Shown one piece after another: positions 1-64,000 of a stretch of DNA of 64,000 bases. A program made the translations under genes and the position numbers. Within the stretch, counting starts at the first letter, position 1. The number at the start of each line of letters is the position of its first letter. Below the pieces are notes generated by a model. It searched no databases and was not told where the DNA came from. It saw only the letters and a list, made by a program, of their open reading frames with translations. The stretch is taken from assembly GCF_000315545.1 (NCBI RefSeq), contig NZ_JH992902.1:779280-843279 (forward strand). The letters run 5' to 3'. The stretch comes from Selenomonas sp. F0473 (GTDB lineage: Bacteria; Bacillota; Negativicutes; Selenomonadales; Selenomonadaceae).

Positions 1-854
1 AGAAGCAGAGCCCCATTGCGGGAATTGTCATCGCGGCAAGCGAGATCCAATTCTTCTCCCCCATCATCACCGCCCTGCGCAAAGCTGCCGACTATTACGG
101 CCGTTTCGGACTCGAGACAGAGTGGCATCTTCTCACCGGCTACAGCGTCGCCGACCAATGCGCAGCGATCAATGCGCTGCGTGCAATGGGTGCTGAGGCG
201 CTGATCATCAATCCTATCAACGATCCGCAGGTGATCGCCGCCCTCGAATCCGCCATTACGGACGGCATCTTTGTGGTCTCGCTCAACAACGACTTTGAGA
301 CCCCGCTTCCCCATATCTATGTGGGCTGCGATTACGAGGCGGGCGGACGCACCGCGGCGGCGCTCCTGCGCAAGATATGCAGGGGGCCCATCAACGCCGG
401 CGTCAGTTACAGCGGAGAGCGCATGCTCGGGCATTTGCAGCGTGTCGAGGGATTCCGCAGCCGCCTCAATATGGAAACGGACTGCGGTGTCGTCGCCGTG
501 GAGGAGGATTCCGACGACGATATCCACGCCTATGAAGAAACGCTTCGGATCATCGACGAACATCCCAAAATGAACGCCTTTTTCATCGCGACCTCGGGCG
601 GCGCGCACGGCGTCTGCCAAGCATTCGTAAAACGCAGACGGGCGCAGGACGTAACCATCGTCACCTTCGATACCATTCCCGCCATCGAGCGATCGCTGCG
701 TGCAGGCGTCATCGACGCCGCTATCTACCAACACCCGCGCCGGCAGGGCGAGATTGCCATGCAGATCACCTACGACCGCCTCGTCAGCGGTATTGCCCCC
801 ACACGAGAGCGCTATATCATGCAGAACGAGATTCGTATCATCGAAAATTTTTAA
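1..854 (+). CDS. LacI-family regulator, C-terminal effector domain (5' end missing)
   Basis: The reading frame is open from base 3 to the TAA at 852-854, and the start lies outside the window. The protein resembles the periplasmic-binding-protein-like ligand domain of LacI/GalR regulators. The visible part begins with a strand like IAGIVIAASE followed by a helix (FFSPIITALRKAADYYG), then a NPINDPQ-type hinge. Near the end comes VTIVTFDTIPAIERSLRAGVIDAAIYQHPRRQG, the usual last lobe of this fold. No helix-turn-helix is visible because the N-terminus is absent, so a sugar-binding protein without a DNA-binding domain cannot be strictly excluded. The lack of a usable start within the window favours a truncated regulator. 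A long hairpin follows the stop. Confidence 0.72.
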   Translation, partial: KQSPIAGIVIAASEIQFFSPIITALRKAADYYGRFGLETEWHLLTGYSVADQCAAINALRAMGAEALIINPINDPQVIAALESAITDGIFVVSLNNDFETPLPHIYVGCDYEAGGRTAAALLRKICRGPINAGVSYSGERMLGHLQRVEGFRSRLNMETDCGVVAVEEDSDDDIHAYEETLRIIDEHPKMNAFFIATSGGAHGVCQAFVKRRRAQDVTIVTFDTIPAIERSLRAGVIDAAIYQHPRRQGEIAMQITYDRLVSGIAPTRERYIMQNEIRIIENF

Positions 855-861
855 ATTCCAT

Positions 862-913
862 AGCAATAGGGAGACGAAGCACGCCGCATCGCGTGTATCG
901 TCTCCCTATTGCT
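862..913. terminator. Long hairpin between convergent genes
   Basis: A perfect 16-bp inverted repeat (862-877 with 898-913) encloses a second short stem (CACGC/GCGTG). It starts 7 bases after the regulator stop and lies before the end of the opposing acetyltransferase gene. There is no strong T tract, so it may act as a bidirectional terminator or an RNA-stabilising hairpin. Confidence 0.7.
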
Positions 914-940
914 GTGTCTATTTCTATTGTCGGACGGCGT

Positions 941-1531
941 TTACCCGATATCCGCGGGATATCCGAGTGCCGCCTCAGCCTCTGCCGCATAGCGTCGATA
1001 ATCCGTCCACTCGCGAAAGAGTTCCTTCTGATGCATATTGTTGACGAACATCTCCTCCGGAAAGCGTATCGTTCCATAGTTCACGCGATAGCCCGTACGC
1101 CGGTAAAAATTCAGCGCTCTCTCATTCTCCCGCACGGCATGGATATAATTGATCGTCACGCCGAGCCCCTCGAAGAGAAACCGCGCGTGCAGAAGTGCCG
1201 CCTCAGCAAACGCTGCGCTTCTCCGATATGCGCGGTTCCCGACCAATACGCGTCCCGTAATGCAGACCCGCGCCGCAGGATCATAATGCGTCCAGCCGAT
1301 CGTGCCGAAGGGGACGTCTCCCTCCCTTGCGACCATAACGAACAGGCCCTGCGTATCGTCCGCCGCATAGTGCCGGTACCATGCCCGCTGGTTCTCCTGC
1401 GTGAGGAGGAACGGCTGATTGAGGAACCGGTTATTCTCCGGGTCGTTGCGCCAATCGATGATATAGGGAAAATACCGCTCCTCCACCTCTGCGAGGTAAA
1501 CGCGTCTGCCGTCCAATCGAATCTTGCCCAT
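941..1531 (-). CDS. GNAT-family N-acetyltransferase, probable amino-sugar acetyltransferase
   Basis: A 196-residue GNAT acetyltransferase of the RimJ/RimL-like group. It opens with IRLDGRRVYLAEVEERYFPYIIDWRND and carries the acetyl-CoA region near GRVLVGNRAYRRSAAFAEAALL, followed by the late ENERALNFYRRTGYR helix-strand. It is the last gene of a three-gene minus-strand cassette, 20 bases after the aminotransferase, so its likely job is to acetylate the 3-amino group of the dTDP-3-amino-3,6-dideoxyhexose made by that enzyme. The known FdtC/QdtC acetyltransferases are left-handed beta-helix proteins, so a GNAT protein here would be an alternative solution. The ATG start is preceded by GGGAGA. 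Confidence 0.78.
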   Translation of the reverse strand: MGKIRLDGRRVYLAEVEERYFPYIIDWRNDPENNRFLNQPFLLTQENQRAWYRHYAADDTQGLFVMVAREGDVPFGTIGWTHYDPAARVCITGRVLVGNRAYRRSAAFAEAALLHARFLFEGLGVTINYIHAVRENERALNFYRRTGYRVNYGTIRFPEEMFVNNMHQKELFREWTDYRRYAAEAEAALGYPADIG

Positions 1532-1551
1532 CAAATTTCTCTCCCTACCGC

Positions 1552-2646
1552 TCAGGAAAATCGATTGAGCGTATCAATAACGTATCCGATCTCATCGTCT
1601 CGCATGCCGTTGAACATGGGCAGGCTGAGCACCTCGTCGGCGTATTGCTCCGTCACGGGGAAGTCCCCGTGCGCATGTCCGAGGGATCGGTAGCACTCCG
1701 CGAGATGGGGCGGGATCGGGTAGTGGATCACCGTATCGATGCCGTGCTCTCTCAGATAGGCCTGCAGGCGGTCACGCTCCGCCGTACGCACGACGAACTG
1801 GTGGTAGACGTGCTCCGCGCCCGGACGCGTCTGCGGGAGTGTGATACGATCGTTTTGTATCCCCGCGAGATATTTTTCAGCGATTGCCTGACGCTCGGCG
1901 GTGAGCGCAGGCAGATGTTTCAGTTTTGTGCGCAGAAGCGCCGCCTGCAGCTCATCGAGACGCGAGTTGACACCGCACAGTTCATTATGATATTTTTCCC
2001 TGCTGCCGTAGTTGCGCAGCATACGTATTTTTTCCGCAAGGTCGGCATCATCCGTTACAATCGCGCCGGCATCGCCGAATGCGCCGAGATTCTTGGTCGG
2101 GTAGAAACTGAAACAGCCAATCGCCCCGAACCGCCCCGTCATCGTATCGCCGAAATGCGCCCCGTGCGACTGTGCGCAGTCCTCAATCACGGCAAGCCCG
2201 TATCGCTGTGCAATCTCCATCACGGGCGGCATATGGACTGCCTGCCCGTAGAGATGCACGGGCATAACCGCGCGCGTGCGGGGCGTAACGGCTGCCGCAA
2301 GCCGCTCTGTATCCAGATTATAGTACGCATCCGGCTCGATGAATACGGGTGTCGCGCCGTTCTCCGTCACCGCGAGCACCGTGGCGATGTACGTATTCGC
2401 CGGCACGACCACCTCGTCCCCCGCGCCGATGCCGAGCGCGCGGACAGAGAGTGTCAGCGCGTCGAGTCCAGAGTTCAGCCCGACGCAGTATTTCGCTCCC
2501 GTGAACGCGGCAAACTCGCGCTCGAACGCCTCGAGCTCAGGCCCTAAGATATACCGACCCGAACGGAGTGCGCGCAGCGCCGCCCCCTCATATTCCGCAC
2601 GATGCAGTTCAAATTGACGGTCTAGTACCGCTAAATCAATCCTCAT
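1552..2646 (-). CDS. fdtB: DegT/DnrJ/EryC1/StrS aminotransferase, FdtB/QdtB-like
   Basis: A 364-residue PLP-dependent sugar aminotransferase of normal family length. The PLP lysine is K185 in the motif FYPTKNLGAFGDAG. EDCAQSHGA (about 155-163) and the NYGSREKYHNE loop are also family signatures. It should transfer an amino group to the 3-keto carbon of a dTDP-6-deoxyhexulose. It overlaps the end of the ketoisomerase gene by 11 bases and is followed by an acetyltransferase gene, so the three probably form one transcript that makes a dTDP-3-acetamido-3,6-dideoxyhexose (Fuc3NAc or Qui3NAc) for surface glycans. The rmlA and rmlB functions needed upstream are not in this window. Confidence 0.9.
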   Translation of the reverse strand: MRIDLAVLDRQFELHRAEYEGAALRALRSGRYILGPELEAFEREFAAFTGAKYCVGLNSGLDALTLSVRALGIGAGDEVVVPANTYIATVLAVTENGATPVFIEPDAYYNLDTERLAAAVTPRTRAVMPVHLYGQAVHMPPVMEIAQRYGLAVIEDCAQSHGAHFGDTMTGRFGAIGCFSFYPTKNLGAFGDAGAIVTDDADLAEKIRMLRNYGSREKYHNELCGVNSRLDELQAALLRTKLKHLPALTAERQAIAEKYLAGIQNDRITLPQTRPGAEHVYHQFVVRTAERDRLQAYLREHGIDTVIHYPIPPHLAECYRSLGHAHGDFPVTEQYADEVLSLPMFNGMRDDEIGYVIDTLNRFS

Positions 2647-3049
2647 GCGCCTCTCCCTTCACCATATGCAGGAACTCGTCATAATCTCTGATATAATCCG
2701 CCGCGTCATATACCTCGGACGCCAAGACCATCAAGACGGCATCGGGGGAAAAGTCGTACATTTCGCGCCACATATTGTTTGCGACATATAAACCTTCATA
2801 AGGTTTTTCGAGCGGAACGACCTTCTTCTCACGTCCGTTGTCGAGGCGAATCTTGCAGCTGCCGTGAATGCAGATGAGTATCTGCTCGAGATTCTTGTGC
2901 GCATGATGCCCGCGCACCACCCCAGCAATCGTATCGTACATATAGTAGACGCGCTTGATGCGGAATGGAATATCGTTGAACTCCTCGAGCGCGACGAGCA
3001 TGCCGCGGTCGTCCCCATGCGGCTGAAACATATATTTGACAATCTGCAT
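2636..3049 (-). CDS. fdtA: dTDP-6-deoxy-hexulose 3,4-ketoisomerase (FdtA/QdtA, WxcM-like cupin)
   Basis: A 137-residue single-domain cupin. The motif VVRGHHAHK places histidines at 49 and 51, the positions used for catalysis in the FdtA family. SCKIRLDNG and the PYEGLYVANNMWREMYDFSPDAVLMVLAS stretch are typical of the family. It converts dTDP-4-keto-6-deoxyglucose to a 3-keto sugar for the following aminotransferase. An RG pair at 15-16 resembles the FdtA rather than the QdtA version, which would point to a galacto-configured (Fuc3N) product. That part is a tentative inference. The start is supported by AAGGAG upstream. It is the first gene of the three-gene cassette. Confidence 0.88.
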   Translation of the reverse strand: MQIVKYMFQPHGDDRGMLVALEEFNDIPFRIKRVYYMYDTIAGVVRGHHAHKNLEQILICIHGSCKIRLDNGREKKVVPLEKPYEGLYVANNMWREMYDFSPDAVLMVLASEVYDAADYIRDYDEFLHMVKGEAHED

Positions 3050-3160
3050 AACATACTCCTTACGCCTCAGCTGTTGTCAGGATGCAAACTCCTTGGGATC
3101 GGCATCTTACACACTGCTGTTTATCGGAAATACCTGCCCCATTCATAAAGTGCCGGCGCA

Positions 3161-3667
3161 TCAGATCTGTGGGAAACGCCCGCGCAGCATCGGCAGAAAC
3201 AAAAAGGCGGCGATGCTGTTGACAACGCCTTCGGCAAGAAGTCCGGGGGCGGATGCAAGCGCCGCGGCCATGCTGTCATAGAGCACTGCCCCCGCAAACG
3301 TGTAGGCAGCGGCCATCCAAACGCTTGATATGGTAAGAGCCGCGACGATCCGTATCCGACCGGTCGCCCGTTGCCGCGGCGCTGCGATGCGGTAGACAAT
3401 CTCCGCCATGCCGTATTTAATGACAATCGTCGGGAGCACCCACAGGGCAAAGCCGCCGAGGAGATCGGCAAGCGCCGAGCCGAGACACGCGGCAGTCACT
3501 GCCGTGCGGCGCGGGGCAAGCAAGGCGAGCAGGAAGATCACCGCATCGCCGAGATGGGCGTAGCCGAGCGGAATCGGAATATGCGGCACAAAAGTCGCGA
3601 CGAAGACAAGCGCGGTCATGAGCGCTGTAAAGACAATTTCACGGGTGGCAAAAGCTGTTGGCGGCAC
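3161..3667 (-). CDS. ECF transporter S component, substrate unknown
   Basis: A small, very hydrophobic protein of 168 residues with about five to six membrane segments. The N-terminal pattern TREIVFTALMTALVFVATFVPHIPIPLGYAHLGDAVIFLLALL is typical of vitamin-type ECF S components. The GTG start at 3665-3667 is chosen because a strong AAGGAG lies 8 bases upstream; an ATG at 3691 and a TTG at 3715 are in frame but lack such a site. S components bind the substrate and dock to a shared energising module (EcfA, EcfA', EcfT), which is not in the window. No riboswitch is visible upstream, and the gap is too short for most. The ligand cannot be told from sequence alone. Confidence 0.75.
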   Translation of the reverse strand: MPPTAFATREIVFTALMTALVFVATFVPHIPIPLGYAHLGDAVIFLLALLAPRRTAVTAACLGSALADLLGGFALWVLPTIVIKYGMAEIVYRIAAPRQRATGRIRIVAALTISSVWMAAAYTFAGAVLYDSMAAALASAPGLLAEGVVNSIAAFLFLPMLRGRFPQI

Positions 3668-3738
3668 GATATTCTCCTTCCCGTATACCATAGCATATAC
3701 GAGATTAAAACACAATGTACAAATCCATACGGCATAAC

Positions 3739-3781
3739 AAACGGCCTCTCCCTATCCGCATCGGACAGAAGGAGGCCGTTT
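3739..3781. terminator. Hairpin terminator after ccdA
   Basis: AAACGGCCTC (3739-3748) pairs with GAGGCCGTTT (3772-3781). It lies 12 bases beyond the ccdA stop on the minus strand and probably ends the prmA-rsmE-tlpA-ccdA transcript. Confidence 0.8.
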
Positions 3782-3792
3782 CGGTTATAGTC

Positions 3793-4476
3793 CTATGAAA
3801 GCAATCGAACGAGCCGGGTCAGCGAATCCGTCCAAAGGAGAATGCCGAGGAGGATCAGCACGACGCCCGCCGCGCGCTGAATCGCAGGCAGATATTGATA
3901 GAATGCGCGCAGTTTCATGATGTGGCGGCGCCAAATGACGGCGAGCAGGAAGAACGGCACGGCAAAGCCGAGGCTATAGACAAAGAGCAGGAGCGCACCC
4001 GCCCCGACCGTCGCCGTATCGCCCGCATAGATAAGGATCGTCGCGAGCATCGGCCCCGTACAAGGGGTCCAGCCGAGCGTAAATCCGCATCCGAGCAGGA
4101 ACGCGCCGCCGATGCCGGCGAACCCCTTACGTTGGAACGGACGATATTCGCGCAGCAGCAGCGGGATACGTATCCACCCCGTCATGAAGCATCCCATAAC
4201 GATGATGAGCACGGCCGCGCCCTGCCGCAGAATATCTTGATAGGAAAAGAGCCACGCCCCGACAAGAGACGCGGTCGCGCCCAAGAGGACAAAGACGAGC
4301 GTAAAGCCCGCGAGAAACGCCGTCGTATTCGCGTAAAGGCGCCGCGCCTCTTCCCCGTCCTGTTTGCTGTTCTGTGCGAGAATGAGCGAGAACGTCGGAA
4401 GAAGCGGCAGGACGCAGGGCGAAACGAAAGAGAGGAATCCGGCAAGAAACGCCCCGCCGAGCATGGTGAGGGTCAT
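3793..4476 (-). CDS. ccdA: CcdA-family thiol-disulfide transmembrane protein
   Basis: A 227-residue polytopic membrane protein of the CcdA/DsbD-beta family. The redox cysteines are visible as SPC21VLP in the first membrane segment and WTPC139TGP in the fourth. Such proteins move reducing equivalents from cytoplasmic thioredoxin across the membrane to extracytoplasmic thioredoxin-like partners. The partner is almost certainly the TlpA-like lipoprotein encoded just upstream in the same operon (30-base gap). The start has a strong GGAGGGG site. The pair may serve cytochrome c maturation or repair of periplasmic disulfides; no cytochrome genes are nearby to decide. Confidence 0.93.
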   Translation of the reverse strand: MTLTMLGGAFLAGFLSFVSPCVLPLLPTFSLILAQNSKQDGEEARRLYANTTAFLAGFTLVFVLLGATASLVGAWLFSYQDILRQGAAVLIIVMGCFMTGWIRIPLLLREYRPFQRKGFAGIGGAFLLGCGFTLGWTPCTGPMLATILIYAGDTATVGAGALLLFVYSLGFAVPFFLLAVIWRRHIMKLRAFYQYLPAIQRAAGVVLILLGILLWTDSLTRLVRLLS

Positions 4477-4506
4477 AGGCCGATCCCCCCTCCGCAGGAA
4501 AAATTC

Positions 4507-5046
4507 TTAAAGATGGTTAACGACATCTTCGAGCTGCTCCTTCGTCACACCGCCCGTTCTGCGGTAGACCACCTTCCCCTCCGCATTGACCACGACGGTC
4601 GTCGGAATAGCGCGCACGCCGTAAAGCGCTGCGGCCGTCCCCTTCGTATCGAGCAGGACGGGGATATCCGCCTTGCGGTCCGCGAGGAATCCCTTGACCG
4701 GCTGGACTTCTTCCTGCAGGTTGACGGCGTAGAAGTCAACGCTGTCCCGGTGCGACGCGTAGAATGCCGCGATATCGGGGATCTCCGCCTGACAGGGCGG
4801 GCACCATGTCGCCCAAAAGTTGATCACGTAGGGCTTCCCCTTCGCCTCGACGGCAACATCTTCTCCCGCGAGGTTCTTGAGCGTAAAGGTCGGCGCGGTC
4901 TCTCCCGTCAGTCCCTTTCCCGACGCCTCCTGCTGCTGTGGACTCGCAGCCTGTCCGGCGGCCGCCCCCGTGTCATTGCCGCCGCATCCGACGAAGAGCG
5001 AGATTGCCATTGCTCCCGCGGCCGCGGCCATATAGATTCGCTTCAT
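4507..5046 (-). CDS. TlpA/ResA-like thioredoxin-fold lipoprotein
   Basis: A 179-residue protein with a lipoprotein signal peptide (lipobox LFVGC, cysteine 21), a Ser/Gln/Ala-rich linker, then a thioredoxin fold with the active site W81-C82-P-P-C85 and the late cis-proline region IPTTVVV. It should be anchored to the outer face of the cytoplasmic membrane and reduce disulfides there, with electrons from the CcdA protein encoded next. It follows rsmE by 13 bases and is translated from an AAGGAAAT site. The ResA/TlpA assignment rests on fold and neighbour; the exact client protein is unknown. Confidence 0.9.
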   Translation of the reverse strand: MKRIYMAAAAGAMAISLFVGCGGNDTGAAAGQAASPQQQEASGKGLTGETAPTFTLKNLAGEDVAVEAKGKPYVINFWATWCPPCQAEIPDIAAFYASHRDSVDFYAVNLQEEVQPVKGFLADRKADIPVLLDTKGTAAALYGVRAIPTTVVVNAEGKVVYRRTGGVTKEQLEDVVNHL

Positions 5047-5059
5047 AATTTATTTCCTT

Positions 5060-5806
5060 TCATAGATCCAAATTTCCCAATTCGTACTGCGCCACGGTGA
5101 GCGCGGCAAGCGCCGCCGTCTCCGCACGCAGGATCAGGCGCCCGAGTGAAACGGGCCGTGCGCCCGCGGCGGTGAGGCGCGCGGCTTCGGCCGGAGAAAA
5201 CCCGCCCTCCGCCCCGACAATCAGCACAACGCGCCGCATCGTCAAAGCGCGAAGCACGCTGCGTATAGACGCTGCACGTTCCGCCTCGTAGCAAAGGATC
5301 ACCGCCGTATCCGGCGTGCCGAAGAGCGCCTCGTCTGCAAGCAGTTCCGCAACGGCCGCAACCGGAGCGACGCGCATAAGCGCGCTGCGCCCGCACTGCT
5401 TTGCCGCTTCGTCGGCGATCTTTTGCCAGCGCGCGGTCTTAGCCGCCGCTTTTTTTGCGTCGTAGCGCACGACAACATACTCCGTCGTGATCGGGCAGAC
5501 TGCCGCAGCGCCGAGTTCGGCCGCCTTCTGCACGACAAAATCCATCTTCTCCCCTTTGAGGACGGCCTGTACAAGAACGATCTCTACCGCAGCTCCCGCC
5601 GCAGCCGGCAGATATTCTGCCAGACGCAGCGTCACCGCGTCCCGTACAACCGCCGCCACCGTCATACGCGCGGCGCGCCCGTCGGCCCCCGCGACGACGA
5701 CGGTATCGCCGATCTGTGCGCGCATCACGCGCGCGAGATGGTGCGCGTCCCCGCCTGTGATCCTGATTTCCGATGCAAGTTCCCCTGCGTAAAAGAGGCG
5801 CCGCAT
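5060..5806 (-). CDS. rsmE: 16S rRNA (uracil-1498-N3)-methyltransferase RsmE
   Basis: A SPOUT-class methyltransferase of 248 residues, normal length. N-terminal PUA-like part: RRLFYAGELASEIRITGGDAHHLARVMRAQIGD. C-terminal knot: VVLIVGAEGGFSPAEAARLTAAGARPVSLGRLILRAETAALAAL, which contains the conserved GPEGG-like loop (here GAEGG) and the LGxxILRxETA signature. It methylates U1498 of 16S rRNA. The start codon overlaps the prmA stop by one base (TAATG), which fixes the start and indicates translational coupling. Confidence 0.96.
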   Translation of the reverse strand: MRRLFYAGELASEIRITGGDAHHLARVMRAQIGDTVVVAGADGRAARMTVAAVVRDAVTLRLAEYLPAAAGAAVEIVLVQAVLKGEKMDFVVQKAAELGAAAVCPITTEYVVVRYDAKKAAAKTARWQKIADEAAKQCGRSALMRVAPVAAVAELLADEALFGTPDTAVILCYEAERAASIRSVLRALTMRRVVLIVGAEGGFSPAEAARLTAAGARPVSLGRLILRAETAALAALTVAQYELGNLDL

Positions 5807-6759
5807 TATATGGGAAGATCCGCGGTACGGCGCATGATCATCGCCGCCCATTCTTTCTCGCAGAGCATATTGAGCACGGTAAACCCGTGCGTCCCGGCCG
5901 CACGCTCCACATCTTTGATGCGGTCGTCGATGATGCCGGACGCAAGGAACGTCCCGCCCCGTGCGAGGTAGCGGTCGAGATCCCCGAGCAGGCGGATAAC
6001 GACATCCGCAATGATATTTGCCGTAATGAGCTGCGCCGGCGGCATTCCTTCACACACGGCGAGCAAATCGCTCTCCAGCGCGGCGACGCGCCCCCGCACA
6101 TGATTCTGCGCGATATTTTGTTCGGCGACGCGGACGGCAACCGGGTCGAAGTCCGTCGCGATGACTTCGCCCGCGCCGAGTTTTGCCGCGGCGACGGCCA
6201 GGATGCCGGAGCCGCAGCCGACATCGTAGACGCGCATCCCCGGAGCGACGAGATGCTCCAAAGAGCGCAGACACATTGCCGTCGTCGCATGAGCCCCCGT
6301 GCCGAACGCCGTGCCCGGATCCATGTCGATAACAATCTCGTTGGCCGACGGGGTATATTCCTCCCATGTGGGACGGACAACGATGCGCTCGCCGATCTTT
6401 TCCGTACGGACATACGCTTTCCACGTCTCCGCCCAATCCTCATCCGCAACAAACGTATGCGAAATCGCCCCGATGCCGACGCATACCCCGCCCTCCCGAA
6501 GCGCCTCCACGCGCGCCGAGAGGCGCAGCAGACGCCCCTCAAGCTGCGCGTCCTCCGGCAGATACGCCCGTACGGTCAACGTGTCCGTATTCTCCGCGCG
6601 CGGGAGATCGGTATAGTCCCAAAGTCCCGTGTCAATGTATTCGTTGACGAGCGACGGGTCGTCGATCTCGACGCCTGCCGCACCGAGTTCCATCAGAATG
6701 TTCGCGATCAGATCCGCAGCCTCATGTGTCGTTACGACGCTTACCTGTGCCCAGCGCAT
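5806..6759 (-). CDS. prmA: Ribosomal protein L11 methyltransferase PrmA
   Basis: A 317-residue class I SAM methyltransferase. The motifs are MDPGTAFGTGAHATTAMCLR (substrate/SAM loop), VYDVGCGSGILAVAAAKLGA (motif I), ATDFDPVAV (acidic loop), and NIIADVVIRL in place of the usual NI(L/V)A. The N-terminal part (RWAQVSVVTTHEAADLIANILMELGAAGVEIDD) matches the L11-recognition domain. The start ATG at 6757-6759 follows GGAGGAGGT by 7 bases; longer in-frame versions upstream lack support. A TATAAT at 6821-6826 (complement) may be its -10. It is the first gene of a four-gene operon with rsmE, tlpA and ccdA. Confidence 0.95.
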   Translation of the reverse strand: MRWAQVSVVTTHEAADLIANILMELGAAGVEIDDPSLVNEYIDTGLWDYTDLPRAENTDTLTVRAYLPEDAQLEGRLLRLSARVEALREGGVCVGIGAISHTFVADEDWAETWKAYVRTEKIGERIVVRPTWEEYTPSANEIVIDMDPGTAFGTGAHATTAMCLRSLEHLVAPGMRVYDVGCGSGILAVAAAKLGAGEVIATDFDPVAVRVAEQNIAQNHVRGRVAALESDLLAVCEGMPPAQLITANIIADVVIRLLGDLDRYLARGGTFLASGIIDDRIKDVERAAGTHGFTVLNMLCEKEWAAMIMRRTADLPI

Positions 6760-6889
6760 ACCGCCGACCTCCTCCATTCCTGCAATGCATGGTTCTCCAC
6801 TGAGAAATAGCCGTATGTTTATTATACATGAAACGAGCGGGAAACGCGACGGATTTTTCTTCCGGACACGGCTGCAGTGCGTCTCGCTG

Positions 6890-6930
6890 CAAAAAAGCCG
6901 CCGCACGCGCGCGGCGTACGGCAGCTTTTT
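6890..6930. terminator. Terminator after superoxide reductase gene
   Basis: AGCCGCCG (6896-6903) pairs with CGGCAGCT (6919-6926), with A and T runs on both sides, 22 bases past the stop of the minus-strand superoxide reductase gene. The run reads TTTTTT on the minus strand. Confidence 0.8.
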
Positions 6931-6951
6931 ACGGGGGAAACGAACCGTCTC

Positions 6952-7332
6952 TTAGATCTCGGCCTGCCACAGCCCGTGCAGGTTGCAGTAGGCAAGCACT
7001 TTCACCGGCGCATCGCCGTCCGCAAGGCGGAACGTCACCGCGGGGGCGTCCTCGGGGGTGAGGTCCAAACGCTGTTCGCCCTTCTTCGTCACGAGCAGGA
7101 CCCAGTCGATGAGATGTGCCTCCGTCATCGGATGCGCAACCGAGCCGACGCTCACACGCACCTCGTTCTTCGCCGCATCATAGGTCGGCACAGGCACGTG
7201 CTTCTCGTGTGCGGCATCCACCGTATTCGGCGTGAGTTCTTTCAGCTCCGTACCGCAGCACGTAAGCTCGTGCGCCTCATCTCCATAGACCTCGACGACG
7301 CGCGACCCGTGCGCAAGATAAAATTTTGACAT
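6952..7332 (-). CDS. Superoxide reductase (desulfoferrodoxin/neelaredoxin family) with degenerate N-terminal centre
   Basis: A 126-residue protein. The superoxide-reducing iron centre is complete: E43-K44-H45 (EKHVP), H67 (AHPM), H73, C116 and H119 (YCNLHGLW). The N-terminal desulforedoxin-like domain is present in outline, but the first cysteine pair is missing (FYLAHGS where a CxxC is usual), while the later C25-C26 pair remains. The rubredoxin-like iron site therefore probably cannot form. The enzyme reduces superoxide to peroxide without releasing oxygen, a defence typical of anaerobes. The start at 7330-7332 follows AGGAGGGC; an upstream in-frame extension to 7461 is AT-rich non-coding sequence. 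Two dyads upstream may be operators. Confidence 0.88.
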   Translation of the reverse strand: MSKFYLAHGSRVVEVYGDEAHELTCCGTELKELTPNTVDAAHEKHVPVPTYDAAKNEVRVSVGSVAHPMTEAHLIDWVLLVTKKGEQRLDLTPEDAPAVTFRLADGDAPVKVLAYCNLHGLWQAEI

Positions 7333-7350
7333 AAAAAGCCCTCCTATCGC

Positions 7351-7376
7351 GGAAGTTCCAAATCGATCGAACTTCC
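7351..7376. promoter_or_regulatory. Inverted repeat upstream of the superoxide reductase gene
   Basis: GGAAGTTC (7351-7358) and GAACTTCC (7369-7376) form an 8-bp dyad with a 10-base spacer, 18 bases upstream of the start codon. It could be an operator or a 5'-UTR hairpin. No regulator is identified. Confidence 0.45.
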
Positions 7377-7413
7377 CAAAAATAAAATACACAACAAAGA
7401 TAATGGTGAAATG

Positions 7414-7432
7414 GTATAGATATGGTCTATAC
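7414..7432. promoter_or_regulatory. Second dyad upstream of the superoxide reductase gene
   Basis: GTATAGA (7414-7420) and TCTATAC (7426-7432) form a 7-bp dyad with a 5-base centre, in the AT-rich region where the promoter should lie. It is a candidate operator for an oxidative-stress regulator, but it does not match a classic PerR box. Confidence 0.4.
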
Positions 7433-7503
7433 TCCCTTTCACGAATAATAATTCTCCACAAAAAGAAGATATCCTTCTTTTCTCCAAAAAAATTTTATAT
7501 TTT

Positions 7504-8490
7504 TTACGATTTTTTTGTTTCGCGCTGCTCACCGCTCTCTTCCAGGCCGACGAAATCCCGTACGAGATAGCGCGGGCGGCGCTTGACCTCCAAATAAATC
7601 TTTCCGACGTATTCCCCGATCACACCGATCGAGAGGAGGATCAGTCCCCCTAGAAACCAGAGGGAAACGACGAGACTCGTCCATCCGACAATGGTCTCCC
7701 CCATAAAATGCCGGATGATCGACCAGACGAGCATGCCTCCGCTGACGAGGGAGATGAACATGCCCAACTGCGAGATGAGCCGGATGGGACGGGCAGAGAG
7801 CGACGTTACGCCCTCCCATGCGAACGAAGCCATACGGCGCAGGGGATACTTTGATTCTCCCGCAAGACGCGGCTTGCGGCTGTAATAGACGATATCATGC
7901 GACAGCCCGATCATGGGCACAATGCCGCGCAGGAAAAGATTTACCTCCGGGTACGCCGCGAGCGCCTCGAGCGCGCGCCGATCCATCAGGCGAAAATCCG
8001 CGTGGTTGAATACGATATCCGCACCGAGCTCGCGCATCACACGGTAGAACGTCTCCGCCGTAAATCGTTTGAAGAAACTGTCGGACGCGCGGTTCTCCCG
8101 CACGCCGTAGACGATGTTGGCGCCCACCGCGTACTTTTCGAGCATGGCGTCAACCGCATCCGCATCGTCCTGCAGATCCGCGTCCATACTAACGGTCACG
8201 TCCGCATAGGGGCGTACGGTCATAAGACCCGCGAGCAAGGCGTTCTGATGCCCCTCGTTGTGCGCAAGATTGATGCCGGCACAAAGAGTGCTGCGCCGTG
8301 CGCATTCGACGATGAGGTCCCACGTGCGATCCCGGCTGCCGTCGTTGACGAAGGCAATGCGGCTCTCCGGCGCGATGCTGCCGGCCGCAATGAGCTGCGT
8401 GAGTTTCTCGGTCAGCGTCTCTGCCGTATCGCACAGCACCTCCTGCTCGTTATAGCAGGGAACGACGAGATAGAGTACCGGCCGCTTCAT
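7504..8490 (-). CDS. GT2 family glycosyltransferase, GtrB/ArnC/DPM1-like, membrane-bound
   Basis: A 328-residue polyprenyl-phosphate sugar transferase. The N-terminal GT-A domain has VVPCYNEQE, the metal-binding MDADLQDD (DxD) and the FKR region. The C-terminus has two membrane segments (LISQLGMFISLVSGGMLVWS and SLVVSLWFLGGLILLSIGVIGEYVGKIYLE). Such enzymes move a sugar from a nucleotide donor to undecaprenyl phosphate on the inner face of the membrane. Its start overlaps the stop of the upstream GT39 gene by 4 bases (ATGA), so both are co-translated: one makes the lipid-linked donor and the other uses it outside. The final stretch is rich in charged residues. Confidence 0.9.
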   Translation of the reverse strand: MKRPVLYLVVPCYNEQEVLCDTAETLTEKLTQLIAAGSIAPESRIAFVNDGSRDRTWDLIVECARRSTLCAGINLAHNEGHQNALLAGLMTVRPYADVTVSMDADLQDDADAVDAMLEKYAVGANIVYGVRENRASDSFFKRFTAETFYRVMRELGADIVFNHADFRLMDRRALEALAAYPEVNLFLRGIVPMIGLSHDIVYYSRKPRLAGESKYPLRRMASFAWEGVTSLSARPIRLISQLGMFISLVSGGMLVWSIIRHFMGETIVGWTSLVVSLWFLGGLILLSIGVIGEYVGKIYLEVKRRPRYLVRDFVGLEESGEQRETKKS

Positions 8491-10073
8491 TCTTTATCAT
8501 CCCTATAGATACAGAGCCCGTCATGATTCTCTACGAGCTGCCAACGCGCGGCGCCCAGCTCCGCCTTCATCTTTTGATACATATAATCCCGCATAATAAT
8601 GTATTTCGGACGCGTATCCTCGCGCAGTGCCGCAAGAGAGGCGGCATTGTTCGTGTCCGCCTCGATGCCCGGAATATCCGTATAGAGCATCACGCCGGGA
8701 CGGAGCTGTTTATCGACGTAGAGCACACGGCCCTCCGCATCCGCCGCGGCACGGTATTCCCGCGCATAGTGCAGCGCCACCTGCTTCACACTGAAATGAC
8801 CGGCGGCAGCCGGCATCAACACGCCAAAGGCGATCGCCATCGTCAGAATGCCCGCGCCGGCATGCAGCCATGCGGCGCACAGCAGATGATGAGACGCCGT
8901 AATACTGTAGACGATCAAGGCGCCCAGTACGAGCGTAAGGGCGCCGAGCCAAAGTCCGCCCTCGGCGAGCTCCGCGAGGCTGTCCCCGCTCATCAGCCAG
9001 CCGAGGCCGACCGCGAGGAACATGACGGCGCTCCCGCCTGCCCACGAGAAATGCGTCTCCCGCCAGTCGTCGAGCATCCGCGCGAGGTTCCACGCAATGA
9101 TCGTCGAGAGCGCGGGCGTCAACAGGAGCATATAGGAGACCTGCTTCGTCTGCGCAATGGAGAAAAACACGAGGACAAAAATCCACCACACTTGAAAGAA
9201 GGCGAGCTGCTGCGCCTCCTCGCCGAAACTCCGGTAAAAGGCATTTTTGACAGACTGCACGAGCAGCCCCGTCCACGGAAAGAACCCGAGAATGAGCACG
9301 GGCAGATAGAACCACCAATGCGCGCGTACGGGATGCAGCGGCGCCGTGAATCGGCCGACATTGTGGAAGCCGATGAATTCCTGCACAAACGCCATACCGT
9401 GCACATCGTACATATAGGCATACCACGGCAGACCGACGGTGACGACGATCAGAAGGCCGCGTGCGACATGCATGCGCAGGATCTGCTCGAGCCGGTGCGT
9501 AACGAGCAGGTAGAAAAAGACGATCCCTGCCGGGAACACGACGCCGATCGGCCCCTTCGTCATCACGGCGAGCCCGCACGCGAGATACATGAGCCAGTAA
9601 TGCCGATGAATAAAGCTAAAGAGCGCCGCCGTTAGAAAGAACAGCAGTGTCGTGTCGGTGACGGAAGCCTTGCCCATATACATGAGCATAACGCTCGTCC
9701 CCATCACGATACCCGCCCAGAAGCCTGTGCGCGCGCCGAAAAGGCGCGCCGACGAGAGCGCCGTCATGAGGACCGCACCGATCGCCATGAGCGCGGCCGG
9801 CAGACGCGCCGCAAACTCGCTGAAACCGCCGAAGAGTTTGAGTGAGGCGACGACCATCCAGTAAAAGATCGGCGGTTTGTCATACCAATATTCATTGTAG
9901 ATACGCGGCGAGAGATAATCGCCGAACCGAATCATCTCCTTCGCGGTCTCCGCATAGACCGGTTCGTCGGGATCCAGCATCGGGGTCCCGCCGATTCCGT
10001 AGAGGATCTGAAAGGAAATAATGACGAGCAGCAGCAAATACGCCGGCCAGGCAAGCGTTTTCTCATCGTTCAT
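8487..10073 (-). CDS. GT39/ArnT-like membrane glycosyltransferase
   Basis: A 528-residue integral membrane protein of the PMT/ArnT superfamily. The first periplasmic loop has the acidic motif MLDPDEPVYAETAKEM expected for lipid-phosphate-sugar binding, followed by W-Y-DKPPIFYWM, a family hallmark. Around a dozen membrane segments precede a soluble C-terminal part. It should transfer a sugar from undecaprenyl phosphate to an extracytoplasmic acceptor such as lipid A or another surface glycan. The ATG at 10071-10073 has GAGGTG 9 bases upstream and is preferred over a GTG 12 bases earlier. It forms a two-gene operon with the GT2 enzyme. The actual sugar is unknown; no arnA or arnB genes are present. 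Confidence 0.88.
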   Translation of the reverse strand: MNDEKTLAWPAYLLLLVIISFQILYGIGGTPMLDPDEPVYAETAKEMIRFGDYLSPRIYNEYWYDKPPIFYWMVVASLKLFGGFSEFAARLPAALMAIGAVLMTALSSARLFGARTGFWAGIVMGTSVMLMYMGKASVTDTTLLFFLTAALFSFIHRHYWLMYLACGLAVMTKGPIGVVFPAGIVFFYLLVTHRLEQILRMHVARGLLIVVTVGLPWYAYMYDVHGMAFVQEFIGFHNVGRFTAPLHPVRAHWWFYLPVLILGFFPWTGLLVQSVKNAFYRSFGEEAQQLAFFQVWWIFVLVFFSIAQTKQVSYMLLLTPALSTIIAWNLARMLDDWRETHFSWAGGSAVMFLAVGLGWLMSGDSLAELAEGGLWLGALTLVLGALIVYSITASHHLLCAAWLHAGAGILTMAIAFGVLMPAAAGHFSVKQVALHYAREYRAAADAEGRVLYVDKQLRPGVMLYTDIPGIEADTNNAASLAALREDTRPKYIIMRDYMYQKMKAELGAARWQLVENHDGLCIYRDDKE

Positions 10074-10153
10074 GCAAATGCGCACCTCACAAATTCCGAA
10101 GCAATTTCCTGCATTGTACCATAAAGCCCCCGCCTGACGAAAGACCCGCCCGC

Positions 10154-10198
10154 AAAAAAGAGGCCGGCGTCCGCTTTTCCCTGCGGCGCGCCGCCCCC
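10154..10198 (-). terminator. Terminator after SorC-type regulator
   Basis: On the minus strand GGGGGCGGCG pairs with CGCCGGCCTC (one mismatch) and is followed by six T (complement of 10154-10159). It lies just past the regulator stop. Confidence 0.6.
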
Positions 10199-10205
10199 AT
10201 ATGCG

Positions 10206-11165
10206 CTAAATCAGCCGCTCCGCACAGTCGATATCCGTGATGAGCACATTGATGAAACCGCCGCGCACCGCGCCGAGGACGGCTTCCCGTTTTTGACTGC
10301 CGCCCGCAACGCCGACACGCCGGGGAATCTTTTTGAGCGTATCGAGCGGGATGCCCGCAACGCGCTCGTTGAAGGACTCGAACGCTTTGGTGTCGCCGTT
10401 CCTGTCAAAATAGCGCAGCGCGATATCCCCCACGGCCCCGCGTGCCGTAAATTCGTCGAGAACGGCACGATCCACATAACCCGTCTGCAGGATGGTCGAA
10501 TCGTCGGTCGAGGGGATGCCGATACCCATGAGCACCATGTCGAGACGTCTGTAGAGACGCGTCACATTGCGGATCGTACGCTCCTCGAGGAACCCTTCGA
10601 GCACCTCGCGGCGCGAGAAGACCGCGGGGGCAAAGAACTGGACGCAGTCGCCGGCAAAACGGTCCGCAAACTCCTGCGCGAGGTAGTTCGAGTGGATGTC
10701 GAGACGGCTCTCCGCCACCCCGCCCACAAGAGGGACGAATGTCGCCTTGATTGGGCTGCGGATGAAATAATCCGACCGCACGACATTCTGTATCGTGAAT
10801 CCCATCGTAATGCCGACGAGATCACCGTCTGTGAGAATACGTGAGAGATATTCGAGCGTCGCGGTGCCGAGTTCCGAACTGAGGGGGAACCGCCCCTCCG
10901 AGAGCGGGCTGGAAGGAACGATAATGACCTCCTGCAGAGCGTATTTCTTCTCGAGGGAACGCTCCATCTGCCCGTATGCGATGTTGTCCGGATTCTGGAT
11001 CTCGATGCGCACAATGCCGCGCTCCTTACCGATGCTCAGCATGCGCGAGACCGTGGGACGCGAGATGCCGAGCACCTCGCAGATCTCCTTCTGCCCGAGC
11101 CCGTCCTGGTAGTAGAGGCTACAGCATTTAAAGATGAGGCGCACGTCGTCGATGATCTTCTTCAC
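10206..11165 (-). CDS. SorC/DeoR-type sugar-binding transcriptional regulator
   Basis: A 319-residue regulator. The N-terminal helix-turn-helix is clear (LYYQDGLGQKEICEVLGISRPTVSRMLSIGKERGIVRIEI). It is followed by a SorC-type ligand domain with LVGITMGFTIQNVV, FVPLVGG and the late RRVGVAGGSQKREAVLGAVRGGFINVLITD. Proteins of this family bind phosphorylated sugars. It uses a GTG start 5 bases after AAAGGAGG. It lies directly downstream of the glucitol PTS genes on the same strand but is separated from them by a strong terminator, so it probably has its own promoter. It is one of three candidate regulators in this locus, along with GutM and a GntR-type protein. Confidence 0.88.
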   Translation of the reverse strand: MKKIIDDVRLIFKCCSLYYQDGLGQKEICEVLGISRPTVSRMLSIGKERGIVRIEIQNPDNIAYGQMERSLEKKYALQEVIIVPSSPLSEGRFPLSSELGTATLEYLSRILTDGDLVGITMGFTIQNVVRSDYFIRSPIKATFVPLVGGVAESRLDIHSNYLAQEFADRFAGDCVQFFAPAVFSRREVLEGFLEERTIRNVTRLYRRLDMVLMGIGIPSTDDSTILQTGYVDRAVLDEFTARGAVGDIALRYFDRNGDTKAFESFNERVAGIPLDTLKKIPRRVGVAGGSQKREAVLGAVRGGFINVLITDIDCAERLI

Positions 11166-11249
11166 AAGGGCCTCCTTTCATAGCGAAGCTGCGTAGAAAT
11201 GATGCAAGAAATCCTCGAACACGTTGGCATTTTTTCTATCGAATTGTGA

Positions 11250-11278
11250 GAAAAAGGAGCCGCCGATACGGCGGCTCC
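11250..11278 (-). terminator. Rho-independent terminator of the PTS operon
   Basis: A perfect 10-bp stem GGAGCCGCCG (11256-11265) with CGGCGGCTCC (11269-11278) and a 3-base loop, followed on the minus strand by TTTTTC. It lies 17 bases beyond the EIIA stop. Confidence 0.93.
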
Positions 11279-11294
11279 CTCACCGGTAAAACGC

Positions 11295-11666
11295 TCAGTA
11301 GACCTCGATGGTCGCGCCCATTTTAAAATCCGCTTTGACGAGCGGATCGTCCCCCTCCAACATGATGCAGCCGGGCCGCTCCGGAGAGGTTCCCCCCTTA
11401 AAGGAGAGCGTACAGTGCCCGAGTTCCTTCAGCGTGTGCAGCGCCTCGTCGCCGACGGCGGTGATATTGAACGCCTTATTGCAGATGATCATCGTGTCTC
11501 CCGGCGCGGGATCTTCGTTGTAGTTGGCGGTCGTGTGCAGAACGGAGAATTCCGCAAGTTCCGCCGGCGCATTGTTGTTGAAGATGATGATGAAATTGGC
11601 TGCCGGATCGTCGAGAAAATGCAGGGCCTCTTCGCCCCAACTTGTGATTTCACAGTAGTATTTCAT
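11295..11666 (-). CDS. srlB: PTS glucitol/sorbitol-type EIIA
   Basis: A 123-residue single-domain EIIA of the glucitol family. The phosphorylatable histidine is probably H44 in NNNAPAELAEFSVLH. The C-terminal half (ALHTLKELGHCTLSFKGG) is a family signature. It accepts phosphate from HPr and passes it to the EIIB part of the membrane complex. The start follows AGGAGG by 8 bases. It is the last gene of the gutM-srlE-srlA-srlB unit (18-base gap after EIIC), followed by a strong terminator. Confidence 0.95.
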   Translation of the reverse strand: MKYYCEITSWGEEALHFLDDPAANFIIIFNNNAPAELAEFSVLHTTANYNEDPAPGDTMIICNKAFNITAVGDEALHTLKELGHCTLSFKGGTSPERPGCIMLEGDDPLVKADFKMGATIEVY

Positions 11667-11684
11667 GATCACAGCCTCCTCTTT

Positions 11685-12212
11685 TTACGCCTGCTTTTCC
11701 TCACGGCGCTTCATATAGAGATATATCTTCTCGGTGACGATGCCGCGGATGAGGATGACGACCACGCCCACGAGGAAGTAGCGCACGGCAAGGTCGCCGA
11801 GCGGCAGTCCGAGTGCCGTGATGCCCGTCGCGATGCCCATATAGACGAAGAGTTCCCCTCCGTTCGCATGCGGGAAAAGTCCCGTCACGGGATGTACGAA
11901 ACTGACCGCCGCATCATAGTATGCGGGTTTATATTTCTGCTCGACGAAATTGCCGAACGTATAGCACATGGGGTTGCCGAGGAAGAGCACCGCGAGCACG
12001 GGGAGCACCGTATAGCGTGTGACGATGTTCTCGGTCGCACGCTGCGCCACGCCGTTCACGCGGTCCTCGCCGATAAGCTTGATGACCGAGTTGACCGCCG
12101 TCATCATGATGACGAGGAGCGGGATGATGCCCGTCACCCACGAGGTAAACGTCGCCGCGCCCGCGCGGAAGAGGTCCATAAAGCCGTTTGCCGCCGCTGC
12201 AATGAGTTCCAT
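11685..12212 (-). CDS. srlA: PTS glucitol/sorbitol-type EIIC (first half of the permease)
   Basis: A 175-residue membrane protein with several membrane segments, e.g. FTSWVTGIIPLLVIMMTAVNSVIKLIG and YTVLPVLAVLFLGNPMCYTFGNFVEQKYKPAYYDA. That last stretch and FPHANGGELFVYMGIA are diagnostic of the SrlA/GutA family. In this PTS family the sugar channel is split between SrlA and the C-part of SrlE. The start follows AAGGGGGGG. It lies 14 bases after srlE and 18 before srlB. Confidence 0.95.
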   Translation of the reverse strand: MELIAAAANGFMDLFRAGAATFTSWVTGIIPLLVIMMTAVNSVIKLIGEDRVNGVAQRATENIVTRYTVLPVLAVLFLGNPMCYTFGNFVEQKYKPAYYDAAVSFVHPVTGLFPHANGGELFVYMGIATGITALGLPLGDLAVRYFLVGVVVILIRGIVTEKIYLYMKRREEKQA

Positions 12213-12226
12213 ATCTATGCCCCCCC

Positions 12227-13222
12227 TTAGTAGAGTCCAATACTCGCCGCATAGGCGATGAGCACCGCCAGCGGCCCTGTGATCACGCGCGAGTAGAGCA
12301 CAGCCGGAACGCCGAGCTCGATCGTCTCAGGGTCCGCCTCGCCGAGGCTGAGCCCGACGGGAACGAAGTCCGCGCCGACCTGCGCGTTGATGGCAAAGAG
12401 CGCGGGAAGCGCATACTGCGGCGGGATATTTCCCATGCCGATCTGCGCGCCGAGGAGCGTGCCGACAACCTGCGCAATGACGGCCCCGGGACCGAGCACC
12501 GGGGAGATGAACGGGATCGCACAGATGAGCGAGATGACGAGCATGCCCGGCAGCGTGCTCGCCAGCGGCGAGATGTTCGTTGCAATGAAATTGCCGAGCC
12601 CCGACACGCTGATGATGCCGAGAATCATCGAGACGAACGCCATGAACGGCAGGATGCTCTTGATCGTGATGTCGATGGTCTCGCGCCCCGCCGCGTAAAA
12701 CTTATTCACCACGCCGCCGATGCCGATGCCGAGCCGCGTGATAAAGTTCTTGCTGCGTCCGCCCTGTAAATCGGCAATTTCGGCTTTAGCCTGTTCTTTG
12801 GTCTTAGGCACATAGGCGGCGACAGCGCCTTCCGCAGCCGCCCGTACCTCCGCCTCGTCCGCATAGGAGAGGCAGGAGGCGTCCACCGCCGAGACGTAGA
12901 GTTCCTTCTTGATGAATTGTGCGAGCGGGCCGGTTTTGCCGACGGGCAGGAGATTGACCGTCAGGATGCCCTTCTTCGGATAAACGCCGCAGCGCGCCGT
13001 ACCGCCGCAGTCCACAACGGCGAGCAGGATCTCCTCATCCGGCACCCCCGTCGCAAAACCGTCGACCGTCTCACAGCCTGCCATCTCCGCAATCTTTGCC
13101 GCGATGGGATGAATGCCGCCGCCCGTCACGCTGACAATCTTGTTGCGGTTCTCGGTCGGCACGAGAACGAGAGGTCCGCCCCAGCCGCCCTTGCCGGCAA
13201 CAATCTTCACAGATTTGAACAT
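12227..13222 (-). CDS. srlE: PTS glucitol/sorbitol-type EIIBC
   Basis: A 331-residue protein. The N-terminal EIIB domain (KSVKIVAGKGGWGGPLVL, then VVDC72GGTARCGVYPKKG) carries the phosphocysteine, and a C-terminal membrane domain of about 160 residues follows (PFISPVLGPGAVIAQVVGTLLGAQIG, GADFVPVGLSLGEADPETIELGVPAVL). It phosphorylates the polyol during uptake. The ATG at 13220-13222 is preferred because AGGAGG lies just upstream; an in-frame extension of 10 residues lacks support. The family is best known for glucitol, but homologues carry other polyols, and the usual SrlD dehydrogenase is absent here, so the substrate is uncertain. Confidence 0.94.
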   Translation of the reverse strand: MFKSVKIVAGKGGWGGPLVLVPTENRNKIVSVTGGGIHPIAAKIAEMAGCETVDGFATGVPDEEILLAVVDCGGTARCGVYPKKGILTVNLLPVGKTGPLAQFIKKELYVSAVDASCLSYADEAEVRAAAEGAVAAYVPKTKEQAKAEIADLQGGRSKNFITRLGIGIGGVVNKFYAAGRETIDITIKSILPFMAFVSMILGIISVSGLGNFIATNISPLASTLPGMLVISLICAIPFISPVLGPGAVIAQVVGTLLGAQIGMGNIPPQYALPALFAINAQVGADFVPVGLSLGEADPETIELGVPAVLYSRVITGPLAVLIAYAASIGLY

Positions 13223-13275
13223 ACCATTCCTCCTAATCGTCAATAAATTCAATCAATAGAATCTATTCGTACATA

Positions 13276-13677
13276 TCATTCCGCACCCCCGGACTGTGTG
13301 CCGCCGAGCCGCGCGATCAACGCTTCCAGCGCTTGAATATGTCCCTTATAATGTGCGCGCCGCTTTTCCGGCAGTGCCATATACGCCGCACGCAGATCGT
13401 AAATCGTACGCCCCGCGATCTCTTCGATCGGATGAAACCGACTGAGGATCGTCATGCCCTGCATCATCTTCCCCGCAAGAATTTCTCCCGCGGAATCGCA
13501 TGCGATGATTACGATATTCGAGGGACCGAGTTTTCGCCGGCGGGACCCGATCCCGACGTTGCCGAGACGGTGCAGTTCTTTGACCGCACGCTTGTACTCC
13601 TTGACCTGCAAATGTGTCCCGACGACTTGAATGACGAACAGCAGGAACAGCCCGCAGAGGAGCATCTCTGTCTGCAA
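13276..13677 (-). CDS. gutM: GutM-like regulator of a glucitol-type PTS operon
   Basis: A protein of about 130 residues with one N-terminal membrane segment (MLLCGLFLLFVIQVVG). It is followed by the GutM pattern: HRLGNVGIGSRRRKLGPSNIVIIACD and a second MMQGMTILSRFHPIEEIAGRTI block. GutM is an activator of the glucitol operon in enteric bacteria. Two starts are possible: a TTG at 13675-13677 with GGGGG 8 bases upstream, or an ATG at 13663-13665. It precedes srlE by 53 bases. A terminator lies between it and the aldolase gene upstream, so it probably has its own promoter or depends on read-through. Confidence 0.85.
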   Translation of the reverse strand: MQTEMLLCGLFLLFVIQVVGTHLQVKEYKRAVKELHRLGNVGIGSRRRKLGPSNIVIIACDSAGEILAGKMMQGMTILSRFHPIEEIAGRTIYDLRAAYMALPEKRRAHYKGHIQALEALIARLGGTQSGGAE

Positions 13678-13833
13678 GGAGCGAGCCCCCTTTTTCTAAG
13701 ATTTGTTTTCTTCACAATACAAAAAGAATTATAGCATCCGCACTAGGTTTTTACAATAAATACTTTCCGGAATTTTTGTAAATGTACCGTTCGCAGAGAT
13801 CCGCTCTTTTCATTTGGGGCCGCCGTATAGGAT

Positions 13834-13857
13834 GAAAAAGCTGCCGGGTGCTCCGGC
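13834..13857 (-). terminator. Terminator after the aldolase gene
   Basis: On the minus strand GCCGG-AGCAC-CCGGC is followed by AGCTTTTTC. It lies 19 bases after the ancestral aldolase stop (13876-13878). It would be inside the coding region if the frameshifted frame were real, which supports the frameshift interpretation. Confidence 0.75.
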
Positions 13858-13875
13858 GGGCGGCATTGGCGTATC

Positions 13876-14714
13876 TTATGCGGTTTTAGAAATAAGATTG
13901 ATATAGTAGGTAAGAACCTTGCGCATCCCCTCGTCAATGGCGCCTGCGTTTCGATCAGCGAATCTGTCCGGACAGCGCGTACCTCCCGCATCGCGCCGAC
14001 GAGGAAATCCGTATAGACGTTGAGCTTGGTGATGCCGTCCCGCACCGCGCGCCGCAGGTTCTCATCGCCCGTCCCCGAGCCGCCGTGCAGGACGAGGGGA
14101 ATGGGGACGGCCGCGGCAAGTTCGCGCAGACGCTCGAAGTTCAGCTCCGGCACACGATTGCTCTTATAGACGCCGTGCGAGGTGCCGATGGATACCGCAA
14201 GCGAATCGACGCCGGTTGCCGCGGCAAACATTTTCGCCTCCGCTACCGTCGTGTAGACATTATCCGTTTCAGTGCCGCCTTCGACCCCCTCGGAGGATCC
14301 GCCGACGTGCCCGATCTCCGCCTCGACGCTGACGCCCCGCGCATGCGCATAACGGACGACTTCCTTCGTCAGGCGGATATTCTCGTCCATCTCCTTCATC
14401 GACGCATCGAGCATTACGGAGGTAAAGCCGAGATCGACGGCACGGCACAGGAAATCAAAATCCTGGCCGTGATCGAGATGCAGGACGATCGGCGTCTCGA
14501 CTTTCTCCGCCCAGTATTTGCCGACAAGCGCGGCCTCTTCGAGCGAGATCAGCCCCGCATGTCCCTGGGCAAAAGACAGAAGAATCGGCGCATTCAGCGC
14601 ATCCGCAGTCTGCACGAAGACGCGGCAGGCATTCAGCGTTAAAAAATCGGGCGCAACGATACCGTAACGCCCCTTCTTCGCGGCCGTGAGGACAGACTTT
14701 CCGTCGGTCAGCAT
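13876..14714 (-). pseudogene. Class II fructose/tagatose-bisphosphate aldolase family, frameshifted near the C-terminus
   Basis: The N-terminal 260 residues are a normal GatY/KbaY-like class II aldolase: LHLDHGQDFD (catalytic Asp and zinc His), EAEIGHVGG, GTSHGVYK (zinc His), VLHGGSGTG (zinc His) and ITKLNVYTDF. After DSLIETQA the frame fails. Restoring one base at about 13940-13944 (GGCGCC) gives IDEGMRKVLTYYINLISKTA and a stop at 13876-13878, the family's usual ending. Read as is, the frame runs on to 13743 through a terminator and gives an unrelated, Arg/Pro-rich tail. The active site is intact, so the product could keep some function, or the base loss may be an assembly error. The promoter and a GntR-type operator lie upstream. 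The likely role is cleavage of a ketose bisphosphate from the PTS substrate. Confidence 0.85.
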
Positions 14715-14727
14715 AAAATCACTCCTT

Positions 14728-14741
14728 TGTCAAAATTGACA
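14728..14741. promoter_or_regulatory. Dyad between promoter and start of the aldolase gene
   Basis: TGTCAA (14728-14733) and TTGACA (14736-14741) flank two bases. It lies about 14 bases downstream of the -10, a typical repressor position, but it differs from the TTACC-N3-GGTAA dyads. It could be bound by another regulator or be fortuitous. Confidence 0.35.
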
Positions 14742-14754
14742 CGACTCCATTTTA

Positions 14755-14783
14755 ATAGTATTTCACCGCAATCCGTTCGTCAA
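14755..14783 (-). promoter_or_regulatory. Promoter of the aldolase gene
   Basis: On the minus strand -35 TTGACG (14783-14778), a 17-base spacer and -10 TACTAT (14760-14755). Confidence 0.72.
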
Positions 14784-14787
14784 TATT

Positions 14788-15534
14788 TTATTTACCATTG
14801 GTAATTATATTTGCCGTAGAGCGTACGCGGAACCGGCTGCGGAACGCGTCGGCCTGCGATGTCGCATACTGGATGACGCGCCCCTCCCGATCCGTCGTCA
14901 GAATCCGGGTCACAAATATCGGCGCCTCCTCGGCCAGCTCAAGATAGAGCGCGACTTCCGGCGTCGCGCGAACGACTTCGATGGTCTTGTCCTCCGCATA
15001 GGGACACACATGGTGCGCCTCAAGCGTCCGCAGGAGCCCGTGCTGCGCGAAGTCCGTGTGCATGAGCGCCGGGCAGAGCGCGAGCGGGATATAATCGTCC
15101 GTGACGGCGTAAATACGTCCGTCGACATAGCGCAGACGTTTCAGATGAAAGACCAGCGCCCCTTCATCGAGGCCAAGCATTGCGGCGAGATTCCCCCGCG
15201 CAGGCTCGACCGCCTGCTGGAGCACGCCGCTCCTCGTGACGCGCCCCTCCGCCGAGAACATCTGCGCAAGACCAAATCCGTGCGTCTGCGCCTCGGCGTA
15301 GTCGACGGGGACCTTCTCCCCCGTGTAGAACGAGCCGCGCCCCTGCATACGGACAATCTTATTCTCCGATTCGAGCAGTTCGAGCGCCTTGCGTACCGTC
15401 GGTCTGCTCACCCCGAGCTGCCGGCACAGTTCCCGTTCTCCGGGAATCGGCGAGAAATAGGCGAGATCGGTAAATCTTCGCTCCATCACGTCGTGGATCC
15501 TCTCATGCAGACGCATCTGTTTCTTACGCGCCAC
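14788..15534 (-). CDS. GntR/HutC-type transcriptional regulator with UTRA domain
   Basis: A 248-residue regulator. It has an N-terminal winged helix (RRFTDLAYFSPIPGERELCRQLGVSRPTVRKALELLESENKIVRMQGRGSFYTG) and a UTRA ligand domain with MLGLDEGALVFHLKRLRYVDGRIYAVTDDYIPLALCP and the late RVIQYATSQADAFRSRFRV. The GTG start at 15532-15534 has AGGGGGG six bases upstream; a longer in-frame form lacks support. Its gene lies between the aldolase gene (downstream, same strand) and the divergent TIM-like gene. Identical dyads near both promoters, one inside its own last codons, are its probable binding sites. UTRA proteins usually respond to a phosphorylated pathway intermediate. Confidence 0.92.
   Translation of the reverse strand: MARKKQMRLHERIHDVMERRFTDLAYFSPIPGERELCRQLGVSRPTVRKALELLESENKIVRMQGRGSFYTGEKVPVDYAEAQTHGFGLAQMFSAEGRVTRSGVLQQAVEPARGNLAAMLGLDEGALVFHLKRLRYVDGRIYAVTDDYIPLALCPALMHTDFAQHGLLRTLEAHHVCPYAEDKTIEVVRATPEVALYLELAEEAPIFVTRILTTDREGRVIQYATSQADAFRSRFRVRSTANIITNGK
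14792..14804. promoter_or_regulatory. Probable GntR-type operator upstream of the aldolase promoter
   Basis: TTACC-ATT-GGTAA, a perfect 5-bp dyad, overlaps the last codons of the gntR gene and ends 9 bases upstream of the aldolase -35. The same dyad occurs at 15618-15630 and, with changes, at 15639-15651. Confidence 0.7.
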
Positions 15535-15561
15535 AGGCGGCCCCCCTCTTTTCCATTTGTT

Positions 15562-15592
15562 ATAGTATGTGTCCAACTTGTCTGTTTGTCAA
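15562..15592 (-). promoter_or_regulatory. Possible promoter of the gntR gene
   Basis: On the minus strand a -35 TTGACA (15592-15587) and a -10 TACTAT (15567-15562), spaced by 19 bases, which is long. A CATACT at 17 bases is an alternative. Confidence 0.5.
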
Positions 15593-15604
15593 CAGTAAAA
15601 CCCG

Positions 15605-15633
15605 TTGCAATATATTGTTACCTATGGTAATAT
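15605..15633 (+). promoter_or_regulatory. Promoter of the TIM-like gene
   Basis: -35 TTGCAA (15605-15610), a 17-base spacer, -10 TAATAT (15628-15633). An operator dyad occupies the spacer, so a bound regulator would block RNA polymerase. Confidence 0.72.
15618..15630. promoter_or_regulatory. Probable GntR-type operator 1 at the TIM-like gene
   Basis: TTACC-TAT-GGTAA lies between the -35 and the -10 of the plus-strand promoter. Its centre is 21 bp from that of the second site, two helical turns, which would put both on the same face of DNA. Confidence 0.72.
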
Positions 15634-15638
15634 TTTAT

Positions 15639-15651
15639 TGTCCATTGGTAA
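15639..15651. promoter_or_regulatory. Probable GntR-type operator 2 at the TIM-like gene
   Basis: TGTCC-ATT-GGTAA keeps one perfect half-site and CC of the other. It lies just downstream of the -10, over the expected transcription start. Confidence 0.6.
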
Positions 15652-15675
15652 ATATTTTATTGGGAGGATGCCGGT

Positions 15676-16383
15676 ATGAAGAGTGCCATTTCACCGTTTC
15701 TTGTCGTCAACCCAAAATCCTATCTCTACGGCGCGGAAGCTCTTGCACTCGCACAGGCAGCCGATGCCGCCGCAAAAAAAACCGGACTGAAGATTTATTT
15801 TACTTGTCCTTTTTCCGATATTCGCTATATCCGCGCGCATACGGAGTCCATCATTGTCACGGCGCAGGCGATGGAGAGTTTAAAACCCGGCCGCGGTATG
15901 GGACACCTGCTCCCCGAAGCCATCCGTGATGCCGGCGCGCGCGCGACATTCCTCAATCACGCGGAGAATCCCATGACGGTAGCGGAACTCTCAAAAACGA
16001 TCCTGCGCGCCCGAGGACTCGGTATTGAGACCATCGCCTGTGCGGATTCCCTCGCCGAGGGCACGGCAATTGCTGCATTCCGCCCCGATATCCTCCTATG
16101 CGAGCCGACCGATCTCATCGGGACGGGCAAGACCGCAGACGACGACTACACTGTTTCGATCGTCGCGAAGATTCGATCCGTCGATCCCGCGATCGGCATC
16201 ATGATCGCCTCGGGCATCACGACGGCAGACGACGTCTACCGCGTCGTGCGGCTCGGTGCGGACGGCAGCGGGGCAACGAGCGGTATTTTAAACGCGCCCG
16301 ATCCCGGAAAACGCATCGAGGAGATGGCGGAGGCTATCGTCCGTGCCGCGGCGGACCGAGCGTCCGCAGACAACGCATTGTGA
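15676..16383 (+). CDS. Triose-phosphate isomerase family protein, short archaeal-type
   Basis: A 235-residue TIM-barrel protein. The expected catalytic residues are present: N and K in VVNPKSY, the histidine in FLNHAENP, the glutamate in LLCEPTDLIGTG, and the phosphate-binding ends IMIASGITTADDV and GADGSGATSGI. It is about 15 residues shorter than the canonical bacterial enzyme at 62973-63722 and resembles the archaeal type. Since a normal tpiA exists elsewhere in the window, this copy probably isomerises a different aldose/ketose phosphate in the pathway of the neighbouring PTS and aldolase. It starts after GGGAGG and shares operators with the gntR/aldolase region. yjbQ follows by 24 bases. 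Confidence 0.85.
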   Translation: MKSAISPFLVVNPKSYLYGAEALALAQAADAAAKKTGLKIYFTCPFSDIRYIRAHTESIIVTAQAMESLKPGRGMGHLLPEAIRDAGARATFLNHAENPMTVAELSKTILRARGLGIETIACADSLAEGTAIAAFRPDILLCEPTDLIGTGKTADDDYTVSIVAKIRSVDPAIGIMIASGITTADDVYRVVRLGADGSGATSGILNAPDPGKRIEEMAEAIVRAAADRASADNAL

Positions 16384-16407
16384 AACGGAGAGACGAGGCG
16401 TAATCTC

Positions 16408-16929
16408 ATGAGTGTCTTTAAGAAACATCTTTCCCTAGAATCCCACGGCGGGACGCCGACCTTTCTCAACATCACGAGTGACCTGCGCGCCGCCATCGAA
16501 GAGAGCGGCATCCGCGAGGGAAGCGCGACCGTCATCTCCCCCCATACGACCTGCGCCGTATTCTTCGAGGAGTTCGTCCACGACGTGGACGAGACCGGCA
16601 CGGAGTTCCTTCAAAACGACCTCAATCATGTGCTTGAAAAGCTCATCCCCAACCAAACGGACTGGAACCAGTATCAATACCCCGGAGAGGAGCATTATAA
16701 GGCCGTTGAGAGCTGGCCGGATGCCGCCTCCTATCTCCCAAACGGCGACCGCACGGCGCTCTGGAACTGCGACGCACACCTCAAGGCCACCCTCATTGGC
16801 TCCTCGGAAACATTTGAGGTCACGGACGGCAAGCTCGGCGTCGGCACCACGGGCTACTGTTACTTCGTCGACTTCGACCGCACGCGCGCGCGCAAGCGCA
16901 AGTGCACCATCGTCGTGATGGGAGAATAA
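16408..16929 (+). CDS. yjbQ: YjbQ/UPF0047 family protein
   Basis: A 173-residue YjbQ-family protein, longer than the usual 135-140 residues because of an insert around DLNHVLEKLIPNQTDWNQYQYPGEEHYKAVESWPDAASYLP. The core motifs are seen: TVISPHTTCAVFFEEF, GDRTALWNCDAHLKATLIGSSETFEV and GTTGYCYFVDFD. Members have been annotated as having weak thiamine-phosphate synthase activity, but the physiological reaction is not established. It is the second gene of an operon with the TIM-like protein, under GntR-type operators. That suggests a role in carbohydrate-phosphate metabolism here rather than thiamine synthesis. A bidirectional terminator follows. Confidence 0.88.
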   Translation: MSVFKKHLSLESHGGTPTFLNITSDLRAAIEESGIREGSATVISPHTTCAVFFEEFVHDVDETGTEFLQNDLNHVLEKLIPNQTDWNQYQYPGEEHYKAVESWPDAASYLPNGDRTALWNCDAHLKATLIGSSETFEVTDGKLGVGTTGYCYFVDFDRTRARKRKCTIVVMGE

Positions 16930-16941
16930 ACGCTGTCGATA

Positions 16942-16979
16942 AAAAATCCGTTCCTCCTCTACAGGAAGAACGGATTTTT
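16942..16979. terminator. Bidirectional terminator between yjbQ and the SAF-domain oxidoreductase gene
   Basis: AAAAATCCGTTC (16942-16953) pairs perfectly with GAACGGATTTTT (16968-16979), with T or A runs on both sides, 12 bases after the yjbQ stop. Confidence 0.93.
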
Positions 16980-16994
16980 GCTTTCCCTTTTTCT

Positions 16995-18317
16995 TTATTT
17001 CAATGCGTAGCCGTTATTGTACATCTGATCCTGCTCTTTGCGCACCCGGTAGAGCTGCGTCGATGTATCGAGCTCCACCATATCGAGCGTGAGGAGCGTG
17101 CCCTTCTTCACGTCGCGCTTCATGCGCGTATTCTTGTTGACGAGCGCATAGACGACGTAGCCCTTCGCATAGGTCTCCTCGGCCGTTGCAATCGAGCCGT
17201 AGGTCGTGTAGCCGCCGATGCCGTCGATGGTCTCGCCCGCCTTTAGGTCGCGCTTGGCGACGGCGATGCATTCGCTGACAGGGCCGTCCAAGGGGATGAT
17301 TGTCGGCTCCCCGTCAATCACAATCTTCGCCACCGTCAGCGGCGTCTCAAGATTGCAGAGATGGTAGGGGCGGTAAAGCGTCCAGAGCGGCCCCGGCCCC
17401 ATGCTGTGATAGCCCATCTGATAGGCAATCTCCTCGTTCGAGGTCGTCACCGTGACGAAGACGCCGGGCGCAATGCCGTTGACATACTCGACGACGCCGT
17501 GCCGGTTCAGGATGCCGCCGTCCTTTTTGAGCTTAAATATCTCGTTGAGCTCCGCACAGCGGTCTTTCGGCGATGCCGAGGGGCCGTGCCCGCCGATGAC
17601 GTCGGGGATGAGTCCCGTCGCGTTCGACATGGCCGTCATCTCGACCATCGTCTTCGTACCGTCCTTGAACGAGGTGAGCATACGCGGGCTCATCTTGCGA
17701 CGCGTCGCCTCCTCGAGCACGGTGTCCGGATTGCAGTCGTAGTCGAGCTTGTTGTTCTTGCCCTTGCCCATGACCTTGACGTCCATGCCCATCGCGCGCG
17801 CGAACGAATAGAGCTCCATGACCGCGCCCGGCTCGTCTCCCGCGGAGCCGGTATAGATGACGCCGTTCTTATCGCCGAGTTTCTTCAAGTAGCTGCCGAT
17901 GACGACATCCGTCTCAACGTCCATCATCACGACATGCTTCTTGTTGTTCATCGCGTCGATGGCAATCTTGACGCCGACCTCCGGCACTCCCGTCACGTCG
18001 ATGGCAACCTCCACGAGGTTCGCCTGCGAAATGAAGTCCGAGTTCTCCGTCGCGACATATTTGCCCTGCTCCATATAGCGGTTCGCCTCTTCGAGCGTCT
18101 TTGCCACCGCAATCTCATCGTCGCTGATGCCCGCATAGTGGAACGCGTTGATGACATTTTCAAACTTGATATCGGAGACGATTGCCGGCATAATGCCCTT
18201 CATGAGCGCCATCTGCGTGACCATGCCGCGCCCCATCTGCCCCGCGCCGACAATGCCCGCACGGATGATCTTGCCCTCTTCCTCGCGCTTGGCGAGCTTC
18301 TTATCCATATTCAGCAT
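16995..18317 (-). CDS. NAD(P)-dependent oxidoreductase with C-terminal SAF domain, reaction unknown
   Basis: A 440-residue protein. The N-terminus is a homoserine-dehydrogenase-like Rossmann domain (IIRAGIVGAGQMGRGMVTQM, VEVAIDVTGVPEVG, KHVVMMDVETDVVIG). A catalytic middle (GSAGDEPGAVMELYSFARAMG) and a C-terminal SAF domain (SECIAVAKRDLKAGETIDGIGGYTTYG, KGTLLTLDMVELD) follow. SAF-bearing dehydrogenases of this type are often mislabelled as flagellar FlgA. The start at 18315-18317 follows AAAGGAG by 7 bases. The gene converges on the TIM-like/yjbQ pair. A degraded version of the locus operator (18336-18348) overlaps its leader. It is a good candidate for the missing dehydrogenase step of the polyol pathway, but no substrate can be named. 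Confidence 0.82.
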   Translation of the reverse strand: MLNMDKKLAKREEEGKIIRAGIVGAGQMGRGMVTQMALMKGIMPAIVSDIKFENVINAFHYAGISDDEIAVAKTLEEANRYMEQGKYVATENSDFISQANLVEVAIDVTGVPEVGVKIAIDAMNNKKHVVMMDVETDVVIGSYLKKLGDKNGVIYTGSAGDEPGAVMELYSFARAMGMDVKVMGKGKNNKLDYDCNPDTVLEEATRRKMSPRMLTSFKDGTKTMVEMTAMSNATGLIPDVIGGHGPSASPKDRCAELNEIFKLKKDGGILNRHGVVEYVNGIAPGVFVTVTTSNEEIAYQMGYHSMGPGPLWTLYRPYHLCNLETPLTVAKIVIDGEPTIIPLDGPVSECIAVAKRDLKAGETIDGIGGYTTYGSIATAEETYAKGYVVYALVNKNTRMKRDVKKGTLLTLDMVELDTSTQLYRVRKEQDQMYNNGYALK

Positions 18318-18375
18318 CGCGAAACTCCTTTCGCCCACCCATCGGTACGGCTTTCTAGTGATTCTTCTACGATAA

Positions 18376-18404
18376 AGTATAGCATTTAGCCTTTATCTTT
18401 ACAA
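18376..18404 (-). promoter_or_regulatory. Promoter of the SAF-domain oxidoreductase gene
   Basis: On the minus strand -35 TTGTAA (18404-18399), 17-base spacer, -10 TATACT (18381-18376). Confidence 0.72.
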
Positions 18405-18503
18405 TATCGTGCATTCTGAACTTGCGTAAATATCATAGCAAAAAAACAGCATGTTATCACTTGTAAATGCGTTGCAAAAACTTTCTGCCATACAGAACGA
18501 CGG

Positions 18504-19271
18504 CTATGCGCCAAAATTTGCATCAAACGCGAGAATATCCGCGAGCGTGTCAAACTCATGAATCACATCGGCCGAAAACGATTTTTGGTACAGCGCAAGC
18601 TCTTCTATGTGCCGCATATAGAACTGTTCCCACAGCATTTGGCGTACGGACTCCTCCGCATACTCCTCCCGCAGCAGCGCCCGAAATTTACTGCTGAAGG
18701 AGCGCGACCAATAGACCTGCCCCAACATGTACCAGCCGTGTGCACCACCGATATTCACCTCGGTAATCCGACCGTCCCCATTGGTCGTTAGATAATATTC
18801 CCGCGTCGGCACATCGCTGTAAACGGCCGCATAATAAGAGCGATATACATACGGCGTGAACACATTCTCCGTAAAATAATTATCCGCAGAGCAGATATAG
18901 CTGTTGTCCAGAAAATCCAACACACGGTACAGAGACGACGTATTATTGCAGACGCGGTAATCCGGATTCTCGACGATGTGAACCCCCATCTCATCCGCCA
19001 AATATGCGAACTGTTCCTTTAGGTGTCCGACCACCAAGACAATCTCATCAATTCCCGCCGCCTGCAGCTGCCGAATCTGCCGTTCAACGAGCCGTTCTCC
19101 CCGCACGCGCAGCAGACCTTTGGGCGTCTTATCCGTGAGCGGCGCAAGACGGCTGCCCGTCCCCGCGGCAAGCAGTATCGCATTGCGGACACGATACGGT
19201 GCAAGCGCCTCCCGTGCCTCCGGACGTTCCGACGAGTGCAGAAGGAGCGCCGAAAATTCATCTTCCGTCAT
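18504..19271 (-). CDS. licC: Choline-phosphate cytidylyltransferase-like nucleotidyltransferase (LicC)
   Basis: A 255-residue nucleotidyltransferase: NAILLAAGTGSRLAPLTDKTPKGLLRVRGERLVERQIRQL (NTP-binding), then DNSYICSADNYFTENVF (metal-binding Asp). LicC activates phosphocholine to CDP-choline for transfer to surface glycans. The ATG at 19269-19271 overlaps the licB stop (ATGA), which fixes the start; about 22 residues precede the nucleotide-binding motif. It is the last gene of a four-gene operon. Another nucleotide-sugar substrate is possible, but the adjacent licA- and licB-type genes make CTP:phosphocholine the best guess. Confidence 0.83.
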   Translation of the reverse strand: MTEDEFSALLLHSSERPEAREALAPYRVRNAILLAAGTGSRLAPLTDKTPKGLLRVRGERLVERQIRQLQAAGIDEIVLVVGHLKEQFAYLADEMGVHIVENPDYRVCNNTSSLYRVLDFLDNSYICSADNYFTENVFTPYVYRSYYAAVYSDVPTREYYLTTNGDGRITEVNIGGAHGWYMLGQVYWSRSFSSKFRALLREEYAEESVRQMLWEQFYMRHIEELALYQKSFSADVIHEFDTLADILAFDANFGA

Positions 19272-20226
19272 ACGGGCGCCCCTCTTTCCTCCGCCGCCGG
19301 ATAGAGCGAGATGAGAAGGACGCCGATGAAGACCAGCAGACACCCTACGACCATTCTGCCCGAAATCTCAGCCCCCGCAAGTCCCCATTGAAGCAAAACG
19401 CCCCAAACGACATAGGTTGCATTCGCCGCCATCCCGCGTGCGCAGCCAATCGCGCGGTTGACCGCATACCAAAGGAAATAGGAAATGCCCGCACAGATGC
19501 CCGCAAGAGCAAAAAGCGCAAACACATCGGGCTGCGCTATGAGTCCGCGGAGGACAGGCATACCGGAAAAAACGTAAATGCCATAAAGAGAAGAACCGTA
19601 CCGGAGATGCATTCGCGCAGCGTAATTGCAACGTCGGGCGGAATCACATCCATACCGCGCACGGCTAAGACAATCTCGCTCCCCCAACAAAGGGCGGCAA
19701 AAAACGCGCAGCAAATCCCGGGCAGGAGGAGCGGGGGCGCCTCATCCGTCGGCGTATAGCCTGTCACAACAGCGCCCAAGACGGCGAGCAGAATCCCTAT
19801 CGCCATACGCCCCGTAATCGCCTGACGCAGGAACACCTTCGCCAGGATGCAGCCGAGCACCGGATAAAGCGCCGACACCGCCAATGCGTACGTCGGCCCC
19901 GCCCATAGAATCCCGAGACAATAGGACAGCTGCCCAAGAGGACCGCCCAAAAGAGCCGCAGCGCATAAAAAGGCGCCCGGGCGACTGATTAACCGGCGCA
20001 GCTTTCCAAGAGAGAGCGCGCCGCGGCATCCGTTGACAGCAAGCAGCGCGAGTGCTGCGCTCATATCGTTGACCGCCGTACAGGCAAGGGAGAACATAAT
20101 TCCGACGCCGATTGCCGCAGCCATATCCGCCGCCTCTGCCCCCTCGGCGTATAGATAGTTATTCAGTCCCCAAAGAAAACCGCTCAATATGCCAAGAAAG
20201 AGCCACAGCTGATAGCGTTTTATCAT
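19268..20226 (-). pseudogene. licB: LicB-like DMT-family permease, disrupted by a frameshift in an A6/T6 run
   Basis: Two overlapping frames together make one EamA/DMT transporter. The first (20226-19537) begins IKRYQLWLFLGILSGFLWGLNNYLYAEG and breaks at LLFMAFTFFP. The second resumes with SGMPVLRGLIAQPDVFALFALAGICAGISYFLWYAVNRAIG to the stop at 19268. One extra T in the run at 19567-19572 (six A on the plus strand) joins them exactly. LicB-type permeases bring choline into the cell. The start overlaps the ancestral licA stop by 4 bases (ATGA) and the end overlaps licC. The break is a homopolymer slip: phase variation, true decay or a sequencing error are all possible. Confidence 0.82.
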
Positions 20227-21139
20227 ATGCCTCCCACGAGCCGACGCACTTTTTCCGGATAGGTCTGCGCGAAACGGTACTGATTCTGCTCATACGTCCC
20301 GAACGTGACCCCGAGGCTCTCCTTATAGAGGCACCAGTTGTACCACAGCAAACCGCCGCCATATAGGCATAGACGCGCGCGCGCTCCTGTGCGCTGCATC
20401 CATCCGGAAAATACGCTTGCAGGAGCCGCTCCGTTTCCTCCTCGGAAAAATTATCATAGATGGCGAACATCGCCACATCCAGCAGCGGGTCAGAAAGCCC
20501 CGCATACTCCCAATCAATGAGATAGGGGCTCTCTCTGCCCTCTACAAAGAGGAAATTATCCGAGACCGAATCCACATGGCAGAGGGTCAAATGTTTCGTC
20601 AGATACGGCTCCAAAAAAGCGCGCAGAGAAAATACTTCCTCCTTCACATCCGCGTATTCGGGAACGTCAGTCGTCCGCTCCTTGCGAACATCTTCATAAA
20701 AAAGGAGGAGTTTGAACGGGTCGAATGGCTTTGCCCCCGTCAGCCCCCGATTGTGTAGCGCGTGCAGCACCGACATGCAGCGCTCTACATCCTCCCGGGT
20801 ATGTCCATCGCATACGCGTGAGTGCTCATAGTAATGCGATATCTTATAGCCGCCATCGACACTGAGTGCCACGACATCCTCTGCAATTCCCAGCGGACGA
20901 ATGAGCTCATAAATCTTTGCTTCATTGTCCCGGTCAATCAGCTGCTCTGTGCCAACACCGTTGCAGCGAAAAATATACCGTTCCTTTCCCGCTGAGAATA
21001 GGTACGAACGATTCATCATGCCGTACTTCACAGGGAAGAGCTCGCCGGCACCTGCCTCTTGCCCAAAATGGCCGGATATGATGCGCCGGACAAATGCCTC
21101 TTCTTTTTTCAGTATCCCTGGTTCTTTCCCGTTATCCAT
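20223..21139 (-). pseudogene. licA: LicA-like choline kinase, frameshifted near the C-terminus
   Basis: The protein matches choline/ethanolamine kinases: YIFRCNGVGTEQLIDRDNEAKIYELI, the catalytic LTLCHVDSVSDNFLFVEG (Brenner-like HxDxxxxN) and PYLIDWEYAGLSDPLLDVAMFAIYDNF (metal Asp). After ARVYAYMAA the frame breaks at about 20352-20360 (GCGGCGG). Adding one base restores GLLWYNWCLYKESLGVTFGTYEQNQYRF...VRRLVGGI and a stop at 20223-20225 that overlaps the licB start by 4 bases, as expected for this operon. The unrepaired frame ends at 20159 inside licB. The start is uncertain: ATG at 21139, or GTG at 21163 overlapping the previous stop. The catalytic core is intact. Confidence 0.82.
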
Positions 21140-21159
21140 AGTTGATTGCAGCTCTTCCC

Positions 21160-22734
21160 TCACACAAACGCATCGTCACGTTCAAAAACACTTTTCATAT
21201 CCCGAATGAAGACATCGGAAAACTGGTCGACCTCAAGCGGAATCGGGAGCCCCATCGGCTCAGCCAAAAGGAGCATCGCCAGCATCAGATAACCGTTCTT
21301 CACCTCATCATTTTCATACACACATACAAGCTGTTCAAGCAGCTGTCGTTCCTCTTGTCGCAGCTCAAAGTCATGTAAGCGAATGGGCAGCAGTTCTAAA
21401 TAGTAATCATACCAATCATAGGAATGCATATTGCAAAGCGTTCCCCTTTCCTGCTGCAGGAGGAAGGAGAGCATTTCCTTCTTTTTCTCCAGGAGCATCT
21501 TCTCTACTGTTGCGGAATATATGGGTTCACATTTTCTGCGATATTCCCCTTTGAGATATTCAACGATACGCTTCGCCGCACCGTCATGCCGCAGCCGCAT
21601 CTCCTCCACAAATGCGGTGCGCTGCTCTGCCGCTGGGTCACTGCCGGAGATGAGCATTTCGAGACGTTCCTCAATCTGTCCCCAGTCTTCAGCAACATAA
21701 CTGCATGCAGCCATTCGTTCATAGTCATCCGTCAGTGCAGGTCCATGCGGACAGTAAATCAATGGCCGATTTAAAAGGAAAAAGTTCATCACAATGGAAG
21801 AAAAATCCGTGAGCAGAATATCTGTGCACAGGAGTGCATCAAAGGGCGGCTCCTCGCCCTCATCAAGTTCTATACCAGAGTCACGCAGCCTCTTCTTATA
21901 CGCCTCCACTTCCGCAGCGCTCATATTTCCTTGCTGCACAAAGTTAGGGAACATCAGCGGATGCGGGCGAACGGCAAATTGTAGCGTATTGCTCTGGTGC
22001 CGCAGGGCAAACTCTATGAAGGCATCCTTATAATCAAAGAAGTGGCTCCCGCCGATATTCTCATCCAATGACCAGCGCGGCGTCCAAAGAATGCGCCGCA
22101 CCGGATTTCGTTCCACTCTCGCCGACAAATAAGATTGAAACCCAGGATACCCCAGCGCCTCGAAATGCTGTACTCCTCCCTGTCCCGCGAAGGGGTATGC
22201 AGAGGAAAGCAATGTATTTTCCTCATCCGAATCACAAAAATAATAGGACACATAGGAAAAGAAACTGGGATTTCCCATCTCCATATGGATAAACAGCTTT
22301 AGCCCTTGCGTTCCATATGAAATATAGCAAATCTTAGAGAACTGAGCGACATCAGCTGCACGCAGGCCTTCCATCGGACGCAGTCCCTCATACGGCCGGT
22401 CAAAGAAGACATAGTCCGGCCGGAGTACACGCAGGCTCTGAATGTTCGTAAACGCATAGACATGATGATAGCGACTGGAAAAATAATGCCATATTTTAGG
22501 GTCATATCGTCCCTGCTTGTTCCCTGCCATCGTATCAATTGCATCATAGGAAGGCATGACAACCATCATCACATCGACTTCAGGGTCTTTATCAAAGACA
22601 TCATATACATCTGACTGCTTATCCCAAATCGAAGGCTCCTGCACCAGAAATACAACGCGCATCCTTTGGTTCCGATGCGGTCTATTGTGTGTTTCCATCA
22701 GATAGTAAGCAGCGAGACAATCCTGTTGTTGCAT
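21160..22734 (-). CDS. CDP-glycerol/CDP-polyol glycerophosphotransferase-like protein (TagF/TagB family)
   Basis: A 524-residue protein. Family marks include ILWTPRWSLDENIGGSHFFDY, the FAVRPHPLMF (RPHP) motif, TDILLTDFSSIVMNFFLLNRPLIYCPHGPALTDDYERM and a helical C-terminus. Homologues transfer polyol-phosphate units from CDP-linked donors to surface polymers. No LicD-type phosphocholine transferase lies nearby, so this protein could be the transferase for the CDP-linked product of the lic genes, or it could make the polymer that is decorated. It starts at an ATG 9 bases after GGGAGG, behind a good promoter, and leads a four-gene operon. Its base composition is clearly lower in GC than the flanking genes, a sign of transfer. 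Confidence 0.82.
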   Translation of the reverse strand: MQQQDCLAAYYLMETHNRPHRNQRMRVVFLVQEPSIWDKQSDVYDVFDKDPEVDVMMVVMPSYDAIDTMAGNKQGRYDPKIWHYFSSRYHHVYAFTNIQSLRVLRPDYVFFDRPYEGLRPMEGLRAADVAQFSKICYISYGTQGLKLFIHMEMGNPSFFSYVSYYFCDSDEENTLLSSAYPFAGQGGVQHFEALGYPGFQSYLSARVERNPVRRILWTPRWSLDENIGGSHFFDYKDAFIEFALRHQSNTLQFAVRPHPLMFPNFVQQGNMSAAEVEAYKKRLRDSGIELDEGEEPPFDALLCTDILLTDFSSIVMNFFLLNRPLIYCPHGPALTDDYERMAACSYVAEDWGQIEERLEMLISGSDPAAEQRTAFVEEMRLRHDGAAKRIVEYLKGEYRRKCEPIYSATVEKMLLEKKKEMLSFLLQQERGTLCNMHSYDWYDYYLELLPIRLHDFELRQEERQLLEQLVCVYENDEVKNGYLMLAMLLLAEPMGLPIPLEVDQFSDVFIRDMKSVFERDDAFV

Positions 22735-22756
22735 TTATATCGTCCTCCCTTATTTT

Positions 22757-22785
22757 ATTGTAACGAATCACAGATATGATTGCAA
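22757..22785 (-). promoter_or_regulatory. Promoter of the lic operon
   Basis: On the minus strand -35 TTGCAA (22785-22780), a 17-base spacer, -10 TACAAT (22762-22757), 22 bases before the start codon. It lies immediately after the groESL terminator. Confidence 0.75.
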
Positions 22786-22822
22786 GAAAAAAGACGCCCC
22801 TCCGTGTTTTCGGAGAGACGTC
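22784..22822 (-). terminator. Terminator of the groESL operon
   Basis: On the minus strand a 12-bp stem GACGTCTCTCCG / CGGAGGGGCGTC (two G-U pairs, 6-base loop) is followed by TTTTTTCTT. Confidence 0.92.
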
Positions 22823-22918
22823 CACTTTATATTGTGTATATTTCTATGCACAATTTTTTCACAAATAGGCTGTTTTAGATGCAGGAACCTTCGTCATTAC
22901 CAGGGTTACGGAGCGCTA

Positions 22919-24547
<1,629 letters not shown>

Positions 24548-24574
24548 TTATAATGCCTCCTAAAGCTTCCTATA

Positions 24575-24856
24575 TTACAGAATCGCCAGAATGTCGCTCT
24601 CGCGGACGATGAGGTAATCCTTATCGTCGACCTTAATCTCGGAACCCGAGTACTTCGAGAATACGACGCCGTCGCCGACTTTCACTTCCGGCGTAGCGCG
24701 CTGTCCGTTGTCGAGCAGCTTGCCCGTGCCGACCGCAACGACCTTGCCCTTCTGCGGCTTTTCCTTTGCCGTGTCGGGGAGCACAATGCCGCTCGCCGTC
24801 GTAACGTCGCTCTCGGCAACCTCAATGACAACACGTTCGCCCAATGGCTTAATCAT
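24575..24856 (-). CDS. groES: 10-kDa co-chaperonin GroES
   Basis: A 93-residue Gro[47 protein letters not shown] (mobile loop in the middle), then [36 protein letters not shown]. It is the lid of the GroEL chamber and the first gene of the operon. It starts after AGGAGG, with a CIRCE element in its leader. Confidence 0.99.
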
Positions 24857-24896
24857 GGTATCTGCCTCCTAGTTTTCATAAACATTTTTCGTCTTG

Positions 24897-24923
24897 TTAG
24901 CACTCTCATGTCCCGAGTGCTAA
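24897..24923. promoter_or_regulatory. CIRCE operator (HrcA binding site)
   Basis: TTAGCACTC, nine bases, GAGTGCTAA: a perfect consensus CIRCE element between the promoter and groES. HrcA binding here represses groESL until heat shock. Confidence 0.98.
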
Positions 24924-24935
24924 CTTACGATTCAT

Positions 24936-24964
24936 ATAGTAATCCATTTAAGTCAAAAAGTCAA
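24936..24964 (-). promoter_or_regulatory. Promoter of groESL
   Basis: On the minus strand -35 TTGACT (24964-24959), a 17-base spacer, -10 TACTAT (24941-24936), 12 bases upstream of the CIRCE element. Confidence 0.85.
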
Positions 24965-25006
24965 TAGGTTTTTTTAAAAAGTCAAAATTCTTTCAAGGAG
25001 CGGTTT

Positions 25007-26734
25007 TTAGTTGTCTTTGAACGCTGCGACGAGGTTCTTAAGACGTGCCGTTCCCTCTTTGAAAGTTTGAATCTTCGTGAGGATTTCCTCATACTGGCCG
25101 GCCATACCGACAACTTTCTCGGCAATCTTCGTATTCCCCTCGGCGCCCTCGTGCGTTGCGTTGCGGATCTCTTCCATCGCCTGATTCATCTCGCCGACCG
25201 AGGCAAGGAGTTTCTTCGAAGCCGCGGCTGTGTCCTCTGCCGTCTTACGGAAATATGCCGTATCCTTCTCATAGGACCGGGTCGTCTCATCCATGCGGTT
25301 ATAATCCGCATTGACGTCCTCGTCGATAAATTTCAGCAGGCTGTACGTTCCGCCTGAAAGAGCCTGCACAGAATCCGTCACCTGCCCCGTGAGATTCTTG
25401 ATTTTCTCCGTCGTCTCATGGGACTGCTCGGCAAGTTTGCCGACCTCTCCCGCAACAACAGCGAATCCGCGGCCCTGCTCGCCCGCACGCGCCGCTTCAA
25501 TACTCGCATTCAGCGCGAGGAGGTTGGTCTGCTCGGCAATCTCCGCAATATCGCGCGCGAGCTGCCCGATCTGATCGACCACCTTTGCCGATTCGATCGC
25601 GGATTCGACCGATTCTTTTGTCGCGCCGTATATTCGATTGGCGCTTTCGCGCGACTGCTCCATTGCCGTCTTGAGCTGCGAGACGCGGCCCACAATCTCC
25701 TGCGCGTAGTCCTCGCTCTGCACCGCGGCATCGGCGGCATCTTTGATCCCGTCGCTCAGTTCCGCACTCAGGTGCTGGACATTCGACGTGGACGCCGCCG
25801 TCTCCTCCATGCCCGCCGACATCTCTTCGGTCACGGCGGACATATCCTGTGTGTCGCCGCTGAGATCGCGCAGCATCTGCTCGAGTTCGCCAACCATGGC
25901 GTCGGTGGTCTCCGCTTCTTCGTGCACCTGCTTCATAAAGCCCTGCATTTTCCCAAGCGCCTGCACGACAACACCGATTTCATCGTGCCGCGCGGAGAGT
26001 TCCGCGGGGATCTCACGGCTCAGATCACCTGCCGCCACGGCGTTCAAATGGCTGATCGATGTGGCAAGCGGTCCGGAGATATTGTCCGCAATGAGACGGG
26101 AAACGAGAATGCCGAAGCCCAACGCAAGGAGAAGGATCACGGCAAAGACGTATACGGTCTGCTCATAGCGTATATCGTTCGCTTCAAAGACCTGCTTGCC
26201 CTGGAACACATTATCCGGCGTGAGCACGCCCATATTGCTTGAAATCACGGTAAGGGACGAGAGATTGTTGAATACGGCGATACGATCCTCGGGCGATGTG
26301 CCCATATTGTTGACCGCGCCGACTTTGTCAGACGCGACGCCGAGATTTTTCTGCAGTTCGTCGATGGTCGCCTGCGCCCGCTCGCTCGTATCGATCTTCT
26401 TGAGTTCCTCCATATCGTGGCGAATGCCGTCGAGGTTGCCGAGCACGTCGTCCACGAGAATTCTACGGCTGTCCGCCGTCATATCCTGCTGCAGGATATA
26501 GGGTATGTTGACGCTGATCTTACGCAGGCGGTTGTTCGCGTCGTTCAGATACTGCGTCGTCATCAAATTGTGGTTATACATGTCGTCGAGCGACTGCTTT
26601 GCCTGATAGTTCGAGTAGATGCCGACGGCCGCAACGATCAACAAAGCGGCTAAAAGGGATACGGAGAGAATAAACACTTTTGCGCGCACACTGTAGTCTT
26701 TCATCGCATCCGCGCCGATTACCGGAATATTCAT
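25007..26734 (-). CDS. Methyl-accepting chemotaxis protein, four-helix-bundle type
   Basis: A 575-residue chemoreceptor. A cytoplasmic N-terminal stretch is followed by TM1 ([21 protein letters not shown]), a periplasmic helical sensor of about 140 residues, TM2 ([23 protein letters not shown]), HAMP and a long signalling coil. The coil carries the conserved tip [43 protein letters not shown]. The ATG at 26732-26734 has AGGAGG 8 bases upstream. It follows a sugar-binding lipoprotein gene by 13 bases, so the receptor may sense that protein in its ligand-bound form, as Tar or Trg do with their binding proteins. The kinase CheA and CheW are not in the window. No clear terminator separates it from the groESL promoter. 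Confidence 0.92.
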
Positions 26735-26747
26735 GGCTCTGTCCTCC

Positions 26748-27671
26748 TCAATTCGCAGCCTGTGCCACGTTGTCCTGCGTGATGGATGTGAAGGGAACGG
26801 CAATATCGCTCGACGGCGGCGCGCCCTTTAAGAAGCCTTCCGCCAATGTAAGGGCTCCCTCGCCCTGCCCCTTGGCATCCTGCTTGATGGTCTGCACCAT
26901 CTCGCCCGCTTCGACCGCCGCAAGTCCGGACGGCGTCGCATCGACGCCGGATACGAGGCACCCCGTAAGACGGTTCGCACTCTTGAGAGCCTGTACCGCA
27001 CCGAGCGCCATCTCGTCATTTCCCGCCACAACGCCGTCGATTTGAGGGAACATACTCATCCAAAGCATCATGGTCTTAAGCGCCTCGGCTTTGCTCCATC
27101 CCGCATCGAAAAAAGAGAGCAGCTGAATATCGGAGCGCTTGTCGAGACAGGCCTCCTTGAATCCTTCCCAGCGTCCGACCGCACTGCTCTGTGTGCCGTC
27201 TCCCTGGAAATACACAATCTTCGCGTTCGGGGGCAGATGGGACGCCATGTATTCGCCCTGCATGCGTCCCGCTTCTTTATCGTCCGAGAATGCACGCAGC
27301 ACCTTTCCGCCCGCAACGCTCCGATTCACGGTAATCACGGGAATCCCCGCGTCGTTTGCCTTTTCGATCGTTTTTACGATACTTGAGCCGTCTACGGCTA
27401 GGAGCACGATCGCGCCCGCGCCGCTGCGAATGACTTCGTTCAGCTGGTCGATCTGCATATTCCCGTCGTTCTTCGCGTCGAGAAAGTCCACCTGAATCCC
27501 GTCCGCCTTTGCCTTGCGGTCAAAGGCTTCTCTGATCTGTGAACAGAACCCGTCCGCATCGTCAAAATTTGCATAAACGACGCGGTCTGAACCGCCTCCC
27601 GTGAGGCCGCATCCGGCGAGCCCGAGACAAGCGGCCGGCAGCAGCAGGAGTCCCCATTTTTTCAGATTCAT
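26748..27671 (-). CDS. RbsB-like sugar-binding lipoprotein
   Basis: A 307-residue periplasmic-binding protein with lipoprotein signal (lipobox LAGC, cysteine 21) and the Peripla_BP_4 pattern: [48 protein letters not shown], then [20 protein letters not shown] and [20 protein letters not shown]. It should capture a sugar or autoinducer-2-like ligand at the outer face of the membrane. There are no ABC permease or ATPase genes beside it. Instead it lies between ilvN and a chemoreceptor gene, so its likely job is chemotactic sensing. The start follows GAGGGAGG by 8 bases. Confidence 0.87.
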
Positions 27672-27698
27672 AACATTTTCCTCCCTCTTCAATTCCAT

Positions 27699-28199
27699 TT
27701 ACATACCTTTGACGGGAACGGGACCGCGCGACAGCGCGATGGCGCCCGTCCGTGCGATCTCGATGATGCCGTAGTCGGAGAGCAGCTCCGAGAGCGCATC
27801 GATCTTTTTCGCATCCCCCGTCAACTCGACGACAACATTCTCTACCCCTACGTCCACGATCCGTGCGCGGAAGATATTCACGACGTCGATGATCTGCGCC
27901 CGTGTTTCCTTCGTCGCGCGTACCTTGATGAGCACGAGTTCGCGGGTGATGGAGTCAAATTGTGTGAGATTGACGATCTTGACGACGTCAATCAGCTTCG
28001 AAAGCTGCGTCACCACTTGGTTGAGTTCGTTCTCCGAGGCCACGGAAACAACGATGTTGATGCGCGTGACGGCCTTTTCCTCCGTATAGCCGGCAGAGAT
28101 GCTTTCGATGTTGAACGCGCGGCGGCTGATGAGGCCCGCGATATGCGTGAGTACGCCCGGTTTGTTGTCGACCAGTACCGCGAGCAAATATTTATCCAT
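27699..28199 (-). CDS. ilvN: Acetolactate synthase small (regulatory) subunit
   Basis: A 166-residue small subunit (also called IlvH). It opens with an ACT domain (YLLAVLVDNKPGVLTHIAGLISRRAFNIESISAGYTEEKAVTRINIVV) and closes with the ALS_ss C-terminal domain (VLIKVRATKETRAQIIDVVNIFRARIVDVG). The ACT domain gives valine feedback inhibition to the catalytic subunit. The ATG at 28197-28199 lies one base after the ilvB stop, so the two are translationally coupled. A longer in-frame frame to 28388 is antisense-like noise inside ilvB. Confidence 0.97.
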   Translation of the reverse strand: MDKYLLAVLVDNKPGVLTHIAGLISRRAFNIESISAGYTEEKAVTRINIVVSVASENELNQVVTQLSKLIDVVKIVNLTQFDSITRELVLIKVRATKETRAQIIDVVNIFRARIVDVGVENVVVELTGDAKKIDALSELLSDYGIIEIARTGAIALSRGPVPVKGM

Positions 28200-28200
28200 C

Positions 28201-29889
28201 TCATCTTCCCCCCAGTACCATTTGATCGAGCCGCTTTCCTCCAGGCACCATCGGCATGACATCCGCCTCTTCCGGCACGATGACGTCGATGAGACGCGCT
28301 CCGTCCGCCGCAAGGAGCTGCGGCAGCTCCGCGGCAAGCTGCTCGTTCGTCTCGATACGCGCGCCCGCAACGCCCATCGCCGCCGCAAGTTTTACATAAT
28401 CGGTCTTCCCCTTGAGCTCCGAAGCGGAATAATGTCGGTTGTAAAAGAGCCGCTGCCACTGTCCCACCATGCCGAGGATGGAGTTATGTACGACGACGAC
28501 CTTGATGTCGACGGCGTTGTCGGCGACGGTCGCAAACTCCTGACAGTTCATCATGATGCTGCCGTCGCCCGTGATCAGCACAACCTTTTTATCGGGGCGG
28601 GCGAGCTTTGCCCCCAGTGCCGCCGGGAGGCCGTAGCCCATCGTGCCGAGACCGCCCGAGGTCAGGAACGTGCGCGGTTCCCTGCACGAGAAGAACTGCG
28701 CCGCCCACATCTGATGCTGGCCCACATCCGTGACACAGATCGTATCTTCGTCCATCAGCGCCCGTACCTTACCGACGAGAGCCTCGGGCCGGATCTCCGC
28801 CGACTCTTTCCATGCGAGCGGGTGGGCGCGCGCCATCGAGAGCACCTCGCCCAGCCACGGACGAAACCGTACCGGAAGGTCGCCCTCAACGGCACGCACC
28901 GCGGAAACAAAAGCCGGAAGCGTCCCGCGCAGATCCCCGACGACGGGGATATCGGCACGCACATTCTTGTTGATCTCCGCGGGATCGATATCGAAATGGA
29001 CAATGCGCGCCTTTGGCGCGAACCCCGCCGTATTGCCCGTCACGCGGTCGCTAAACCGCGTGCCGACGGCGATGAGGAGATCGCATTCCTGTATCGCCAT
29101 ATTGGAGGCATAGGAGCCGTGCATGCCTGCCATCCCGGTAAATCCCTCGGCGTCCGCATCGACGGCGCCGAGCCCCATCAGCGTCGCCACAGACGGCATG
29201 CCCGTGAGCGATAGGAGCTCCCGAACCGCCGCCGACATATCCGAGAGCACGACGCCGCCGCCGACAAAAAGCAGCGGCTGCTCCGCCGCAGCCAGCGCCG
29301 CCGCGGCCTCTCGAACCGCCGCGGGATCAAAGGAGACATCGCCCGTATAGCCGTGCAGCTTCACCCCGCTCGGATACCGATAGTCGATCTGCGCGTCGAA
29401 CACATCCTTGGCCACGTCGATGACAACAACGCCCGGGCGCCCCGTCCGCGCAATATAAAACGCCTCTTTGACGATGCGCGGCAGATCCGCCGCCTCCTTC
29501 ACGAGATAGTTGTGCTTCGTGATCGGGGTCGTAATGCCGACAATATCCGCCTCTTGGAACGAATCCTTTCCAATATAAGGGTTCGCGACCTGCCCCGTGA
29601 TGCAGACCATCGGTACCGAGTCCATATGCGCCGTCGCGATGCCCGTCACAAGATTCGTCGCGCCGGGCCCCGACGTCGCAAAGACGACGCCGACCTTCCC
29701 CGAAGCGCGCGCATAGCCGTCCGCCGCGTGCGCCGCCCCCTGCTCGTGTCGGGTGAGTATATGACGGAACCCCATTTTATAAATTTCATCGTAGAGCGTA
29801 AGCACGGCGCCGCCCGGATATCCAAAGACGACCTCGACATCCTCCTGCCTTAAGCATTCTAAAAGCGCGCGCGCACCGTTCATCAACAA
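28201..29889 (-). CDS. ilvB: Acetolactate synthase large (catalytic) subunit
   Basis: A ThDP-dependent enzyme of about 562 residues that makes acetolactate or acetohydroxybutyrate, the first common step of branched-chain amino acid synthesis. Motifs: VFGYPGGAVLTLYDEIYK, RHEQGAAHAADGYARASG (ThDP glutamate), FATSGPGATNLVTGIATAHMDSVPMVCITGQV, LTSGGLGTMGYGLPAALGAKLA, and the ThDP/Mg motif ITGDGSIMMNCQEFATVADNAVDIKVVVVHNSILGMVGQWQ. The TTG at 29887-29889 is 9 bases after AGGAGG; an ATG two codons later is the alternative. It is first in ilvB-ilvN-binding protein-chemoreceptor, behind a near-consensus promoter. Confidence 0.96.
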   Translation of the reverse strand: MLMNGARALLECLRQEDVEVVFGYPGGAVLTLYDEIYKMGFRHILTRHEQGAAHAADGYARASGKVGVVFATSGPGATNLVTGIATAHMDSVPMVCITGQVANPYIGKDSFQEADIVGITTPITKHNYLVKEAADLPRIVKEAFYIARTGRPGVVVIDVAKDVFDAQIDYRYPSGVKLHGYTGDVSFDPAAVREAAAALAAAEQPLLFVGGGVVLSDMSAAVRELLSLTGMPSVATLMGLGAVDADAEGFTGMAGMHGSYASNMAIQECDLLIAVGTRFSDRVTGNTAGFAPKARIVHFDIDPAEINKNVRADIPVVGDLRGTLPAFVSAVRAVEGDLPVRFRPWLGEVLSMARAHPLAWKESAEIRPEALVGKVRALMDEDTICVTDVGQHQMWAAQFFSCREPRTFLTSGGLGTMGYGLPAALGAKLARPDKKVVLITGDGSIMMNCQEFATVADNAVDIKVVVVHNSILGMVGQWQRLFYNRHYSASELKGKTDYVKLAAAMGVAGARIETNEQLAAELPQLLAADGARLIDVIVPEEADVMPMVPGGKRLDQMVLGGR

Positions 29890-29937
29890 ATTAAAACTCC
29901 TCCTAAAATACTGTTCTCCCGATTTTAATATACCTTT

Positions 29938-29966
29938 ATTATAAGACTTTCTTCCTTTTTTGACAA
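29938..29966 (-). promoter_or_regulatory. Promoter of ilvBN
   Basis: On the minus strand -35 TTGTCA (29966-29961), a 17-base spacer, -10 TATAAT (29943-29938). I see no leader-peptide attenuator or T-box; the leader is short. Confidence 0.85.
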
Positions 29967-29988
29967 CCATAGACGGAACTTCAAGCGC

Positions 29989-30660
29989 TCAGATGTGTTC
30001 ACTGGCGAGGACAAGCGCGTAAACGTTCTGCGCTCCGGCGCGTTTGAGTACTCGGGCACATTCCATAAGCGTCGTTCCTGTCGTCATGATATCGTCGACG
30101 AGCAGAATGTTCTTTCCTGCGATTTGCGCGTCTTCCGCGACGGCAAATGCCCCGCGCAGTTCCTTCCGCCGTTCCTCCCGCGCGGCGTTATAGAGCGGCG
30201 CCGTCTCGCGCGTCCGCACGAGAATCGTTTCGAGCGGGATGCCGTGTGCCCGAAGCCACGGTGCAAAGATGAGTACGGTTTGATTGAATCCGCGTTCCCG
30301 TTCACGTTCGGGCGCAAGCGGCACGGGCGCCGCCGTGAGCGCGTCCGGAAGCCGCGCAAGCGCCTCTTCTCCCGCCGCGAGCATCGCATGCAGCTGCACG
30401 AGAACGCCCTTTTTCTTTTGATACTTAAGGGCGCGCAGAAGATCGCGGACGCCCTCGCGGTAATGTCCGAGCGCCCAGATCCCCGCGATATATGCCGCGG
30501 CATCCGCAGGCCGTGCAATCGCACGCAGACCGGCAAGCCGCCGCGCACAGGTGTCGCAGAAGTCGCCGCGGCGCTCCACATATGCGCGGCAGTTCGGACA
30601 GCGCGGCGGAAATAAAAAATCCGTCAGTATCGACAGCAAGATCATCCCTCCGGTGAGCAT
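29989..30660 (-). CDS. comF: ComF-family phosphoribosyltransferase-like protein
   Basis: A 223-residue ComF protein. It has an N-terminal zinc ribbon (C21-P-N-C24 and C35-D-T-C38) and a phosphoribosyltransferase-like C-terminus with APVPLAPERERERGFNQ and the PRPP-loop motif ILLVDDIMTTGTTLMECARVLKRAGA. ComF assists the import of single-stranded DNA in natural transformation; related proteins (GntX) occur in non-competent bacteria. No other competence gene is in the window. A second start at 30645 is possible. It is divergent from brnQ. Confidence 0.92.
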   Translation of the reverse strand: MLTGGMILLSILTDFLFPPRCPNCRAYVERRGDFCDTCARRLAGLRAIARPADAAAYIAGIWALGHYREGVRDLLRALKYQKKKGVLVQLHAMLAAGEEALARLPDALTAAPVPLAPERERERGFNQTVLIFAPWLRAHGIPLETILVRTRETAPLYNAAREERRKELRGAFAVAEDAQIAGKNILLVDDIMTTGTTLMECARVLKRAGAQNVYALVLASEHI

Positions 30661-30791
30661 TATCTATATGAATCGCTATTCTTAAGGGAAGAAGAGAACC
30701 GTTCCCCGTGTGTTAAATCGCCGGTCTGCGACAACGGCAGACGAAAATAGAGGAGATTTTCAAAAACCGGCAGCGAATTTGCCGTATGCAA

Positions 30792-30820
30792 TTGACATGC
30801 GCAGCCAAGTCTGCAATAAT
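30792..30820 (+). promoter_or_regulatory. Promoter of brnQ
   Basis: -35 TTGACA (30792-30797), a 17-base spacer, -10 AATAAT (30815-30820). About 80 bases of leader precede the start. Confidence 0.75.
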
Positions 30821-30899
30821 GCAGATTATGCGCAAATTTCGCCCCCATACGGGACGACGCGGCAAAGAAATTCATCAATTGATATAAAGGAGAATTTTT

Positions 30900-32255
30900 A
30901 TGAAGGGACTCAGTATCCACCCTCTGAAAAAAAAGGACCTGCTCACGTTCGGGCTGATGATGTTTTCCATCTACTTCGGCGCGGGCAACCTCATCTTTGC
31001 GCCTGTGCTCGGGCAGGCCGCCGGCGAGCATACGTTCATCGCGATGCTCGGGTTCATGACGACGGGCATCGGCCTGCCGCTGCTCGGCATCACGGCGATC
31101 GCGCTCTGCGGCGGGGACTATGCGCCGCTCATTCGGAAACGCACATCGCCGCAGTTCGCCGCGGGGCTGCTCGTCCTGCTCTATCTCATCATCGGCCCGC
31201 TCTTTGCGATGCCGCGTTCGGGTGCGGTCTCGTTTGAAATCGGCATTCGTCCGTTCCTTGACGCGGACAATATCGCTCTCGGACAGCTCATCTATACGGC
31301 AGTCTTCTTTTCCGCCGCGCATTACCTCGCGCTGACGCCGAGCAAAATCGTCGACCGCGTTGGCAAAATTCTCACGCCCGCGCTCCTCACCGTCCTCCTC
31401 ATCCTCTTCGTCCGCGCGTTCCAAATGCCGCTCGGCGATATTCTTCCCGCAACGGGCGCCTACATCGACGCGCCGTTCGCGCAGGGCTTTCAGGACGGCT
31501 ACCAAACGATGGACCTGCTCGCCTCCATCGGCATCGGGGCGCTGGTCGCGAACGCCATCCGGCTGCGCGGGGTCAGCGACAGCCGCGCCATCGGTCTCAC
31601 ATGCCTCTGCTCCGGTCTCATGACGGTCGTTCTCATGACGGCAGTTTACGGTTCGCTCGCCTACCTCGGCGCGACGACCGCCGCCGTCCTCGGCCACTCG
31701 GAGAACGGCGGCCAGCTCCTCTCCGCCGCGGTAGGTATCTTCTTCGGCGCGGGCGGCAATCTGCTGCTCGCCGTTATCATCGGCCTCGCGTGCCTCACGA
31801 CCACCTGCGGCATCAATTCGAGCGCCGCGATGTACTTCAATCAACTCTTCAAGGGCAGAATCACCTACGAGCGTTTGCTGCTCCTCTTCAACGCCGTCAG
31901 CTTTGCCATCTCGAACATCGGTCTGACGCAAATCATCGCCATCACCATCCCTTTCCTGATCGCCATCTATCCGCTCGTCATCGTCTTTGTCATCCTCTCG
32001 CTCTTCGACTTCTATACGGGCCGCCATAAGCTCATCTATCAGTGTGCGATGGGGTTCACGCTCGTCTTCTCCGTTATCGACGGGCTCCACACCGCAGGCA
32101 TCAGCAGCGCCGCGCTCGACGCGGTGCTCGCCGCGCATCTGCCGTTCTACGGCATTACGATGGGCTGGGTCTGCCCCGCCGCGCTCGGCGCGCTGGTCGG
32201 ACGGCTCCTCTCAACCGTCCAAAACCCCGCCGCAGAGGTCGACGCCTCGCAATGA
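30900..32255 (+). CDS. brnQ: Branched-chain amino acid transporter BrnQ (LIVCS family)
   Basis: A 451-residue membrane protein with about 12 membrane segments. Family marks: LTFGLMMFSIYFGAGNLIFAPVLGQAAGE near the N-terminus, GPLFAMPRSGAVSFEIGI, then LTTTCGINSSAAMYFNQLFKG and FDFYTGRHKLIYQ. It imports leucine, isoleucine and valine with Na+ or H+. The start follows AAAGGAG. ilvBN lie nearby and codY is about 4 kb away, which fits regulation by branched-chain amino acid supply, although I see no convincing CodY box at its promoter. Confidence 0.95.
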   Translation: MKGLSIHPLKKKDLLTFGLMMFSIYFGAGNLIFAPVLGQAAGEHTFIAMLGFMTTGIGLPLLGITAIALCGGDYAPLIRKRTSPQFAAGLLVLLYLIIGPLFAMPRSGAVSFEIGIRPFLDADNIALGQLIYTAVFFSAAHYLALTPSKIVDRVGKILTPALLTVLLILFVRAFQMPLGDILPATGAYIDAPFAQGFQDGYQTMDLLASIGIGALVANAIRLRGVSDSRAIGLTCLCSGLMTVVLMTAVYGSLAYLGATTAAVLGHSENGGQLLSAAVGIFFGAGGNLLLAVIIGLACLTTTCGINSSAAMYFNQLFKGRITYERLLLLFNAVSFAISNIGLTQIIAITIPFLIAIYPLVIVFVILSLFDFYTGRHKLIYQCAMGFTLVFSVIDGLHTAGISSAALDAVLAAHLPFYGITMGWVCPAALGALVGRLLSTVQNPAAEVDASQ

Positions 32256-32261
32256 AAAACC

Positions 32262-32299
32262 GAGGCGCCGCACTTTCACTTGTGCCGCGCCTCTTTTTT
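32262..32299 (+). terminator. Terminator of brnQ
   Basis: GAGGCGCCGCAC (32262-32273) pairs with GTGCCGCGCCTC (32282-32293) with a small internal mismatch and is followed by TTTTTT. Confidence 0.9.
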
Positions 32300-32532
32300 A
32301 TTGCGAAAACACATCGCAACCGCGCGAAATTATAAATCATCCCCGCCGAAACGGTCCCCGTATACTCGCATCAAAAAACTGACGCCGTACGGTTATTTTA
32401 TCACAGACAGCCGCCGATATGCCGCAATATTTTTTCATGCGAAATTTGTTGCCGGCAAAACAATTCTCATTTATCTTTTGTTCACTGTACAAAAATATAT
32501 GGACAATACGATATAAGTTCAAAATAGGACTC

Positions 32533-32561
32533 TTGACTATTGCGTCATCTTCGTATATTAT
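32533..32561 (+). promoter_or_regulatory. Promoter of the dCache chemoreceptor gene
   Basis: -35 TTGACT (32533-32538), a 17-base spacer, -10 TATTAT (32556-32561). It implies a leader of about 120 bases. Confidence 0.75.
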
Positions 32562-32626
32562 GGGGAAGGATTCCAATATGAGTCTAATAACCATAGCTGA
32601 TCGGCACAGTCCGTAGGATAGATAAA

Positions 32627-32663
32627 GGATACGATATGTGATATGGAAAGGCTTATCGTATCC
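32627..32663 (+). promoter_or_regulatory. Leader hairpin of the dCache chemoreceptor mRNA
   Basis: GGATACGATA (32627-32636) pairs perfectly with TATCGTATCC (32654-32663) across a 17-base loop. It ends 25 bases before the start codon, close to the ribosome site, and has no T tract, so it is not a simple terminator. Confidence 0.6.
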
Positions 32664-32688
32664 ATCGGGGTTAGAAAGGACGGATCCT

Positions 32689-34653
32689 ATGAATCTACGT
32701 GCAAAAATCATGACACTCGTCGGTGTCCCGCTCATCTGTATCTTCCTCATTATGTTGGGAACGATCTATTGGAAGGCATCGGAAAGCATCCAAGAAGTCG
32801 CCTCACAGGAAATGATCCAGATGGCAAACGTCTACGCGGCCAACATCAATACGGCGCTGCAGGCGAAATCGCGCACGCTCGAGACGATTACGCGTCTTTG
32901 GAGCACGAAGCCGACCTCCTACGAGGACATGACGCTCGGCGCAAAGGAATTTGCGACGCAGACCTCCGATTTCTTCGTCGGTTTCCCTGACAAACCGTTC
33001 ATCGACGGCGCTGGGTATGACATCCCAAGCGACTTTGACGCGACGTCGCGCGGCTGGTACAAGGAAGCGTTCGGCTCGACCAAGGTCTGCCAGTCCTCCG
33101 TCTATAAGGCGGCGAACGGCATGCCGGTCGTCAGCTTCAGTTCCGCGATCCGCGAAGGCAATACCGTCATCGGCGTCGCGGGCTGCGACCTGAACCTCGG
33201 GATTGTCGCGGATATGCTCTCCAAGGCAAAGATCTATGATACGGGCAAGGCCTTCCTCATCACCAAGGACGGCAATTTTATCTATCATGAGAAGTATAGC
33301 CTCGACGACAGCATTTCCTCCGTCAAAGAACCCGAGCTGCAGGAGCTGGCATCGACATTCCTTTCGGGCAAATCCTCTTTTACCGCAAGCGCCGATAACT
33401 TCTACGCTTCGACACCGGTCGGCGATTCGGGATGGTCGCTCGTGCTGTGCGTGCCGCAGTCCGAGGTTTTCGCCTCGTCGAAAGCCCTGCTCGGCATCAT
33501 GGTCGGCATCGCAATCGCCGCATTCGTCATACTTTCGGGCATTCTCTTCTACATCGCGCGGCTGATCTCCGTTCCGGTCGAGGATCTCGCCGGATTCGCC
33601 GCAACCGTCGCGCAGGGAGATCTGCGCAAAACGGCGCTGCCGGTCGAGCGCACCGACGAAATCGGCACGCTGCACAATTCCTTCTGCAACATGACGCATA
33701 ACCTGCGCAAACTCATCCGGCAGGTCAGCGAAATCGCGACGCACATTGCGGAATCGTCCGCGGATCTCTCGACGAATACCAAAGAGGCCGCGCAGGCCTC
33801 GGAGTATACGGCTAAATCCGTCGCGCAGGTTGCGGACTCTTCCCGCACGCAGAGCGAGACCATCTCCTCGGCGACGGGTCTTATGCAGGAAACCTCTTCC
33901 AGCATCTCGCAGGTCACCGACGTCATCAGCGAGATCGTCGACTCTGCGAAAGCCACGGAAGAAGCGACCCGCGAAGGTCAGACCATCCTGAGCGACACCA
34001 TCAATAAGATGAACAGTCTCAAAGACGGTACGGTCGCCGTAACCGACACGGTGAAAGAACTGCAAAACAGTGCACACGAGGTCTCGTCGATTGTCGAGAT
34101 GATCACGAACATCTCCGAGCAGACCAACCTCCTCGCGCTCAACGCGGCAATCGAGGCCGCCCGCGCAGGCGAGCACGGCAAAGGATTCTCCGTCGTCGCC
34201 GACGAGGTGCGTAAGCTCGCCGAGCAGTCGAAGGAAGCGACACAGAATATCTCCACGCTCCTCGGCAGCAACGCCGTGCAGATGGACAAAACCTTCCGCG
34301 CAATGGAAGAGCAGACCGTCAACGTGGAGGAAAGCGTCGAAGAAATCCACCGCTCGGGTGAAAAATTCGCAGCCATCTCCGAGCTCATCGAAGGGCTCTC
34401 CGGTCAGATCAACCACATCGCAGAGATTGCAAACTCCGTGCAGCAGACCAGCCACCGCGCCGTCAGCTCCATTGAGAATATCAAGAGCGGCTCGAACGAC
34501 GCGGATACCAAGATGCAGGAGGAAGTATCGAACATCTCCTCCGCGGCCGAGCAGCAGTCTGCGGCCATGTCGGAGATCGCCTCCGCGAGCCATACCCTTT
34601 CCGAACTCGGACAGGAACTCCAGCAGGCGACAAAGCTGTTCCGCTTATCCTAA
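32689..34653 (+). CDS. Methyl-accepting chemotaxis protein with periplasmic dCache domain
   Basis: A 654-residue chemoreceptor. TM1 is [23 protein letters not shown]. The periplasmic dCache_1 domain is shown by [35 protein letters not shown] and [42 protein letters not shown]2 is [28 protein letters not shown] follows, then the signalling domain with tip [40 protein letters not shown]. Such sensors usually bind amino acids or other small metabolites directly. The ATG at 32689 follows AAAGGA; the earlier in-frame start at 32638 lies inside the leader hairpin. It is transcribed alone, between two terminators. Confidence 0.94.
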
Positions 34654-34674
34654 GAACGACATCGCCCACATATA

Positions 34675-34713
34675 AAAACGGACCGATGGGAATATATCCC
34701 GTCGGTCCGTTTT
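34675..34713. terminator. Bidirectional terminator between the chemoreceptor gene and dedA
   Basis: AAAACGGACCGATGGG (34675-34690) pairs with CCCGTCGGTCCGTTTT (34698-34713), 7-base loop, T or A runs on both sides. Confidence 0.93.
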
Positions 34714-34728
34714 TATATTTTTATACCG

Positions 34729-35337
34729 TCACCGCAGCCCGCGCTTCTTCCTTCTCCGGCGCACATAGAGGACGGCGGCCGCTATGACGGCCCCCGAGAT
34801 AAAGATAAGGCTCGCTTCATGTCCGTACGACATGAGATCCCTCCAGTTCTCGCCGAGGAGCATGCCCGCGTAGAGAATGGCTGCCGTCCAGGGAAGCGCC
34901 CCCGCAATCGTGTAAAAGAAGAACCGGCTGCGGTTGACACGCGCAAAGCCCGCGGGCAGCGAGATGAACGTGCGGACGACGGGCAGCATCCGGCTGAAGA
35001 ACACGGCTTTCAGCCCGTAACGGTCAAACCAGCGCTGCGCGACGTCCACATGCGACCGCTTGATGAGGAAATATTTTCCGTATTTTTCCACGAACGGGCG
35101 CCCGCCGTATGCCCCGACCTCATAGGCGAAAATGGAGCCGAGGAGGCCGCCGACCATCCCCGCGGCAAGCGCGCCCTCGAACGACATATGCCCCGAAAAG
35201 ACGAGATAGCCCGCAAAGCCGAGGATCAGTTCGCTCGGGATGGGGATGCACGCATTCTCCGCCGCCATGAGGACGGCAACGGCCACATAGCCCCATGAGG
35301 CGATGAACGCTAGAAAAAGCTGATAGAAATAATCCAA
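34729..35337 (-). CDS. DedA-family membrane protein
   Basis: A 202-residue DedA/SNARE-associated (VTT) protein. Motifs: the ENACIPIPSELILGFAGYL re-entrant loop, EVGAYGGRPFVEKYGKYFLI, FFSRMLPVVRTFISLPAGFARV with the conserved arginines, and TIAGALPWTAAILYAGMLLG. Members act in undecaprenyl phosphate or phospholipid flipping and in membrane homeostasis. The C-terminus is very basic (RRRRKKRGLR). It uses a TTG start at 35335-35337, with GGGGAG 9 bases upstream. The tRNA terminator lies directly upstream. Confidence 0.93.
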   Translation of the reverse strand: MDYFYQLFLAFIASWGYVAVAVLMAAENACIPIPSELILGFAGYLVFSGHMSFEGALAAGMVGGLLGSIFAYEVGAYGGRPFVEKYGKYFLIKRSHVDVAQRWFDRYGLKAVFFSRMLPVVRTFISLPAGFARVNRSRFFFYTIAGALPWTAAILYAGMLLGENWRDLMSYGHEASLIFISGAVIAAAVLYVRRRRKKRGLR

Positions 35338-35355
35338 TGGAAACCGCTCCCCTAC

Positions 35356-35385
35356 AAAAAAAGCCCCGGTGCATATCTGTACCGG
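35356..35385 (-). terminator. Terminator of the tRNA operon
   Basis: On the minus strand CCGGT (35385-35381) and ACCGG (35370-35366) form a stem, followed by GGCTTTTTTT. It lies 18 bases after the tRNA-Phe CCA. Confidence 0.85.
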
Positions 35386-35403
35386 AGACCGTCTCGTTCA
35401 TGG

Positions 35404-35479
35404 TGGTGCCTCAGAGCGGAATCGAACCACTGACACGGGGATTTTCAGTCCCCTGCTCTACCAACTGAGCTACCGAGGC
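35404..35479 (-). tRNA. tRNA-Phe (GAA)
   Basis: A 76-base tRNA with an encoded CCA end. Acceptor stem GCCTCGG pairs with CTGAGGC; anticodon loop CTGAAAA gives anticodon GAA; T loop GGTTCGATTCC. It is the last of three tRNA genes on one transcript. Confidence 0.97.
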
Positions 35480-35491
35480 AAGAAGATAAAG

Positions 35492-35568
35492 TGGCGACCC
35501 GGATGGGACTTGAACCCACGACCTCCGCCGTGACAGGGCGGCATTCTAACCAACTAAACTACCGGGCC
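35492..35568 (-). tRNA. tRNA-Asp (GTC)
   Basis: A 77-base tRNA with an encoded CCA end. Acceptor GGCCCGG pairs with CCGGGTC (one G-U); anticodon loop CTGTCAC gives GTC; T loop GGGTTCAAGTCCC. Confidence 0.97.
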
Positions 35569-35573
35569 GGATT

Positions 35574-35648
35574 TGGTGACGCGTACGGGATTCGAACCCG
35601 TGAAGCCGCCGTGAAAGGGCGGTGTCTTAACCACTTGACCAACGCGCC
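35574..35648 (-). tRNA. tRNA-Glu (TTC)
   Basis: A 75-base tRNA with an encoded CCA end. Acceptor GGCGCGT pairs with ACGCGTC; anticodon loop CTTTCAC gives TTC; T loop GGGTTCGAATCCC. It is first of the tRNA cluster. Confidence 0.97.
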
Positions 35649-35664
35649 GCACATTGCTGCACGC

Positions 35665-35704
35665 AAACAAAAATGGCGTCCGCAGTGCACTCACGAACGC
35701 CATT
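35665..35704 (-). terminator. codY terminator whose left arm overlaps the tRNA -10
   Basis: On the minus strand AATGGCGTTCG (35704-35694) pairs with CGGACGCCATT (35682-35672), one mismatch, followed by TTTGTTTG. The left arm begins in the last bases of the tRNA -10 box, so only transcripts arriving from codY can form the hairpin. Confidence 0.85.
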
Positions 35705-35730
35705 ATATTGGATTTTCATGTAGTTGTCAA
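35702..35730 (-). promoter_or_regulatory. Consensus promoter of the tRNA cluster
   Basis: On the minus strand -35 TTGACA (35730-35725), a 17-base spacer, -10 TATAAT (35707-35702): a perfect sigma-70/sigma-A promoter, as expected for a strong stable-RNA operon. Confidence 0.93.
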
Positions 35731-35750
35731 TACCCTTTATGTAACGGGCA

Positions 35751-36587
35751 TCACAGATTGATGCCGCTGCCGAGGTTCGCCCACTGTACGTCGGCGGCAT
35801 ACTCCTCGAGTTCCGGGAGTTTTTCCATCAGATACGAATTGGTGACGCGCACAAACGTCCCCTTCATCCCCAGGGACTTGGACTCAATCACGCCCGCGGA
35901 TTCAAACTTGCGCAGCGCGTTGACGATGACCGAGCGCGTGATCTTTGCCTCGTCGGCAATGCGGGAGGCGATCAGCCGGCCCTCGAACTTTCCTTGGCTG
36001 GCGAGTTCCTGCAGGATGGCATGCGCCGCTTTGCGCTCCGAATAAGAGAGCGTCTCCACCGCGATGCGCACGGCTTCGCGCTGACGGGCCTCCACCTCGC
36101 TGCGCTGCGCCTCGTCGCGCAGCATCTCCATGCCGACGACCGTCGCTCCGTACTCGCAGAGCAGGAGATCCGGATCGCCGAACGCCTTCTTACCCGTCGC
36201 TACGACGAGCGTCCCCAAGCGGCGGCGCGGGCCAAAGATCGGCGTGATGGCGATATTCTGTCCGCTGAAGAGTTCCGCGATCTCCTTCCCATAGGAGGAG
36301 ACGTCTTGCGTTTCGACACGGAGATTGACAAGCGTTTCTTCGAGACGATTGAGCCAATCGACATACTTGCGCGGAAACCGCCCCTGCTCGATCACTTCGT
36401 TCACCATGAGATCCTCGTCGAAATTATCGAAGAGCGCGTACCCGCATATCGCGCCGCTCTCGTCGGTAATGTAGACGTTGGCCTCAAGGACGTTGCTCAG
36501 CACACGTGAAATCCCGTCGTACTCAACGCTTTCGGAACGCTGCAGGAGACGGTTGATTTGCCGCGTCTTTCCCAACAAAGACATCAT
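35751..36587 (-). CDS. codY: GTP-sensing global regulator CodY
   Basis: A 278-residue CodY. It has an N-terminal GAF domain (LLGKTRQINRLLQRSESVEYDGISRVLSNVLEANVYITDESGAICGYA, then the EELVNLR-like linker) that binds isoleucine, leucine and valine, and a C-terminal winged helix (ASRIADEAKITRSVIVNALRKFESAGVIESKSLGMKGTFVRV), nearly identical to the family consensus. With branched-chain amino acids and GTP it represses genes for amino acid synthesis and uptake in rich conditions; ilvBN and brnQ nearby are likely targets. Two adjacent ATG codons can start it, after GAGGGGG. Its terminator overlaps the tRNA promoter downstream. Confidence 0.97.
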   Translation of the reverse strand: MMSLLGKTRQINRLLQRSESVEYDGISRVLSNVLEANVYITDESGAICGYALFDNFDEDLMVNEVIEQGRFPRKYVDWLNRLEETLVNLRVETQDVSSYGKEIAELFSGQNIAITPIFGPRRRLGTLVVATGKKAFGDPDLLLCEYGATVVGMEMLRDEAQRSEVEARQREAVRIAVETLSYSERKAAHAILQELASQGKFEGRLIASRIADEAKITRSVIVNALRKFESAGVIESKSLGMKGTFVRVTNSYLMEKLPELEEYAADVQWANLGSGINL

Positions 36588-36673
36588 TTGAATCCCCCTC
36601 TTTCTCAGGCTGCATCCACAGCCCGCAACACCGGATTACCATAACCCCATACCTACTTTTTCCTCCTATATAT

Positions 36674-36701
36674 ATCATACTACTTTTTTTCTAAATTTCA
36701 A
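36674..36701 (-). promoter_or_regulatory. Probable promoter of codY
   Basis: On the minus strand -35 TTGAAA (36701-36696), a 16-base spacer, -10 TATGAT (36679-36674). An adjoining dyad CTTGAA/TTCAAG (36697-36713) overlaps the -35. Confidence 0.6.
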
Positions 36702-36988
36702 GAAAAACTTGAATGTTTTTCATCTTTGCCGCAATACGCAATAAGAAACACGACTCAGAAGATTCCAATTCGTATACACTCAGTTCAACTTAATTCAGAA
36801 CAAAAAGACGAAGCGGAGAAAACAAAAAATAGACCCGCATGATTTTATCATATATAATAGAAAATGCAACCGTCTTTGATAATTTTTTATAAAACCCAAA
36901 ACGAAAAAAATTTTTTCGATAATATTGCGCCACGAAAGTAAAATTTAACCGCATATTTTCGCGACGGGGAAAAATTTTTCACGGCGTA
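36702..36988. other. AT-rich non-coding region between codY and rpmB
   Basis: About 290 bases of strikingly AT-rich DNA in an otherwise GC-rich chromosome, with many A and T runs and a near-palindrome CGAAAAAAATTTTTTCG around 36903-36919. No gene, tRNA or RNA motif is recognised. It separates the divergent codY and rpmB promoters. Confidence 0.7.
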
Positions 36989-37017
36989 TTGCCTAACGGA
37001 ACGAATCATAGTATAAT
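36989..37017 (+). promoter_or_regulatory. Promoter of rpmB
   Basis: -35 TTGCCT (36989-36994), a 17-base spacer, -10 TATAAT (37012-37017). Confidence 0.8.
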
Positions 37018-37069
37018 GTCTTGGTATTGCGCACTGCTTGACGGAAGCGTGCGCCGAGGAGGTGTAACA

Positions 37070-37261
37070 ATGGCAAGTGTATGCGAGATTTGCGGCAAAG
37101 GGCCGATGAGCGGGAACAATGTGAGTCACTCCCACGTGAAGACGAAACGCAAATGGAAGCCGAATATCCAGCGTGTCCGCGCCCTTGTGAAGGGTGAGAT
37201 CAAGCACGTCAATGTGTGCACGCGCTGCCTGCGTTCAGGCAACGTCGACCGTGCCGTCTGA
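37070..37261 (+). CDS. rpmB: 50S ribosomal protein L28
   Basis: A 63-residue L28 of the zinc-binding type: CEICGKGPMSGNNVSHSHVKTKRKWKPNIQRVRA with a C-x2-C pair at the start and CTRCLRSGNV at the end forming the second pair. The ATG at 37070 follows GAGGAGG; an in-frame extension upstream crosses the promoter and is not real. Confidence 0.98.
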   Translation: MASVCEICGKGPMSGNNVSHSHVKTKRKWKPNIQRVRALVKGEIKHVNVCTRCLRSGNVDRAV

Positions 37262-37282
37262 GCATTCGGCGCATAGAGAAAG

Positions 37283-37308
37283 CCGTCCGGCACGCCGGGC
37301 GGTTTTTT
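37283..37308 (+). terminator. Terminator of rpmB
   Basis: CCGTCCGGC (37283-37291) pairs with GCCGGGCGG (37294-37302) through a tight loop and is followed by TTTTTT. Confidence 0.85.
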
Positions 37309-37350
37309 CTTTTCGAAGGGGATACCGACACAGAGAAAGAGAGCGTACGC

Positions 37351-37902
37351 ATGGGAACGACCAACGCCCGCGAGATCCGCGCCGCCAACGAGATATATGC
37401 CGCCGATTTCGGCGATAAGGGCCGCCTTCCCCACGATCCGGCGCGCGCCTTCGCCGTCGTCACCTGTATGGACTGCCGCCTGGATCCGGCGAAATTTGCG
37501 GGGCTTGCGGAAGGCGACGCGCATGTCATCCGCAATGCGGGCGGACGCGTCACGCGGGACGTGATCCGCTCGCTCCTCATCTCGCACAGAATGCTCGGCA
37601 CAACGGAGTGGTTCGTCATCCAGCATACGCGCTGCGGGATGCAGACGTTCACGAACGAGGAGGCGCAGGAGCTCTTTGCCGCCGATTCGGGCTCGCCCGA
37701 GGCGTACTATATGGACTTCATGCCCATCCGCGGCTCGCTCGCGGAGAATCTTATCCTTGACGTCCGCCGTCTGCGGAGCCATCCGCTTGTTCCCCCGACC
37801 GTAACGATCCACGGCTATATCTACGAGATCGAGACGGGTCGGCTCGTCATATCGAGGGAGGCCAACGAGATCGGCGCGGCGCTGCCCGGGGGCTCCGGAT
37901 GA
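37351..37902 (+). CDS. Beta-class carbonic anhydrase family protein
   Basis: A 183-residue protein matching the short, mycobacterial Rv1284-like clade. The zinc ligands are C39 (CMDCR), H92 and C95 (HTRCGM), with the D41-R43 dyad; the core is GDAHVIRNAGGRVTRDVIRSLLISHRMLGTTEWFVIQHT. It hydrates CO2 to bicarbonate. In the usual motifs (CMDAR, HTDCGM) two positions are changed here (A to C, D to R). These lie next to the metal site and could alter activity. The start at 37351 is weakly supported by AAAGAGAG. It is transcribed toward the PepSY membrane protein gene. Confidence 0.87.
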   Translation: MGTTNAREIRAANEIYAADFGDKGRLPHDPARAFAVVTCMDCRLDPAKFAGLAEGDAHVIRNAGGRVTRDVIRSLLISHRMLGTTEWFVIQHTRCGMQTFTNEEAQELFAADSGSPEAYYMDFMPIRGSLAENLILDVRRLRSHPLVPPTVTIHGYIYEIETGRLVISREANEIGAALPGGSG

Positions 37903-37985
37903 CGGGCGTCTATGGGCAGAGATATGCGGGCATATACTTTTTATGCGCCGAATCCGCTTGTCACGGGCATCTATTTCTGTTAGGC

Positions 37986-38016
37986 TTGACTCATCATCGT
38001 ATTTCTCTTTTACTAT
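37986..38016 (+). promoter_or_regulatory. Possible promoter of the PepSY membrane protein gene
   Basis: -35 TTGACT (37986-37991) and -10 TACTAT (38011-38016), spaced 19 bases. It lies just before the gene start. Confidence 0.5.
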
Positions 38017-38038
38017 ACCGGAGATGACCGCTTTGTCA

Positions 38039-39343
38039 ATGCGTATGTTCTATCAAATCCACCGTTGGGTGAGTCTCATCTGCGCGCTCTTCTTCCTCAT
38101 GCTGGCGCTGACGGGACTGCCGATGCTCTTTCGCGATCAGCTGCGCGCGTGGAACACGGTCAATCTGCCGCCGGCCGGAGCGCCGATGCCGCAGGCCGAG
38201 ATCTGGAAAGCCCTGCCCGACGGATACGCCGCGATCGAGGCGAACTTCCCGAACAAAGACGTCCTCGCCGTTACGCCGAACGCCGCGGACGGCACGCTCT
38301 ATTTCAGCGTGCAGACGCGCGGGACGAAAACGACGGAACGCACGCATATGCGCATGGGCGGCGAACAGATCATGTACGACGTGCGTACGGGCGGCGTCTT
38401 CAACCGTAAGGACCGTATCTATCGCTTTCAGGCTGTGGAAGATATGCTGCACTGGGCGCACCTCCTGCATACGCAGCTCGGGACGGCGGGCATGGCGGGC
38501 AAGCATTTTCTCGCGCTCATGTGCATCCTTGCGGTACTCTCGATCGTCACGGGGCTCTTCCTCTATGCCCCGATGATGAAGGGACTTGCCTTCGGAACGA
38601 TCCGCGGCAATACGCGGCGGCTCGTCTGGTCGGACCGGCATAAATTCGTCTCCGTCTTCGCTCTCGTTTGGGCCGTCGTACTCTGTCTGAGCGGCGTTAT
38701 GATCGCCGCCTACTCCGCGGGTGTCAAAAGTTACCACCGCGACGCGCATATGGCGGCGATGACGGCGCTGTCGGATCTCCCCGCGGCGGAAACGGCGCTG
38801 TCCCCCGCGGACGCCTTCCGCACTGTGAGCGAAGCGTTTCCGGACAAACTCATCATCTCAATGCAGATACCGCAGGGAACGAATAAGAACTATGCGTTCC
38901 ACGTTGCCGATCCGCCGATCAAGCCGACGAATTTCGTTCTCGACGAGATGGTGTTCCTGCCGAAGAGCGGCAGCGCCGCCCCTCTGCTCGTCCCCGCACC
39001 GGACTGGATGTACGCGACGCCGATCTTCCTCAATCTGCACATCCACAATCATGACTGGATCGTGCTCAAGATTGCCTGGGCCGCGCTCCTCCTCCTAACG
39101 ATCGCAATGATTGTGACCGGCTGCGTCCTTCTCTGGACGCGCCGCCATAACGCGACGTACCGAAATGTGCCCGCCGTCGTGCGCCGTATCGACGTATCGA
39201 TTTGGCGTGCGCCCGCGGCGATCGCCGTACTCTCCGTGATCGGACTCTTCGCCCCCATCGCGGGCGGTATGGGGAATGCGGTCGGTCTGGCCGCGCTGGG
39301 ACTTCCGATTGCGTATTTTTGTTATTTGTCGGCGCGCGGCTAA
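38039..39343 (+). CDS. PepSY-associated transmembrane protein
   Basis: A protein of about 434 residues of the PepSY_TM family: FYQIHRWVSLICALFFLMLALTGLPMLF (TM1 with the family's early histidine), HWAHLLHTQLGTAGMAGKHFLALMCILAVLSIVTGLFLY, RRLVWSDRHKFVSVFALVWAVVLCLSGVMIAAY, and a C-terminal pair of helices around HIHNHDWIVLKIAWAALLLLTIAMIVTG. Conserved histidines in the helices suggest heme binding; related proteins (FsrB/PiuB) reduce or handle ferric siderophores. There are no iron-uptake genes nearby to confirm it. Starts at 38024, 38039 and 38045 are all possible; 38039 is chosen because the promoter lies so close. Confidence 0.82.
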   Translation: MRMFYQIHRWVSLICALFFLMLALTGLPMLFRDQLRAWNTVNLPPAGAPMPQAEIWKALPDGYAAIEANFPNKDVLAVTPNAADGTLYFSVQTRGTKTTERTHMRMGGEQIMYDVRTGGVFNRKDRIYRFQAVEDMLHWAHLLHTQLGTAGMAGKHFLALMCILAVLSIVTGLFLYAPMMKGLAFGTIRGNTRRLVWSDRHKFVSVFALVWAVVLCLSGVMIAAYSAGVKSYHRDAHMAAMTALSDLPAAETALSPADAFRTVSEAFPDKLIISMQIPQGTNKNYAFHVADPPIKPTNFVLDEMVFLPKSGSAAPLLVPAPDWMYATPIFLNLHIHNHDWIVLKIAWAALLLLTIAMIVTGCVLLWTRRHNATYRNVPAVVRRIDVSIWRAPAAIAVLSVIGLFAPIAGGMGNAVGLAALGLPIAYFCYLSARG

Positions 39344-39413
39344 GCCGCTGTGCGGTTCGGCGGCGGGCGGCCGCCGGCGGGCGCGGCGCCGCAATATATT
39401 GAACAAGAGAAGA

Positions 39414-39456
39414 CCGCCGCACCTGCGCGAAACAGCATCGGTGCGGCGGCCTTTTT
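39414..39456 (+). terminator. Terminator between the PepSY protein gene and pgi
   Basis: CCGCCGCACC (39414-39423) pairs with GGTGCGGCGG (39440-39449), then CCTTTTTC. It lies before the convergent pgi stop and mainly serves the plus strand. Confidence 0.85.
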
Positions 39457-39468
39457 CTTTATACGCCG

Positions 39469-40917
39469 TTATCCTTTGAGCGCGGCGAGTTTCGGGCCCA
39501 TGATGCGTTTATAAGCCTCAACGCCGGGTTGGTCGAACGCGTCGACGTTCGCGAGTTCTCCTTCGTAGGCGACGGACATGGCGAGCATGTAGAGCAGTTC
39601 GCCGAGATGGTACGGCGTCAGCTCCGGCAGGCCGAACACGGCGCTGTAGCGCTTGTTCGATGCGAGCGCGTCCGCGTTCGACTGGCGGGCGACCTCGAGC
39701 GCCGCCCCCATCGTGACGCCCGCGATGTCCGCGAGTTTCCGCACCGTTGGGAACGCGTTCGGGATCGCGATGTCGTCCGCCCACTTGTCGATGCGGATGA
39801 ACTGTACGACCTTATTCAGTTTGCCCTCTTGATGCTGCTGCGTCTGCGCGTGCATGTCGGTCGTGCCGACGGCGACGACGGGTGTGCGCCCGTAGCAGAC
39901 CTCCTTGCCGTCCTTATCGAACTGCTTTCCGAGGGATTCGGCGAGGAGCTGGATATACCACTCGGAGACGGATTTCAGGTAGTCGCCGTAGGGCATCATG
40001 ACTTCGATGTCGCGCCCGTGCTTCTCGGACGCGGCGAATTTCAGCGCCGCGTTGAGCATCGCGGGATTCTGCCAGAGGTCGTCATTCCGGCACGCCGCGT
40101 CCATATCGCGCGCGCCCGCAAGGAACTGCTCGATGTCAAATCCGATGCACGCGGCGAGCGTCAGTCCCACCTCGGTAAAGACGGTGAAGCGTCCGCCGAC
40201 GCCGTCTGGCACGGCGAACTGCCGCCAGCCCATCTCCATCGCGAGCTTTTTGAGGAGCGTCGGTTTCTCTTCGTTCGGGTCGGTCACGGCAACGACCTCG
40301 ACCTCGACGTTGTCCGTCTTCGTAAACGCGTCGTACATCACCATGAAGTTCGACATCGTGTCGAGCGTTCCGCCCGACTTTGAGATGACGAGCAGCATGA
40401 TGCGCAGCGGCCCCGCTCCGTTTTTCTTCTTGATCTGCGCGACGTCCTTCAGATGATTGACGATATCCCCCGTCCGCCGCGGATCAATATTGTTCCCGCT
40501 GAAGTAGATGCGCGGATAGTTCTCGCGCTGCTCATTCGAGAGCGAGTTCCACAGCTCGCCGCAGTGCACGTCGAACAGCACCTTGTTCCCGAGGAAGGAG
40601 CCGCCGATGCCGAGCGAGACGAGAACGTCCGTATGCTCCTGCGCGTGCCTGCCAAGCTCCTTCAGCCGCACGATGGACGCCGGGGAATTGATGTGCCCCT
40701 CGGCGATGTACGGCGTCTCTGAAAACAGCACCTTCTCCGGTTCCCCGTCCTTCGAGAGATGTCCGCGGATGAATCCCGTTTTGCGCATGACCTTCATCGC
40801 CTCATGCGCTTTTTTGAGGTCTTCGGCATAGTATGCGAGATCGGCATCCGTTACTTTTCCCGGGCCGTAGAGATTATCATAGTCGAATGTAAATCCGGAT
40901 TTCAGTACGAGACTCAT
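39469..40917 (-). CDS. pgi: Glucose-6-phosphate isomerase
   Basis: A 482-residue isomerase with two SIS subdomains: VSLGIGGSFLGNKVLFD, YFSGNNIDPR, LLVISKSGGTLDTM, VGGRFTVFTEVGLTLAACIG and TDMHAQTQQHQEG. It is of the short bacterial type. It interconverts glucose-6-phosphate and fructose-6-phosphate. The start follows AAAGGAG. It is probably co-transcribed with the phosphohexomutase gene 21 bases upstream, which would pair entry to glycolysis with supply of hexose-1-phosphates for surface sugars. Confidence 0.97.
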   Translation of the reverse strand: MSLVLKSGFTFDYDNLYGPGKVTDADLAYYAEDLKKAHEAMKVMRKTGFIRGHLSKDGEPEKVLFSETPYIAEGHINSPASIVRLKELGRHAQEHTDVLVSLGIGGSFLGNKVLFDVHCGELWNSLSNEQRENYPRIYFSGNNIDPRRTGDIVNHLKDVAQIKKKNGAGPLRIMLLVISKSGGTLDTMSNFMVMYDAFTKTDNVEVEVVAVTDPNEEKPTLLKKLAMEMGWRQFAVPDGVGGRFTVFTEVGLTLAACIGFDIEQFLAGARDMDAACRNDDLWQNPAMLNAALKFAASEKHGRDIEVMMPYGDYLKSVSEWYIQLLAESLGKQFDKDGKEVCYGRTPVVAVGTTDMHAQTQQHQEGKLNKVVQFIRIDKWADDIAIPNAFPTVRKLADIAGVTMGAALEVARQSNADALASNKRYSAVFGLPELTPYHLGELLYMLAMSVAYEGELANVDAFDQPGVEAYKRIMGPKLAALKG

Positions 40918-40938
40918 CGAAACGCTCCTTTCTTATGT

Positions 40939-42294
40939 TCAGGCACGAATCTCGCGCAGGAGTTCGTCCGTCTTTTCCTTCAGCAGCGCCTTGTCCGCGC
41001 GCGTCTCCACGTTCAGGCGGATGACCGGCTCGGTGTTGGACATGCGCAGGTTGAACCGCCATTTGTCGAACTCGATCGAGAGCCCGTCCACCTTTGTCAC
41101 CTTGCCGCCCGCGCCGTACTTCGCCTCGATGCGGTCCATAACCGCCTTCGCATCCGCGACTTTGCTGTTGACCTCGCCCGACGTGGGAAAGCGATCCATG
41201 CGCACCTGCATAAGCTCCGAGAGCGTCTTGCCGCCCGCGGCGCTCATGAGTTCCGCGACGAGCAGCCACGGAATCTGACCGCTGTCACAGTAGGAGAAAT
41301 CGCGGAAATAGTGATGCGCGCTCATCTCGCCGCCGTAGACGGCGTTGACCTCGCGCATTTTGTCCTTGATGAACGCATGCCCGCTCTTGCACATGACGGG
41401 CACACCGCCGAGGCTCTCGGCGATCTCGATCGTGTTCCAGACGAGCCGCGGATCATAGATGACGCGCGCCCCCTTGTTTTTCTTCAAGAAGGCTTCCGAT
41501 AGGAACCCGACCATGTAATAGCCCTCGATGAATCCGCCCTTCTCGTCGAACAGGAAACAGCGGTCGAAGTCGCCGTCCCACGCCACGCCGAAATCCGCGC
41601 CCGTCTCGCGCACGACCTTTGCCGTCGCCGCGCGGTTCTCCTGCAGGATGGGATTCGGCACGCCGTTCGGGAAATTGCCGTCCGGTTCGTTGTAGACCTT
41701 GACGAGCTCGAACGGCAGGAACTTCTCCATCGCGTTGACGACGGGCCCCGCCGCGCCGTTGCCCGTGTTGACGACGATCTTGTACGGCTTCAGCGCGCTC
41801 ACATCGACATAAGAGACGATGTGCTTGACGTATTCGCCCAAGATATCCGCGCGCTCGATCCTACCCGGTACCGCCGCGGGCGCGGGATAGCTCTCGCCGA
41901 CCGCCATCGCCGCGATGTCCTTCAGCCCCGTGTCGCTCGAGATGGGGCGGGACTCCGCGCGGACGAACTTCATCCCGTTGTACTGCTTCGGGTTGTGGCT
42001 CGCCGTGATCATGATGCCGCCGCCGAGCCCCAAATGCGCCGTCGTGAAATAGATCATCTCCGTGCCGCACTGACCGATGTCGACGACATCGCAGCCCGCC
42101 TCTGTCAGCCCCTCCGCGAGGGCGTCGCGAAGGCTCGGCCCCGAGAGCCGGATATCGTGACCGACGGCAACCTTCTTCGCGCCGAACAGCGCGGGGAAAC
42201 TGCGTCCGATGCGGTAGGCCAGCTTCTCGTTGACCTCGTCGGGATAGATGCCGCGCACATCGTATGCGCCGAACCCTTTGTCCGTCACTGCCAT
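40939..42294 (-). CDS. Phosphomannomutase/phosphoglucomutase
   Basis: A 451-residue alpha-D-phosphohexomutase of the ManB/AlgC group: FGAYDVRGIYPDEVN at the start, phosphoserine loop MITASHNPKQYNGMK, metal loop AWDGDFDRCFLFDE, sugar loop GGEMSAHHYF, and the C-terminal phosphate-binding SNTEPVIRLNVETR. It interconverts hexose-6-phosphates and hexose-1-phosphates. The product feeds GDP- or dTDP-sugars for the envelope. The start follows GAGGAGGGG. It is upstream of pgi on the same strand. Confidence 0.95.
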   Translation of the reverse strand: MAVTDKGFGAYDVRGIYPDEVNEKLAYRIGRSFPALFGAKKVAVGHDIRLSGPSLRDALAEGLTEAGCDVVDIGQCGTEMIYFTTAHLGLGGGIMITASHNPKQYNGMKFVRAESRPISSDTGLKDIAAMAVGESYPAPAAVPGRIERADILGEYVKHIVSYVDVSALKPYKIVVNTGNGAAGPVVNAMEKFLPFELVKVYNEPDGNFPNGVPNPILQENRAATAKVVRETGADFGVAWDGDFDRCFLFDEKGGFIEGYYMVGFLSEAFLKKNKGARVIYDPRLVWNTIEIAESLGGVPVMCKSGHAFIKDKMREVNAVYGGEMSAHHYFRDFSYCDSGQIPWLLVAELMSAAGGKTLSELMQVRMDRFPTSGEVNSKVADAKAVMDRIEAKYGAGGKVTKVDGLSIEFDKWRFNLRMSNTEPVIRLNVETRADKALLKEKTDELLREIRA

Positions 42295-42553
42295 ATAACG
42301 TCCCCTCCTCGTGAGAAACGCGCGCGGCGCTCCCCAAAATCACAGCCGATATCCTATATGCCGCAAAAACACAACACGGCATAACGAAATACTACGTATA
42401 AAGTCTTAATTCGCCGTTTCGCGCGTCTTTTCCTGTCTCCCCCAATAAAATATAAAGAAGTTTTCATGGGCGTTCGCATTGATTTTGACCCGTATCCGGA
42501 TGTAAAATATCTTTAAGATTTCCGCGTGCAGAACAACGAAAGGACGGTCGGTC

Positions 42554-43510
42554 ATGGACGAAATCACGGCGCGTCTCGGCTATGTCGGGACCGACCTCAT
42601 CCTGCCGCTCATCATCGGCTATATACTCTACCGCCGCCGCATTCTTTCCGACGGCGCGGTGAACCTCATCATCCGCATCAACGTGATCGGGTTTTTCACG
42701 ATTCTCTCTTTGTTCAGTTTCTGGACGCTGCCGCTCACGCGGGAGCTCGCGCTCCTGCCCGTGTTCGGCTGTCTGCTCGTGCTCATCCCGGGGGCGCTGA
42801 GCAGGTTCTGGCTCGGACGGCGGTTCCACAGCGCGATCGACCGCGGCACGCACCTCATCTCCGCCATGCTGTCGAACATCGGCACGCTCTGCGGCATCTG
42901 CGCCTACATCATCTACGGAGAGCGCGGATTCGCCTACGCGCAGATCGGCGGGGCCTGTCAGAATTTCCTGCTCATCGTACTCGCCTTTCCCGCCGCGCAG
43001 TATTACTATCTCCTGCACAAAAATCGCGGGCGCCCGGCACGCCTCGAAGGGCGCGCGTTCCTCGGCCTCTTTTTCTCGTGGAACCAGCTCGGGGTGCTCG
43101 GCATCGCCGCGGGGCTCCTGCTCAACGCGATGAATGTCGCACGGCCCCCCCTGATCGCGGAAGCGTTCTCCTATCTCATCCATATATCGGCGTGGTTCGC
43201 CATGCTCCCCGTCGGCTCGCTCATCAACCTGCGGCGCGTGCGGCGCTTCCTCCCGTGGACGTGGGACATGCTCCTCATCCGCTTCGTCTTTGTCCCCACG
43301 GCAATCTTTGCGCTCTCCTATCCGCTCATCGGTGATCCCATCCTGCGCAACTCGCTGCTGATCTTCGCGAGCGCCCCCGGTGCGATCAACGCGACGCTTG
43401 CCGCGCGGCTCTATCGGCTGAACGTCGATTATACGCTTGCGGTCTTCCTCGTTACGACGACGCTCTACCTCGTCGTGCTCTTCCCCCTGATTTTCTTCCT
43501 GCTGCATTGA
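42554..43510 (+). CDS. AEC-family (auxin efflux carrier-like) permease, copy 1
   Basis: A 318-residue protein with about 10 membrane segments. The AEC/bile-acid-transporter-like fold is suggested by GYVGTDLILPLIIGYILYRRRIL at the start and ASAPGAINATLAARLYRLNVDYTLAVFLVTTTLYLVVLFPLIFFLL at the end, the usual crossing helix and last two helices. Bacterial members export or import small carboxylic acids such as malate. It starts after AAAGGACG. It is followed by a paralogue 15 bases downstream; the two share motifs such as YGERGFAYAQI and FFSWNQL/FLSWNQL. Confidence 0.82.
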   Translation: MDEITARLGYVGTDLILPLIIGYILYRRRILSDGAVNLIIRINVIGFFTILSLFSFWTLPLTRELALLPVFGCLLVLIPGALSRFWLGRRFHSAIDRGTHLISAMLSNIGTLCGICAYIIYGERGFAYAQIGGACQNFLLIVLAFPAAQYYYLLHKNRGRPARLEGRAFLGLFFSWNQLGVLGIAAGLLLNAMNVARPPLIAEAFSYLIHISAWFAMLPVGSLINLRRVRRFLPWTWDMLLIRFVFVPTAIFALSYPLIGDPILRNSLLIFASAPGAINATLAARLYRLNVDYTLAVFLVTTTLYLVVLFPLIFFLLH

Positions 43511-43525
43511 GGAAAGGCGGCTGCC

Positions 43526-44479
43526 ATGGACACCTCGGATTTTCGCATCGTCTATCTCTTCACCGACCTGCTGCTGCCGCTGATCGTCGGCTATCTGCTT
43601 TACCGGCACGGCAAAATCTCGGATGCGACGGTCAGCCGTATCCTGCGGCTCAACGTCGTCGTCATCTATACGATACTCGCGTTTATGAGCTGCTGGACGC
43701 TGCCGATCTCGCGGGATCTCGCGCTCGTCCCGATCTACGGCATCCTCATCGTTCTCTTCCCCGGTCTCGTCGGCCGGGCATTCTTCATCCGGCGCTACCG
43801 GAATCCGCTCGACCGCGGGGCCTATCTCGCAAACGCCATGATGTCCAACGTCACCACCCTCGGGGGCGTCTGCGCCTTTATTCTCTACGGCGAACGGGGT
43901 TTTGCCTACGCGCAGATCATGGGCATCTTTCAGACGCTCATGCTCGTCCTCGCCGTATTTCCGATGGCGCAGTACTACTATTTACAACATAAAAACCACG
44001 GGAGCGGAGGCAAAATCCGGCTGCGTTTCCTCGACATCTTTCTTTCGTGGAACCAGCTCAGCATCGTCGGCATGGCGGCAGGCCTTGCGCTCAACGCCGC
44101 CGGGGTTGCGCGGCCGCCCGTCCTCGGCAGCGTATTCGAGGGTCTGGTACACTTCGGCGCGTGGTTCGGCATGCTGCCCGTCGGGTGTCTCGTCAACCTG
44201 CACCGCGCACGGCGGTACGCACCGTGGACGCTCGACCTCTTCGCCCTGCGCTTCCTCATTCTGCCCATCTTTATGGGCGCGGTCAGTTATCCCTTCGTGC
44301 GCGATCCCGTCCTCCGCGGCGCGATCCTCGTCTTCTCCGTGACGCCGGGCGCGATCAACTCCGTCACCGCCGCGAAACTCTACAATCTCAACGTGGACTA
44401 TACCGTCGCGGGCTTCCTCACCACCAGTATCGCGTTCTTTTTCATCGTCTATCCCGCGCTGTACTTTTTGCTGCGGTAG
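43526..44479 (+). CDS. AEC-family permease, copy 2
   Basis: A 317-residue paralogue of the preceding protein: LFTDLLLPLIVGYLLYRHGKIS, MMSNVTTLGGVCAFILYGERGFAYAQIMG, DIFLSWNQLSIVGMAAGLALNAAGVARPP, and the ending VTPGAINSVTAAKLYNLNVDYTVAGFLTTSIAFFFIVYPALYFLL. The same length and motif order show an ancient tandem duplication. The two may form a heteromer or have different substrates. It starts after AAAGGCGG and is followed by a terminator, so both probably form one transcript. Confidence 0.82.
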   Translation: MDTSDFRIVYLFTDLLLPLIVGYLLYRHGKISDATVSRILRLNVVVIYTILAFMSCWTLPISRDLALVPIYGILIVLFPGLVGRAFFIRRYRNPLDRGAYLANAMMSNVTTLGGVCAFILYGERGFAYAQIMGIFQTLMLVLAVFPMAQYYYLQHKNHGSGGKIRLRFLDIFLSWNQLSIVGMAAGLALNAAGVARPPVLGSVFEGLVHFGAWFGMLPVGCLVNLHRARRYAPWTLDLFALRFLILPIFMGAVSYPFVRDPVLRGAILVFSVTPGAINSVTAAKLYNLNVDYTVAGFLTTSIAFFFIVYPALYFLLR

Positions 44480-44582
44480 AACGACATATTTTCCCTCATA
44501 GGGAACGCTTCGCCGACGCGGGGGAACAAGTACGGCCGGCTCCGCCGCGGGACCGCGATACGCCCGTATGCCCGTCAAAAAA

Positions 44583-44611
44583 GCGACCGCCCTGCGGCGG
44601 CCGCTTTTTTT
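44583..44611. terminator. Bidirectional terminator after the AEC permeases
   Basis: GCGACCGCC (44583-44591) pairs with GGCGGCCGC (44596-44604), one mismatch, loop CTGC, with A and T runs on both sides. Confidence 0.9.
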
Positions 44612-44622
44612 AGCGCACGATG

Positions 44623-45087
44623 TTAAAATACGTCGTCGTCCACTTCCGATTTGCTCGAGAGCACCTGTCCCGTGACGGCGTCGATGCGGAGCTCGTACTC
44701 CATGTTCCCGGCATGACATTCCACCTTGTACACGGGATTGAACGCCCCGTCCTGCGTACGGTCGCTCCGGTGCTTGTCGCGATCCCGCGACTTGAGTTTA
44801 ATCTCCCAATAGCTAAGTTCCGACTCGGACTTGCCGATCGTCTCCGCCGCGATGGCGCGCACCTGCGTCTCGTCGATCAGTACGACGCCGCGCTGCGATG
44901 CCTCCGCCCGTACCGCCTCCGCGCGCGCCTGTGCCTTCGCCGCATTGTGGGCCTCCGCCTGCTGCATGTGCATATAGGCGCCGCCCGCCGTGACCGTCGC
45001 GCAGAGTGCGGCAACCGCGGCAATCTTTTTGAGATGCGCCGCGCCGAATACGTTTGCGAGCTTTGCCTTGACATCGTTCATTTCCAT
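44623..45087 (-). CDS. Membrane-anchored PepSY-domain protein
   Basis: A 154-residue protein. A short cytoplasmic part is followed by one membrane segment (KIAAVAALCATVTAGGAYMHM), a charged Ala-rich linker, and a PepSY domain (VRAIAAETIGKSESELSYWEIKLKSRD ... FNPVYKVECHAGNMEYELRIDAVTGQVLSSKSEVDDD). PepSY domains are thought to inhibit or regulate peptidases or act as sensors at the cell surface. The ATG at 45085-45087 follows GGAGG by 7 bases. It is divergent from a two-component system, which may control it. Confidence 0.85.
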   Translation of the reverse strand: MEMNDVKAKLANVFGAAHLKKIAAVAALCATVTAGGAYMHMQQAEAHNAAKAQARAEAVRAEASQRGVVLIDETQVRAIAAETIGKSESELSYWEIKLKSRDRDKHRSDRTQDGAFNPVYKVECHAGNMEYELRIDAVTGQVLSSKSEVDDDVF

Positions 45088-45236
45088 GGTAATTCCTCCT
45101 TGCCTTCCGGCATACATTTCTTTTACATCACTGTTGATATATGTATCATAAAGGAAAGTTTTAAACAAAGTGTAAACGCAAGAAAAACTTTTTTGAAATT
45201 CGTCATCTCATTGCAGATTTTTCACGCTATTTCGGT

Positions 45237-45242
45237 TATAAT
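45237..45242 (+). promoter_or_regulatory. Probable -10 box of the two-component system
   Basis: TATAAT at 45237-45242, 44 bases before the kinase start. The best -35 (TTGCAG, 45211-45216) is 20 bases away, so the promoter may need an activator. Confidence 0.45.
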
Positions 45243-45285
45243 GACACCATGACCATGCCGCGGCAGAAAAGAGTGAGGTGATGCC

Positions 45286-46791
45286 ATGCGGCTGCACGAT
45301 ATTTCGCTGAAAAACAGGCTGTTGATGACGAACGCTCTCATGGTCGTCATCCCCATCGTTCTGCTGCTCGCCGTCGGTTCCCTTCTCCTCGGCGGGCTGC
45401 GTTATACCGGTTCGCTGCAGCAGGAGATACTGGCGTTCCTTTGGCCGGAGAACGGCACGACGCTCTCTGTCCAGTTCGCGCTCAGTTCTCTGCGCGCGGA
45501 GACAGAAAAGAAGCGGCTGAAGCTGCACAATATCGAAAGCGACATCCGCCTGCTCGAAGCTGCGGGAGCCCGGATCGCCGTGCGGCAGCAGGGGCAGTCA
45601 ATCTACCTGTCTCCCGGCGCGGCAGCCGACGATATCCGGCGATCGGTTGCCGACAAATGCACGATGCCGGGATCTTCGCTCACGTGGGACGGCGACGGTC
45701 TCTTCTTTCGATGGGAGAATCCGCGCGGCAATACGCTCATCATGGGCACGGGACCCGTGCCCATGCGCGGCAGTACGGAAGAGGCCCTCTTTTCGCGGGA
45801 TGAACGGGACTTCATTGTAAACGCCCTGCTCTTTCTCTTCATCGCCGCGACCGCGGCGGGGATCCTGTTGCTCGGGCGCTACCTCGCGCATATGCTCTCC
45901 GCGCAGATACTCGCCCCGCTCGCCGAGATGCGGGCGGCGGCCGCGGCTATCGAGCGGGGCGATCTCGACCGCGCGCTGCCGCCGATGGGAGACGACGAGG
46001 TCGGCGCAACCTGCCGCGCGTTCGACGCAATGCGCCGAAACCTAAAGCGCGCGCGGGCGCGAGAACGCCGCGAGGAGGAGCGGCGCAGAGAACTCTTCAT
46101 CGGCATTCTGCACGATGTCGCGACGCCGCTGACGGCAATCAAGGGCTACGCGAACGGCCTGCTTGACGGCATCGCCGCGACCCCGGAAAAGCAGCGCGCA
46201 TACGCCGCACGCATCAGCCGCGCCGCAGGGACGATGGAGCGTCTCACCGCGCGTCTGCGCGAATTTTTGCGCCTCGAAAGCGACGACCTGCCCTTCTCGT
46301 GGGAGGAGGTCGAGGCGCGAGACTATCTGCGCGCCGTTATCGCCGACGCTGCCGGAGATTTCGCAGCGCGGGACCTGACGTTGACCTTCCTCCCCTCGGA
46401 AAGCCGGGCGCGCATCCGCATCGACCGCATGGAATTTGCACGCGTGCTCTATAATCTCTTTGAGAACAGCGACAAGTACCGCCGCGGGGATACGGCGGAG
46501 GTACGCGTCTCCATCGCGGAAGAGGGGGCCGCGCTCTCTATCGACATCGACGACGACGGTATGGGAGCGGCCCCGGAAGAACTGCCAAAACTCTTCGACA
46601 CGTTCTATCGAACGGATCCCGCCCGCGCCAACGTTGCGGCGGGCAGCGGCCTCGGGCTCGCCGTCGTGCGGCAGATCGTAACGGCTTTCGGCGGAACCGT
46701 CGGCGCCGCAGCCTCGCGGCTCGGCGGACTGCGTATTCATATAGCAATGCCCATTGTAGGGAAAGAGAAAGACCAAGGTGATCTGGGATGA
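45286..46791 (+). CDS. Sensor histidine kinase
   Basis: A 501-residue kinase: TM1 (LLMTNALMVVIPIVLLLAVGSLLLGG), a periplasmic sensor of about 140 residues without recognised domain, TM2 (FIVNALLFLFIAATAAGILLLGRYL), HAMP (LAPLAEMRAAAAAIERGDLD), then HisKA with H276 in ILHDVATPLTAIKGYANGLLDG. The ATPase domain has the N box (LYNLFENSDKYR), the G1-type DDDGMG and SGLGLAVVRQIV. The residue after the phospho-histidine is Asp rather than the usual Glu. The start follows GAGGTG. Its last bases overlap the response regulator start by 4. Confidence 0.93.
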   Translation: MRLHDISLKNRLLMTNALMVVIPIVLLLAVGSLLLGGLRYTGSLQQEILAFLWPENGTTLSVQFALSSLRAETEKKRLKLHNIESDIRLLEAAGARIAVRQQGQSIYLSPGAAADDIRRSVADKCTMPGSSLTWDGDGLFFRWENPRGNTLIMGTGPVPMRGSTEEALFSRDERDFIVNALLFLFIAATAAGILLLGRYLAHMLSAQILAPLAEMRAAAAAIERGDLDRALPPMGDDEVGATCRAFDAMRRNLKRARARERREEERRRELFIGILHDVATPLTAIKGYANGLLDGIAATPEKQRAYAARISRAAGTMERLTARLREFLRLESDDLPFSWEEVEARDYLRAVIADAAGDFAARDLTLTFLPSESRARIRIDRMEFARVLYNLFENSDKYRRGDTAEVRVSIAEEGAALSIDIDDDGMGAAPEELPKLFDTFYRTDPARANVAAGSGLGLAVVRQIVTAFGGTVGAAASRLGGLRIHIAMPIVGKEKDQGDLG

Positions 46792-47495
46792 AGAAAATTC
46801 TGCTCGTAGAGGACGATACGGACATCGCCGAGCTGGAACGCGACTATTTGGAGGCAAGCGGCTTCTCGGTGGACATTTCGTCCGACGGGGACGAAGGGCA
46901 GCGGATGGCGCTCACAGGCGACTATCACTTGATCCTGCTCGACGTGATGCTGCCGGGCGCGGACGGTTTCGCCATCTGCCGCGCCGTGCGAAAACAACTC
47001 GACATCCCGATTCTCATGGTCTCGGCGCGCCTCGAGGACATCGACAAGATCCGCGCGCTCGGGCTCGGCGCGGACGATTACATCATCAAGCCCTTCAGCC
47101 CGAGCGAACTCGCCGCGCGTGTCAAGGCGCATATCGCGCGCTACAACCGCCTCAAAGGCGGCGCGCCGACGGAGCCGACGTCGCTGCGCTTCGGCGCCCT
47201 CGAGATTCAGCCGTGGACGCACCGCGTCTTCGTCGCGGGACGCGAGGTGCATCTCGCGAGCCGCGAGTTCGAACTGCTGCTTTTCCTGGCCGAGCATCCG
47301 CAGATCGTCTTCAGCAAGGAGACGCTCTACGACCGCGTGTGGGATCTCGACGCGATGGGCAGCACCTCCACGGTTTCCGTGCACATGAACCGTCTCCGGG
47401 AAAAGATCGAAGAGGATCCCTCCAATCCGCAGTGGCTCCAGACGGTCTGGGGTTCGGGCTATCGCTTCAACGACGAAGCGCCGTCCGCCGAGTAA
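46788..47495 (+). CDS. OmpR-family response regulator
   Basis: A 235-residue regulator. Its receiver domain has the phosphorylated D52 in LLDVMLPGADG and K in the ADDYIIKPFSPSELAARV motif. Its C-terminal winged helix is DNA-binding (LRFGALEIQPWTHRVFVAGREVHLASREFELLLFLAEHPQIVFSKETLYDRVWDLDAMGSTSTVSVHMNRLREKIEEDPSNPQWLQTVWGSGYRFN). It is translationally coupled to the kinase (ATGA). Likely targets include the divergent PepSY gene, by position only. Confidence 0.95.
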   Translation: MKKILLVEDDTDIAELERDYLEASGFSVDISSDGDEGQRMALTGDYHLILLDVMLPGADGFAICRAVRKQLDIPILMVSARLEDIDKIRALGLGADDYIIKPFSPSELAARVKAHIARYNRLKGGAPTEPTSLRFGALEIQPWTHRVFVAGREVHLASREFELLLFLAEHPQIVFSKETLYDRVWDLDAMGSTSTVSVHMNRLREKIEEDPSNPQWLQTVWGSGYRFNDEAPSAE

Positions 47496-47496
47496 T

Positions 47497-47672
47497 ATGC
47501 CGATGGACGTCGCTCAATCGATCTTCTACTTCTTGCTTGCCGGTACCTTTGAAATCGGCGGCGGCTATCTGATGCGGCTTTGGCTGCACGGAGAAAAAAC
47601 GTTCTGCGGGGGCTTGCGGGCGCCGTCGCGCTGATCGGCATATGCATCATCATGTACGCGCCGCGCGGATAA
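47497..47672 (+). pseudogene. Remnant of a YnfA-family small membrane protein gene
   Basis: The reading starts MDVAQSIFYFLLAGTFEIGGGYLMRLWLHGEKT, which matches the first helix of YnfA-type proteins. It then shifts frame to LRGLAGAVALIGICIIMYAPRG and TAA, matching their last helix. About 50 middle residues are missing, together with the frame. YnfA proteins have four helices and about 108 residues. The start lies 2 bases after the response regulator stop. A strong terminator follows. This is a decayed gene with an internal deletion, not a simple frameshift. Confidence 0.72.
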
Positions 47673-47675
47673 GCA

Positions 47676-47709
47676 AAAACACCGTGCCTTGTCATTGGCA
47701 CGGTGTTTT
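47676..47709. terminator. Terminator after the ynfA remnant
   Basis: AAAACACCGTGCC (47676-47688) pairs perfectly with GGCACGGTGTTTT (47697-47709), 8-base loop, T or A runs on both sides. Confidence 0.93.
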
Positions 47710-47724
47710 ATTTGATGCGGCAAT

Positions 47725-47828
47725 CCCGTTTCATGACGGGACAAATAGGGAACCCGAAGGGGCGTCAGCGTCGATGCACGGCGAGGAAGAGCAAGTTAAA
47801 CCCCGCGTCGACGAAGCGAAGAACCCCT
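47725..47828. other. Possible structured RNA or repeat element
   Basis: A compact run of complementary segments: CCCGT/ACGGG (47725-47729, 47736-47740), AGGGG/CCCCT (47758-47762, 47824-47828) and CGTCGA/TCGACG (47769-47774, 47808-47813). The last two are nested, as in a folded RNA. There is no good coding frame with a ribosome site. It could be a small RNA, the processed 3' end of the DUF488 mRNA, or a dispersed repeat. The strand is undecided. Confidence 0.3.
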
Positions 47829-47845
47829 GTAGCCGGGCGCAGCGA

Positions 47846-48220
47846 TCACGCTTTCGTCATGTTGGCTCCCATCCAATCGCGCAGAACATACGCCTGATTG
47901 AACTTGGGATCCTTCGCTCCGTAGAGAAGCGTGACGTTCTCCCCCGCGCCGAGATGCGCCGCGGCATCGCGCATGCGAGCGGGCGCCGCCGTCCCCGTCG
48001 ACAGCTCGGCGCGGTATTTTTCGGCAAATTCGGCAAAGCGCTCGGGCTCATGCCCGAACCACTTGCGCAGTTCGGGAGACGGCGCGATATCCTTCCACCA
48101 GTCGTCAAGCACGGCACGCTCCTTTGAGATGCCGCGCGGCCACAGGCGGTCGACGAGAACGCGATAACCGTCGTCCCCTGCCGGCGCGTCATAGACGCGT
48201 TTGATCCTGATCTCGCTCAT
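47846..48220 (-). CDS. DUF488 family protein
   Basis: A 124-residue protein with the family's hallmark IRIKRVYDAPAGDDGYRVLVDRLWPRGISKERAVLDDWWKDIAPSPELRKWFGHEPERFAEFAEKYRAEL. The family has no settled function; it is small, soluble and widespread, and often sits alone. The end is LLYGAKDPKFNQAYVLRDWM. It starts 7 bases downstream of the zinc-ribbon gene stop and is probably co-transcribed with that gene. Confidence 0.9.
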   Translation of the reverse strand: MSEIRIKRVYDAPAGDDGYRVLVDRLWPRGISKERAVLDDWWKDIAPSPELRKWFGHEPERFAEFAEKYRAELSTGTAAPARMRDAAAHLGAGENVTLLYGAKDPKFNQAYVLRDWMGANMTKA

Positions 48221-48226
48221 ATCTCA

Positions 48227-48871
48227 TCATACTCCTCTCGCCAAAAATTCTTGCACAGAGTTCGCTTCCCCCGTACGCAGTGCGGAAACAATCCGCGCGA
48301 TACGAGGCGGCACCGTCCACTCAATCGGCAGGAAGCAGTCCTCGCAGGCATTATATATCGTGCAGAGTTCGTTTTCCGCGCGGCGGCGGAACAGGTCGTG
48401 CTCCGCCTTGCGCCGTTCATATTTGCGCCCCGCGCGCAGATAGCCGATACTCGTGACGGCTCCCCACAGGACAAAAAAGTACGCCCAAACGAAATGAGGC
48501 AGAAACGGCGAAAGCGTCAGATAAAAAAGCGCCGCCGCCAATCCGCCGCCCAGCCCCCAAAGGCCGATGGACGGACGCCGTTTGCCGCCCTCCATCGAGG
48601 CGAGATCCTCGACTACTTGGAAAAGATTGCTGTGCTTTGTAAAATATGTTTTCAGCCGTTCGAGCCCCGCAATCTGCGCATCGAGGCCGTTCGGCACCGC
48701 ACTCGGTTCGGCGGGCACAACGGCCGCCGGCATCGCGCTTCTGTGTTTTTCCGCCGTATCCGCGATAAAGCTCCACGTCTCAAGTTCGTCGTCAACGAGC
48801 GCGCGTTCCCCGCAGTGCGGGCAGATACGCGTGATTCCCGATATCTTTTCTCCGCATTCTTTGCATATCAT
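48227..48871 (-). CDS. Zinc-ribbon membrane protein of unknown function
   Basis: A 214-residue protein. The first 25 residues form a zinc ribbon (C3-K-E-C6, C17-P-H-C20). A linker with many Pro and Ala follows. A helical stretch (LDAQIAGLERLKTYFTKHSNLFQVVEDLASME) leads to two membrane helices (IGLWGLGGGLAAALFYLTLSPFLPHFVWAYFFVLWGAVTSIGY), then a charged cytoplasmic tail with CTIYNACEDC. I do not recognise the family beyond the ribbon. The ATG at 48869-48871 follows AGGAGG; a longer in-frame start at 48922 has no support. Confidence 0.75.
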   Translation of the reverse strand: MICKECGEKISGITRICPHCGERALVDDELETWSFIADTAEKHRSAMPAAVVPAEPSAVPNGLDAQIAGLERLKTYFTKHSNLFQVVEDLASMEGGKRRPSIGLWGLGGGLAAALFYLTLSPFLPHFVWAYFFVLWGAVTSIGYLRAGRKYERRKAEHDLFRRRAENELCTIYNACEDCFLPIEWTVPPRIARIVSALRTGEANSVQEFLARGV

Positions 48872-48963
48872 CAGTCTTCCTCCTTTCTTCATCATTTCAG
48901 TTCCGTCAATATATATTTCCATATATTAGCAAAAATTATTCTCATTGTCTAATGAAAACACAA

Positions 48964-49002
48964 AAAATTACGGGTATACATGCGCTGAGGCATGTATACC
49001 CG
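48964..49002 (-). terminator. Terminator of the amino-acid permease gene
   Basis: CGGGTATACATGC (48971-48983) pairs perfectly with GCATGTATACCCG (48990-49002). On the minus strand it is followed by TAATTTTTTG. Confidence 0.92.
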
Positions 49003-49027
49003 CATATTTTCCGCCGTTGAGCCGTAT

Positions 49028-50377
49028 TTACGCGTCCCGCTTCTTCGCGCGGTAGCCGAGCCGGAGGACGATCAGCCAGATGGGCAGGATCGGCACGGCG
49101 AGCTGCATCCCGGGGATCTGGGCCATCATAAAGACGACGCCGATGAGAAAAATAATACAAATATAATTGATCCACGGATAAAACGGCGCGCGGAACTTGA
49201 TCTGCCCGCCCTCGCGCAGCATTTTCCGCCGAAACTTCAGATGTGTGACGACGATGGTCGTCCAGCTGATGACGGCCGCGCAGGTCGCGATCGAAATCAG
49301 ATAGAGGAACGCGTCGCCCGGGAAGAAGTAGTTGAGGAACACGACGACGAGCGTGATCCCCGACGAGATCAAAATGCCGAGCACGGGGACGCCGCGCCGC
49401 GAAAGTCTCCGCAGGACCGGCGGCGCATCGCCGCGCTGCGATAAGCCGTAGAGCATGCGGCTGTTGCTGTAGATCGCGGAGTTGTAGACCGAGATCGCCG
49501 CCGTGAGGACGACGAAGTTCAGGATGTGCGCGGCGGCGGGAATCCCGACGTTTTGGAAGATCTGCACGAAGGGGCTCGCCTCCATGCCGACCTCGTTCCA
49601 CGGCCAGAGTGCCGTCAACACCGCCATCGTGCCGACGTAGAAGATCAGGATACGCCAAATGACTTGGTTGATCGCCTGCGGGATCGTCCGGTCTGGAGCC
49701 TCCGCCTCGCCCGCCGTGATGCCGATCAGCTCGATGCCGCCGAAAGAGAACATGACGACGGCCGTCCCGAGGAAGAATCCCCACCAGCCGTTCGGCAGGA
49801 AGCCGCCGTGGGACCAGAGATTGCTGACGTTCTCGGGGAACGGTGCGCCCGTGAGCAGCAGATATCCGCCGAGTACGATCATGAGGACGATCGCCGTGAT
49901 CTTGACGAGCGCCATCCAGAACTCCATCTCGCCGTATGCGCGGACGTTGATGAGGTTCAGCGCCGTGATGACGACGAGGCAGACGAGCGCGGAGATCCAC
50001 TGCGGCAGATCGGGCAGCCAAAAGTTCATGTAGATGCCGACCGCCGCGAGTTCCGCCATCGAAACGATGACATAGTTGAACCAGTAGTTCCAGCCGGAAA
50101 GGAATCCCGGGAAATCGCCCCAGTACTTGCCCGCATAGTGACTGAACGATCCGGAGACCGGCTCGTCGACGGCCATCTCGCCGAGCATGCGCATGATGAA
50201 AAAGATCATGACGCCGCCGAGGAGATAGGCGAGCATGACCGCGGGGCCCGCGAGCGCGATGGTCGAGGCCGAGCCGTAAAAGAGTCCCGTCCCGATGGCG
50301 CCGCCGAGCGCGATCATTTGGAGATGACGATTCTTCAGCCCGCGCCGGAGCACGACCGGGTTTTCCTGTTCCTGCAT
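49028..50377 (-). CDS. Amino-acid permease (APC superfamily, AAT family)
   Basis: A 449-residue transporter with 12 membrane segments. Family signatures: RGLKNRHLQMIALGGAIGTGLFYGSASTIALAGPAVMLAYLLGGVMIFFIMRMLGEMAVDEPVSGSFSHYAGKYWGDFPGFLSGWNYWFNYV and FGGIELIGITAGEAEAPDRTIPQAINQVIWRI, followed by YNSAIYSNSRMLYGLSQRGDAPPVLRRLSRRGVPVLGI. It resembles the GabP, ProY and AnsP group; the exact amino acid cannot be told. The start follows GGAGG. The gene lies directly downstream of smpB with a 15-base gap and might be in the same transcript, with its own terminator. Confidence 0.93.
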   Translation of the reverse strand: MQEQENPVVLRRGLKNRHLQMIALGGAIGTGLFYGSASTIALAGPAVMLAYLLGGVMIFFIMRMLGEMAVDEPVSGSFSHYAGKYWGDFPGFLSGWNYWFNYVIVSMAELAAVGIYMNFWLPDLPQWISALVCLVVITALNLINVRAYGEMEFWMALVKITAIVLMIVLGGYLLLTGAPFPENVSNLWSHGGFLPNGWWGFFLGTAVVMFSFGGIELIGITAGEAEAPDRTIPQAINQVIWRILIFYVGTMAVLTALWPWNEVGMEASPFVQIFQNVGIPAAAHILNFVVLTAAISVYNSAIYSNSRMLYGLSQRGDAPPVLRRLSRRGVPVLGILISSGITLVVVFLNYFFPGDAFLYLISIATCAAVISWTTIVVTHLKFRRKMLREGGQIKFRAPFYPWINYICIIFLIGVVFMMAQIPGMQLAVPILPIWLIVLRLGYRAKKRDA

Positions 50378-50392
50378 AGTTCCTCCTGCGTC

Positions 50393-50866
50393 TTATCCGC
50401 GCTGCCGTTCCTTGAGCGCCTGTTCGACCTCGCGCTTTGCGGTCTTTGCTTTCAGCGTTTGGCGCTTGTCATAGCTGTGCTTTCCGCTCGCAAGCGCGAG
50501 TTCCAGTTTCGCCCGTCCGCGTTTGAAATAGACCCTCAGCGGAATGAGCGTCATCCCCTTCTCCCGCGTCTTGCCGAAGAGTTTCAGGATCTCCGCCTTG
50601 TGCATGAGGAGACGCCGCACGCGCAGCGGGTCGTGGTTGAACCGGTTGCCCTGTTCGTACGGGCTGATGTGCATGTGGTCGAGGAATACTTCCCCGTTCT
50701 TGACGTAGGCGTAGCTGTCGCGCAGATTCGCGCGGCCGGCGCGCAGAGACTTGACCTCCGTCCCCACGAGCTCGAGCCCTGCCTCATAGGTCTCGTGTAT
50801 AAAGTAGTCGTGCCGCGCCTTGCGGTTCTCGCAGGCGATCTTCACGCTTTCGTTTTTCTTTCCCAT
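50393..50866 (-). CDS. smpB: tmRNA-binding protein SmpB
   Basis: A 157-residue Smp[84 protein letters not shown], then [31 protein letters not shown] and a basic tail. It delivers tmRNA to stalled ribosomes in trans-translation. It follows rnr by 9 bases; RNase R degrades the non-stop mRNA, so the two proteins act together. The tmRNA gene itself is not visible in this window. Confidence 0.98.
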
Positions 50867-50875
50867 AACGGTTCC

Positions 50876-53587
50876 TCAGTCGGCGCTGCGCGTGCCGCCC
50901 TCCGTTTTACGGTTCATGCGGCGCGCGGGACGCGGGGCGCGGCGCGGCTTCTCCGCGGTCTCCGCGCCCGTCCGCTGCTCTCGGTATCCCGGCGGGTCCG
51001 GCCATACGGCGCTGTTGAGCCCCGTCACGCGGACGCGGTGATAGTCCCGTACGCCACGGTCGTCGCCCGATCGGCCGCCGCCTGCACCGACACGCGAGGC
51101 ATCCGTGCGGGGACGTTCGGTTCTTCGCCCCTTCTTTGCGGGGCGGCTGCCGCTCTGTGTTTTGGCAGGCGCTTTTGGGGCGCTCGTCTGCACGGGGATA
51201 CTTGCGACGGCCGCCTTTGCGGCGCGCTCTCCGCGCTTCGTACGGCTGTTGCCCGCACCGTGTGCGCCGCGCGTCTTTTTGCGCCGTGCGCCGGGCGTGC
51301 TTTCCGCCGCGGCGACGGTCTCCGTCCCGCCTTTTTCCTTTTTCTTACGGGAACGGCCCCCGTTTTTCTCCCCGCCGCCCGTCTGCGCTTTCTGCGTCGG
51401 CTGCTTTGCGTTCTTTTTCACTGCGTTCGGATCGTAGACGCCGTTATCCTTCAATACGAAGTCGAGCGTTCGCGCCTGGACATCCGCGCGCGTGATGATG
51501 ATCGTCACGGTATCGCCGAGGCGGTAGCGCGTGCCCGTGCGCTCGCCGACCATCGCGTACTGCTCCTCAACGTAGCTGTAGTAGTCGTTCACCATCGTGG
51601 AGACGTGCACGAGCCCCTCGACGCCGTTGTCCAGTTCCACAAAGATCCCGAACGCGGTGACGCCGCTGACGACGCCCTCGTAGGTCTCGCCGACGAACTG
51701 CGCCATGTACTCGATCTTTTTCATATCCGTCGTCTCGCGTTCCGCCTCGACCGCGATGCGCTCGCGGGCGGAGGAGTGTTCCGCCGTCTCGGGCAGGAGG
51801 GCGCGCAGTTTCTCCCGCCGATCCGCGGGAATATGCCCCGTGGCGAACGTCTCGCGCAGGAGGCGGTGCACCATGAGGTCGGGATAGCGGCGAATGGGCG
51901 AGGTGAAATGCGTGTAATAGCGTGCGGCAAGGCCGAAATGCCCGAGGCTCTGCGTGCTGTAGCGCGCCTGCTGCATGGAGCGCAGGGCGACCGCCCCGAT
52001 GATCCGTTCCTCGGGTTTTCCCTTGACTTTATCAAGCACTTGCTGAATATCGCGGGAGCTGACCTTGCCGTCTTCGTCGACATGCAGGCGCAGGCCGAGC
52101 GCCGTGAGCAGAGTGCGGAAGCGCTCGATCTTTTCGGTATTCGGCTGCTCGTGCACGCGGTAGACGAACGGCTCTTCCTTCAGTTCCATATGACGCGCGA
52201 CCGTCTCGTTCGCGATCAGCATACACTCTTCGATGATGGATTCTCCGACGGAGCCCGTACGTTTGACGAGACCGATAGGATGTCCCGCCGCGTCGAGTTT
52301 GACCTTCACCTCGGGCAGCTCGAAGTCGATGGAGCCGCGGCGGTGCCGCTTCGCGCGGAGCGCCTCGCGCAGCCGCCGCAGCGTCTCGAGCATGGGGCGG
52401 ATATCCGCGTTGTCCGCCGTGAACGGCTCCTCTCCCGCGAGCACCTTGTTCACGAGCGTATAGGTCAGCCGCCGCGCCACATGAATGACGCACGGCACAA
52501 TCTCGTAGTTCTTTACCTCGCCGTCCGCGCCGATCTCCATCTCGCACGCCATCGAGAGGCGGTCGACACCCTCGTTGAGGCTGCAAATGCCGTTGGAGAG
52601 TTCCTTCGGCAGCATGGGAATCACGCGGTCGACGAGGTAGACGCTCGTCCCGCGCCGCGCCGCCTCCACGTCGAGCGGTTCGCCCGCGCGGACGTAGTGA
52701 CTGACGTCCGCGATGTAGACGCCGAGGAAGAACCCGCCGTCCTTCTCATAGGCATAGATGCCGTCGTCGATGTCCTTCGTGTCCTCGCCGTCGATCGTGA
52801 CGATGGGGAAATCGCGCCGGTCGCGGCGCCCTTCGTACTCGGCTGGCAACGGGTTCTCCGGACAGCACGCCGCCGCCGCGGCAGCCTCCGGTGGGAATTT
52901 CTCGTCCAGGTCGTAGGCGCGCATGACGGCGAGCACGTCGACGCCGGGATCGCCCGCGGCGCCGAGCACTTCGACGACGCGTCCTTCGGCGCTGCGGCGC
53001 TGCTCCGGCCATTTTGTGATCTCGACGACGACCTTGCTGCCCGTCTTGGCGCCGCCAAAATCCTTTTTCAGGACGAATACGTCGCGCCCGATCTTCGCGC
53101 TGTCGGGCGTGACGAAACCGAACGCCTTGCTGCGCTCGAACGTGCCGACGATACGTGTGTTCGCACGTTCGAGAATGCGGATAATCTCGCCCTCGCGCGC
53201 CCGCCCCGGCTGCTCGGACGGGGTGACGCGCGCGACGACGCGGTCGCCGTGCATCGCCGTCGCGAGCGCGCCGCCCGGCACGAATACATCCGTCTCATCC
53301 TCCGTCTCGCGCACATCGGGGATGATGAAGCCGAACCCTTTCGGCGACATGGAGAGACGACCCACGACGAGGTTCATGCGGCTCGGCAGTCCGTAGAGAC
53401 CGCTGCGGTTGCGGATGACGGCGCCGTCCGCCTCGAGCGATGCGAGCGCATCCGAAAATACCGGCGTTTCCTCCCCGGAGAGCCGGAGCCCCGCCGCCAG
53501 TTCCTCCTCTTTCAGCGGGCGATAGGCGTCCTCCCGCATAAAGGCGCGGATGCGTTCTTTCACGATATCCAATTGTTCTTGTTCCAT
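50876..53587 (-). CDS. rnr: Ribonuclease R with a long basic C-terminal tail
   Basis: A 903-residue 3'-5' exoribonuclease: N-terminal winged helix (PLKEEELAAGLRLSGEETPVFSDALASLEADGAVIRNRSGLYGL), cold-shock domains (GRLSMSPKGFGFIIPD), the RNB catalytic domain with its aspartates (IVTIDGEDTKDIDDGIYAYE) and FTSPIRRYPDLMVHR, then an S1 domain (GVVSGVTAFGIFVELDNGVEGLVHVSTM). The last 170-180 residues form a low-complexity tail of Arg, Lys, Gly, Ala and Pro, about twice as long as in well-studied homologues. The tail may bind ribosomes, RNA or SmpB/tmRNA. The start follows AGAGGAT. It sits in the conserved secG-esterase-rnr-smpB order. Confidence 0.97.
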   Translation of the reverse strand: MEQEQLDIVKERIRAFMREDAYRPLKEEELAAGLRLSGEETPVFSDALASLEADGAVIRNRSGLYGLPSRMNLVVGRLSMSPKGFGFIIPDVRETEDETDVFVPGGALATAMHGDRVVARVTPSEQPGRAREGEIIRILERANTRIVGTFERSKAFGFVTPDSAKIGRDVFVLKKDFGGAKTGSKVVVEITKWPEQRRSAEGRVVEVLGAAGDPGVDVLAVMRAYDLDEKFPPEAAAAAACCPENPLPAEYEGRRDRRDFPIVTIDGEDTKDIDDGIYAYEKDGGFFLGVYIADVSHYVRAGEPLDVEAARRGTSVYLVDRVIPMLPKELSNGICSLNEGVDRLSMACEMEIGADGEVKNYEIVPCVIHVARRLTYTLVNKVLAGEEPFTADNADIRPMLETLRRLREALRAKRHRRGSIDFELPEVKVKLDAAGHPIGLVKRTGSVGESIIEECMLIANETVARHMELKEEPFVYRVHEQPNTEKIERFRTLLTALGLRLHVDEDGKVSSRDIQQVLDKVKGKPEERIIGAVALRSMQQARYSTQSLGHFGLAARYYTHFTSPIRRYPDLMVHRLLRETFATGHIPADRREKLRALLPETAEHSSARERIAVEAERETTDMKKIEYMAQFVGETYEGVVSGVTAFGIFVELDNGVEGLVHVSTMVNDYYSYVEEQYAMVGERTGTRYRLGDTVTIIITRADVQARTLDFVLKDNGVYDPNAVKKNAKQPTQKAQTGGGEKNGGRSRKKKEKGGTETVAAAESTPGARRKKTRGAHGAGNSRTKRGERAAKAAVASIPVQTSAPKAPAKTQSGSRPAKKGRRTERPRTDASRVGAGGGRSGDDRGVRDYHRVRVTGLNSAVWPDPPGYREQRTGAETAEKPRRAPRPARRMNRKTEGGTRSAD

Positions 53588-53612
53588 AATATCCTCTTTT
53601 TTCCGTTCCTAA

Positions 53613-54377
53613 TCAGTTCTGTGCTCCCTGTGCCGCTCCGTCCGATAAAAATGCCGCCGTTCGTTCAAACACGCGGTCCCGCACGTGGGCGTCCAGCGGC
53701 AGGAGGTGCCCCGCGTCCGGGAGGATGAATTTCTCACGATGCGCGCTCGCAACGTGTTCGTAAAGGTAGTCCGCGCTCCGCGGATCAGCCGTATGGTCGC
53801 GCGATCCGTGTACGATCAGGATCGGCACATGCACCTTTGCAAGTTCCGCGCGCGCCGCCTCGATCGTATCCACCACTTCGTGCACGGCGACGAGCGGCAT
53901 GCGCCGATAGGTGTTGTTCGCCCCCGCCGGGACATCGCGGAGTTTGCGCCGCGCCTTGGGCACATAACGGTCGACGCACGCCTCTCTCGTCGGCAGATGC
54001 CGCAGCCCCTGCTCGGGCGCGATGATGATCGGCGCGCAAAGGCTCACGACGCGCGCCACTTCTTTTTCCACAGAGAGCAGCATCGCAAAGACCGCTCCCA
54101 TCGAGTGTCCGACGGCGGAAATGCGGCCGCACAGGCCGCCGAGGATCGCGTAGCCGTCGCGCACGGAGTCCATCCAATCCTCCCGATCCGTACGGCTGAG
54201 ATCCTCGACCGTCGTCCCGTGTCCCGCCAGGCGTACGGCAAGCACGGTGAAATCCCGCGCGTTGAGGTATGCGCCGAGGAGACGTAGCTCCGCCGGCAGT
54301 CCCGTGAAGCCGTGAACGAGAAGCACGCCGTGCCGTCCGCCCGGGAGCAGGAACGGCTCCGCCCCACGCAAATGCAT
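53613..54377 (-). CDS. Alpha/beta-hydrolase carboxylesterase (Est30/YvaK-like)
   Basis: A 254-residue hydrolase. Catalytic serine in AVGHSMGAV; aspartate in HGSRDHTADP; histidine in DAGHLLPLD. The opening LLPGGRHGVLLVHGFTGLPAELRLLGAYLNARDFTVLAVRLAGHG is typical of the monoacylglycerol-lipase/carboxylesterase group. In Bacillus the homologue lies between secG and rnr, as here, but its natural substrate is unknown. The start follows GGGAGGGG. Confidence 0.93.
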   Translation of the reverse strand: MHLRGAEPFLLPGGRHGVLLVHGFTGLPAELRLLGAYLNARDFTVLAVRLAGHGTTVEDLSRTDREDWMDSVRDGYAILGGLCGRISAVGHSMGAVFAMLLSVEKEVARVVSLCAPIIIAPEQGLRHLPTREACVDRYVPKARRKLRDVPAGANNTYRRMPLVAVHEVVDTIEAARAELAKVHVPILIVHGSRDHTADPRSADYLYEHVASAHREKFILPDAGHLLPLDAHVRDRVFERTAAFLSDGAAQGAQN

Positions 54378-54491
54378 CGCTGTCCCCTCCCACGTTTCGA
54401 AAAAAATCCCTGCGCCGCAGGAACGGCAACAGGGAAAATCCCTATGTAAATCGTCGGTTCACCGTCGGCGCGCAAAGCCGCGCCGCAGCCG

Positions 54492-54719
54492 TCAGCTCGA
54501 CATCCGCGCGATCACGATCGTAATCACGCCGAACAGAATCGCGAACACCACGGTCACGCGCGCAAGCAGCGCGTCCATTCCGCGCGCCTTGCCCGAAAAC
54601 ACTGTGTCGCCGCCGCCGTCGAGGCCGCCCATACCGGCGGACTTCGCCTCCTGACCGAGGATGGACGCGATGAGAATGATCGCGACGATCGCGTCAAGCA
54701 CCATTAAGAGTGTGAGCAA
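54492..54719 (-). CDS. secG: Preprotein translocase subunit SecG
   Basis: A 75-residue SecG with two membrane segments (LLMVLDAIVAIILIASILGQ and ARVTVVFAILFGVITIVIARM) and the conserved linker GLDGGGDTVFSGKARGMDALLARVT. It enhances SecYE-driven export. It uses a TTG start at 54717-54719 with AGGAGG 9 bases upstream. It is first in the secG-esterase-rnr-smpB order. Confidence 0.96.
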   Translation of the reverse strand: MLTLLMVLDAIVAIILIASILGQEAKSAGMGGLDGGGDTVFSGKARGMDALLARVTVVFAILFGVITIVIARMSS

Positions 54720-54801
54720 GAAAAAGCTCCTCCTTTGTCAACATATTATCATACAGCGTTCATGATACCATAAAGGGCGCTGTACACGCAAGGGAAATGT
54801 A

Positions 54802-56103
54802 TCACCCGCGTCCCGCTTGCTCGGTCATCGCCGCCGCGAGGGCCGCGCCCAGCCCCGAGCCGCCGCCCGCGAAGATCGTGTCGACGAGGGGGGCATCCTC
54901 TCCGAGCAGTTCGGAGAAGGCACGCCTCATGTTCTCCCCGACGTACGGCATCTTCTCGTAAAGCGAGCCGTCCACGGCGATATGCTGGCGGCGGATCTTG
55001 CCCGCGCCCGCAGTCTGCCATACGGTTCCGACGAAGGTCGCTGCGATGAGCCGCACAGAGCGGACGACGATCGCGCGCGCCAATTCCCGTACGAGTACGG
55101 CGTCCTCCGCCGCAAGCGTCCGTCCCGTTGCCGTGCGGACGATGTCGGCCGCAGCGTGCGCCCGCTCGCTTTGATCCTCGAGGATCCGGCCAATATCGAC
55201 GCTGCCGAATCCCCGGCGCCGCTCCGGCGTGCCGAGCAGCTCCGCGAGCACCATGTCGAAGAGGACGCCCATATAGCGTCCTGCCACCATCTTCTCGAGG
55301 CGCTGCTCCCCCGGCTTCTCGGAGGCCTCGTCGAGCGCCGTATCGAAGCGGTTCGGCGTGAGTTTTTGAAAACCGCCCGACTCCATATTGAGGATCGTCG
55401 GCTGCGCGGCGCTCCCCGCGTAGGGTTCGAGATAGCAGGTGTTGTGCCCCGTGGCGTAAATGGCGCCGATCTCGGTATCCCCGTTGATATAGGCGGCGGA
55501 AAGCAGAACCGCAACCGCATCGTTGACGACGGCGTTCGGCGTGACGTTCGTCAGCCCGCGGCGCACGAGCGCGTCTTTGAGCAGATCGTTGACAACCGCC
55601 CCCTCGACGCCGCGCACGGCAAATTCCTTCGTCCAGATGATGAGCCGCGCGTCGTAGATATTCGTCTGCGCCGAGGGGAAGGAAAACGTATGGCCGAGGA
55701 GATACGGCGTCTTTTGATCTCCGCCGATCGCCTCGTCCACCAGCGCCGCCAGGAAGTCAAACAGCTGCTCCGCCGTCGCCCCCGCGCCGACGTAGTCGTA
55801 GGATCTGTCCACTTTGAGCGGTTTTGCAACTTGGGTGAGCGTCTCGTAGGTCCCGTTGCCCTCGAGGCGATAGAGCAGGACGCGCACATTCGTCCCGCCG
55901 AAATCGAGCGCAAGATAGTCTCCGCGCTCCTCGCCCGTCGGCAGCCCCAGATAGGACGGGAGCATACGCAGCGAGGAGTCGGGCGACCCCGCCAGCCCCA
56001 AGCGCATATCGTGGCGGAAATCCGCCGCGACCTCTCTCAGATGCGCCGGATCGACGGTAAAGGCGGCGATGATCTCGTCAAACTTTCCCCTGTCAAAGGC
56101 CAT
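54802..56103 (-). CDS. Hexokinase of the eukaryotic type (hexokinase 1/2 fold)
   Basis: A 433-residue sugar kinase. The motifs are those of the eukaryotic hexokinase family rather than ROK glucokinases: LALDFGGTNVRVLLYRLEG (phosphate 1), LGHTFSFPSAQT, IIWTKEF (sugar-binding), NDAVAVLLSAAY (connect-Asp), IGAIYATGHNTCYLEPY (phosphate 2), NMESGGFQKL and DEASEKPGEQRLEKMVAGRYMG, and IFAGGGSGLGAALAAAM (adenosine). It phosphorylates glucose and other hexoses with ATP. It begins three bases after the CorC gene stop, after AAGGAGGAATAGGG, so it is probably co-transcribed with it. Such enzymes occur in some anaerobic bacteria but are unusual. Confidence 0.9.
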   Translation of the reverse strand: MAFDRGKFDEIIAAFTVDPAHLREVAADFRHDMRLGLAGSPDSSLRMLPSYLGLPTGEERGDYLALDFGGTNVRVLLYRLEGNGTYETLTQVAKPLKVDRSYDYVGAGATAEQLFDFLAALVDEAIGGDQKTPYLLGHTFSFPSAQTNIYDARLIIWTKEFAVRGVEGAVVNDLLKDALVRRGLTNVTPNAVVNDAVAVLLSAAYINGDTEIGAIYATGHNTCYLEPYAGSAAQPTILNMESGGFQKLTPNRFDTALDEASEKPGEQRLEKMVAGRYMGVLFDMVLAELLGTPERRRGFGSVDIGRILEDQSERAHAAADIVRTATGRTLAAEDAVLVRELARAIVVRSVRLIAATFVGTVWQTAGAGKIRRQHIAVDGSLYEKMPYVGENMRRAFSELLGEDAPLVDTIFAGGGSGLGAALAAAMTEQAGRG

Positions 56104-56106
56104 GCC

Positions 56107-57450
56107 CTATTCCTCCTTGTGCGCGGCGGGCGCTTCCTCCAGTTCCGTTTCCGTATGCGGCAGCAGCACAAGCACGCGTGTGATGCGCACGCCGTCCACC
56201 TCCTCGACGAAGAACAGCGCCCCGTCATGCGCAGCCATATGCCCGACGCGCGGCGCTTCCCCGAGCCGGTCGTAGAGCCATCCGCCGATGCTGTCGACAT
56301 CCTCGTCCTCGATGCGTATGCCGAGGAGGTCGTCCACCTCTTCGAGCAATAGCTTCGCGTCGATGGAACCGAGGTCTTCGCCGCGCCACTCGAGGCTCTC
56401 GCGTTCCTCGTCGAACTCGTCGCGGATGTCGCCGACGATCTGCTCGACGATGTCCTCCACCGTCACCATTCCCGCCGTGCCTCCGTACTCGTCGACGACG
56501 ATGGCCAGCTGCGAGCCCTGCGACTGCATCGTTTGCAGGAGGACGCTGCCGTCCATACTCTCCGGGACGACGAGCGCCTTGCGGATATAGCGGCGCAGGT
56601 TGAGCCGTTCTCCGCGCATGAGCGGCAGGAGCAGGTCTTTCACATGGATAAAGCCGATGATGTGGTCCTTGTCCTCGTAGCAGACGGGATAGCGGGTCTG
56701 CTGTTCCTCGAGGATCGTCCGGATGCGCTCGGCGGGCGTGTCATCGAGGTAAAGACAAATCATGTCCGTACGCGGCACCATGATCTCGCGCGCGTTCAGC
56801 TCCGTGAACGAAAACACCTTGTCCACGAAATCCGCCTCGGTGCTGTTGATGAGCCCCTGCCGGTAGCTCTCCTTCATGAGGAGCCGGATCTCCTCCTCCG
56901 TATGCGCATCCTCGTTCTCGCCCGTGACCTCGTACCCGAGATGCCGGCTGATGCCGTTCGCGATGCTGTTCAGCACCCAGACGAAGGGTTTCATCACGCG
57001 GCCGAAGAGGACCATGGGAAACGCAATCGCGAGCATGATGTGCTCGACATTCGCGATTGCCATGGATTTCGGCGTCAGCTCGCCGAGCACGATGTGCATT
57101 GAGGTGATGAGCGTAAAGGCGACGGCCAGCGCGACCGTATGCCCCACATCGTCGGGCAGTCCCACGCCGCGCGTCAGCGGCAGGATGAGCTGCGCGACCG
57201 CGGGCTCGCCGACCCAGCCGAGGCCGAGCGAAGCGAGCGTGATGCCCAGCTGTGTGACCGAAAGCGACGAATCGAGATGATCCGTGAGCTGCTTGGCATA
57301 TTTTGCGCGGCTGCTCCCCTCCGCCATCAGCGTCTCGAGGCGCGACGACCGCATCTTAACGCAGCAGAATTCCCCCGCGACAAAGAAGCCGTTCATAAAG
57401 ATCAGAAAAACGACCAAGAGCAAATCGAGTATTGTGGGCACTATGTCCAC
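56107..57450 (-). CDS. CNNM/CorC-type membrane protein with CBS pair (HlyC/CorC family)
   Basis: A 447-residue protein: an N-terminal CNNM (DUF21) domain with membrane helices (LLLVVFLIFMNGFFVAGEFCCVKMRSSRLETLMAEG, QLGITLASLGLGWVGEPAVAQLI), two CBS domains (REIMVPRTDMICLYLDDTPAERIRTILEEQQTRYPVCYEDKDHIIGFIHVKDLL and the second pair), and a CorC_HlyC C-terminal domain (IDAKLLLEEVDDLLGIRIEDEDVDSIGGWLYDRLGEAPRVG). Members are linked to magnesium and cobalt efflux; some are called hemolysins by name only. It uses a GTG start with AAGGAGG upstream. It leads a two-gene unit with the hexokinase. Confidence 0.94.
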   Translation of the reverse strand: MDIVPTILDLLLVVFLIFMNGFFVAGEFCCVKMRSSRLETLMAEGSSRAKYAKQLTDHLDSSLSVTQLGITLASLGLGWVGEPAVAQLILPLTRGVGLPDDVGHTVALAVAFTLITSMHIVLGELTPKSMAIANVEHIMLAIAFPMVLFGRVMKPFVWVLNSIANGISRHLGYEVTGENEDAHTEEEIRLLMKESYRQGLINSTEADFVDKVFSFTELNAREIMVPRTDMICLYLDDTPAERIRTILEEQQTRYPVCYEDKDHIIGFIHVKDLLLPLMRGERLNLRRYIRKALVVPESMDGSVLLQTMQSQGSQLAIVVDEYGGTAGMVTVEDIVEQIVGDIRDEFDEERESLEWRGEDLGSIDAKLLLEEVDDLLGIRIEDEDVDSIGGWLYDRLGEAPRVGHMAAHDGALFFVEEVDGVRITRVLVLLPHTETELEEAPAAHKEE

Positions 57451-57483
57451 GGGATAAGTCCTCCTTCAGAGAATCATGGCGCG

Positions 57484-58587
57484 CTATTTTCGCGGCAATG
57501 CGCGCAGTTCAATCTCCATGCGCGCGGCGAGCGATTTCAGCCGCTCCATTTCCTTGTCGTCCGCGAGCGTGACGACCGCCCCCGCCTTCCCCGCGCGCGC
57601 CGTGCGCCCCGCGCGGTGACGGTAGGTGCGCGCGTCCGCGGGAAGATCGACGTTGACGACATAGTCCACGTCCTCGATGTCGAGCCCCCGCGCGGCGAGG
57701 TCGGTCGCAATCAGCAGCTCCGCGCGCCCCACGCGGATGGCCTCCAGTGCCGCGCGCCGCCGGTCCCGCCGCTCCCGCCCAAGGAGCGAGACGGCGCGGA
57801 TGCCCTCATAGCACAGTTTCTCCACTGCGCGTTCCGCATCGAAGCTGCGTCCGACAAAGACGAGCCCCCGACGAATCGGCAGACGGCGGGTCAATTTTTG
57901 CACCGTCTTTATTTTATCACGAAACGCCGCGCGATGATAGTAGTGTTCGCATCTTGCCGTCCCCTCCGCCGCACGGATCAGGCGCAGCGCGAAGAGTCCC
58001 TTCGCCGCGCGCACCGCCGCCGTCGGCGCCGTCGCCGAGAGCAGGAGCGCCTGCCGCTCACGCGGGAGCAGTCGGATGACGGCGCGCACGTCGTCTGCAA
58101 GCTGCTTGCCGAGCAGACGGTCGAACTCGTCGAGGACGAGGAGCTTTACGTCTGTGAGCCGCAGCTTTCCCATGCGGCTGAGCTCCAAGATGCGCGCGGC
58201 GGAGCCGGCGACAATCTGGGGTTTCTTTTTGAGCGCCTCGGCCTGCCGCTTGATATTCGCCCCGCCGATGAGCGCCTGCACCGCGACGGGAAACTCCGCC
58301 GCCTGTGCGAGATCGCGCGCGACGCCCGCGATCTGCACGGCAAGCTCGTGCGTCGGCGCGAGGATGAGCGTCTGCACCGCGCGCAGCTGCGGATCGACGC
58401 GCATGAATGCGGGCAGGAGATACGCGAGCGTTTTGCCCGTCCCCGTCGGCGCCGCGCCGATGAGGTTCTCCCCCGCGTGTGCAGGCGGAATAAACGCCTC
58501 CTGTATCGCGGTCGGCGCAGTGATGCCGCGTTTCTCAATCGCTGCGGCAAGCGTCTCCGGAACGCCGAGCTCTCCGAACGTACTCAT
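57484..58587 (-). CDS. DEAD-box RNA helicase (variant DEFD motif)
   Basis: A 367-residue helicase, short and without C-terminal extension. Motifs in order: Q motif (ITAPTAIQEAFIP), Walker A (AAPTGTGKT), LILAPTHELAVQIAG (Ia), a degenerate GSAAR in place of the usual TPGR (Ib), DEFD instead of DEAD (II), LLSATAP (III), LLIATDLAARGLDIEDVDYVVNVDLP (V) and YRHRAGRTARAG (VI). It unwinds RNA in ribosome biogenesis or decay. The ATG at 58585-58587 follows GGAGG and lies one base after the topB stop. Confidence 0.94.
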   Translation of the reverse strand: MSTFGELGVPETLAAAIEKRGITAPTAIQEAFIPPAHAGENLIGAAPTGTGKTLAYLLPAFMRVDPQLRAVQTLILAPTHELAVQIAGVARDLAQAAEFPVAVQALIGGANIKRQAEALKKKPQIVAGSAARILELSRMGKLRLTDVKLLVLDEFDRLLGKQLADDVRAVIRLLPRERQALLLSATAPTAAVRAAKGLFALRLIRAAEGTARCEHYYHRAAFRDKIKTVQKLTRRLPIRRGLVFVGRSFDAERAVEKLCYEGIRAVSLLGRERRDRRRAALEAIRVGRAELLIATDLAARGLDIEDVDYVVNVDLPADARTYRHRAGRTARAGKAGAVVTLADDKEMERLKSLAARMEIELRALPRK

Positions 58588-58588
58588 A

Positions 58589-60739
58589 TCATCCTCCCGA
58601 AAACAGCGCGTCCATTTCCGCCTGCTCGTCCACCGTCGGCGTATAGGAGCGGCGCGGAGCATCCGCGGCCGCAGGCCGCGTCCCCTCCGCTGTGTGCGGC
58701 GCGTTCCCCGCCGCGGGCGGGATGCGTTTTCCCGTAAAATCAGGCGCGCCGCCTTTATCGTTCGCGGTCATACGGCACTGCGGGAATGCAGAGCAACCCC
58801 AGAAGTCTCCGTGCTTTCCCTTGCGTTTTAGCATCACGCCGCGCCCGCAGGCGGGGCACGGCACACCGCCGCCGCACGCAATCTGCGCCGAAAGCGCGGC
58901 CGCGCAGAGTTCCCGCGCAAACGCCGCCTGTCCCGCGAGGAACGCCTCGGGCGAGCCCTCTCCCGCCGCCATCGAATGCAGCCGGTCCTCCCAAATCGCC
59001 GTCGCGTCGGGATAGGTCATCGTATCGGGCAGCGCGTCGATGAGGAGATAGGCGGTATCCGTAGGGGTCAGCACCTTCTTCTTGCCCGCGGCATTTAAAA
59101 ATTTACGCCGAATCAAATCCTCGATGATGCTTGCGCGCGTCGCCTCCGTCCCGATGCCGGAGACATCGCGCAGCATCTTCTTCGCCGCCTCGTCCTTGAC
59201 GTATTTGTGGATCTCCTTCATGCCCTGCAAAAGGGTTGCGGGCGTAAAGCGTGTCGGCGGCTTCGTCTGCCGCGTGCCAAGCGCGGCGGACACGAATTCC
59301 GCGCCGTCGCCCTTCTTCATCGGCGGCAGAACGCCGCTCTCCTCGTCCTCTTTCTCCGCGTCGTCCGTCTCCGTACTTTTCCCCGTACGGTACATTGCGC
59401 GCCAGCCCGCCGCACGCTCGGTCCGGCCGCGCGCAGCGAACGTCTCCCCATGGTAGGAGAGCTCGGCCTTCGTTTGGTCGTAAACATAGTTCGGGTAAAA
59501 CTGCGCGATATAGGCGCGTGCGATCAGTTCGTAAATGCGCCGCTCCGGCTCGCCGAGGCGCGCAAGGTTCACGGGCACCGTCGTCGGGATGATCGCGTGA
59601 TGCGCCGTGATCTTCTCATCGTTCCACGCGCGCGACTTCTTCGATGCGTCCGCAGCCGCCGCCCACGCTGCAAGCGCCGATCCCTCCAGCGCCGCGAGAT
59701 TCGAGAGGATCTTCGGCGCATCCTTATGCTGGCTCCTCGGCAAATACTCCGCGTCTGAGCGCGGATAGGTCGTCAGTTTCTCCTCGTACAGTTTCTGCGC
59801 CGTATCGAGCACCTGCTGCGGCTCGTACCCGTACCGCTTGCCCGCGAGCACCTGCAGCGCCGAAAGCGAGAAGGGCAGCGGCGGCGGCTCCTCCTTTTTC
59901 TTGCGCTCGTATTTGACGATTTTCCCATCCTGCGGCGCCGCGCCAAACTGCTCGGCCGCCGCGCGTGCCGCCGCTTCGTCGACGAGACGCCCCTCCGCGT
60001 CGAGCGGCGTGCGTTCCTCCGACGGCTTCCACCGCGCACGAAACGATTCCCCCGTCCCCTCGTGCCGGAATACAGCGTCGAGGAGATAGTATGTCGCGGG
60101 TTTGAAGTTTTCGATCTCCCGTTCCCGCCGCACGACGAGCGCCAGCGTCGGCGTCTTGACCCTGCCGATCGGCAGGACAAGCCGCGCATGCCCCGCGCGG
60201 CGTGCCGCAAGCGTATACGCGCGCGAGAGATTCATCCCGACGAGCCAGTCCGCGCGGGCGCGGGCGAGCGCCGACAGTTTCAGCGGGAGAAAATCCGCAT
60301 TGTCGCGCAGATCGCCGAGCGCGTCCCGGATGCTCTTGTCGTCGAGCGCGTTGATGAGGATGCGGCGCACGGGCTTCGTATTCCCGAGATAGTCCAGCAC
60401 CTCGTCCACGAGCAGCTGCCCCTCGCGGTCGGGGTCGCCGCCGTGCACGATCTCGTCCGCGCGCTCGATCAGTCCCTTCACGACGCCGAACTGCTGCGCT
60501 GCGCTCTCATTCACGACGAGCCGCCACTCCTCCGGCAGAATCGGCAGGTCTTCGGCGCGCCAGCGCTTCAGCCGCGCATCGTATTCCTCGGGCTCAGCCT
60601 GCCGCAGCACATGTCCGAAGAGCCACGTCACGACGCCCCCGCCCGTCTCGATCCAGCCGCTGCCCTTGCGGTGCGGCTGCGGCAGACACGCGGCGAGCGC
60701 GCGCCCGACGCTCGGTTTTTCCGCGATATAAAGCCTCAT
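58589..60739 (-). CDS. topB: DNA topoisomerase III
   Basis: A 716-residue type IA topoisomerase: TOPRIM domain (RLYIAEKPSVGRALAACLPQP, GGGVVTWLFGHVL, HGGDPDREGQLLVDEVLDYLG with the metal Asp/Glu), and the active-site region QKLYEEKLTTYPRSDAEYLP with catalytic tyrosine in TTYPRSD. A C-terminal four-cysteine zinc finger (CPACGRGVMLKRKGKHGDFWGCSAFPQC) and a 60-residue tail follow. It decatenates and relaxes negatively supercoiled DNA. The ATG at 60737-60739 overlaps the stop of the upstream YkvA-type gene (ATGA), so the three genes YkvA-type, topB and helicase are co-translated. Confidence 0.97.
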   Translation of the reverse strand: MRLYIAEKPSVGRALAACLPQPHRKGSGWIETGGGVVTWLFGHVLRQAEPEEYDARLKRWRAEDLPILPEEWRLVVNESAAQQFGVVKGLIERADEIVHGGDPDREGQLLVDEVLDYLGNTKPVRRILINALDDKSIRDALGDLRDNADFLPLKLSALARARADWLVGMNLSRAYTLAARRAGHARLVLPIGRVKTPTLALVVRREREIENFKPATYYLLDAVFRHEGTGESFRARWKPSEERTPLDAEGRLVDEAAARAAAEQFGAAPQDGKIVKYERKKKEEPPPLPFSLSALQVLAGKRYGYEPQQVLDTAQKLYEEKLTTYPRSDAEYLPRSQHKDAPKILSNLAALEGSALAAWAAAADASKKSRAWNDEKITAHHAIIPTTVPVNLARLGEPERRIYELIARAYIAQFYPNYVYDQTKAELSYHGETFAARGRTERAAGWRAMYRTGKSTETDDAEKEDEESGVLPPMKKGDGAEFVSAALGTRQTKPPTRFTPATLLQGMKEIHKYVKDEAAKKMLRDVSGIGTEATRASIIEDLIRRKFLNAAGKKKVLTPTDTAYLLIDALPDTMTYPDATAIWEDRLHSMAAGEGSPEAFLAGQAAFARELCAAALSAQIACGGGVPCPACGRGVMLKRKGKHGDFWGCSAFPQCRMTANDKGGAPDFTGKRIPPAAGNAPHTAEGTRPAAADAPRRSYTPTVDEQAEMDALFSGG

Positions 60740-61095
60740 GAAAATACCTTTGACAGCGCCCAAATAATCAGCGCCAGCCAAAGAACGAGCACCGCCGTCG
60801 CGCCGACCAGCACCATCGTCCCGTAGCGCAGCACGCGCCGTTCACTCTCCTCGCGCACATAGGGCGGCAGCATCCGCACGAGGAACTCCGTCGCCAGAGG
60901 CAGGATCACCGCATCGTCCAGCGCCCCGAGCACGGGGATCGCATCGGGGATGATATCAATCGGGCTGACGAGATAGAGCAGCGCCAGCGGGAAGAGCACC
61001 TTCACCGCGCGCGGCGTGTCCCGCCGCATCATCGCAAAAAAGAGCACCGCGATATCGCGCCGCAGCGCCTGCAGCAGCATCACAATCCGTATCAT
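60736..61095 (-). CDS. YkvA-family (DUF1232) membrane protein
   Basis: A 119-residue protein. The DUF1232 core is visible: LFPLALLYLVSPIDIIPDAIPVLGALDDAVILPLATEFL. A basic region and a last membrane helix (MVLVGATAVLVLWLALIIWALSKVFS) follow. The function is unknown. The ATG at 61093-61095 follows GGAGG by 5 bases. It is the first gene of the YkvA-type-topB-helicase unit, coupled by ATGA to topB. Confidence 0.88.
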   Translation of the reverse strand: MIRIVMLLQALRRDIAVLFFAMMRRDTPRAVKVLFPLALLYLVSPIDIIPDAIPVLGALDDAVILPLATEFLVRMLPPYVREESERRVLRYGTMVLVGATAVLVLWLALIIWALSKVFS

Positions 61096-61160
61096 AAGAA
61101 CCTCCGTCCGCACATCCTTTGTCCTTGTAGTATACCACCCCCGCGCCATGTTTTCAAAAA

Positions 61161-61220
61161 TTATTCCGCCGCGATCACTTCAAAATACTTCTCCGGGTGC
61201 CCGCAGATATCCGTCTGCAT
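61161..61220 (-). CDS. Tiny reading frame with a CGHPEKYFEV motif (remnant or small protein)
   Basis: On the minus strand a 19-codon frame, MQTDICGHPEKYFEVIAAE, ends at 61161-61163. AGGAGG precedes the ATG by only 2 bases. CGHPEKYFEV is similar to the second cysteine half of a rubredoxin-like metal centre, as found at the end of rubrerythrins (CGHP-YFEV). The frame is open further upstream to about 61300 without another motif. This could be the eroded end of a rubrerythrin-like gene or a genuine small protein. It lies between gpmI and the YkvA-type gene. Confidence 0.35.
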   Translation of the reverse strand: MQTDICGHPEKYFEVIAAE

Positions 61221-61326
61221 GTCCTCCTGCAGATAGAGAATACAAACGCTCAATACGCCGAACGCAATGCGACCGGAATCGAACGTGCCGCGCCCCCCAA
61301 ATCACAGACATACGGCTCCCTTAACG

Positions 61327-61355
61327 TAAAAGACCGCCGCGCACGGAGCGCGGCG
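61327..61355 (-). terminator. Terminator of the glycolytic operon after gpmI
   Basis: On the minus strand CGCCGCGC pairs perfectly with GCGCGGCG (61348-61355 with 61335-61342; 5-base loop), then GTCTTTTAC. It is 22 bases beyond the gpmI stop. Confidence 0.85.
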
Positions 61356-61376
61356 ATCCCATGGTCGGCGATTGAT

Positions 61377-62933
61377 TTATTTGAGCGTAATGAGCGGTTT
61401 GCCCGTCATTTCCTTCGGAATGGGAAGCCCCGCAAGCGTCAGCAGCGTCGGCGCGATGTCGCAGAGCGCGCCCGTATGGACTTCCTTCACGCGGTCGGAA
61501 ACGACGATGAACGGCACAGGGTTCGTGGTGTGTTTCGTGAACGGCTGATTCGTCTCGTAGTCCCACATCTTGTCCGCGTTGCCGTGATCCGCCGTGATGC
61601 AGACCTCGCCGCCGACCTCCCGAATCGCGTCGACAAAGCGCCCGACGCAGGTGTCGACGGTCTCGACCGCCTTGACGACGGCGGGCACGACGCCCGTGTG
61701 GCCGACCATATCGCAGTTCGCATAATTGAGGATGATGAAATCGTACTTGCGCGACTTGATCGCCTCGACGACTTTGTCCGTGACCTCGATCGCGCTCATC
61801 TCGGGCTGGAGGTCGTACGTCGCGACCTTCGGCGAGTGGACGAGGATGCGGTCCTCGCCCTTGTACGGCGTCTCGACGCCGCCGTTGAAGAAGAACGTGA
61901 CGTGCGCGTACTTCTCCGTCTCGGCGATGCGCAGCTGCGTCATGCCGAGATCCTGCACGTACTGACCGAAGGTGTTCGCGATGCTCTCCGGCGGGAACGC
62001 GACGAGCGCGTTCATGCCCGCCTCGTACTGGGAGAACGTCACAAACGGAATCTTCAGCGACTCGTCGCGCTTAAATCCGTCGAACTTCTTATCCACAAAG
62101 GCATGCGTGAGCTGGCGCGCGCGGTCGGGGCGGAAATTGTAGAAAATCGCGCCGTCGCCGTTCTTCATCCCGGGATACCCCGCGACGACAAACGGAACGA
62201 CGAACTCGTCCGTCACGCCCTCGGGCTTTTCGCTCGTATCGGCATAGGAGGCGAGCAGTCCTTTGATGGCCGAGGGCGCAGTTGTCTTCGCCTTGGCGTG
62301 CGCGATCGCCTCGTAGGCGAGCTGCTCGCGTTCCCAGCGATGATCGCGGTCCATCGCATAGTAGCGTCCCGCAACGGTCGCAATCTTGCCTTCGCCGATC
62401 TCCGCCGCTTTCTTCTCCACAGCCTCGAGGTATTCCTTCGCGCTCTTTGGCGGAACGTCGCGCCCGTCGAGGAACGCGTGGATCCAGACGGTCTTGATCC
62501 CCTCGCGATGCGCAAGTTCGAGCGTCGCAAAGAGATGATCTTCGTGGCTGTGCACGCCGCCCGGGGAGACGAGCCCCATCACATGCAGCGCGCCGCCGCT
62601 CTCCTTCACGCCGCGCACAATCTTAAGCAGCGCCTCGTTCTTAAAGAAGTCGCCGTTCCTGATATCGCGCGTGATGCGCGTGAGCTGCTGGTAAACGATG
62701 CGGCCCGCGCCGATGTTCGTGTGCCCGACCTCGGAGTTGCCCATCTGCCCGTCGGGCAGGCCGACGTATTCGCCGGACGCGTTGATCTCATTGTGTTTAT
62801 ACTTCTTGAGCAGCCCGTCGATGACGGGCGTCTTTGCCATCGCGATGGCGTTGTATTTCATATCGTTCGGGTCGCCGTCGCCGAATCCGTCCATGATGAT
62901 GAGGGCAACCGGAGCATTTTTCAGTTTTGCCAT
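61377..62933 (-). CDS. gpmI: 2,3-bisphosphoglycerate-independent phosphoglycerate mutase
   Basis: A 518-residue enzyme of the alkaline-phosphatase superfamily with two manganese sites: IIMDGFGDGDPNDMKYNAIAMAKTPVIDGLL (first metal Asp), QMGNSEVGHTNIGAGRIVYQQL (catalytic Ser loop), LDGRDVPPKSAKEYLEAVE, GRYYAMDRDHRWERE, FRPDRARQLTHAF, ILNYANCDMVGHTG, ITADHGNADKMWD and TKHTTNPVPF. It interconverts 3- and 2-phosphoglycerate. It is the last of the pgk-tpiA-gpmI order in lower glycolysis, followed by a terminator. An enolase gene is not in the window. Confidence 0.98.
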   Translation of the reverse strand: MAKLKNAPVALIIMDGFGDGDPNDMKYNAIAMAKTPVIDGLLKKYKHNEINASGEYVGLPDGQMGNSEVGHTNIGAGRIVYQQLTRITRDIRNGDFFKNEALLKIVRGVKESGGALHVMGLVSPGGVHSHEDHLFATLELAHREGIKTVWIHAFLDGRDVPPKSAKEYLEAVEKKAAEIGEGKIATVAGRYYAMDRDHRWEREQLAYEAIAHAKAKTTAPSAIKGLLASYADTSEKPEGVTDEFVVPFVVAGYPGMKNGDGAIFYNFRPDRARQLTHAFVDKKFDGFKRDESLKIPFVTFSQYEAGMNALVAFPPESIANTFGQYVQDLGMTQLRIAETEKYAHVTFFFNGGVETPYKGEDRILVHSPKVATYDLQPEMSAIEVTDKVVEAIKSRKYDFIILNYANCDMVGHTGVVPAVVKAVETVDTCVGRFVDAIREVGGEVCITADHGNADKMWDYETNQPFTKHTTNPVPFIVVSDRVKEVHTGALCDIAPTLLTLAGLPIPKEMTGKPLITLK

Positions 62934-62972
62934 GATAAACTCTTTCTAAGAGCAATGTGCTCGCAGAGGAAA

Positions 62973-63722
62973 TCAGAAATTAACGATCGCGGCAAAATCC
63001 TTCGCCTTGAGCGCCGCGCCGCCGACGAGCGCGCCGTCGACGTTCGGCTTCTTCATGAGACCCGCGATCGTCTCGGGCTTCACGCTGCCGCCGTATTGAA
63101 TGCGGATCGCATTCGCCGCGGCTGCGCCGTATTTCGCTTTGACAGTCGCACGAATATGAGCGCAGACTTCTTCCGCCTGTTCAAAGGTTGCGGTCTTGCC
63201 CGTACCGATCGCCCAGATCGGCTCGTAGGCGATGACGAGTTTCGCGACCTCCCTCGCCTTAAAGCCCGCGAGCGCGGCCTCGATCTGATACGCGACGTAG
63301 GCGAGATAGGTGCCCGCCTCGCGGATCTCGAGCGACTCGCCGCAGCAGATGATCGGCGTGATGCCCGCCGCGTAGGCCGCACGCGCGCGCTTATTCACGC
63401 CCTCGTTCGTCTCGCCGAAGTAGTCGCGGCGCTCGCTGTGGCCGAGCACACAGTAGGAAACGCCGATCTCGGCGAGCATATCCGTCGAGATCTCGCCCGT
63501 GTAGGCGCCGCTCTTTTCCCAGTGCACATTCTGCGCGCCGACCGCGATATTCGTTCCTTTGACCGCTTTGGCGACGGCAGCGAGCGCCGTTGCCGCGGGG
63601 CAGACGACGACCGCGGCCTTCGCCCCCTTCACGAGGGGGGCAAGCGCTTTCACAAGAGCCTTGCCCTGCGCGATCGTATTGTTCATCTTCCAGTTGCCCG
63701 CAATAATCGGTGTTCTTGCCAT
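62973..63722 (-). CDS. tpiA: Triose-phosphate isomerase, canonical bacterial type
   Basis: A 249-residue enzyme: PIIAGNWKMNNT (N and K), GAQNVHWEKSGAYTGEIS, YCVLGHSERRDYFGET (catalytic His), VIAYEPIWAIGTGKTA (catalytic Glu) and IQYGGSVKPETIAGLM, NVDGALVGGAALKAKDFAAIVNF. The ATG at 63720-63722 follows GAGGGGA and is preferred over an earlier in-frame start at 63752. This is the glycolytic isomerase. It differs from the TIM-like protein at 15676. Confidence 0.98.
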   Translation of the reverse strand: MARTPIIAGNWKMNNTIAQGKALVKALAPLVKGAKAAVVVCPAATALAAVAKAVKGTNIAVGAQNVHWEKSGAYTGEISTDMLAEIGVSYCVLGHSERRDYFGETNEGVNKRARAAYAAGITPIICCGESLEIREAGTYLAYVAYQIEAALAGFKAREVAKLVIAYEPIWAIGTGKTATFEQAEEVCAHIRATVKAKYGAAAANAIRIQYGGSVKPETIAGLMKKPNVDGALVGGAALKAKDFAAIVNF

Positions 63723-63752
63723 ATTGAAATCCCCTCTTCCAAGTTTTAGCAA

Positions 63753-64000
63753 TTATTTATCCGCAATGGCGTCGATGCCCGGAAGCACCTTGCCTTCGAG
63801 GAGTTCGAGGGTGGCGCCGCCGCCCGTCGAGATGTGCGAAATCCGGTCGGAAAGCCCGGTCTTCTTGAGCGCCGCGATGGAGTCGCCGCCGCCGACGATG
63901 GACGTCGCGCCCTCCTTCGTCGCCTGCGCGACCGCACGGGCGACCGCCTCGGTGCCCTTTGCGAACGCGTCGAACTCGAACACGCCCATGGGGCCGTTCC
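63753..64000 (-). CDS. pgk: Phosphoglycerate kinase, C-terminal part (cut by the window edge)
   Basis: The last 82 residues of phosphoglycerate kinase: [81 protein letters not shown], the nucleotide-binding GGGDS and the final STGGGA-LE-L-G-PG motif. The rest lies beyond 64000. It precedes tpiA by 30 bases and makes ATP from 1,3-bisphosphoglycerate. Confidence 0.97.

Follow-up and report, generated by a model that had tools for sequence, protein, structure and literature searches.

At IS10 and IS50, the native transcript starts within an inverted repeat whose two arms are present together only in transcripts arriving from outside, and the fold-back hairpin hides the ribosome-binding site of the transposase mRNA. 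At the E. coli frd terminator / ampC attenuator, an upstream terminator lies near the next promoter and both transcripts contain the hairpin. At tufB-secE of Salmonella, an inter-operon overlap of terminator and promoter has been described (Brandis, Cao, Hughes 2019, as described in PMC7055797). That overlap is ascribed a part in the regulation of expression and in fitness, and the cluster is said to be conserved in many Enterobacteriaceae (PMC7055797). In C. jejuni, a Rho-independent terminator is reported upstream of type II-C CRISPR arrays (PMC12080349).

Here, a hairpin with a U-rich tail (35704-35664) between codY and a tRNA cluster was analysed. We propose, with a probability of about 0.7, that it is the intrinsic terminator of codY and that RNA from the tRNA promoter escapes it by lacking the left arm.

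The codY-tRNA locus

The window is the whole stretch of 64,000 nucleotides that was analysed (C1:779280-843279 of a host genome of 2.07 Mb). Coordinates are window positions, and all features of codY, the promoter, the hairpin and the tRNAs are on the minus strand.

36587-35751 (-): codY, an ORF of 278 aa; the upstream transcription unit
35730-35725 (-): tRNA promoter -35 (TTGACA), 20 nt past the codY stop; identical in 14/14 genus genomes
35707-35702 (-): -10 TATAAT of the tRNA promoter, after a 17-nt spacer; identical in 14/14 genus genomes
C 35695 or G 35694 (-): predicted start of the tRNA transcript, the seventh to eighth base past the -10, first base of GTGAG
35694-35649 (-): 5′ leader of the tRNA transcript, with a weaker alternative fold that uses the right arm and U tail of the hairpin
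35648-35574 (-): tRNA-Glu (TTC)
35568-35492 (-): tRNA-Asp (GTC)
35479-35404 (-): tRNA-Phe (GAA)
35387-35356 (-): likely terminator of the tRNA operon, CTCCGGT...ACCGGGG followed by a T run; seen by eye and unlisted by the scan

The codY product passes NCBIfam NF003170.0 (299.8 bits, cut-off 255) and falls narrowly below the cut-off of TIGR02787.1 (265.2 against 267.2). Among the matches listed in a search for relatives of CodY, which possibly omits the source genome itself, the nearest named relative is Selenomonas artemidis DSM 19719 (96% identity), followed by other oral Selenomonas and Centipeda; on this basis the host is taken to be an oral Selenomonas. CodY is present in all 14 genomes of the genus comparison, the window species included, and the order codY-promoter-tRNA-Glu is the same in each of them.

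The tRNA promoter agrees with the sigma-A (sigma-70 type) in its hexamers (12/12 matches), in a spacer within 16-18 nt and in its position upstream of an RNA. Ordinary transcription starts about 6-8 nt past the -10. At the predicted +1, GTGAG is found in 10 of the genus genomes, GTGAA in three and ATGAA in one. The promoter spacer (35708-35724) contains TGAAAATC on the minus strand, which we take to resemble half of a CodY box.

At the Rfam gathering threshold, only the tRNAs were detected in window 33000-38500. In S. artemidis a hairpin was listed by the scan at the place that corresponds to the terminator of the tRNA operon (L002 3686-3707). A separate hairpin, counted at 20 pairs, lies at 34671-34717 between two genes:

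32638-34653 (+): chemotaxis-receptor-like gene
34729-35337 (-): DedA/UptA-like gene

As these genes converge on it, this hairpin may serve both.

A U-tailed hairpin overlaps the -10 of the tRNA promoter

A hairpin of 11 pairs, together with its U-rich tail, extends over 35704-35664 (-), and its first three bases are the end of the -10. Its parts are as follows.

35704-35694 (-): left arm AATGGCGTTCG, made up of the promoter discriminator and, before it, the final three bases of the -10
35693-35683 (-): loop TGAGTGCACTG
35682-35672 (-): right arm CGGACGCCATT, in alignment with the left arm of the +1 leader hairpin seen in relatives
35671-35664 (-): U-rich tail TTTGTTTG, continuing the UU of the right arm; d = 18.0 (a terminator score of the d'Aubenton Carafa type)

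The terminator scan lists the hairpin at 35704-35672 (AATGGCGTTCG/CGGACGCCATT), with 13 pairs including G-U, followed by TTTGTTTG. As in an intrinsic (Rho-independent) terminator, a GC-rich hairpin is followed immediately by a U-rich tract, and at the sequence level terminator and promoter share bases. The listing by itself is weak evidence, since 4 kb gave 10 terminator-like sites by this simple scan where shuffled sequence gave 4.8 (sd 2.4). As RNA, the hairpin (33 nt) has a folding energy of -17.4 kcal/mol (z -4.2; 1/200 shuffles equally good), and the fold of a wider stretch of 71 nt gives z -2.25 (6/200). When the leader was shuffled while the -10 and the 7 nt behind it were kept constant, the observed score for stem plus U tail was reached by 20 of 20,000 sequences. 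The overlap of the codY hairpin with the tRNA promoter is real.

The genome holds 31 perfect-consensus promoters, against none for a reversed-pattern control. Thirty of the 31 were screened, and a U-tailed hairpin that overlaps the -10 was found only at the codY-tRNA promoter. Two further perfect promoters were noticed. One (L054 1430-1570 (-), G000:C1:613073-613142), by eye between divIC-like and S1-domain ORFs, is followed by its first transcribed bases, then a GC hairpin and TTTT; it is a weaker candidate for a similar overlap and was not caught by the screen for hairpins over the -10. The other (L044, about 1530) has a discriminator that starts GGCGTT, and its leader counterparts look similar in two congeners (G008, G012); the L044 leader had no match in Rfam.

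Dependence of the hairpin on the start site

The effect of the RNA 5′ end on the hairpin was followed with the d score. The score is 17.2 to 20.1 for starts up to and including the first base past the -10 (20.1 at that base), 7.1 for the second base, -5.5 for the third and about -19 for the seventh and eighth. By this measure the hairpin is retained only if the RNA begins at or before 35700. By folding and by the d score, a native transcript that starts at the third base past the -10 or later would be unable to fold it. Because ordinary starts (35695/35694) fall where the score is negative, it is sound to expect that the tRNA RNA could not form the terminator, and selectivity by start site appears well founded in the sequence. 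Attenuation of the tRNA transcript itself was considered and rejected, since the score of the hairpin is negative from the third base onward. A literature search found no paper that joins Selenomonas, transcription start site, promoter and terminator.

The earlier note had described the promoter as a perfect consensus (TTGACA-17-TATAAT) and the left arm as beginning in the last three bases of its -10; both descriptions hold, the hairpin running from 35704 with its U tail after it. Its further claim, that RNA from the tRNA promoter lacks the left arm and cannot fold the terminator, is supported by the folding and the score series. It had also named a tRNA start upstream of 35704 as the observation that would refute the reading. 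Such a limit exists, but by the d score it should be placed at 35700.

Comparison within the genus

The overlapping U-tailed hairpin is found in two of the 14 genus genomes, those of the window species and S. artemidis. The counterpart in S. artemidis folds at -14.2 kcal/mol (z -3.8), and none of 20,000 leader shuffles with promoter and discriminator fixed reached its observed score. Its d score, from the same formula, is 4.8 against 18.0 in the window species, and the consensus terminator scanner did not list the overlapping hairpin at the S. artemidis locus.

Identity between the two species is 7/8 in the left-arm core, 8/11 in the loop, 10/11 in the right arm and 6/8 in the U tail, compared with 6/16 columns in the rest of the leader; the promoter spacer agrees at 14/17 and codY at 722/837 positions. 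The figure of 8/21 for the stretch before the -35 is too low, because the lengths differ by 2 nt and the alignment placed no gap. The stem difference is non-compensatory, a U-G pair in the window species being a C-A mismatch in S. artemidis. This pattern of identities supports selection on arm and tail, although the base for conservation is thin, consisting of two species in which the left arm would be kept as promoter anyway.

A discriminator rich in GC and a leader that evolves fast could also have become complementary by chance, without any function. Terminator-like sites are common in the vicinity, the overlap occurs at one of 30 promoters screened, and 12 of the 14 relatives are without it. 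Even so, the shuffles (20/20,000 in the window species, 0/20,000 in S. artemidis) and the retention of right arm and U tail against the low identity of the remaining leader make such an origin very improbable.

The pattern TATAATGGCGT-N8-24-ACGCCATTTT occurs in two of 189 family genomes, once each, namely in the window species and S. artemidis. This bears on a reading of the inverted repeat as a DNA operator, in which a repressor would regulate the tRNA promoter by binding half-sites over the -10 and +20. Dyad symmetry does overlap a strong promoter of stable RNA. A site present once in each of two genomes, a sense-strand U run that follows the GC arms as in a terminator, and the absence of the right half-site from 12 of the 14 congeners despite identical hexamers leave this reading scarcely tenable, and on the last ground it was rejected.

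In the 12 other congeners a scan was run over the interval that opens 30 nt ahead of the codY stop and ends at tRNA-Glu. Ten of them have no U-tailed hairpin there, and the remaining two have U-tailed hairpins that score -27.5 and -41.6. In most of the genus, codY probably lacks a dedicated intrinsic terminator, and codY and the tRNAs may be transcribed together. Blocking of read-through is thus not essential in the genus, as 12 of the 14 congeners have no positive-scoring codY terminator. For the same reason 'conserved insulation' across the genus was rejected, and the arrangement proposed in the earlier note does not stand as a general insulating design. Conservation of the overlap in relatives, which that note had put forward as a check, goes as far as the sister species S. 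artemidis and fails in the 12.

The leader hairpin and the origin of the two arms

In 14 of 14 leaders the minimum-energy structure is a hairpin that begins near the predicted +1. In the 12 congeners (L003-L010, L016, L017, L021, L023) this is a stable GC hairpin at the predicted +1, of -27.4 to -36.6 kcal/mol and without a U tail; typically GUGAGUGUGCGGCGGA...UCCGCCGC...UUCAU, it covers most of the leader. The consensus fold of the 12 leaders has 19 pairs, two of them with changes on both sides; several pairs are changed on one side, and some are broken in up to three sequences. Protection of the 5′ end or processing is a candidate role for this hairpin. The corresponding +1 fold is -13.3 kcal/mol in the window species (z 0.13; 104/200 shuffles at least as stable) and -13.4 kcal/mol in S. 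artemidis (z -2.2).

The letters of the left arm, AATGGCGTTCG, are identical in S. felix and S. flueggei (L009, L010), where they have no complementary U-tailed arm; the left arm is therefore promoter and discriminator first. A gap-free alignment places the right arm, GCGGACGCCAT, against the left arm of the leader hairpin in the relatives, the closest being GCGGATGCCAT of S. noxia. By this alignment, terminator and leader hairpin appear as two registers of the same sequence.

The alignment of the right arm, the presence of a leader hairpin near +1 throughout (stable in 12 of 14), the 19-pair consensus with its two doubly changed pairs and the lack of a positive-scoring terminator between codY and tRNA-Glu in all 12 congeners would also fit another account. 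The hairpin would then be mainly a remodelled element of the tRNA 5′ leader, serving to protect or process the 5′ end of the pre-tRNA; the codY-tRNA co-transcript would be cut by RNase P, a course that the sequence also suggests in the 12 other species, and the U tail would be incidental. We consider this unlikely, since in the two species that carry the overlap a strong overlapping hairpin (z -4.2 and -3.8) stands against a weak +1 fold (z 0.13 and -2.2), and since the U tail is retained at 6/8 positions between them.

If the hairpin is the terminator of codY, a link to the leader hairpin can still be imagined. GCGGACGCCAUUUUUGUUU might be a strand common to two structures, with the site of initiation deciding which of them forms: in codY RNA it would pair upstream with bases derived from the promoter and terminate, and in tRNA RNA it would pair downstream, in a +1 leader hairpin that also hides the U tail. 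The device would have arisen, or been lost, by a slip in the register of the leader hairpin that recruited the promoter as half of a terminator. We offer this tentatively, as a possible but rather doubtful extension, since the downstream fold does no better than shuffles in the window species.

A tree of codY groups the window species with S. artemidis (UFBoot 91) and likewise unites the other 12 (81), with several weak inner nodes among the latter (18-55). Because the pair is the sister group of the 12, the direction of change is not readable from the genus alone. At a locus of another genus (L088), the tRNA leader seems by eye to carry a hairpin just after +1, and what looks like a normal terminator lies directly before TTGACA. 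This reading of L088 gives slight preference to the leader hairpin as the earlier of the two states. The tRNA-Glu pattern had no match in 20 codY loci outside the genus (L011-L014, L028-L043), and ARAGORN found solely Ala, Pro or Arg tRNAs there, in four loci. Of the 189 family genomes 177 had a match, and the codY loci compared come from a minority of these. GTGAG was also seen upstream of tRNAs in four of eight other-genus loci (L087, L088, L097, L098). It stands just after the -10 in L088, and in L087 and L098 CTCAC immediately precedes the first tRNA, placed as though to pair with GTGAG.

Proposed mechanism

Polymerase coming from codY would copy both arms and the U tail and stop at about 35671-35664, 24-31 nt into the tRNA unit. 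Polymerase initiating from the tRNA promoter, at the predicted 35694 or 35695, would omit 10 or 9 of the 11 bases of the left arm and continue into tRNA-Glu. A second and less certain layer may be added in the tRNA RNA, where the freed right arm and U tail would pair downstream.

Any insulation is one-sided, because the terminator lies downstream of the promoter and codY polymerase still crosses the -35 and -10. Passing polymerases are described as occluding promoters only briefly, strong interference needing high flux or pausing (PMC6593788). The device would separate RNAs, not polymerase traffic. The earlier statement that it 'insulates two units' is thus too strong; from the geometry, RNA read-through alone would be blocked.

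Comparison with known systems

As at IS10 and IS50, a start inside the repeat removes one arm; unlike there, the codY hairpin would terminate transcription. The sources checked, in the parts available, held no confirmation of the start-site-dependent hairpin of IS10/IS50. The frd/ampC arrangement is not known to be start-site selective, whereas the codY-tRNA hairpin would be absent from the native tRNA transcript.

The resemblance to tufB-secE, as far as the available description of it goes, is that the terminator of the upstream unit overlaps the next promoter and the adjoining units share bases. The codY-tRNA case differs from that description in that one arm is promoter sequence and the overlap is lineage-specific. 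In E. coli K-12 the published tufB-secE geometry was not confirmed in the sequence: a hairpin with a T run, seen by eye and unlisted by the scan (L104 664-686), precedes the best secE promoter-like site by about 60 nt, the only promoter-like site that it overlaps being a weak one (9/12), and the sole terminator-like site listed by the scan (802-825) falls after the best secE site.

With the C. jejuni CRISPR arrays, the locus shares a terminator that shields a small, separately promoted RNA unit from upstream transcription. The fragment tested there extended 5 nt into the promoter-bearing repeat (PMC12080349). Unlike at codY-tRNA, the available text of that study makes no claim that the choice of start site removes one arm.

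A promoter discriminator that doubles as half a terminator would give start-site-selective termination without a protein, in a compact and checkable example. Since a small clade has the device where its relatives have a leader hairpin, the evolution of a terminator from existing sequence becomes testable. Terminators that overlap promoters may be overlooked, or miscalled as attenuators. Overlap of terminator and promoter is already known in outline; what appears to be new here, within the literature searched, is a probable start-site-selective terminator with promoter bases as one of its arms.
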